A stretch of 27,308 bases of DNA, taken from the IMG/VR virus record IMGVR_UViG_3300028388_004789, positions 1 to 27,308 of that record; one strand, given 5' to 3'. Origin of the DNA: a virus. Made by a program: the position numbers and the translations under genes. Each line of letters begins with the position of its first letter. The first letter of the stretch is position 1. The notes under the pieces were generated by a model. That model worked only from the letters and a program-made list of their open reading frames with translations. It was not told the origin of the DNA and did no database searches. This document shows positions 1-27,308 of this stretch, piece after piece.

Positions 1-59
1 TTTTCATCAATACCACCATCTTCATTTACCCATTCTACTAACTCTTTCAACTTAGACAT
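1..59 (-). CDS. Hypothetical protein, N-terminal fragment (runs off left edge)
   Basis: Only the first 19 codons are in the window. They read MSKLKELVEWVNEDGGIDE, and the rest lies beyond base 1. The start is supported by a strong AAAGGAG ribosome-binding site inside the last codons of the preceding gene and by tight packing: the preceding TAG is followed by one base and then this ATG. It is the last visible member of the coupled minus-strand string after the tail fibre genes. Too little is present to assign a function. Confidence 0.55.
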   Translation of the reverse strand, partial: MSKLKELVEWVNEDGGIDE

Positions 60-60
60 T

Positions 61-342
61 CTATTTCTCCTTTATATAAACATCAATGTATCCACTACAT
101 TGTTTAAAACATACTCTATAATTAAGAAGTACCGTATAGTGCTCTACTTTATCATCATCATTTATCTCTGCTATTCTCAAACTAACCTCTTTAGCCTTCT
201 TTGTCTTAGGTACATAAGTCTGAAGAAAATAATCGTTATCATATAACAAAGTAGATACATACCTCACACATTCAGTAAAAGGTAAGTACCTATATTCGTT
301 CTTGGTCGTGATAAGTAATTTCTTTATCTTTTCCATAATCAT
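61..342 (-). CDS. Hypothetical 93-aa protein following the truncated radical-SAM gene
   Basis: I do not recognise this small protein. It is lysine-rich at the N-terminus, has no signal peptide or membrane segment, and contains three cysteines (one near residue 24, two close together near residues 77 and 81). Its ATG overlaps the stop of the radical-SAM fragment in an ATGA arrangement, so it is probably translated by coupling. A second Met lies two codons in. It does not look like the missing remainder of the radical-SAM enzyme: no GGEP-like or glycine-rich SAM-binding strand is visible. Its function is unknown; position suggests it belongs to the accessory module downstream of the tail fibre genes. 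Confidence 0.6.
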   Translation of the reverse strand: MIMEKIKKLLITTKNEYRYLPFTECVRYVSTLLYDNDYFLQTYVPKTKKAKEVSLRIAEINDDDKVEHYTVLLNYRVCFKQCSGYIDVYIKEK

Positions 343-542
343 CCAACAATGATAATATCTTCTTTGTTAAAGTATCTTGTGAAATTTTCTAGAGACCAAG
401 AACTTAACTTCAACCAGTCTTGTTTATCGAGTCCATTAGGATTTGTTCTTTGACATTGTGGACACTTCGCGTTACAATGTGTAGTTGCTTCTACAATCAA
501 TTTTAATTTTTTTTCGCTATAAGCTTCAGCCCAATCTGTCAT
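339..542 (-). CDS. Truncated radical-SAM protein (67 aa, FeS motif only)
   Basis: The protein carries a textbook radical-SAM cluster motif, CNAKCPQC, with C23, C27 and C30 in the CxxxCxxC spacing that binds a [4Fe-4S] cluster. It lies in the usual N-terminal context (KLIVEATTHC before, QRTNPNG after). Full-length radical-SAM enzymes of marine myoviruses are roughly 250-300 residues; this frame stops about 37 residues after the motif, before the GGEP-type strand and the rest of the SAM-binding barrel. Both ends are tidy ATGA overlaps, with the methyltransferase gene upstream and the 93-aa gene downstream, so the reading frame is embedded in a coupled operon rather than obviously broken. It is either a remnant left by a deletion or recombination, or a minimal FeS protein. 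It cannot be a normal radical-SAM enzyme alone. Confidence 0.7.
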   Translation of the reverse strand: MTDWAEAYSEKKLKLIVEATTHCNAKCPQCQRTNPNGLDKQDWLKLSSWSLENFTRYFNKEDIIIVG

Positions 543-1102
543 CTTCCAATCACCATAAATCTACTAAATTTTTCTAATTGCAATTCACCAGCAAAGTGTA
601 TGTCTACATATGGTAGTTCATTAACAAAATCATCAAGGCTTTTTTTACAGTTGATATGACTATCAATTTCAAAATAATTGTTTGATTGCAATGTAAGCCA
701 CTTCTTATTTTCAGTTATTTCAAAAATTTGATCTATATATTCTTGATCGACATGTTCACAACTGGTGCAAATAATAGAATCAAAAATGTTTACTTTTTCT
801 TTTAAATATGATACCATATCACATGTTGCAAACTCTACTTCAGGATACATAATTTTTCCGTATTTCTTGCACCCTGGATCTATGTCAACTGTTCTAGCAT
901 TAATTAATTTATCTGCTAAGCTTCCGTACCATCCACCCAAAATTAAATGTTTAGTCGCAGATGTTGGTAAATTATTAATTAACCAGTTTTTGCTTTGTTC
1001 TTGTCTCTCATTAAGACTATTAACGATATCTAAGACTCTATAAGGATCAGTGTTATAAGCTTTCTTTATTGCTTTTAAAATATTGTGCAAAGTCTTCACC
1101 AT
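539..1102 (-). CDS. Class I SAM-dependent methyltransferase-like protein
   Basis: A 187-aa protein with the layout of a Rossmann-fold methyltransferase. A glycine-rich motif I (LILGGWYG, about residues 53-60) is followed by an acidic end of strand 2 (VDIDP, 72-76), then ATCDM (92-96) at the motif III position and TSCEHVD (113-119) near motif IV. The substrate cannot be read. The first 17 codons overlap the end of the glycosyltransferase-like gene by 50 bases in another frame, and no strong Shine-Dalgarno precedes the ATG, so a slightly later start is possible. The end overlaps the radical-SAM fragment by ATGA. Standing between a sugar-transferase-like gene and a radical-SAM relic behind tail fibre genes, it may modify a small molecule, a glycan or a virion protein; that is inference. 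Confidence 0.7.
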   Translation of the reverse strand: MVKTLHNILKAIKKAYNTDPYRVLDIVNSLNERQEQSKNWLINNLPTSATKHLILGGWYGSLADKLINARTVDIDPGCKKYGKIMYPEVEFATCDMVSYLKEKVNIFDSIICTSCEHVDQEYIDQIFEITENKKWLTLQSNNYFEIDSHINCKKSLDDFVNELPYVDIHFAGELQLEKFSRFMVIGR

Positions 1103-1604
1103 TATATGTTACGAGCGGAGTCTCATGTATCCATGGATTCGCGTGGGATGATATAATTCCATCTTCAAATAAATCATATTCAACATCTTCCCAAAATAAA
1201 AATCGATCAATGCCTTTATATTTTCTCATAAAATAATCTTTATTTGATTGGAAATGCTTCCATATATGAGATTGATCACCTTCCCAATACATAAGAGAAG
1301 AGTTGATGACTGTATCTAATTTTTGAGGAGAGTAGAATTCTTTTGAATTTCTTTTCCAATAAGCAGACCATATTAAAAACGGTTTCTTTTCAAAATCTGG
1401 AATCTTATCGTATGCAATTGTATCTATGTCTATATACAGACATGGTCCATGAATAGTAAATAAAGCTAGCTTATTCCAAACACCATTTAAGTTAGATAAC
1501 TCTCCACGATACGTGATATGCTCATCTGCTGATATTGTTGAATGAATCGCTTCATTCATTTCTTCAGTATATTTGTCACCAACTAAGCATGTTAAAAGTT
1601 TCAT
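1053..1604 (-). CDS. Glycosyltransferase-like protein (GT-A type, DxD motif)
   Basis: A 183-aa cytoplasmic protein. Hydrophobic strand CLYIDIDT (residues 55-62) carries a DxD motif (D59, D61) of the kind that binds the metal and nucleotide-sugar in GT-A glycosyltransferases. It is preceded by a VWNKLALF helix, an arrangement typical of GT8-like and related phage/bacterial families. Later conserved-looking elements are NSSLMYW (about 106-112) and an acidic FWEDVEYDLF patch followed by SHANPW. It lacks a C-terminal membrane or second domain and is shorter than most GT-A enzymes. The ATG overlaps the stop of the 159-aa gene (ATGA). Likely role: sugar transfer to a virion or host component. Family membership is inferred from motifs only. 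Confidence 0.6.
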   Translation of the reverse strand: MKLLTCLVGDKYTEEMNEAIHSTISADEHITYRGELSNLNGVWNKLALFTIHGPCLYIDIDTIAYDKIPDFEKKPFLIWSAYWKRNSKEFYSPQKLDTVINSSLMYWEGDQSHIWKHFQSNKDYFMRKYKGIDRFLFWEDVEYDLFEDGIISSHANPWIHETPLVTYNGEDFAQYFKSNKESL

Positions 1605-2080
1605 TCTATAATCTGTAAATAAGCTCTTAATACGTCTCTATAGTTTGTTGATTTTCTTATGAGTGCTTTTAATTCTGAATTTTCACTATTACGAATTTCT
1701 TCAACTTCAAATACTGCCAATTTAAACGCAAATAATTCTTCTTTATCTACTTCGTCGTCTTGTTGCAATATTGCTCTCATTACAAGTTGTGGAATTTCAG
1801 ATTTATTTGCTTCTTTAAATATAAGTCCATCTTCTTCTGCAATAGATTTTACTAAATCTTTAAATACAGCTCTTTCTTCTTTAATGTGTTGAGTAGTATT
1901 TTCTTCTATTTTTTCTAGAGATACTATCGATAGTAAATAATCTAATATAGGATTATCATCAAAATTGGCGATAAAATATTCATGAAGTTGTTCATCATAA
2001 AGATAAGTTACTTTAATGGTATCTTCTTTATTATTGGTGAATACTGCGTTAATGTAATTTTCTGAATTAAATGGTTCCAT
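1601..2080 (-). CDS. Hypothetical acidic 159-aa protein downstream of a tail structural gene
   Basis: I do not recognise this protein. It is rich in Glu and Asp, predicted mainly helical, with no membrane segment or signal peptide. The N-terminal part (to about residue 60) looks like a small mixed alpha/beta region; the remainder is charged helices ending in LRAYLQIIE. Its ATG overlaps the stop of the preceding structural gene (TAATG) and its own stop overlaps the glycosyltransferase-like start, so it is translated in step with tail proteins. Size, acidity and position directly after fibre-type genes would suit a fibre-assembly chaperone, but no motif proves this. Confidence 0.6.
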   Translation of the reverse strand: MEPFNSENYINAVFTNNKEDTIKVTYLYDEQLHEYFIANFDDNPILDYLLSIVSLEKIEENTTQHIKEERAVFKDLVKSIAEEDGLIFKEANKSEIPQLVMRAILQQDDEVDKEELFAFKLAVFEVEEIRNSENSELKALIRKSTNYRDVLRAYLQIIE

Positions 2081-3015
2081 TAAAAAGTCCTAGCTCTTAA
2101 ATAATATGTTGAAATCGTCACTTGGCTTCCAGCTGGAAATCTTTGTGCTCTATAATCATTACCAGTCACCTTCACTTGACCTATTTTGTTGCTTCCTAGT
2201 CTAGTATTTACTATTCCAGTTCCTAAAGCTCTATAACCACTTAAATTAGTTCCAATTGAGTATTCTATTCGCGATCCTTCTGTATTACTAAAAATAAAAT
2301 TAAAAAAAGGAACGACCTTAGACTGTAATTCAGAAAGACTATATTCTTTTAAATTTTTATTTGTGGTAATAAACAAAGGTCTAAATCCATCTACTATACT
2401 ATCAGAAATCGAATCGAATTTATGAAGCCAATATCTTTTTGCAATTGTTGGTTGATCTAATGCCTCTGGTATTGAAGAATTTTGATATGCTCCAGCGTTT
2501 GCAATAGTGTCGACAAAGATTGGATTATTACTTACTAAACTATATCCTCCAGATAAAGAATTTCCGTCGTGAACTCTATATGGAGTAATTGATCCATTTT
2601 GTATTAAAGTTAAAGCTGATCCAATAAATGTGTCAAACATGTCATCAGCACTCATAGCTCTAATTGCTCGAGATCCTCGTTGATAATATACTGGATAATC
2701 AGTTCCATCGCTATTTGCAGGTTCAGCCAAACTTTGAGATGTAAACGTAATTCTGTTATACTCTACAGACACACTACCAAGAGAAGCTGGAGTTGGAAAA
2801 GAAATAGTTCCAGTAACATGAGGACTAGCAGTAACTCGAGTATCAACCATAGTTGATAAGTTACCATTGTTGACAGAAGATACTGCTAAGCGCGCAGAAG
2901 GATTAGCTCCATATCCAGACAATATCCACTTCGCGACAGTATCAATTTGTTCATCTGTCATTTCTTGAAGCGCGCCAAAATTTCGATTATAATATAGAGG
3001 TCTCACCCGAGCCAT
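2080..3015 (-). CDS. Virion structural protein, marine T4-like tail/baseplate type (311 aa)
   Basis: The N-terminus (MARVRPLYYNRNFGALQEM, then TDEQID) and the C-terminus (TGNDYRAQRFPAGSQV and a final YYLRARTF strand) match a pattern I know from tail-associated proteins of cyanophage-type myoviruses. The protein is rich in Ser, Asn, Thr and Gly and in beta strands, and lacks signal peptide or membrane segments, as expected of a phage adhesin or baseplate-peripheral protein assembled in the cytoplasm. It follows the repeat fibre gene by 10 bases and is coupled (TAATG) to the next gene. A role as fibre or fibre adaptor is inferred from neighbours; its exact position in the virion is not known to me. 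Confidence 0.65.
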   Translation of the reverse strand: MARVRPLYYNRNFGALQEMTDEQIDTVAKWILSGYGANPSARLAVSSVNNGNLSTMVDTRVTASPHVTGTISFPTPASLGSVSVEYNRITFTSQSLAEPANSDGTDYPVYYQRGSRAIRAMSADDMFDTFIGSALTLIQNGSITPYRVHDGNSLSGGYSLVSNNPIFVDTIANAGAYQNSSIPEALDQPTIAKRYWLHKFDSISDSIVDGFRPLFITTNKNLKEYSLSELQSKVVPFFNFIFSNTEGSRIEYSIGTNLSGYRALGTGIVNTRLGSNKIGQVKVTGNDYRAQRFPAGSQVTISTYYLRARTF

Positions 3016-3025
3016 AAGTTAAATC

Positions 3026-4015
3026 CTATGGTTTATTACCAACAGCTGTTAGAGCTGCAGCAATCCTGTCTAGAGCTTGATATATTGTTGTAGGTTGTGG
3101 AGACGTCCAGTGGAACACTACTCCAGGTGAATATCCCAATGGACTTGCAGAGTCGACCCATTCAAACTCATTTCCATCCCATGCCAATACAGATCCTGCG
3201 CTAGCACTATCGGTATCTAAATTTAGACCTGGAATTCTAAGTCTGTTGTGGTTTCTATTACCGATTACTATTTCGTTGTTTGTAGTAATACTAGTGATAG
3301 TAGATTCAAAACCAATCATGATGTTGTTGCAACCGCTTGTCACCATGCATCCAGCGCGAGCACCTAAAGCGACGTTGCATTTTCCGATTGTGACATCACA
3401 TAAGTTGTCGATGCCAACACCAACGTTTTTATCAGCTTCTGTCGCGCTATATAACCCAGTTACACCAATTGAAGTATTACATTCACCACATAGCAGGTTG
3501 GGCATGTTATCTGCACCAACTGCAGTATTATAGTGTTCAGTTGCGCAGCTTAGAGCTCTATGGCCAATCGCGGTATTCATGAATCCGCATATGTTAAGAC
3601 GAAGCGTTCTATCGCCAATACCTACGTTGTTTCTAGTTCCGCATGCGCACGATTGAGCTAGATGCCCGATCGCAACATTACCAAACCCCGAATCCATATT
3701 TTCTAGAGCGCCATAGCCGACAGCAATGTTACAGAATCCAGTTGTAGCTAATCGCATTGCGTTAATGCCAACTGCTACATTATTTTTATTACTTTGTATA
3801 AGATTTAGAGCATTGCCACCTAAACCAAGAGAAGAACTATCTGAAAAACCATCGGTTAATCCATTGATCGAACTCGTGGCTCTTACACGGTTAATGGCGT
3901 CAACGAGATTATCATCTTCGATGCTATCTAAATTACCGACGTTTGCAGCAATCTCATTAATCTTATTCACTTGTGTTACAAGTAAGTCAGAAAAGAGTAC
4001 ACAAGTAATTGCCAT
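3026..4015 (-). CDS. Tail fibre with ten cysteine-rich 17-residue trimeric repeats
   Basis: A 329-aa fibre. Residues 1-75 form an N-terminal part with a helical VNKINEIAANVGNLD stretch that probably attaches it to the baseplate. Residues 79-235 are ten tandem units beginning NVAVG, NIAVG, NTAIG, NTSIG and so on, spaced 17 residues apart (one unit of 16). This is the NTAVG-type repeat found in phage fibres and related to the left-handed beta-roll of YadA-like trimeric adhesins. Eleven cysteines fall within the repeats. Residues 265-290 contain SVLAWDGNEFEWVD, a small module common in marine phage fibres, and the C-terminus is helical (IYQALDRIAAALTAV), possibly a trimerisation segment. The fibre would act in host recognition. 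A TATAAATA element lies 148 bases upstream within the previous gene. Confidence 0.8.
   Translation of the reverse strand: MAITCVLFSDLLVTQVNKINEIAANVGNLDSIEDDNLVDAINRVRATSSINGLTDGFSDSSSLGLGGNALNLIQSNKNNVAVGINAMRLATTGFCNIAVGYGALENMDSGFGNVAIGHLAQSCACGTRNNVGIGDRTLRLNICGFMNTAIGHRALSCATEHYNTAVGADNMPNLLCGECNTSIGVTGLYSATEADKNVGVGIDNLCDVTIGKCNVALGARAGCMVTSGCNNIMIGFESTITSITTNNEIVIGNRNHNRLRIPGLNLDTDSASAGSVLAWDGNEFEWVDSASPLGYSPGVVFHWTSPQPTTIYQALDRIAAALTAVGNKP
3311..3781 (-). repeat. Ten degenerate 51-base repeats coding for 17-residue fibre units
   Basis: This part of the fibre gene encodes ten units whose first residues are N79, N96, N113, N130, N147, N163, N180, N197, N214 and N231. Each starts N-[VIT]-[AGSM]-[VIL]-G. 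Spacing is 17 codons except one of 16. The DNA has diverged between units, so the array is kept by protein structure rather than by recent duplication. Confidence 0.85.
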
Positions 4016-4016
4016 T

Positions 4017-4238
4017 TTAACCCTCTACTATTTTTTTAAGAAGTTCTTTAATTTCTGATATATCTTTTTTTAAATTATCAACATCATTCGCTAAAGATTC
4101 TTCTTTCTTTTTGTTTTCGATCCAAGCTTGTTTTCTTGCCTTAGCAGCTTCAATCTCTTGAATATTTATATTCAATACTACGCCAGATTCTTCGTCTTTT
4201 GCTAGGCCCTGATGGCCTTCAATTTTCTTCAACTTCAT
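4017..4238 (-). CDS. Small coiled-coil protein, marine T4-like structural cluster
   Basis: A 73-aa protein opening MKLKKIEGHQGLAKDEESG, followed by VVLNIN. This N-terminal pattern recurs in small proteins beside the large structural genes of marine myoviruses. Residues about 30-70 are charged and heptad-like (DNLKKDISEIKELLKKIV), predicting a coiled coil. It sits between the 1757-aa virion protein and the repeat fibre with essentially no spacing, so it may help fold or connect the fibre, or be a minor virion part. There is no direct evidence for either. It contains an internal TATAAATA on its coding strand that could serve the next gene. Confidence 0.7.
   Translation of the reverse strand: MKLKKIEGHQGLAKDEESGVVLNINIQEIEAAKARKQAWIENKKKEESLANDVDNLKKDISEIKELLKKIVEG
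4163..4170 (-). promoter_or_regulatory. Possible T4-type late promoter (TATAAATA) inside a gene
   Basis: A perfect TATAAATA on the minus strand (written tatttata on plus). It lies within the 73-aa gene and about 150 bases before the repeat-fibre start. The match is exact, but the site overlaps Asn-Ile codons (NINI), so coincidence is possible. Confidence 0.35.
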
Positions 4239-7200
4239 TTACACCGCCAATGCTATTACTCTTGCATCTGCTATTCTAGGAATCAAACTACTATTATAAG
4301 ATTTCATTACAAATTTAAGCTGAAACTGTGTGAATGGACTCATATTACCAGCTTGTCCACCAATCAAATATTGATATTCTCTATACAAGAACATAGAACC
4401 TGTCCCTTGAGCTCCAGAGCCACTTGGCTCAAAGAATTCCCAATTTTTATCTCTAATATTTTCGCCCTCAACAGCAGTTCTATAATAAACATCTATTCTA
4501 GCTTCATTTGGTATTGCAGCACTGAATAAGACATGTAATCCTACTGCTGAGCTAATCAAATTAGTGATCTTAGTGATATGCTTCGAAGCAGAAGATCCAC
4601 CAGATGGCTCTGTCTCTGGCACATAATCCATTGGTGTATTGTAGTCTAACTGCCAATCAATAGAATTTTCTACTGTAAGTAACGTACTTCTTTGCAAATC
4701 TAAGATAGGTGATACGTTTCTATCAGTAGTTTCCATATTAATTAAGAACGTTGTAGATGCATTACCGCTGAGATATTCTAACTCATTATCTCTTGAAGCA
4801 ACCATCATTGGTGTACCAATCAAATTAAGATTATTTAATTCAACTGGTACGTAATCAAATTCATCATAAGCATCATTTAAATCGGTTCCACGGCCAAGTC
4901 CCCACGCGTCCCCGGTTGTGAACTTAGCTTGAGCTGAAAGAGAAGTTGCTTCAGGTTGTAAATTTGTGATAAGAGGAATCATCTCGTTAATCATAGCATT
5001 TTGTGTAGCTACTAGATCATTACCTCCAGATCTAATTGTTTCAGTTGCTAAAGCAACTTCCGGAAGTTCTATTTTATATCCTGACCAATCAAGCGCAACG
5101 ATCTGATGTGTTCCATTAATTATACTGCCTGAAACACCACCGTATAGAGTCGATTCATCTAACCCTGAAAGTGTTACAAAATCATTCTTAATAAATCCAT
5201 GACCAAGATGATTAATTTTTACTACATTACTTCCGCTAGTTGTTTCAATTGGATTTCCGACAAGTCTCTTATCTGGCGGTTGTCCATTTTTAAGATAAAC
5301 GTATCCGGTTGGATCAAATACTGCTTTGTTAATCTTAAACATTAAGTCTCGAGTTTGTACAGGCGACCAAGTTGTGCCGTTCTGTGATTCAAAGAAAACT
5401 CCAAGAGCTGGCTGCTTTGCAACTCTAGCTTCAGTCGTTCCAATGATAAAGTCATAGATGTCAGCAACATAAACATTATATTCAGTACTTTCTGCAAGAA
5501 CTACAATAGCATATTCTCTGTTTGGAGAAAGATAAATTGGTTCTTCAAATTCAAACTTAGTAGGATTCGCTCTAATACTATTAAGATTATTAGTATCTCC
5601 TGGAATTCTTACATCTGCTGAGTTAACAAATTTGACGGCACCCGGTAATGGATACTCAACTGGAGTTCCATTTTCAACTTCTCTAATTTGAACTTGAACT
5701 GGTACGCTTACATCTTTGCTCTGGAAATAAAGATCAACATCAGTTAAGAAAATGCCATTTGGATATGTTCTTTGGTTGACGAAGAAAGATTGTGCAATTG
5801 GATCCCAGAAACAGTACCAAGCTTTTTTCTTCTCGATCACAGTCATGACTTCGACAATTCGAGTCGACTCAATTTGTCTTTGCCAAGTTTCTAACTGACC
5901 AGCTGAAGTGAATTGAGCAGCAGCAGATGACAACGCACCATTATCACTATCAGCACTAATATCTAGAAGTTTAAACATTTTCGTACCAGTTCTGAACTTT
6001 AAATCAGAAGTACTTGGTATAAAGAATGATCCAATCAATGTTCCAGCAGAATCCGTGTATAAATTAGTGCTTCCATCAGGATGCTCAGTAGCATTTCTAT
6101 AGACGTTGCCATATCTTTGTTCTGTGCCAGAATATCTTTGGAATTTATTCTCTCGGCGACACCAATTTGACACTGGAACTCCGTCAAAGAAAGCAAAGTG
6201 TCTACTATTTGGTCTTAAAGATTGAGCTCTAAAAGAAACTTTAATAGATCTCATATAGGGTATAGAAACAGAAGATAAAAGCTTATCTCCTACATATTTA
6301 AAGTCTACACGATCTCCAGTAATAACATCGCTGTTACTGACACCACTGCTCTTAAATACTTGTCCACCTATTGCTGATCCAATAGCGGATCCGAGTTGCT
6401 GTGATAATATCGAGGAACCAACAATCGGTACTGAGTAAATTGCTGCTGCAGTAAGTGCTCCGGCTGATCCAAGTCCAGCTAGAGCGGATCCAACAACTCC
6501 AGCACCTAATCCACCAGTGAGTCCAATAATTGCAGTTCCAATAAGCCCGCCGACGATACTTCCTACTAACCCGCCCCAATCTCTAGTTTCAATTACTTTA
6601 GTTCCAACATTATTGACTCGAGTTCCTTTATCGATAATTGCGTCTGGAGCCCAATCTGTTTCAATCCACGCATCTGAAGCTGGAGACAAATCCATATGCC
6701 CAATGTTAAGTATAACTTCAAATGGGTTAACATTTGTAAACGTACTGGCAATATCTTGAGAAGTCAATAACTCTGTATTATAAGGAATATAAAGATTATC
6801 GCCTTTGAGAACAACAAAACCATTATTAGCATCATTTGAATCAAATAACAATCTTGTATCGTTTGGATAGTATCTAGGAAGAATACAATCATTTTCTTTA
6901 TCTAAAGATGCTCTATAATCTTCAGCAAATAAATCTGTGAAAGAAAAATCTTTAAAATTATCTGCAAAGAATCCAGATTTAGTTCTGTCATTTCCTTGCG
7001 AATCTAATGTTGTAAGTATAGATGTGTTTAATTCTAATAATCCTAAAGAAGCAACTTCCGCTACTCTATTAATTTTATCTTCTAGACGACCAATGTCTTT
7101 CATGGTATAACGTTTATTATTAACTAGATTTAGTGTTAAATCAGAATCGTTAAGAGTTCCAGGATAAAGCTCCATGTTATAAATGTCTAAAGTTCCAGCT

Positions 7201-9512
7201 GGTCTATCAGGTGGATTTGGACTTAACGATGGTGTACCCTGAATAAGTTTAAGCTGCCCTCTATTTAAATTTCTTTCTAATTTTAATGGGCTTACTACGA
7301 ATTTGTCTTTTCTTCCCTGAAAGTAATTTACATCAGCTGTGATGGTGCTATTATTCTGAGGAATTGGATTAACTCTAGCGGTGCCACCTGAGAAATTACC
7401 AAGAGTGTTAACGGTTGGTCTAAAATCAATAACATCTCTTAAGTTGAATGTAACACCTGTCGCTGTAGTATAATCAGGAATATCTTTATATAAAACCGCG
7501 CCATCATAAGAAGTAACGTCAAAATAATTCCCACTAGCACTATGTGTAAAGTAATCGTACTTAACAAAAATATTCGCAGCAGATATCGTTGTTCCAGACT
7601 TAAGAATCAATCTAGCTTTGTCATAAAAATTATCACGTTGTCCGTTATCAAAAACAAAATTAGCTGACAAATCATTTCCATTTGCATCTGTTGCTCTAAT
7701 CTCTTTTACTCTTATAACGTCAGGAACTGCTAGCTCTAGAGATTGCACTCCGCTTACTGGATCTATATCTCTTCCAGCCCAGCTTAATGTTTCTGTAGCG
7801 TCTTCTTCTAAACCTTTTGTTCTACTTGTAACGGGGTCTGCTTTTTGTACAAAGGCTACTAGCTGCCAGTTTCCAGCAGAAATATTACCAATCGTTACCT
7901 GAGAACCCTGAGGACTTCCACCAAAAGAATATGTTGCATTTGTCGTAATCGCTGATCCAGCTTTACACAAAACCCAGTTGTTAGTATCAGTAAATACATC
8001 ACCGCCACCAGCAGTAACTGTTGCAGTAGTTCCAGTAGCACTAAACTCAAAATATCTTTGAACTGTTAAAACAACGTCAGATAGACCAGTAAAACTTGGC
8101 CTAGATCTTGGAAGTGGGAAGAACATATAATTTTTAGTTGATTCATAAATGCTGGCATTCACATCATCTAAAACTACGTTAACATAGTTACTAGCTGCAG
8201 TTCCAAAACTTCGAACTTCTCTAAAGTTTTCACCGGGATTCATTCGTACTTGGAAAAGATAGTATTTGTGGGCTGCTCCAGAAGCTTCAATTCCGCGCAC
8301 TCGCGCAGTACCTAAAGTTGTTCCACCAAAGTTGATAGAACTTCTAAGTTGAACTTGTTGAAGAGTATTAATATTAAATAAGCCAGTATTATTACTGGGA
8401 TTACCAATTACATAGTTCCCATAGCTAGGGTAAATTGCTTGGTTGTTAATTGTTTCTGTAGTAATTGATTTTTTGACTGGAACTTTAGTAGCAGGTAAAT
8501 CTATTCTATATCCTTGAACATATGCTGTTCCAGGAGAAACATTTGCAACAAGATTTGAATCATTCAACTCATCTAATGAGATAACAAATGGCTGAGATAT
8601 AAAATCACCATCGGCTTCGGCCGTTCTTTCAGCTATCTTATCGTAAATATCGTTGTAAATATCAACTGACTGCTCTTCGACTAAAAGACCTCTTTCAATT
8701 CTAGCTATGAATACAAAATTATCTTCGTTTTGTATTTGATCTCTAGTTGTAAGTTCTAATCGAATTCTGTATCTATCTGCACCAGGAGATGTAAGATTTG
8801 GTGTTGCGCCTTGGTTATCATATAACGCAGGATTATCAATAGCAGTTACAATATCTTCAATTATTTTAAATCCAAGATCTACATCTGGGAATGAGCTATA
8901 TTTCGAGAGTACTAGTGATTGAGATTCTGTAAATACAAAGTGGTCTTTTGTAAAGAAATCACCTTGTTGGACATGCGCAATTGTACCGGTACCAGCTGCT
9001 CCAACTGCTGCTGCTTTAAATTGATAAACTCCAGCGACTTCAAACTCTGCACCATTTGGAACAAATACTGGATCTAAAACAACAGAACTAGCGCTGTCTG
9101 TTCCAGATAAAGTATCTAAATATGATACGTATAAAGTTGGTGGATCAGTTTCTGTTCCAGCATATGCATCGATAATTCTAAACTTAATTCCAGGAGAAAC
9201 AGTAGTAGTAATAAAGGTATTGCCAATTAAAACTTGTGGATCATCTGGTAAAACGTTGAATGTTGGATCGATCTTAATATAGTAATATTTGTTATTAACC
9301 GTGATACCACCAGGATTAACAGCTGATCCATCTCTGTATAAATTTCTACCTATTCTAGCCACTTCATTTTGAATGATTGTTTGAAGCTGTGTAAGTTCTC
9401 TTGCTTGAAGAGCTCTACCAGAATTAAACAATATTCGATGATAGTGATCACTGTCTCTATAGTCATCTTTGTATATTGTAGAAAATGTATCATTAGTATA
9501 GGCGTTTGGCAT
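4239..9512 (-). CDS. Giant virion structural protein, DUF4815-type (1757 aa)
   Basis: The N-terminal region, with DHYHRILFNSGRALQARELT (about residues 22-41) then QLQTIIQNE and RDGSAVNPGG, is the signature of the DUF4815 family of large structural proteins in cyanophage-like myoviruses. The rest is a long series of beta-rich domains. Residues 979-1053 form a striking Gly/Ala-rich hydrophobic stretch (WGGLVGSIVGGLIG, then ILSQQLGSAIGSAIGG) unlike the surrounding polar sequence. A WYCFWDPIAQSFFVN patch follows at about residue 1225-1240 and the C-terminus (IPRIADARVIALAV) is a typical structural-protein ending. It lies 10 bases after gp8 and before fibre genes, so it is probably a baseplate-peripheral or fibre-network component, possibly replacing T4 gp9-gp12 functions. 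The family is confident; the role is inferred. Confidence 0.85.
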   Translation of the reverse strand: MPNAYTNDTFSTIYKDDYRDSDHYHRILFNSGRALQARELTQLQTIIQNEVARIGRNLYRDGSAVNPGGITVNNKYYYIKIDPTFNVLPDDPQVLIGNTFITTTVSPGIKFRIIDAYAGTETDPPTLYVSYLDTLSGTDSASSVVLDPVFVPNGAEFEVAGVYQFKAAAVGAAGTGTIAHVQQGDFFTKDHFVFTESQSLVLSKYSSFPDVDLGFKIIEDIVTAIDNPALYDNQGATPNLTSPGADRYRIRLELTTRDQIQNEDNFVFIARIERGLLVEEQSVDIYNDIYDKIAERTAEADGDFISQPFVISLDELNDSNLVANVSPGTAYVQGYRIDLPATKVPVKKSITTETINNQAIYPSYGNYVIGNPSNNTGLFNINTLQQVQLRSSINFGGTTLGTARVRGIEASGAAHKYYLFQVRMNPGENFREVRSFGTAASNYVNVVLDDVNASIYESTKNYMFFPLPRSRPSFTGLSDVVLTVQRYFEFSATGTTATVTAGGGDVFTDTNNWVLCKAGSAITTNATYSFGGSPQGSQVTIGNISAGNWQLVAFVQKADPVTSRTKGLEEDATETLSWAGRDIDPVSGVQSLELAVPDVIRVKEIRATDANGNDLSANFVFDNGQRDNFYDKARLILKSGTTISAANIFVKYDYFTHSASGNYFDVTSYDGAVLYKDIPDYTTATGVTFNLRDVIDFRPTVNTLGNFSGGTARVNPIPQNNSTITADVNYFQGRKDKFVVSPLKLERNLNRGQLKLIQGTPSLSPNPPDRPAGTLDIYNMELYPGTLNDSDLTLNLVNNKRYTMKDIGRLEDKINRVAEVASLGLLELNTSILTTLDSQGNDRTKSGFFADNFKDFSFTDLFAEDYRASLDKENDCILPRYYPNDTRLLFDSNDANNGFVVLKGDNLYIPYNTELLTSQDIASTFTNVNPFEVILNIGHMDLSPASDAWIETDWAPDAIIDKGTRVNNVGTKVIETRDWGGLVGSIVGGLIGTAIIGLTGGLGAGVVGSALAGLGSAGALTAAAIYSVPIVGSSILSQQLGSAIGSAIGGQVFKSSGVSNSDVITGDRVDFKYVGDKLLSSVSIPYMRSIKVSFRAQSLRPNSRHFAFFDGVPVSNWCRRENKFQRYSGTEQRYGNVYRNATEHPDGSTNLYTDSAGTLIGSFFIPSTSDLKFRTGTKMFKLLDISADSDNGALSSAAAQFTSAGQLETWQRQIESTRIVEVMTVIEKKKAWYCFWDPIAQSFFVNQRTYPNGIFLTDVDLYFQSKDVSVPVQVQIREVENGTPVEYPLPGAVKFVNSADVRIPGDTNNLNSIRANPTKFEFEEPIYLSPNREYAIVVLAESTEYNVYVADIYDFIIGTTEARVAKQPALGVFFESQNGTTWSPVQTRDLMFKINKAVFDPTGYVYLKNGQPPDKRLVGNPIETTSGSNVVKINHLGHGFIKNDFVTLSGLDESTLYGGVSGSIINGTHQIVALDWSGYKIELPEVALATETIRSGGNDLVATQNAMINEMIPLITNLQPEATSLSAQAKFTTGDAWGLGRGTDLNDAYDEFDYVPVELNNLNLIGTPMMVASRDNELEYLSGNASTTFLINMETTDRNVSPILDLQRSTLLTVENSIDWQLDYNTPMDYVPETEPSGGSSASKHITKITNLISSAVGLHVLFSAAIPNEARIDVYYRTAVEGENIRDKNWEFFEPSGSGAQGTGSMFLYREYQYLIGGQAGNMSPFTQFQLKFVMKSYNSSLIPRIADARVIALAV

Positions 9513-9522
9513 GGTTTATACC

Positions 9523-10890
9523 TTACAGAGTAATTACAACTTTAATGTCTTCTTGTTGAACAGAAGATCTGATAATTCTGGATCTATTTTCTAAATAAAG
9601 AAGATCTCCAGTGAAACGATCAATTTCTCCATCGTTAATGCTTATTATTGTTCCAGATCCATTTCCGTTAGCCTCAGAAAGATTTTCTAAACCAATAAAC
9701 GGAGTAAATCCAGTAGTTTCATTCTGGTGATAATATATATCAGCTCCATCAATCTTATCAAGATAAGCTCGAGCTCCAGACTGATCTCCTATAATAATGT
9801 TATCAACCGTAAATGTTGCGGCAGATCCAACTCCATCCATAGTAAGATAACTAAGTGCTTGACCAGTTAAAGCAGTAAAATTTGTTCCATTTGGAGCTTT
9901 TAAATCTTTAAATACTGTAATCTGTCTAAAATCGTTCCCAATAATAAAGTCATCGTTTTCAGTGCCATCTGTTAGTACATTCAACAATGCTGATGTTGAT
10001 TTTAAATCTTTTGCTGGATCAGCTCCAAATCCATTAGTAGGTCCAATGATTGGTCGAATATCTCCAGAAACTCCAGCACCAGAAACCACTACACTTGCAA
10101 TATTATAACCAGAGCCAAGAGCAGCGCTTTCGTTATTCATATCTACTTTAATAATTCTACCATTTGACACGGTAGCAGTTGCAGCTGCTCCACCGCCATC
10201 ACCATTAATCGTAATTGTAGGTGCAGTAGTATATCCAGTGCCAGGATTTAAAATTTCAAATCCGATGATCTGTCCTGGAATCGCAGCCTTTTGTACCAAA
10301 AGCTGAGTCAACTGATCTGGATTTAATCCAGCAGAATCTCCATCAGTTTCCCATAAAATTTTAGCAACTGGCATAAAACCAGAAGATAGATAATTTGCAG
10401 CACTTACAGCGTCGATCTTATACAGAAATTTCCATGTATAATCATCGGCTGTTTTAAAAGCTTGATCTGGATTCACACCAGCTGTAGAGTAATTAGGAGA
10501 AACGATTGACGCTATTGGATTTCCGTTACCATCTCTTCCTTGATTTAAACAAATGTATACTTGATTTTCTTCGGTTAAAACATAATAAGAATTTTGTGGA
10601 TATAGAGCTTGTTTATCGTCCCATCCAGCATAAAGAGTACCACTTGTCCAGTTTTTACGAGGAACTACTAAAGAATTATTAACTATTTTTTTAACTGATT
10701 GTAAGTTAGATCTAGCAACCATTTCATCGTATTTTGCTCGAGTTGGAATTGCGGCTTCATCAATAGAGTCGAATAAATCTGACTTTCCAAATCCAACATA
10801 GTATGGACTGGAATCTATCATAGACGTAACGTCTGATCTTAGTAGATCTGCAAATAAATTTCTTAAGTCAGTGGTTGCTATAGCTGGCAT
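9523..10890 (-). CDS. 8: Baseplate wedge subunit gp8
   Basis: A homologue of T4 gp8, a wedge protein that links gp6/gp7 and the periphery of the baseplate. Landmarks that align by eye with T4 gp8 are YYVGFGKSDLF (residues 30-40), VVPRKNW (75-81, T4 VIPRRDW), DDYTWKFLYKID (149-160, T4 DGYVWEYLFEIP), and the C-terminal GDLLYLENRSRII followed by a last VVITL strand (T4 GEMIYMENRPPII). At 455 aa it is longer than T4 gp8 (334 aa). Much of the excess is a glycine-rich beta region at residues 216-282 with two GTGY/GSGY repeats. It follows gp6 and two smaller genes, as expected for the wedge order. Confidence 0.88.
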   Translation of the reverse strand: MPAIATTDLRNLFADLLRSDVTSMIDSSPYYVGFGKSDLFDSIDEAAIPTRAKYDEMVARSNLQSVKKIVNNSLVVPRKNWTSGTLYAGWDDKQALYPQNSYYVLTEENQVYICLNQGRDGNGNPIASIVSPNYSTAGVNPDQAFKTADDYTWKFLYKIDAVSAANYLSSGFMPVAKILWETDGDSAGLNPDQLTQLLVQKAAIPGQIIGFEILNPGTGYTTAPTITINGDGGGAAATATVSNGRIIKVDMNNESAALGSGYNIASVVVSGAGVSGDIRPIIGPTNGFGADPAKDLKSTSALLNVLTDGTENDDFIIGNDFRQITVFKDLKAPNGTNFTALTGQALSYLTMDGVGSAATFTVDNIIIGDQSGARAYLDKIDGADIYYHQNETTGFTPFIGLENLSEANGNGSGTIISINDGEIDRFTGDLLYLENRSRIIRSSVQQEDIKVVITL

Positions 10891-10904
10891 AGTTAGTTCC
10901 GTTT

Positions 10905-11159
10905 TTAATTAAGATCGATCCAGTTACCATTAACTAAAACTTGAAGTCTGTTAACAGAAACATTGTAGACGATTTGGCCATTCGATGGATTAACAATATT
11001 ATTTCTCTGCGCTGTAGTTAAATTAGGTGCTACAAGACCTTCTAACTGGCCAGCGTATACCTCATCAAAATTTTGATTAATTTTTTGTCCAGCAGATCTT
11101 AAAGTATCTCCTGTACCATCATTTGCTGCAGCACCAATACTAATACTTTGTTTAGCCAT
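10905..11159 (-). CDS. Short fibre/adaptor-type protein (84 aa)
   Basis: Two small modules known from marine phage tail proteins make up the whole product. The N-terminal one is ISIGAAANDGTGDTLRSAGQ followed by KINQNFDEVY, and the C-terminal one runs TAQRNNIVNPSNGQIVYN, ending NGNWIDLN. In longer fibres these modules occur at the attachment end and along the shaft; here they form an 84-aa stand-alone protein. A perfect TATAAATA late promoter lies 30 bases upstream and the mRNA has an AGGTGA ribosome-binding site nine bases before ATG. It is probably a minor baseplate or fibre component and is made at late time. Confidence 0.75.
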   Translation of the reverse strand: MAKQSISIGAAANDGTGDTLRSAGQKINQNFDEVYAGQLEGLVAPNLTTAQRNNIVNPSNGQIVYNVSVNRLQVLVNGNWIDLN

Positions 11160-11188
11160 TTAAATCACCTACTAAAAACTTGTAAAAC

Positions 11189-11196
11189 TATTTATA
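11189..11196 (-). promoter_or_regulatory. T4-type late promoter TATAAATA before the 84-aa gene and gp8
   Basis: Perfect minus-strand TATAAATA in the 40-base gap after the wedge-type gene ending at 11200 and 30 bases before the next ATG. It is the -10 element recognised by gp55-programmed RNA polymerase with gp33 in T4. It would drive the 84-aa gene, gp8 and the 1757-aa protein gene. Confidence 0.75.
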
Positions 11197-11199
11197 ACA

Positions 11200-12138
11200 C
11201 TAATACGCAGAATCGCTGGTATATCTGGTAAACATATCGTTATCCATTGTTTCAAAGACATTAGACATATTTGGTCCAGTATCGTCAAACGTAAATGAAT
11301 TCGGCGAGAATAGATTACTAATTGTATAGTCATCGCCATAAATTAATTCAAGCGTATCAGTAGATACTTGCAGATACTTATTAATATCAGCATCAAATGC
11401 AGTTCTGAAGATAATTCCATTTTGTTCGTACAATCCAGTTAATTCGTGGAATTCTGGATTTACATCAATCAAAACTTCAGTTACATACTTCGGATTATCG
11501 TCAACTTCTCTAGGATCAACCGCTCCCTCAATCGCATCAAGATCTAATCTTACTTCTTCTTCTAAAAGTACTTGACCGGCAAAATAGAATCCAGCTGGGT
11601 GCACAAACTTTTTATAAAGCTGTTCGTAATCGGCCGTTGACATTCCAACTTTAATTAGAATAGAAAATATTTGATATAGTCGATCATCTTGCAGAAATCT
11701 TAAAGACTCTGCTCCAATTTCTGATTCTCCAACTATAAAAATATTTTTCTTAGGATATTCTACAAAAACATCTTGGCCATAAAATCCTTTAAAGAATCCT
11801 TCAATGGAATTTAAAGAACCTTTCACTCTGTAATACTGAGCTAATAGAGAAGTCATGAGCCTAGGCTGATCAAAGAAATCAGAAGATTGTACTCCATTAC
11901 CAATTTCTCTAATCAATAAATTCAAATATTCTAAATCTGTTCTTCCAATATCTCTTATAGTAAGAAGATTTTTGATTTGCCTTTCAAAATCGTGATCTCC
12001 TTCTACAGATAAGAAGTCATAATATTTTTCTAAAAAGATAACAAGATCTGGATAATCAGACGCGAAATATTCAGGAAGAAGCTCTTGAATTTTCCTTTGC
12101 TTGAAATTAACTTCTCTTCTTTCTAAATTTGTATTCAC
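11200..12138 (-). CDS. Baseplate protein at the gp7 position of marine T4-like phages
   Basis: A 312-aa protein starting MNTNLERREVNFKQRKIQEL, with a conserved-looking region EYFASDYPDLVIFLEKYYDF (residues 23-42). Then come RLMTSLLAQYYRVKGSLNSI (about 93-112) and EGFFKGFYG. This family sits between gp6 and gp8 in cyanophage-type myoviruses, where T4 has gp7 (1032 aa). The helical N-terminal part with the YYRVKGS and FFKGFYG motifs resembles tail protein I-like wedge components of simpler myophages. Its ATG overlaps the stop of gp6 by four bases. Position and composition support a wedge role, but identity with gp7 is not established by sequence. Confidence 0.75.
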   Translation of the reverse strand: MNTNLERREVNFKQRKIQELLPEYFASDYPDLVIFLEKYYDFLSVEGDHDFERQIKNLLTIRDIGRTDLEYLNLLIREIGNGVQSSDFFDQPRLMTSLLAQYYRVKGSLNSIEGFFKGFYGQDVFVEYPKKNIFIVGESEIGAESLRFLQDDRLYQIFSILIKVGMSTADYEQLYKKFVHPAGFYFAGQVLLEEEVRLDLDAIEGAVDPREVDDNPKYVTEVLIDVNPEFHELTGLYEQNGIIFRTAFDADINKYLQVSTDTLELIYGDDYTISNLFSPNSFTFDDTGPNMSNVFETMDNDMFTRYTSDSAY

Positions 12139-13961
12139 AGCTTAACTCTAACTTCTTGATAATCTGGTACAGCTTGTGCAAACGATCTTGACTGGTCTAT
12201 ATCAAGAATATAATTTCTTAATGGTTTAACCGTACTTTGATTTGCAGGAAGTACAGAAACTTTAATTGCTGAACCAATAAATGCTGATGGTTGGAAAGCA
12301 ATAATAGTTACTGTGCCAGATTCTTCATCATATTCTCCAACGTTATCTTTTAGTATTTCACCTTGAGGAGTTACTACATTCAACTTATTGCTACCTAAGA
12401 CATTTCTTATTTTAGCAACCTGGTTTGCATAAGTAAAGTTCGTTGTTTCAATTGTATGCTCAACGTCATCTGGAGCCGCTATAGCTGCTGGAAAAAAGAT
12501 ATTATACGCTAAAGACGCTGTTGTACTTGGAACAAATCTTTGCTGCATTTTAACTGTCATCTTAGAATTCAAAATCGCAGGAGAAAGATCATCAATCGAT
12601 GATAGCAAATTTGACCTTCTGAATATTTTTGCAAATTGTTTAAGATTGTCATTGAAATACTGAGCAATTTGCCCTACAACGCTAGCTTCAATTGTTCTTG
12701 CAGTTTCTCCAGTCAAATCCGGATTGTAATTAAATGTCGTTCCTAATTCTAAATATGTAATTTCTGGATCTGCAAAGACGGTATCGATCGACATAATTGC
12801 TAAATTAGCTGCCAAGTCATTAACAATTGAATCTTTAATCTGCTGTTGAATTCCTGGTGATATATCATCGTAGAATTGTAAACTGACAAATACATTTCCG
12901 TATTGAGGTGGAACATTATCGTTGCCACCCCATGCAATTACATCAGCTACTGTTCCAGAGTATTTTGAAAGAATACTCGCTCTGTAATCTTCAGCTGTTA
13001 CAAGTCTTTGCTGAGATGCAAAACTAAGTGGCGCATTCAATTTAACGGAACTAATAGTTTCTCTTTCACTACCTCCAGAAGAAACTCCAGAAGTGACCAC
13101 AGAAAGATTAAAGGTCGTATCCGAAAATGATATTGTCGTGACTGGTGTAAACGTAGTGGCTCCATTTGCATTCGGACCATTTGATGCAATGTACTCCATT
13201 ACAATTTTATTTCCTGCCACTGGAGCTAATCCTAGAACATTCCCGTCACTGAATGTTATTTCATAATATCCGTTTGGTACTTCTCTTACAATGAATACTG
13301 TGGAGGTGTTTGTTACTCTAGCGACTCTACTAATATTTGTGTAGGTCGTGAATGACGACGATGTTGGAGTATCGTACACTTTGATAGTTAGTGTTGATGT
13401 GTCGATGTTTGGATCAGGTATCACATAAACCTGATCATCCAACTTTTCTCCTACTAAGAAAGTTTTTGTCTTAATTTCGCCTTCATATACTAAGATGTCA
13501 GATAACCCAGTTGAGTTTTTAAACGTATAGACTCCATTGTCATCAACTATTGCATTATATTCTTCTAGAGTTTGAAACGTATATGTTACGTCGTTGACTG
13601 ATGTTGTGAACTGAGTTTTTGCTGGAAGTATTACTGTTGGCTGTAATGTTGTAGATTCACTATTCACACTAACATTTAATACTGCAAAGGAAGCTGTTTT
13701 TGATCTTGGAAAATAACCTAAGGCTTCAGCATGTGATACTACAGATGGTCGGAGTTGAGCTGAAGTAATAAACGATTCATTAATCGCAAAATTAGATAAC
13801 AATCCATTGACATGAGTATTATATGCAAGTACGTCTAATATATTCGAAATTCCAGACGCTTCAAAATCGTAATCTGTAAACTCACCACTCTGCTGGAGAT
13901 ATGTCTTAAGACTCTCTTTTATTTCGTTAAAGTCTAGGTCAGACGATCTAATCGTTGTCAT
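12135..13961 (-). CDS. 6: Baseplate wedge subunit gp6
   Basis: A 608-aa homologue of T4 gp6 (660 aa), the gpJ-like protein that forms the inner ring of the baseplate by dimerising between wedges. The N-terminal region is diagnostic: SGEFTDYDFEASGISNILDV (about residues 26-45), LAYNTHVNGLLSNFAINESF, then LRPSVVSHAEALGYFPRSKT. A YRASILSKYSGTVADVIAWG block (about residues 327-346) is the conserved gpJ-type core. The start is one base after the stop of gp25, and the end overlaps the next wedge gene by ATGA, giving the usual gp25-gp6-wedge order. Nothing is abnormal except the moderate size difference. Confidence 0.9.
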   Translation of the reverse strand: MTTIRSSDLDFNEIKESLKTYLQQSGEFTDYDFEASGISNILDVLAYNTHVNGLLSNFAINESFITSAQLRPSVVSHAEALGYFPRSKTASFAVLNVSVNSESTTLQPTVILPAKTQFTTSVNDVTYTFQTLEEYNAIVDDNGVYTFKNSTGLSDILVYEGEIKTKTFLVGEKLDDQVYVIPDPNIDTSTLTIKVYDTPTSSSFTTYTNISRVARVTNTSTVFIVREVPNGYYEITFSDGNVLGLAPVAGNKIVMEYIASNGPNANGATTFTPVTTISFSDTTFNLSVVTSGVSSGGSERETISSVKLNAPLSFASQQRLVTAEDYRASILSKYSGTVADVIAWGGNDNVPPQYGNVFVSLQFYDDISPGIQQQIKDSIVNDLAANLAIMSIDTVFADPEITYLELGTTFNYNPDLTGETARTIEASVVGQIAQYFNDNLKQFAKIFRRSNLLSSIDDLSPAILNSKMTVKMQQRFVPSTTASLAYNIFFPAAIAAPDDVEHTIETTNFTYANQVAKIRNVLGSNKLNVVTPQGEILKDNVGEYDEESGTVTIIAFQPSAFIGSAIKVSVLPANQSTVKPLRNYILDIDQSRSFAQAVPDYQEVRVKL

Positions 13962-14405
13962 TTATCTCAACCTCGTAATTGATATGTCAAGTCTGACAGT
14001 ATCTGTAGTGTTTAAAACTCTAAAAACTAATGTTAGTAAAATATTATTGTTATCTGGTAAAATTGCTGTATTAATTTCTAATATATCTGCTCTAGGTTCA
14101 TATGCATTAACCACCGAATATATTTGGTCTTTTAATTCAGTCTCATCAAATCCTTCAGATAGTTCAAAAAGATATCTGTTTAGATCTCCACCAAATAATG
14201 GATCAAAGGGTTTCTCTCCAAAATTCGTTAAAAGAAGATTTTTTACTGCTTGCTTAACTGCTGCTGCATCTTCTTTCTTAAAAATATCACCAGAAGGTCT
14301 TCTTGCAAATGTCAAGTCGATATCTTTATACGCACGGCTAGCTGTAGAATAGATAGGTCTATTCGATAAGTTTCCGTCTTCTATTGAAAAAGCTTTTGTT
14401 GACAT
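13962..14405 (-). CDS. 25: Baseplate wedge subunit gp25
   Basis: A 147-aa member of the gp25/gpW family (T4 gp25 is 132 aa), the wedge protein that meets the sheath and gp6. The hallmark LLLTNFGEKPFDPLFGGDLN (residues 57-76) followed by RYLFE corresponds to the conserved GE-x-x-F-x-P-x-x-G signature. Then come a region with YSVVNAYEPRADI, and the C-terminal beta strands. It is the first gene of a gp25-gp6 unit with a 40-base gap upstream containing AATAAATA, one mismatch from the late promoter, so it may be a transcription start point. The Shine-Dalgarno is weak. Confidence 0.9.
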   Translation of the reverse strand: MSTKAFSIEDGNLSNRPIYSTASRAYKDIDLTFARRPSGDIFKKEDAAAVKQAVKNLLLTNFGEKPFDPLFGGDLNRYLFELSEGFDETELKDQIYSVVNAYEPRADILEINTAILPDNNNILLTLVFRVLNTTDTVRLDISITRLR

Positions 14406-14423
14406 GCACGACTCTTTTCTTTT

Positions 14424-14431
14424 TATTTATT
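14424..14431 (-). promoter_or_regulatory. Candidate late promoter (AATAAATA) before gp25
   Basis: Minus-strand AATAAATA in the 40-base gap upstream of gp25, one mismatch from TATAAATA and 18 bases before the ATG. Weaker than the other late elements here, but in the right place. Confidence 0.4.
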
Positions 14432-14445
14432 AGTTTTATAACAGA

Positions 14446-16503
14446 TTAACTCACTATATTTCGATCCGTCACTCTTCTCCAATTTGTTCCATCATAAAAC
14501 GCAGGGACGGATCCACCACTTTCATTTTCTACGTAGATCATTTGCCCAACTAATGCGTCTAAATCATTTGCTTGTGTAACGGTGTAAGATGACAATTGTG
14601 GAAATGAATTTAAATTAACTATTGATCCATTTAAATCAGCGTAAAAAAGCTGTCCATTTGCCTGGTTAATTAGAAATCTTCCACGATTATTTAATCCAAG
14701 CGAAACAAAGGCATTAGGGTCTGGCTGGTACTCTCCAGTAGATTGATTAAACGAGTATGCAACTTGATTCTCCATGTCATATACTGTTGAGGCTGAAAAT
14801 CCACTAACAATAGGATCAACAAAAGAAGCTCCCCCTTGTGAATACGCCCCATATCCATATTTTACTTCACCTTCAAACTTAGCAAAGTCCGGATCGTCAT
14901 CTGTAGAAAAAGAAATGTCTGTTGCAGTGTCTGGAGTGAGTGAATTAAATTGACTTGTTCTTGCTAACCAGTTTTTTCCAGTTTTTTCAATTCTTACTCG
15001 TACAGTTTTTCCACTCCACCCGCCACTAGGATCAATAGAAATCTCTTGAATTAATTTTTGATCTGATTGTAAATAGTTGTAATACACACCCCACCCTAAT
15101 CTAGATGGTGTTCCGCCAGTAGTAACCGTAGCAGTTAGTGTATGTTCTCTGTAACCTGGCTGTCCAGGTGTGCCTTCTGTTACAAACGCCATAACTACAG
15201 CAACAGTATCGTTGTCACTTTGAGAAGATGTTAAGGTGACCTCATGAGTATAAGACGCACCACTTTCATCGGAAACAAATCCGACATACGTGCCAGTATT
15301 TGCAGTACATTGAATGATTCCAGTTGACTCATCAAAAGCCCAAGCCTGTAGCTCACTCTCTCTAGCTGGATAATTTTCAGTTCTGTTATGAGAAAAGCGA
15401 TACCATGAGTTAAAAATTTCTTCAGCTCTTGCTCCTGCAGTTGTTGCTTGTGCTACTTCTGATTCTAAAACATATCGACCAACATCAGCTATTGTTTTAG
15501 CTTCAACATCTTTTGAATTAAGGCCAGTGTAATACAAAACTTCACCATTGTCTCCATTAGGAATTGCTAGCTCTGGTTCTTCTATTGCTTTTTCTTCTGC
15601 TGGCTCCCATTCATTAGTAGTATTATTCCAAATATTTGTAGTGTATGTACCATCATCATTTGTTTCGTACCATATGTCTCCTGCTGCTGCATCAGTAGGA
15701 GCAACCTCAGACACATACACTTCAGAAATTCCAGCCGCTTCTAATTTTTCTGACGTTACATTTGTTGTTTTCAAATATCCAGAAATATAAATTTGCCCTG
15801 TACATTTATCTCCAATCGCGACAACTTTGACATATACAGCAAAATTATTAGAATTACTTGGATCTTCTAGTACATTTAAAAATGCGTATGTTACATTATC
15901 TCCATTAGTCAAATCATTTTCTGCAGTTCTTGGGCTAAAACTAAATCCACCAACGCTATGAATTTTTCCACCTTCATTATCATTTGGCTGATTACTTACA
16001 ATTATTTCTGTTCCAGGACCTAAGACTTGACTAGCACTAATCAATTGATCACCAATTGCTTCGGTGTAAAGCCTAAAATAAACATTAGGATTATTTGCAG
16101 TTAGAGATTTTGGAAAACTATATTTTTTCCATTGAATAGCTTGTGAATCAAGAGTTCTTGGAATTCCATCTCTTACACTCCAGTAAAGTAAATATGGGTC
16201 TTCATTCGGTATATCAAATACTGTTGTACGAGATTCTGTAGACACCACATCGACACGAGTCTCTGTGATATTATTTGGAGCATTACCAGAACCACTTGCT
16301 TGTAAAGTTTTTACTATAGCGCCTTGATCATTTAATAGATTTAACGTTGTAGGAGATGCAAAAGCGTCTGACGTAATACCACCTTCAGCTAGATAAGAAA
16401 GAATAGAAGTCCATTTATTTTTTTGTCCATTATAAACAAAATTATAACCACCAAAAATAAACTCTTGTCCATCAAATGCACTATCTGGAAAATCAATACC
16501 CAT
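14446..16503 (-). CDS. Modular virion structural/fibre protein (685 aa)
   Basis: Starts MGIDFPDSAFDGQEFIFGGY, then NFVYNGQKNKWTSI, a common opening of marine phage baseplate-attached proteins. Residues about 45-70 hold a SPTTLNLLNDQG unit that resembles one in the next protein (16514-17668). Around residues 264-300 there is a P-T-D-x3-G-D-I-W-Y-E-T module with a repeated Trp ending (NNTTNEWEP). The C-terminus (LVGQMIYVENESGGSVPAFY, then DGTNWRRV) is a typical fibre-tip or distal module. The protein is rich in Gly, Ser, Thr and Asn with no membrane segment. It lies between the spike genes and gp25 and is 10 bases from its neighbour. A structural or adhesion role is inferred from modules and location. 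Confidence 0.72.
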   Translation of the reverse strand: MGIDFPDSAFDGQEFIFGGYNFVYNGQKNKWTSILSYLAEGGITSDAFASPTTLNLLNDQGAIVKTLQASGSGNAPNNITETRVDVVSTESRTTVFDIPNEDPYLLYWSVRDGIPRTLDSQAIQWKKYSFPKSLTANNPNVYFRLYTEAIGDQLISASQVLGPGTEIIVSNQPNDNEGGKIHSVGGFSFSPRTAENDLTNGDNVTYAFLNVLEDPSNSNNFAVYVKVVAIGDKCTGQIYISGYLKTTNVTSEKLEAAGISEVYVSEVAPTDAAAGDIWYETNDDGTYTTNIWNNTTNEWEPAEEKAIEEPELAIPNGDNGEVLYYTGLNSKDVEAKTIADVGRYVLESEVAQATTAGARAEEIFNSWYRFSHNRTENYPARESELQAWAFDESTGIIQCTANTGTYVGFVSDESGASYTHEVTLTSSQSDNDTVAVVMAFVTEGTPGQPGYREHTLTATVTTGGTPSRLGWGVYYNYLQSDQKLIQEISIDPSGGWSGKTVRVRIEKTGKNWLARTSQFNSLTPDTATDISFSTDDDPDFAKFEGEVKYGYGAYSQGGASFVDPIVSGFSASTVYDMENQVAYSFNQSTGEYQPDPNAFVSLGLNNRGRFLINQANGQLFYADLNGSIVNLNSFPQLSSYTVTQANDLDALVGQMIYVENESGGSVPAFYDGTNWRRVTDRNIVS

Positions 16504-16513
16504 AAAAATACCT

Positions 16514-17668
16514 TTATACTATCTCAAAAATTCTAAGTGTGCCCATTGGCTTTCCAATGCTTGTACGCACGGAAGCACTTCCTTCTGGAATAACAACTGA
16601 TATTCTTCGCCCGTTTGCAACTTTTCCACTACTCGGAGTTCTAGCAAAATCTATTACGCCAAAAAATGTACACATCCCAACATCTTCACCGCCAGAAAGA
16701 TCTTCACCAGTGTACGGATCTAGTAATGCAAGAGTTCCGTATATACGCCTAGCATGAGTATACGTCGCTCCTGAGATATAATATCCTGGACCAAATCCGC
16801 CATCAGTTCTAAATCCTCGATCTCCGGTCGCAACATTTCCGCCCTCTACCATAACGACTTTAAAATCAGGCCGAGGTTGTCGATCATCATCAGACGATAC
16901 ATCAGCTTTTACATAAGGTGATGCTTCGAAAAAACATAGTAAACCAATTGCTTCGGGGCTTGGTACATAATCAACCGTAATTAAAGATCTAGCATCTCCA
17001 CCAGACGCTAGTGTTAATATTGTAGCATTTTCACTAAAGGGTGTAATTGGACCAAAGGCACTAAAATTTCTAGGAAAAGCATCTGCATTAACGCTCATCG
17101 TAATTTTATCATTTAGTGGATCTGGTGTCAAAGTGATTCCAGATCCTGCAACTAAACTTAATGTATCTTGACTAGAATCAGCAACAAGTTTTGAACCATC
17201 TACATCGACAAACGTGAAAGTATTTTGAAGCCGTTGAGGACTAATTTGTCCTTCGCCATCTCCACCGGTACCAGCTGCAGTAATTTCTCTTAAAAGAAAA
17301 TTTTCATAATCTAATATTGATAGAGTAGTTGGATTATCAAAACTACTAGCACCTAAGTTTTTAGGTGCTGCAAAAGCATCTGTATCTACATCTACCCAAG
17401 AACCTTCAGAATCATACCACGCATACACTTTAAAGTTGTCAGCAGTATCATACCACATCTGTCCATCTCTAGGATCTTCCGGTGGCATTTCCGAAAAGGT
17501 GATTCCTGCAGGACCAACGTCAGTAAAGGTAAGAGACTTATTGTCTTCGGAAAGAGACATTATCTGTCCAGCTATACCACTTTTATTTGGAAAACGGTAT
17601 CCAACATTTCCATCACTGTCAACTTGTGATACTCTATCGCCTATGATTCTAAAATCTTGAAAGCTCAT
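16514..17668 (-). CDS. Modular virion structural protein (384 aa), partner of the 685-aa protein
   Basis: Opening residues SFQDFRIIGDRVSQVDSDGN resemble attachment domains of cyanophage fibres. A PPEDPRDGQMWYDT module (about residues 61-74) with a following Trp-rich strand, and a DNPTTLSILDYENFLL unit (about 110-125), are both paralleled in the 685-aa neighbour. The C-terminal half is beta-rich with GGFGPGYYISGATYTHARRI, suggesting a distal globular domain. The gene is two bases after the gp5 stop and ten before the 685-aa gene, so the pair is co-expressed with the spike. It is probably a baseplate-bound structural or fibre component; no enzymatic motif is seen. Confidence 0.7.
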   Translation of the reverse strand: MSFQDFRIIGDRVSQVDSDGNVGYRFPNKSGIAGQIMSLSEDNKSLTFTDVGPAGITFSEMPPEDPRDGQMWYDTADNFKVYAWYDSEGSWVDVDTDAFAAPKNLGASSFDNPTTLSILDYENFLLREITAAGTGGDGEGQISPQRLQNTFTFVDVDGSKLVADSSQDTLSLVAGSGITLTPDPLNDKITMSVNADAFPRNFSAFGPITPFSENATILTLASGGDARSLITVDYVPSPEAIGLLCFFEASPYVKADVSSDDDRQPRPDFKVVMVEGGNVATGDRGFRTDGGFGPGYYISGATYTHARRIYGTLALLDPYTGEDLSGGEDVGMCTFFGVIDFARTPSSGKVANGRRISVVIPEGSASVRTSIGKPMGTLRIFEIV

Positions 17669-17670
17669 AA

Positions 17671-18438
17671 TTATTCCTTAATAGGTGGTGTAGTAATACC
17701 AGGAGCAAGACCTGGATTATCTTGATGCTGATGATTCACTAGTGACACACCATCAATTATAATATCACCAGTTTCTGCTTCAAGAAAGAATTCTTTTGCA
17801 CAGATTCTCACAGTTCCATTTACAGCTAGATAGTCATTTCCAGCAATTATGCTATACCTATCTTTAACTACATGCGTCACGTGGTCACCGTCTGGATTCA
17901 TTTGATAGAAAGTTCCAGAGACATGTCTCTCGCGAATTCTTTCTGAACCGGGAGTATCATCGTATTCTTTAACATGACCACCTTCAGTCTCGTACACTTT
18001 ATTATGTGGATATTCAGCAGCGTATGGGTCCTCGACACTCACACATAATCCAGAAACGTCAGCAGGAAATTTCTGCTCTCCCTTTGCTAGAGGATTAATA
18101 TTAGATCCACCATCTGAGGAAGATTCATATTTTGGTAGAGTTCCTAAAACTAAAGGAACTTGTGAATTCTTTCCGTCTAAAAACAATCCCACAACTCTAG
18201 CGTTTGGCTGTAATCCTAAAAAATTTCCAGCGCTTCCAGTTCCACCTTGTGTAATTGGAGCCATCACTTGAGCCCAAGGGAGCTCACTTTCACTAATTTG
18301 GTTTGGATCTTCAGAGTGGATCCCGTGTGCTCTAATCTGCACTCTTCCCATTTGCAATGGATCATTAATATTAACGACAATTCCGGTGAACCATCTTATC
18401 TGATCTCCATAAAATTCTGTAAAATTTTCTGGTATCAT
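17671..18438 (-). CDS. 5: Baseplate central spike gp5, lysozyme-less form with HxH tip
   Basis: The N-terminal region (FYGDQIRWFTGIVVNINDPL, then QMGRVQIRAHGIH) is the OB-fold start of gp5/gpV/VgrG-type spikes, and ELPWAQVM followed by GLFLDGKNSQVPLVLG is the conserved continuation to about residue 110. T4 gp5 is 575 aa with a lysozyme domain; this protein is 255 aa and has no room for one. The C-terminal part repeats short strands (GTFYQMNPDGDHVTHVV, AGNDYLAVNGTVRIC), as in the trimeric beta-helix. It ends with an HQH motif (H236, H238) near the tip, like the iron-binding HxH of P2 gpV. It is coupled to the gp27-like gene (stop and start overlap), consistent with hub assembly. Confidence 0.85.
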   Translation of the reverse strand: MIPENFTEFYGDQIRWFTGIVVNINDPLQMGRVQIRAHGIHSEDPNQISESELPWAQVMAPITQGGTGSAGNFLGLQPNARVVGLFLDGKNSQVPLVLGTLPKYESSSDGGSNINPLAKGEQKFPADVSGLCVSVEDPYAAEYPHNKVYETEGGHVKEYDDTPGSERIRERHVSGTFYQMNPDGDHVTHVVKDRYSIIAGNDYLAVNGTVRICAKEFFLEAETGDIIIDGVSLVNHQHQDNPGLAPGITTPPIKE

Positions 18439-19748
18439 TACGACCTCACGTAGTTTGCTAACTTAACACACGATAAGCTAAGATCATATTTTTCTTTCTT
18501 AAACATATGTCTAGTCGCGTAAATTAAATAATCACCAGACAATTTAGCATCTCTTAGTAATTCAATCTGAGGATTATGTGGATTAGTGTTTATGAATTCA
18601 ACACCTATGTTATTTCCGATTGTTGCGTTTTGTTGTCCATCAATAAATTCTATACCTTTTACTCCGATTTCAAGTGGAGATTTTTTTAATATGTTTTCCA
18701 TTGCTTTTGAGATAATCATAAGCTTGTAATTAGCGTTGTCAATATTTTCGTTATAACTTAGCAATCTAGATTCAGTGTCATAGGTGTGTGCACCTCCAAT
18801 TTGTGTAATCAATCTAGATTGCATTTCATGGAATTTTTTATCTTTAAAAGCATAGTCTGGAGAATATAATACGTTTTTCTGTCTACCAACCAGTATTTTA
18901 TCTATCAATGGCTTTAATAGATCTTTTACTACATCAAAATCAAATTGATATATGTTTTCGTCTAAAGTATTAATGTACTGATATCTAGCTCCGATTAAAC
19001 CCTTTGCAATAAGAGTGTACAAATCTTCAGCATCATTATGTTTATAATATTGAATAGCTCTTCTTTTACTAATAATATCAAAATCAGACATAGCACTCTG
19101 ATAATATTTAAAAGGGAAATTTTTAGTTAAATTTTCTTGAGAAACCATTGATCCTAAATCAATAAGATTTAGTTCATCTCCTACAAGACTTGAAAAAAGA
19201 TAGAATGGATATCCTTCGACAGTGCTTGCTCTATTTTTAATCCACGACATCGCGGCTAATGGAGTTAAATTGGGAACAATAACTTTTATGTTCTGAGAAT
19301 CTCTACCAACAACGTTAATTTCTTTATCGATAAACTTAGATATTTTTTCTATGATATCAGTAGGTTTACCTCGATAAGATTTACTTACAAATTGCAAGTT
19401 AGAAAAATATTTTATATCTTCTACAAGGTGAAAAATAATTGTTGTATCTCTCTCAGTTGATTTTTGAGTAGAAACAACTCGATCGATATAAAATATTTTT
19501 GTGAAAGATCTGGTAAATTCTCTACCACTCTTAATTGTTACTCTAATTCTTTCACCACCTAAGATGTCAGCTTTCTCATAAAATCTTTCAGCATCTGTTA
19601 TAACTAACAATCCAGTTAAGTAAGGTTTTTCGATGTGTTCAAAGATCTCTAAGTCGCTCATAGCACTAATTAGATCGACTTCAGATGATAGTCTATCAGA
19701 AATAAATGTTATCTCTTCAAAATAATAGTCAGAATATTTTTCACTCAA
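18438..19748 (-). CDS. 27: Baseplate hub protein, gp27-like
   Basis: A 436-aa protein placed directly before gp5, where the hub ring protein that carries the spike is expected (T4 gp27, 391 aa; gpD in P2). Architecture fits. The N-terminal barrel ends in FHLVEDIKYFSNLQFVSKSY (about residues 105-124), corresponding to the T4 SIENLKFGRPF step. Next comes a helix PTDIIEKISKFIDKEI, then the second barrel with the AAMSWIKNRAST helix (about 163-174) and FYLFSSL. The C-terminal KLSGDYLIYATRHMFKK strand is typical of gpD/gp27-type hubs. Overall sequence similarity to T4 is low by eye, so the assignment rests on pattern and order. Confidence 0.75.
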   Translation of the reverse strand: MSEKYSDYYFEEITFISDRLSSEVDLISAMSDLEIFEHIEKPYLTGLLVITDAERFYEKADILGGERIRVTIKSGREFTRSFTKIFYIDRVVSTQKSTERDTTIIFHLVEDIKYFSNLQFVSKSYRGKPTDIIEKISKFIDKEINVVGRDSQNIKVIVPNLTPLAAMSWIKNRASTVEGYPFYLFSSLVGDELNLIDLGSMVSQENLTKNFPFKYYQSAMSDFDIISKRRAIQYYKHNDAEDLYTLIAKGLIGARYQYINTLDENIYQFDFDVVKDLLKPLIDKILVGRQKNVLYSPDYAFKDKKFHEMQSRLITQIGGAHTYDTESRLLSYNENIDNANYKLMIISKAMENILKKSPLEIGVKGIEFIDGQQNATIGNNIGVEFINTNPHNPQIELLRDAKLSGDYLIYATRHMFKKEKYDLSLSCVKLANYVRS

Positions 19749-20494
19749 GACTGAAGAGCCTCTCTAAATAATTGAGCAAGTTCATTAATTGCTTCTTGAC
19801 GAATAACTTTTATTTGCTTTAGATCTTCGTTTCTTTGCAAGTAATAATCTATGTAGTTTAACGGAGTAAGATTAGCAGCAGGTTCTTGCAAACCTCCAGT
19901 TTGTTCGTCAACTGATAGCTGTAAAATTTCTCCAGCAGGATTTGTGTAGTGTTTAATCGATTCGTATTTTTCAATAACTGAATTAATAGTAATAGTTGGG
20001 TCTTGATCTAGTGTTTTAATAACGTCCCCAGCAGTAAAAGTCCCTACAGTTTCTGTAAATTGAATGTAACCTTTATTAACATCTCTTTCGGTGACAACAC
20101 CAAATTTAGTTTGATCTAAATTTTCAAATATATCACCTACTCTAAATAAAGATTCACCACCAACAAATAATGGAGAATATGTAGTAATAATTTTTCCAGA
20201 AAAATCATTTTTAACTTTCAATAATACATCTTCTTTTTTCAATGGCCAACCATACTGTTTGAGTTTATCATTCATCAAAAAAAGAGTCCAATGATAATTA
20301 GGAGTATCATACAGCTTATATGAAATTTGATCTGGTCTTTCTCCATCTTGGATATAATAATCGCGATAGAATGAAATCGTGTTCTTTGCTTGATCGACGA
20401 TGTCAACATAAATCGAAAGATTTTGAACGTAGTCTGGTCTTTCTTCATTACCAAACGTATAAAAGTCTTTTGGGAAATATCTAAAATAACTCAT
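19745..20494 (-). CDS. 53: Baseplate wedge subunit gp53
   Basis: A homologue of T4 gp53 (196 aa; here 249), a wedge protein with a LysM-like fold required for joining wedges into the six-fold baseplate. The key block FYRDYYIQDGERPDQISYKL (residues 42-61), then YDTPNYHWTLFLMND and QYGWPL, aligns with T4 YYIKGSPRPEELANAIYG, QLYWVLLMCND and YYGWI. The C-terminal NEDLKQIKVIRQEAINEL parallels T4 NEKLRQIKIIAKSDINSF. The extra length is a beta-rich insert (about residues 100-165). It overlaps gp48 upstream (TAATG) and the gp27-like gene downstream (ATGA). Confidence 0.9.
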   Translation of the reverse strand: MSYFRYFPKDFYTFGNEERPDYVQNLSIYVDIVDQAKNTISFYRDYYIQDGERPDQISYKLYDTPNYHWTLFLMNDKLKQYGWPLKKEDVLLKVKNDFSGKIITTYSPLFVGGESLFRVGDIFENLDQTKFGVVTERDVNKGYIQFTETVGTFTAGDVIKTLDQDPTITINSVIEKYESIKHYTNPAGEILQLSVDEQTGGLQEPAANLTPLNYIDYYLQRNEDLKQIKVIRQEAINELAQLFREALQS

Positions 20495-21519
20495 TACGCA
20501 AAATCTCCACCTACATTTCTATCGTTAAACGCAAGATTTGTCGCAGGATCTGGTTGTATTCGAATATCTTGTCTAGACAAAGTTCTATGCTCAATGAACG
20601 TCAATGCTAGTGTTGTTTCTACTGGTTCTCCATCTGGATGAAAAGCCATCTGTTGTGGATTGTAATTTGTAGTAACATTCTGCAAATAACTATCTAAAAT
20701 ATCAGTGCCAACAGTTTTATAGTTACCATCGCTAGTGTTATACAATAGTTTTATTCTAAACATATCTGGAAATTTATAAGCAACTAGTCCACCAAATCTT
20801 TCTGGATAAGCGTGCTTTCGAAAGAAGTAAATGATCTTTTTAACTTCTTGAGCTTCTTCAGCTGACTTTGGAATAAATGAAAATTGAAATGTAAAATTTC
20901 TCAAACCAACTGATCCAAATGCGGCAACGGTATTTGGATTTAAAGATACTCTAGCTGCAACTGACAAAGAGTTTCGAACAGATTCTGGTACAAATGGTAC
21001 GGCTTGAGATGCTCTAACAGCAGCTAATCCAGCTGCCTGTTCCGGAACACCATTAAACAAATCTGTGATAGATGCGAATCCACGCTCAATTGCGTCAGCA
21101 GCAGAAGCTAATATTCCACCACCTTGATTTAATCCTGCAAGTAGAGTGCCACCAAGTGTATCTAATGACGGAGTATTATATTGAAGTCTATCATCAAACT
21201 GAAGAGCAATCGGCATGTATATACTTGCCTTTTCTCCAGCAATTGGAAGAAGTCTCATTTTTTTAAGATTCTTATTCTTAGCAGATTGGTCTCTTAGTTT
21301 AGAACCAAATTGTTGTGCTGATCTTTCATCGCTAGTACTACCACTTCTTTCTAATGTAGCGGCTTCGCCAATTGCTTTAAAAGTTTCATTAGCAGCAAAT
21401 CTTAAATCTTCTGAAAAAGTAGGTGGCTCAACACGTATCGCTTGAAATTCAATACGTGCCTTATATCTCTCCTGATTTAACATTGGATAAGTATATGGGC
21501 CAGTCGGTTCAATTGCCAT
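20494..21519 (-). CDS. 48: Baseplate tail-tube cap, gp48-like
   Basis: A 341-aa protein similar in size to T4 gp48 (364 aa), which caps the hub and with gp54 nucleates the tail tube. The segment ARVSLNPNTVAAFGSVGLRN (about residues 188-207) followed by FTFQFSFIPKSAEEAQEV, then KIIYFFRKHAYPE, is characteristic of gp48/gp54 proteins. It corresponds to tube-protein strands preceding a helix. The C-terminal half ends in a tube-like fold (PVETTLALTFIEHRTLS). The N-terminal half is helical and Ala/Gly-rich. It is the first gene of the long minus-strand late cluster: TATAAATA lies 34 bases upstream, with an AGGA ribosome-binding site. A second tube-like protein is encoded divergently at 22619-23323. 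Confidence 0.83.
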   Translation of the reverse strand: MAIEPTGPYTYPMLNQERYKARIEFQAIRVEPPTFSEDLRFAANETFKAIGEAATLERSGSTSDERSAQQFGSKLRDQSAKNKNLKKMRLLPIAGEKASIYMPIALQFDDRLQYNTPSLDTLGGTLLAGLNQGGGILASAADAIERGFASITDLFNGVPEQAAGLAAVRASQAVPFVPESVRNSLSVAARVSLNPNTVAAFGSVGLRNFTFQFSFIPKSAEEAQEVKKIIYFFRKHAYPERFGGLVAYKFPDMFRIKLLYNTSDGNYKTVGTDILDSYLQNVTTNYNPQQMAFHPDGEPVETTLALTFIEHRTLSRQDIRIQPDPATNLAFNDRNVGGDFA

Positions 21520-21552
21520 TATTATTCCTATACATATAGAAAGATTTAAATT

Positions 21553-21560
21553 TATTTATA
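21553..21560 (-). promoter_or_regulatory. T4-type late promoter TATAAATA for the gp48-led cluster
   Basis: Perfect minus-strand TATAAATA in the divergent gap, 34 bases before the gp48 ATG, leaving a leader with an AGGA ribosome-binding site. It overlaps a plus-strand TATAAT at 21557-21562, so the gap is a back-to-back promoter. Confidence 0.75.
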
Positions 21561-21562
21561 AT
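21557..21562 (+). promoter_or_regulatory. Candidate -10 element (TATAAT) five bases before the gp4 start
   Basis: TATAAT followed by five bases and the gp4 ATG. There is no convincing -35 box and no Shine-Dalgarno for gp4. If used, transcription would begin at or next to the ATG. It overlaps the opposite-strand late promoter. Confidence 0.35.
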
Positions 21563-21567
21563 GTTCT

Positions 21568-22071
21568 ATGGCGTATTCTGGAAGATATCAAGTTATCAAT
21601 AAAAACAAGTATCGCGGAGATCCTAATAATGTGGTCTATAGATCGCTATGGGAGAAATATTGTTTTATCTGGTGCGACACAAATCCTAAAGTAAAATATT
21701 GGTCCTCAGAAGAAGTGATTATTCCGTACTATTATGACGTTGATAAAAAATACCACCGGTATTTTCCTGATCTTAAAGTGGTATTAGACGAAAAAACTTT
21801 ATTAATTGAGATCAAACCAGCAAAAGAAACTGAGCCTCCTACCGGAGAAAGAAGAACTAAGCGCTATATCAATGAAGGATTAACCTATATTAAAAATATG
21901 AATAAGTGGGAAGCTGCCAATAGTTTTTGTAAAGATCGCGGCTGGGAGTTTCAAGTTTGGACAGAAGATACTTTAATAGAGATGGGATTGCTTCCAAAGA
22001 AGATGCCTGGAAAGATTAAGAAACCTCTTAAAAGATTAGCTCCATACCGTAAGAAAAAATCTAAGAAATAG
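21568..22071 (+). CDS. 4: Head-completion nuclease gp4
   Basis: A homologue of T4 gp4 (gp50/65 region; 150 aa, here 167), the protein that finishes the packaged head before tail joining and has a TnsA-like nuclease fold. Matches by eye to T4 are MAYSGRYQ at the start, KYRGDPNNVVYRSLWEKYCF (residues 14-33), RYFPDLK and LIEIKPAKETEPP. The PD-(D/E)xK catalytic set is visible as E29, D68, E81 and K83. The C-terminus is very basic (KKPLKRLAPYRKKKSKK), suiting DNA binding. The start is fixed by the family N-terminus although no Shine-Dalgarno is present. It is the first plus-strand gene from the divergent promoter region. Confidence 0.92.
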   Translation: MAYSGRYQVINKNKYRGDPNNVVYRSLWEKYCFIWCDTNPKVKYWSSEEVIIPYYYDVDKKYHRYFPDLKVVLDEKTLLIEIKPAKETEPPTGERRTKRYINEGLTYIKNMNKWEAANSFCKDRGWEFQVWTEDTLIEMGLLPKKMPGKIKKPLKRLAPYRKKKSKK

Positions 22072-22072
22072 T

Positions 22073-22080
22073 TATAAATA
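22073..22080 (+). promoter_or_regulatory. T4-type late promoter TATAAATA five bases before a start codon
   Basis: Perfect plus-strand TATAAATA in the 14-base gap after gp4. The next ATG is at 22086, only five bases downstream, so initiation at the usual distance would place +1 at or next to the ATG. Confidence 0.65.
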
Positions 22081-22085
22081 TCAAC

Positions 22086-22619
22086 ATGAGCAATTTATTT
22101 CAAAAACTAGAAGTTGAAGCATTTAGAGCTGGGATTACTCCTCGCACTAAAGAATCTGTTGAGTGGTTTCGTAAGAAAGCTGCTCAACTTGGTCGCGTAT
22201 CTCCGACTAAGGTGATGCGTGACGAACAAATAAAGTTAACTTCAACATTGAAAAAAGATCCACTTGGTAACATGTACATGTTCTACTATGATCCTAAGCA
22301 TGCCGCTAAGTTACCATACTATGATAAATTTCCGCTTATCATTATGTATGGTCCTGCCGAAGGCGGATTTTATGGATTGAATCTTCATTACATGCCACCT
22401 GTTCTTCGAGCAAAAGTGCTTGACGCTTTCTTAGGTGGAGAAGGTATACCAAAAAAATATATTAATCCGATGATCAAACACTACTTACTAAGTCATGTAA
22501 GAAGCAGATTTGCTCTGGTTGATAAGCCTGAATGGGAAATTGCAACGTTTCTTCCAACTGCTCAATGGGAGAAACAGGGTGCATCTAAAGTTTATTCTGA
22601 CACGAGAAAAATGCTATAA
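22086..22619 (+). CDS. Conserved T4-like marine phage protein of unknown role (177 aa)
   Basis: The start MSNLFQKLEVEAFRAGITPR followed by TKESVEWFRKKA, and the central blocks GNMYMFYYDPKHA, LPYYDKFPLIIMYGPAEGGF and YGLNLHYMPPVLRAKVLDAF, match a well-kept family I recognise from cyanophage-type myoviruses beside gp4. I cannot attach a proven function. The hydrophobic core strands and compact size suggest a small globular structural or DNA-end/head-completion factor. It has a late promoter immediately upstream and no Shine-Dalgarno. Its stop overlaps the start of the tube-like gene (TAATG), tying it to tail assembly. Confidence 0.75.
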   Translation: MSNLFQKLEVEAFRAGITPRTKESVEWFRKKAAQLGRVSPTKVMRDEQIKLTSTLKKDPLGNMYMFYYDPKHAAKLPYYDKFPLIIMYGPAEGGFYGLNLHYMPPVLRAKVLDAFLGGEGIPKKYINPMIKHYLLSHVRSRFALVDKPEWEIATFLPTAQWEKQGASKVYSDTRKML

Positions 22620-23323
22620 TGTCGTCTATTAATGAGCTTAAAGCAAGAGTATCTTCAAAACTAGGTTTTGCTAGACCAAATCAATTTTTAGTTGAGCTAC
22701 CATTCTTTGGTAACATTTATCAATTAGCACTAAACGAAGTATTGAATGGAAACTCTGGACTTATTCCGAGTGTGCCTGGATTTTTTAACACAGGTCCATC
22801 AAATCCAAAAGACATGAACATCCTTTGTACTCGCGTCAATCTGCCAGGAAAACAAATTCTAACAACAGAAAGAAATATTGGTCAATACCGAGAAAAAATA
22901 GCGTACGGTTTTGCTCAAGATGATATTAATATGTCATTTTACTTGTTAAACGATTATGGAGCTAAGAGATACTTTGACGCTTGGAGAGACAGAATTTTAA
23001 ATGAAGAAACTAGTGAAGTTAGATATAAGAATGAATACGCAGCTCAAAGCGTTAAGATTCATCAACTTCGCAAACCCATTGGTAGACTTCGACAAAATGC
23101 TGGTCCAGTATCATTAAACGTTGACATTGGACAAGGGTCAGTTTACAGCATTGAGTTAATAGAAGCTTTTCCGACTTCTATTAGTACTATTGATTTTTCT
23201 AATGAATTAGATGGACTGTTAGAAGTTACAGTTCAATTGTCCTACACCAGATGGCAATCGATCAAGCCATCGCAAAACTTCATTAATCTTGATTTGGATC
23301 TTAACGTGGGTAGCATTGTCTAG
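22619..23323 (+). CDS. 54: Tail-tube-like protein, probable gp54-type tube initiator
   Basis: A 234-aa protein with the signature of the gp19/gp54 tube fold. An N-terminal RPNQFLVELPFFG strand (about residues 19-31) is followed by NILCTRVNLPGKQILTTERN and IGQYREKIAYGFAQDDINMS (to about residue 107), then YFDAWRDRILNEE. The long beta-hairpin region and the C-terminal EVTVQLSYTRWQSI strand also fit the tube fold. T4 gp54 (320 aa) initiates the tube on the gp48 cap. Because the abundant tube protein gp19 normally lies with the sheath gene, and this gene stands with gp26 and the tape measure, tube initiator is the better reading. A minor tube protein cannot be excluded. Confidence 0.7.
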   Translation: MSSINELKARVSSKLGFARPNQFLVELPFFGNIYQLALNEVLNGNSGLIPSVPGFFNTGPSNPKDMNILCTRVNLPGKQILTTERNIGQYREKIAYGFAQDDINMSFYLLNDYGAKRYFDAWRDRILNEETSEVRYKNEYAAQSVKIHQLRKPIGRLRQNAGPVSLNVDIGQGSVYSIELIEAFPTSISTIDFSNELDGLLEVTVQLSYTRWQSIKPSQNFINLDLDLNVGSIV

Positions 23324-23332
23324 GAGATTATA

Positions 23333-24043
23333 ATGGCTTTACCATCGCTGAACTCAGCACCTAAGTATGAATTAACAATTCCGTCAACTCAACAAAAGAT
23401 TAGATTTAGACCTTTTCTAGTAAAAGAGCAAAAGGTTCTACTTTTAGCTTATGAGACTCAGGACAAAAAACAAATTATCCAATCTATTTTAGATACAGTT
23501 GAGTCATGTATTGAAGATACAGTAAGAATTTCTAGCCTGACCACATTCGACGTTGATTATATCTTCACTCAAATTAGAGGAAAGTCTGTTGGAGAAAAGG
23601 TTGAGTTATCAATTCCATGTAATAGTTGTGAAACTCCAAACGATGTAATTGTTAATTTAGAACAAATAGAAATTGATGTACAAGAACAGGAAAAAATAGT
23701 TAAACTCACAAATGAAATTTCTATTAAGTTAAAGTATCCTGATTACTCATCTTTAGTAGCAAATGAAAAATTCTTTAACTCAGAATCTACGTCTGAATTA
23801 ATGTTGGAGATACTATACAGCTGCATTGATTCTATTATGGCTGAAAACGAAAATATCGTGGTGAAAGATGAGCCAAGAGAAGAAGTAGTTAAGTTTGTAG
23901 AATCAATGACATCAGAACAATTTAATAAGATTACAGAATTTGTACAAACAATTCCAACAATGGAACACGCAATTAAATTTAATTGTAGTAATTGCGGGGA
24001 AGCAAACGAAAGAATTTTAAGAGGACTTGACGATTTTTTTTAA
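23333..24043 (+). CDS. 26: Baseplate hub assembly chaperone gp26 (zero-frame product)
   Basis: A 236-aa member of the T4 baseplate protein family that includes gp26 (208 aa) and gp51. The N-terminal SLNSAPKYELTIPSTQQKIR then FRPFLVKEQKVLLLAYE (residues 24-41), and TFDVDYIFTQIRGKSVGEKV (71-90), follow the family pattern closely. Two CxxC pairs, C96/C99 and C218/C221, form a probable zinc site. It has a strong AGGAG site at 23322-23326, six bases before ATG. The last two sense codons are TTT TTT before TAA, within a run of eight T. The gene lies just before the tape measure, where phage tail-assembly chaperones usually stand. Confidence 0.87.
   Translation: MALPSLNSAPKYELTIPSTQQKIRFRPFLVKEQKVLLLAYETQDKKQIIQSILDTVESCIEDTVRISSLTTFDVDYIFTQIRGKSVGEKVELSIPCNSCETPNDVIVNLEQIEIDVQEQEKIVKLTNEISIKLKYPDYSSLVANEKFFNSESTSELMLEILYSCIDSIMAENENIVVKDEPREEVVKFVESMTSEQFNKITEFVQTIPTMEHAIKFNCSNCGEANERILRGLDDFF
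24034..24040 (+). promoter_or_regulatory. Slippery heptamer T_TTT_TTT for -1 frameshifting at the gp26 stop
   Basis: In the gp26 frame the sequence reads GAT TTT TTT TAA. The T of GAT and the two TTT codons make the canonical X_XXY_YYZ heptamer, placed directly before the stop. Slipping back one base continues into a 60-codon open frame. A seven-base stem (24060-24066 with 24078-24084) lies downstream and could stimulate the shift. Confidence 0.65.
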
Positions 24044-24222
24044 TTAATCTCTCTCATGAAACTCTAGAAAATTATTATAGAGTTAACTTTCAACTTCTAC
24101 AAAATTTTCATTATTCACTGCATGAAATAGAAGATATGATACCTTGGGAGAGAGAAATTTATCTATCAATGTTAATTGATGATATTAAAGAAAAAAGCGA
24201 GAGAGCAAAGCAACAAGGATAA
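24040..24222 (+). CDS. C-terminal extension of gp26 reached by -1 frameshift (60 codons)
   Basis: In the -1 frame from the slippery run the sequence encodes LINLSHETLENYYRVNFQLL onward, then a short helix HEIEDMIPWEREIYLSMLID and a charged end (KEKSERAKQQG), with TAA at 24220-24222. A TGA closes the same frame three codons before the T run. No ATG, GTG or TTG occurs before an internal ATG at 24136, which would give only 28 residues. The WEREIYLSML pattern resembles the second part of tail-assembly chaperones (lambda T-like). The product would be a gp26 fusion of 296 residues. The tape measure ribosome-binding site (AAGGA, 24215-24219) lies in its last codons. Confidence 0.65.
   Translation, partial: LINLSHETLENYYRVNFQLLQNFHYSLHEIEDMIPWEREIYLSMLIDDIKEKSERAKQQG
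24060..24084 (+). other. Stem-loop downstream of the gp26 slippery site
   Basis: AACTCTA at 24060-24066 pairs perfectly with TAGAGTT at 24078-24084 around an 11-base loop. The stem starts 19 bases after the heptamer, rather far for a classical stimulator, and is only seven pairs with two G-C. Confidence 0.4.
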
Positions 24223-24228
24223 TAAAAA

Positions 24229-25914
24229 ATGGCTGCAACATTAGCTGATGTAACTGAAAAACTATCGAATCAAAACGAAATTCTTGTTGACGTTAACAAG
24301 AATATGAGTAGTGTGTCGACTAATTTATCAGCCTTTTTAGATTCTTTAAAAGCTAATAGTGGAGATAAGCTAGAAGAAGAAATAGAAAATAGAGAAAAAG
24401 TAAGACAAAGAGATAAAGAATCTAGAGTACAAGTAAAATCTGGTCTTTTTGATAATTTTGGTTTGCCCGAAGGATTTACTTTAGGTGCCGGCATCGCTTT
24501 TGTTACTGGTCTTGCGGGTGGAATACTTAAGAGAATGGTACCTGCCGCAATTGCACTTGCATTTGCAGATGAGATCGCAAATTTTATTGAGTCTACTACT
24601 GGTCAGAAAGCTCTTGGAGATGCTGTATTTAGAGGTCTTAAGTTAGGATCTCTAGGACTTCTAATCTCTAAAAGATTAGGTGTGATCGGATTCGTTGGTG
24701 GCTCTCTTCTTACACCAAAAGTTCAAGAAGAGATAGGAAAGCTTGAAGATAGCTTTAATATCTTTAAAGAAAGAATGGAGATGTTTTTCAACACGACTCT
24801 ACCGGATCTAAGTGGTCTTATTGGATACGTTGGAAATATACCAGTTGCTTCATTACAATTTTTAAATGCTGCATTAGCAGGCGACTTTGATTCAGAAGAG
24901 TTTAAAAATAATTGGGATGAATTTGGAGCAGCGATTGGTTTACTTGCTTTAATTTTAGCTCCAAAAAGTACGCTGTTAACAGCTCTTGCAGGTGTTACTG
25001 CAGTCATAACCAGATCGGACAAAATTTTAAAAGGATTAGTATTTGGAGGAGCAGCAGCTACTAGTGCGGCTGTATTAGCTCAAATAGAAAAGGCTAACAC
25101 TAATCAAATCAAAAATTTATCTAGAGCTGAACTTGATAAGCTTACTAAGCAAGGTATTACTCGAAATCTTGAAGGAAAACTATTTGATACTAGAACCGGT
25201 ACGGTATTAAGTCCAGAACAAGCTCGAGGTGCTTTGACAGACATTGGTGTTAAGAACCCAATAAACTCTAGATTGGCTTCTAAATCTCCTACATTTCAAA
25301 AGTTATTGTCCGCCGGAAGAAGAGTACCATATTTAGGTGCTGCAATCTCCGCTGGTTCTTTAGCTGCAACATTAATGGGTGGTGGATCTTCAGAAGAAAA
25401 AATCACTGACTTTGGAAGATTCTTTGGTGGTACTACGGGAGCAGTAACACTTGGAGCACTTGGCTCACTTGCAGGAGGACCTTTAGTTGGTATACCTGCA
25501 GGGTTACTTGGCTTTGGTGCTGGAGAGGCTGCGGGAGAGTGGTTAGCTCAGAAGATATTAGAAGAAGCTGGAATGATTAAAAAGTCTTCAGCAAATGTTC
25601 CTACACCACCATCAGCTGAAGAACTTCCAACTTCAGCATTTAGTGTAATGGGTGGAAGAGACATGGCGCTGTCTATGAGATCTGATGCTAATGCTCAAAG
25701 ACTGACTGCACCACCACCTAGATCCGGTGGATTAGAAGGGTATGCTTTAGCAGACATGATTGGTGAGTTTATGGCAAAGGGTAGTGGACCAGTGATTGTG
25801 ATGGACAATAGTAACCGATCAATAAATTCAAGCGGTGTTACCAATCAAGCTATGATAACACCGCCTGCTGCGGTTTACGATAAGTACGACTATATGAATG
25901 CTAGTCGAGTTTAA
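24229..25914 (+). CDS. 29: Tape measure protein, gp29-like
   Basis: A 561-aa protein close in length to T4 gp29 (590 aa), which sets tail length and is inserted through the tube. The N-terminal 80 residues are charged and coiled-coil-like (TEKLSNQNEILVDVNKNM). The middle has several long hydrophobic Gly/Ala-rich segments (for example FTLGAGIAFVTGLAGGILKR and SLAGGPLVGIPAGLLGFGAG). The C-terminus is polar and includes a Pro-rich linker (VPTPPSAEELPTS). Such alternation of helical, membrane-prone and polar parts is typical of tape measures. The gene follows the gp26 chaperone frames, with an AAGGA site nine bases before ATG, and its stop overlaps the convergent gp32 stop. Confidence 0.8.
   Translation: MAATLADVTEKLSNQNEILVDVNKNMSSVSTNLSAFLDSLKANSGDKLEEEIENREKVRQRDKESRVQVKSGLFDNFGLPEGFTLGAGIAFVTGLAGGILKRMVPAAIALAFADEIANFIESTTGQKALGDAVFRGLKLGSLGLLISKRLGVIGFVGGSLLTPKVQEEIGKLEDSFNIFKERMEMFFNTTLPDLSGLIGYVGNIPVASLQFLNAALAGDFDSEEFKNNWDEFGAAIGLLALILAPKSTLLTALAGVTAVITRSDKILKGLVFGGAAATSAAVLAQIEKANTNQIKNLSRAELDKLTKQGITRNLEGKLFDTRTGTVLSPEQARGALTDIGVKNPINSRLASKSPTFQKLLSAGRRVPYLGAAISAGSLAATLMGGGSSEEKITDFGRFFGGTTGAVTLGALGSLAGGPLVGIPAGLLGFGAGEAAGEWLAQKILEEAGMIKKSSANVPTPPSAEELPTSAFSVMGGRDMALSMRSDANAQRLTAPPPRSGGLEGYALADMIGEFMAKGSGPVIVMDNSNRSINSSGVTNQAMITPPAAVYDKYDYMNASRV
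25832..25864. other. Perfect nine-base inverted repeat near the tape measure/gp32 junction
   Basis: GCGGTGTTA (25832-25840) pairs with TAACACCGC (25856-25864) around 15 bases. The right arm can alternatively pair with GCGGT at 25870-25874. Read on the minus strand, about 50 bases past the gp32 stop, the hairpin is followed by TTGAATTTATT and resembles an intrinsic terminator. Confidence 0.5.
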
Positions 25915-26739
25915 TCGTCATTAGCTAATTTAGCGAAGTACGACATCGTGTCATCTTCATCAGTATCAAACGGAATTTCATCCGCTGTCACTGGTTCTAA
26001 TTTAGCTGGAGCTGGTTCATTCAATTGAGCCATTTCTTTAACAGTAGAAGCACCAGCTTCTACTTCTTCACCTAACACTCGCATCAACTTAGCTTTTAAC
26101 TCATCATAGCTCTTGTAGTTCTTAGGATCGGTGAATTCTGTAAGAGAATTCAGCTTACCATAGATAGCTTCAAGTTCTGAATCATCGTCTGACAGTGGAG
26201 ATGGTGAAGCAAATTCAGACTTGTCATAGTTACGGTAACCCTCAACCTGACGAATCTTCAATTTGAAGTCTGCACCTTCCCAGAAGTCAAATGGATTGAC
26301 AGCTTGCTCATCTGCAAAAGATGGTTGCATGACGTCCATGATCTTGTCAAAGATCTTCTTACCAAACTTGTAAAGGAATACCTTCCCTTCATTATCTGGA
26401 TTTGAAGGATCTGAAACAACCAATGCATTGACTACATAATGTAGACGACGCTTTTGATCTCGTGCACGATCTTTATCAGATTCAATGCCTGAGTTCCAGA
26501 GGCGAGAGTTAAGTTCACCGACGGGATCAGTTTGACCAATTGAGGTGAGTGAGTTCTCGATGTACCACATCCCTGTAGGACCTTTGAACCCGTGATCCCA
26601 ATAGCGCACCCACGGAAGGTCTTCACCTTCAGAATCGGTCATCACCGTAGTTTTTCTTTTCGCCACCACCAGCGGCATCGGCTGCTTGAACAAGCTTATT
26701 GATTTGATCGCGATTACGCTTTAGATTTTCAAATGACAT
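25911..26739 (-). pseudogene. 32: Single-stranded DNA-binding protein gp32, frame-disrupted near the N-terminus
   Basis: The true start is the ATG at 26737-26739 with AAGGA seven bases upstream. It reads SFENLKRNRDQINKLVQAAD onward to NYGDDRF and then hits TGA (26629-26631). A different frame continues at once with EGEDLPWVRYWDHGFKGP, WYIENSLTSIGQ, NEGKVFLYKFGKKIFDK, NPFDFWEGADFKLKI and an acidic tail, all typical of marine T4-like gp32. Family members have about 20 residues between DDRF and EGED (WK, then KAGNGYAVIRFLP); these are absent and the frame changes. The DNA-binding OB-fold therefore loses a strand as well as its frame. The tail frame also reads back to a TTG at 26693, but that N-terminus is not gp32-like. 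Missing zinc cysteines are normal for marine gp32. It is either a damaged gene or an assembly/sequencing deletion. Confidence 0.85.
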
Positions 26740-26746
26740 TGTATTG

Positions 26747-26751
26747 TCCTT
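26747..26751 (-). promoter_or_regulatory. Ribosome-binding site AAGGA that fixes the gp32 start
   Basis: AAGGA on the minus strand, seven bases before the ATG at 26739. It supports that start over the TTG at 26693 in the frame of the C-terminal part. Confidence 0.7.
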
Positions 26752-26773
26752 ATGTTGCTGAAATATTAACTGT

Positions 26774-26802
26774 ATTATACCATAATATAGAATGTTTGTA
26801 CA
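26774..26802 (-). promoter_or_regulatory. Sigma70-type promoter for gp32
   Basis: Minus-strand TGTACA (26797-26802), a 17-base spacer, then TATAAT (26774-26779) preceded by TGG, an extended -10. It fills the 68-base gap between gp33 and gp32, giving gp32 its own early/middle-type start. Confidence 0.6.
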
Positions 26803-26807
26803 CCAAT

Positions 26808-27041
26808 TTATTCAAACACTAATTCATTAGTACGAGGCAAGAAATTTAATTTTCTTGCTTCTGCCTCTAATTTATCTTTAATGATTGGTGAGATAAATTT
26901 TTTGACATCTTCTGGCTCAATAGAGTTTTGTTCACATAACCATAATATAGCATCCATATAAGTCAGTCGTTTTTCAATTACGGTAGATTCTACCATCTTT
27001 GAAAATTTAGATTTAGTTAGAAATTTTTCTTCTAGAGTCAT
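26808..27041 (-). CDS. 33: Late transcription co-activator gp33
   Basis: A 77-aa protein that matches the C-terminal two-thirds of T4 gp33 (112 aa) by eye. KMVESTVIEKRLTYMDAILW (residues 15-34) parallels T4 EKMVEEFGMSYLEATTAF. EQNSIEPEDVKKFISPIIKD (37-56) parallels EENSIPETQFAKFIPSGIIE. The ending NFLPRTNELVFE parallels NLL, then KTNTLDFLL. In T4 gp33 binds the RNA polymerase beta flap and, through its hydrophobic-acidic C-terminus, the sliding clamp, bridging clamp and gp55-polymerase at TATAAATA promoters. Its place next to gp32 agrees with T4 (33-59-32). The start overlaps the previous stop (ATGA). Confidence 0.85.
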   Translation of the reverse strand: MTLEEKFLTKSKFSKMVESTVIEKRLTYMDAILWLCEQNSIEPEDVKKFISPIIKDKLEAEARKLNFLPRTNELVFE

Positions 27042-27308
27042 GCTATCCTCAGTAGAATTGTATCATCGTTAAGTCGACCGTTTGGTGCTGTCTTCTTCGA
27101 AGATAAAGTAGCTAAGTATTTATTTATTTGATTCGGAGTCTTTTTCAAAATAACGCTAAGCACTTCATCAACCTTATTAGCTCTTAGTGTAAGTTGAATA
27201 CTTTGCTCTATATCAAAGTTTTTGATGGATGTACCACTAATCTCAAAGCCACTTGTAGCATCAGTAAAGTAGTATGTTAACTTACGAGTCTTAGTATTAA
27301 ATGCAAAG
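27038..27308 (-). CDS. Unrecognised protein, C-terminal 89 residues (runs off right edge)
   Basis: The frame is open from the window edge to a TGA at 27038-27040 that overlaps the gp33 ATG. The visible part begins FAFNTKTRKLTYYFTDATSG, continues with FEISGTSIKNFD and ends GRLNDDTILLRIA. It looks like a small soluble alpha/beta domain; the TRKLTYYF and GTSIKNFD pieces suggest a beta-rich start. I do not recognise the family with certainty. By position next to gp33 and gp32 it belongs to the replication/transcription set. It is not T4 DsbA or gp59 by eye. Confidence 0.7.
   Translation of the reverse strand, partial: FAFNTKTRKLTYYFTDATSGFEISGTSIKNFDIEQSIQLTLRANKVDEVLSVILKKTPNQINKYLATLSSKKTAPNGRLNDDTILLRIA

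Follow-up and report, generated by a model that had tools for sequence, protein, structure and literature searches.

A predicted −1 frameshift in the gp26 tail assembly chaperone gene of marine T4-like phages, with a conserved internal Shine-Dalgarno sequence and a covarying downstream helix

We analyzed a 27,308-nucleotide stretch of viral DNA (IMG/VR record IMGVR_UViG_3300028388_004789, positions 1 to 27,308; hereafter the window) that carries a homologue of T4 gene 26. Sequence comparison indicates that this gene very probably encodes the short form of a tail assembly chaperone (TAC-N), and that a −1 frameshift at its end would give a 34.4-kDa long form (TAC-NC), as in the lambda G/GT system. 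The features on which this reading rests are as follows.

23333..24043, + strand: gp26 homologue, predicted short tail assembly chaperone (TAC-N), 236 amino acids (PF12322, E = 1e-60; phrog_150, E = 3e-64; AlphaFold2 mean pLDDT 92)
24019..24025, + strand: internal Shine-Dalgarno (SD) sequence AAGAGGA (best anti-SD match over the final 120 nt of gp26 in 80 loci)
24028..24030, + strand: TGA closing the −1 frame upstream (direct reading)
24034..24040, + strand: slippery heptamer T_TTT_TTT (in-frame T_TTT_TTN in 204 of 204 distinct loci)
24041..24043, + strand: zero-frame stop codon TAA, adjoining the heptamer (direct reading)
24040..24222, + strand: −1 frame extension (predicted TAC-C, gp51-like), 60 codons and TAA (phrog_634, E = 9e-24; median dN/dS 0.20; gp51 profile match)
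24048..24056, + strand: 5' arm of the long-range helix, UCUCUCUCA (RNAalifold, covariation, synonymous null)
24145..24153, + strand: 3' arm of the long-range helix, UGGGAGAGA, in the PWER codons (RNAalifold, covariation, synonymous null)
24060..24084, + strand: possible hairpin within the helix loop, AACUCUA / UAGAGUU (MFE fold, window only)
24229..25914, + strand: candidate tape measure protein gene, directly downstream (tape measure PHROG, E = 2e-4, weak; position; length)

Direct reading of the sequence showed that the gp26 frame ends GAC GAT TTT TTT TAA, with a T_TTT_TTT heptamer immediately before the stop codon and a T run of 8, as had been predicted to the base. The heptamer is an in-frame X_XXY_YYZ motif, and it lies at the overlap of gp26 with the extension. 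The −1 frame is open over 60 codons (LINLSHETLENYYRVNFQLLQNFHYSLHEIEDMIPWEREIYLSMLIDDIKEKSERAKQQG, 24040-24219) up to the TAA at 24220-24222. Its earliest ATG, GTG or TTG is the ATG at 24136, the 33rd codon of the 60, leaving the first half of the extension with none; the open frame, the upstream TGA and the late first start all agree with the original prediction. The predicted fusion has 296 amino acids and a computed mass of 34.4 kDa, close to the roughly 34 kDa foreseen, compared with 27.1 kDa for gp26 alone.

Far from this locus, the window also contains a 67-residue open reading frame on the − strand (339-542) with a radical-SAM-like CNAKCPQC motif; it ends early and is perhaps a truncated gene.

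Conservation of the slip site and the −1 frame

Eighty distinct loci, the window included, were obtained by scanning IMG/VR with gp26 and from annotated phage genomes, and searches starting from the gp26 of cyanophage, Methylophilales phage and Rhizobium phage brought in 124 more, for a total of 204. The loci were retrieved by their similarity to gp26 alone, so the presence of the slip site is not an effect of how they were chosen. All 204 loci have T_TTT_TTN in frame in the last codons of gp26 (N is C in 94, T in 84, A in 24, and G in 2), and all 204 have the −1 extension, which in most cases spans 54-67 codons. Every one of them uses TTT as the first slip codon, although TTC accounts for 29% of the Phe codons elsewhere in these genes. 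In the first 80 loci, the 50 codons past the slip site contain no stops in the −1 frame, compared with means of 6.5 in the zero frame and 5.1 in the +1 frame. The median dN/dS of the −1 frame in the same 80 loci is 0.20, with dN below dS in all 431 usable pairs, and the frame is under purifying selection. Both of the checks proposed with the original prediction, conservation of the T run and dN/dS in the −1 frame, were thus borne out.

One locus (L016) has a −1 frame that closes after 30 codons; the near-identical L017, L020, and L023 are complete, and a contig error is likely. In the Ackermannviridae loci L095 and L098 and the Vibrio phage loci L096 and L097, the extension is recognizable (MPWHL) at the end of the gp26 homologue; these have A_ATT_TTC or A_CTT_TTC in place of T_TTT_TTN, and some have an ATG overlapping the stop codon.

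The length of the T run bears on two other readings of the frame break. A sequencing or assembly error in the homopolymer would explain it simply, since a ninth T would rejoin gp26 and the extension in one frame. The break is nevertheless kept in all 204 distinct loci, the T run is of 6 in most of them, and isolate genomes show it as well, which leaves such an error a negligible probability; the one-base error that had been named as a refuting case was ruled out, as the frame break is the same in every relative. Alternatively, RNA polymerase could slip on the T run, adding one U to the mRNA and so producing the fusion by transcription. The run in the window comprises 8 T, and such slippage is documented on runs of 9 A or T in bacteria (PMC5009743). 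However, 119 of the 204 loci have a run of only 6 T (T_TTT_TTC, T_TTT_TTA or T_TTT_TTG) with the same extension, which disfavors polymerase slippage and homopolymer error alike, and the conserved internal SD and downstream helix described below are signals that act on the ribosome. We therefore regard transcriptional slippage as highly improbable.

A further possibility is that the extension (gp51) is a small gene of its own, started independently or by termination-reinitiation. Several cyanophage records annotate it in this way. An ATG forms the fourth extension codon in 63 loci, mostly of the cyanophage type, and an SD near the end of a gene can favor restart (PMC5009743). Rhizobium phage RL2RES (L093) and Stenotrophomonas phage Mendera (L094) combine T_TTT_TTG or T_TTT_TTC with an ATG that overlaps the stop codon (TGATG), and in these two phages frameshifting and reinitiation are both possible. 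Yet starting at the first available codon in the window would lose the conserved NLSH-NYY half of the extension, the first starts are scattered from the 1st to the 33rd codon across loci, and loci that do have an ATG keep the heptamer unchanged. Moreover, in T4 gp51 the extension is part of one protein with a gp26 domain. An independent gene is very unlikely on these grounds, and the original view that the extension could hardly be expressed except as a gp26 fusion is supported by the lack of a consistent usable start across loci.

In the GenBank records behind L082, L083, L085-L092, and L270, the extension is either absent or given as a tiny gp51 with differing starts. Base-level reading of the genomes with a tiny-gp51 annotation (S-SM2 lies outside it) showed that they keep the slip site, so the separate gene once listed as a refuting case was encountered only on paper.

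Candidate stimulators on either side of the slip site

Both candidate stimulators of a −1 frameshift cassette, an upstream SD and a downstream RNA structure, are present and conserved. In the window, 9 nt separate the GAGG of the SD from the slip heptamer; in the average profile of 80 loci, the best anti-SD match within the final 120 nt of gp26 falls 11-17 nt upstream of it. The mean energy of this site is −6.4 kcal/mol, compared with −4.8 kcal/mol in synonymous shuffles (S.D. 0.15; none of 100 as low) and −1.6 kcal/mol for the gene background. Conserved amino acids account for part of the signal, and the synonymous null allows for them. The cyanophage-type set has this internal SD as well. 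SD sequences are known to stimulate −1 shifting in dnaX and IS elements (PMC5009743), and this one may do the same.

Folding a gapless alignment of 67 loci with RNAalifold gave one consensus helix, pairing 24048-24056 with 24145-24153 and beginning 7 nt past the heptamer. A spacer of 7 nt is the usual stimulator spacing and gives the geometry of a classical −1 frameshift cassette. The loop closed by the helix is large (88 nt), and the hairpin at 24060..24084 is absent from the consensus structure of the 67 loci. An Rfam search of the slip-site region returned no match.

Covariation is found at the two pairs with the most freedom at third codon positions: columns 15/120, with U-A in 31 and C-G in 29 of the 67 loci, and columns 18/117, with C-G in 55 and U-A in 5. 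None of 500 shuffles reached the observed covariation score, and 92% of cells pair in the helix register compared with 51-81% in slid versions. We counted minimum changes on a gp26 tree of 108 distinct helix-type loci. Columns 15 and 120 require 14 + 14 changes separately and 19 jointly, and columns 18 and 117 require 11 + 10 and 13; the neighboring control pair 24/111, outside the helix, requires 11 + 29 and 38. In independent comparisons, the partner followed suit in 5.0 and 4.7 cases and hardly ever changed in the opposite direction, and the sign tests alone reach just a median p of 0.06 because there are too few phylogenetically independent pairs. Pairing between the arms is more than 1 S.D. 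better than in synonymous shuffles in 98% of loci of both helix-type sets and in 31% of cyanophage-type loci.

The cyanophage-type loci have local structure instead, within the first 50 nt after the heptamer (mean z −2.0), and in several of their lineages long hairpins start 5-6 nt past the heptamer. Across this diverse set RNAalifold found no shared structure, yet strong hairpins form when sequences are folded singly. In L231-L256, L083, and further loci of this type, such hairpins take the place that the helix has in the clade of the window; AGUAUGGCUCA...UGAGUCAUACU is one example.

From its position and conservation, the helix probably stimulates slippage. It might serve another role, in mRNA stability or in control of the tape measure gene, and merely lie near the slip site; about 75 nt separate the end of its 3' arm from the candidate tape measure start, as such a role might have it. 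Its start 7 nt past the heptamer and the local hairpins at nearly the same place in cyanophage-type relatives argue against that explanation, which we consider unlikely. We lean slightly toward a broader reading, in which a helix reaching across about 100 nt of −1 coding sequence drives frameshifting in the TAC genes of marine T4-like phages and is maintained by compensatory changes in the clade of the window and the Methylophilales phages. Cyanophage-type relatives would use local hairpins, with SD and slip site fixed, so that stimulators turn over and the slip site does not.

Under the frameshift reading, ribosomes translating gp26 would meet the internal SD, then T_TTT_TTT, and then the helix 7 nt downstream. 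The majority would terminate at the TAA at 24041 and release gp26 (TAC-N), whereas a fraction would shift by −1 on the heptamer and continue for 60 codons, giving the 296-residue fusion (TAC-NC). We infer slippage, and with it expression of the fusion, from the sequence. In E. coli constructs, U_UUU_UUU shifted less readily than A_AAA_AAG (PMC5009743), and the fusion may therefore be a minor product.

Relationship of gp26 and its extension to T4 gp26 and gp51

The window gp26 matches PF12322 with 205 bits (cut-off 24.5) over profile positions 2-218 of 219. Its extension has a match (E = 9e-24) in the gp51 family phrog_634, which is annotated as "baseplate hub assembly catalyst", and a profile of the extension matches residues 207-246 of T4-like gp51 (E = 6e-7); a Pfam search of the extension gave nothing significant. 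The match of gp26 to gp51 stops at gp51 residue 201, and gp51 consists of a gp26-type domain plus about 48 residues homologous to the extension. One alignment (A5) was excluded because the gp26 C terminus was misaligned against gp51. By profile comparison, the extension is homologous to the C terminus of T4 gp51, in line with the earlier suggestion that it resembles the second half of tail assembly chaperones. T4 has two PF12322 genes (26 and 51), and each of 15 other phage genomes checked has one.

As a stand-in for the fusion of the window, we modeled a T4-type gp51 from IMG/VR. The AlphaFold2 models of gp26 (pLDDT 92) and of this gp51 (pLDDT 91) have nearly the same order of helices and strands, and the three helices added in the gp51 model correspond to the extension. 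A weak fold match of the gp26 model to the solved HK97 tail assembly chaperone (2ob9; E = 1.3, prob 0.41, TM 0.20/0.41) is suggestive at most. Sequence searches of the PDB with gp26 and gp51 profiles gave nothing credible, a PDB fold search with the gp51-type model gave no match, and the gp26 model matched only gp26-type and unnamed proteins among viral models.

A short form and a C-terminally extended long form, encoded before the candidate tape measure gene, are what is expected of a TAC pair, and this gene order fits a TAC. T4 gp51 shows TAC-NC as one protein. Position and a weak match make 24229..25914 a candidate for the tape measure gene. If the lambda model (PMC5009743) carries over, binding of the tape measure protein would fall to the part shared by both forms, and the extension would bring in tail tube subunits; the short and long forms may act together on the tape measure protein.

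Comparison with known systems

Frameshifting in T4-like TAC genes has a precedent. An abstract by Vladimirov et al. reportedly names T4 genes 26 and 51 and places frameshifting in other T4-like groups, and the TAC genes concerned are said to belong to the same gene family as the window's gp26. As relayed by two later papers (PMC10274946, PMC12846349), that study (Vladimirov, Gautam & Davidson 2022, Virology 566:9-15) established which genes of T4-like phages encode TACs. The PRFect paper (PMC10274946) draws on it for the statement that some T4-like phages encode the short form in one gene and the fused long form in another, and the Adele paper (PMC12846349) cites it for known poly-T −1 signals in T4-like TAC-N genes. 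Insofar as these accounts describe them, such genes resemble the window in their poly-T −1 signal and short/long product logic. The central claim, frameshifting in T4-like TAC genes, is accordingly not new, having been published in 2022, and here the original prediction, which knew of no description for the T4-type gp26 chaperone, was mistaken. What the present analysis adds to the T4-like genes as relayed is the covarying helix and the internal SD. We found no description of an SD or a helix at the T4-like TAC slip site in the open papers searched, and this stimulator anatomy appears to be the new part as far as that literature shows.

The lambda G/GT system (Xu, Hendrix & Duda 2004, as summarized in PMC5009743) has a −1 shift near the end of the chaperone gene, an extension in the −1 frame, and a tape measure gene next to it, the arrangement predicted for the window; the protein family of the window differs by sequence, and its slip site is poly-T. 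The TAC genes of Vandenendeviridae and Andersonviridae (PMC12846349) have a poly-T −1 shift at the end of TAC-N like that predicted for the window, but belong to other phage families and carry the motif GTTTTT. E. coli dnaX shares the internal SD, slippery heptamer, and downstream RNA structure, but its heptamer is A_AAA_AAG and its shifted product is the short one, whereas in the window the shifted product would be the long one and the helix loop is large. In T4 itself, gp26 and gp51 both match PF12322 over its length, and gp51 adds the C-terminal part homologous to the extension; these are two divergently oriented genes with no frameshift, whereas the window has one gene with a slip site.

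A 2016 recoding review described the G-T frameshift as widely conserved "except T4" (PMC5009743). Together with the 2022 paper, our data make T4 the alternative case, with two genes, and the relatives examined have one gene and a frameshift signal. The data also point to a widespread annotation gap, as cyanophage records either leave the extension out or list it as a tiny gene 51 of its own. The conserved SD and helix provide a ready set of candidate natural frameshift stimulators.
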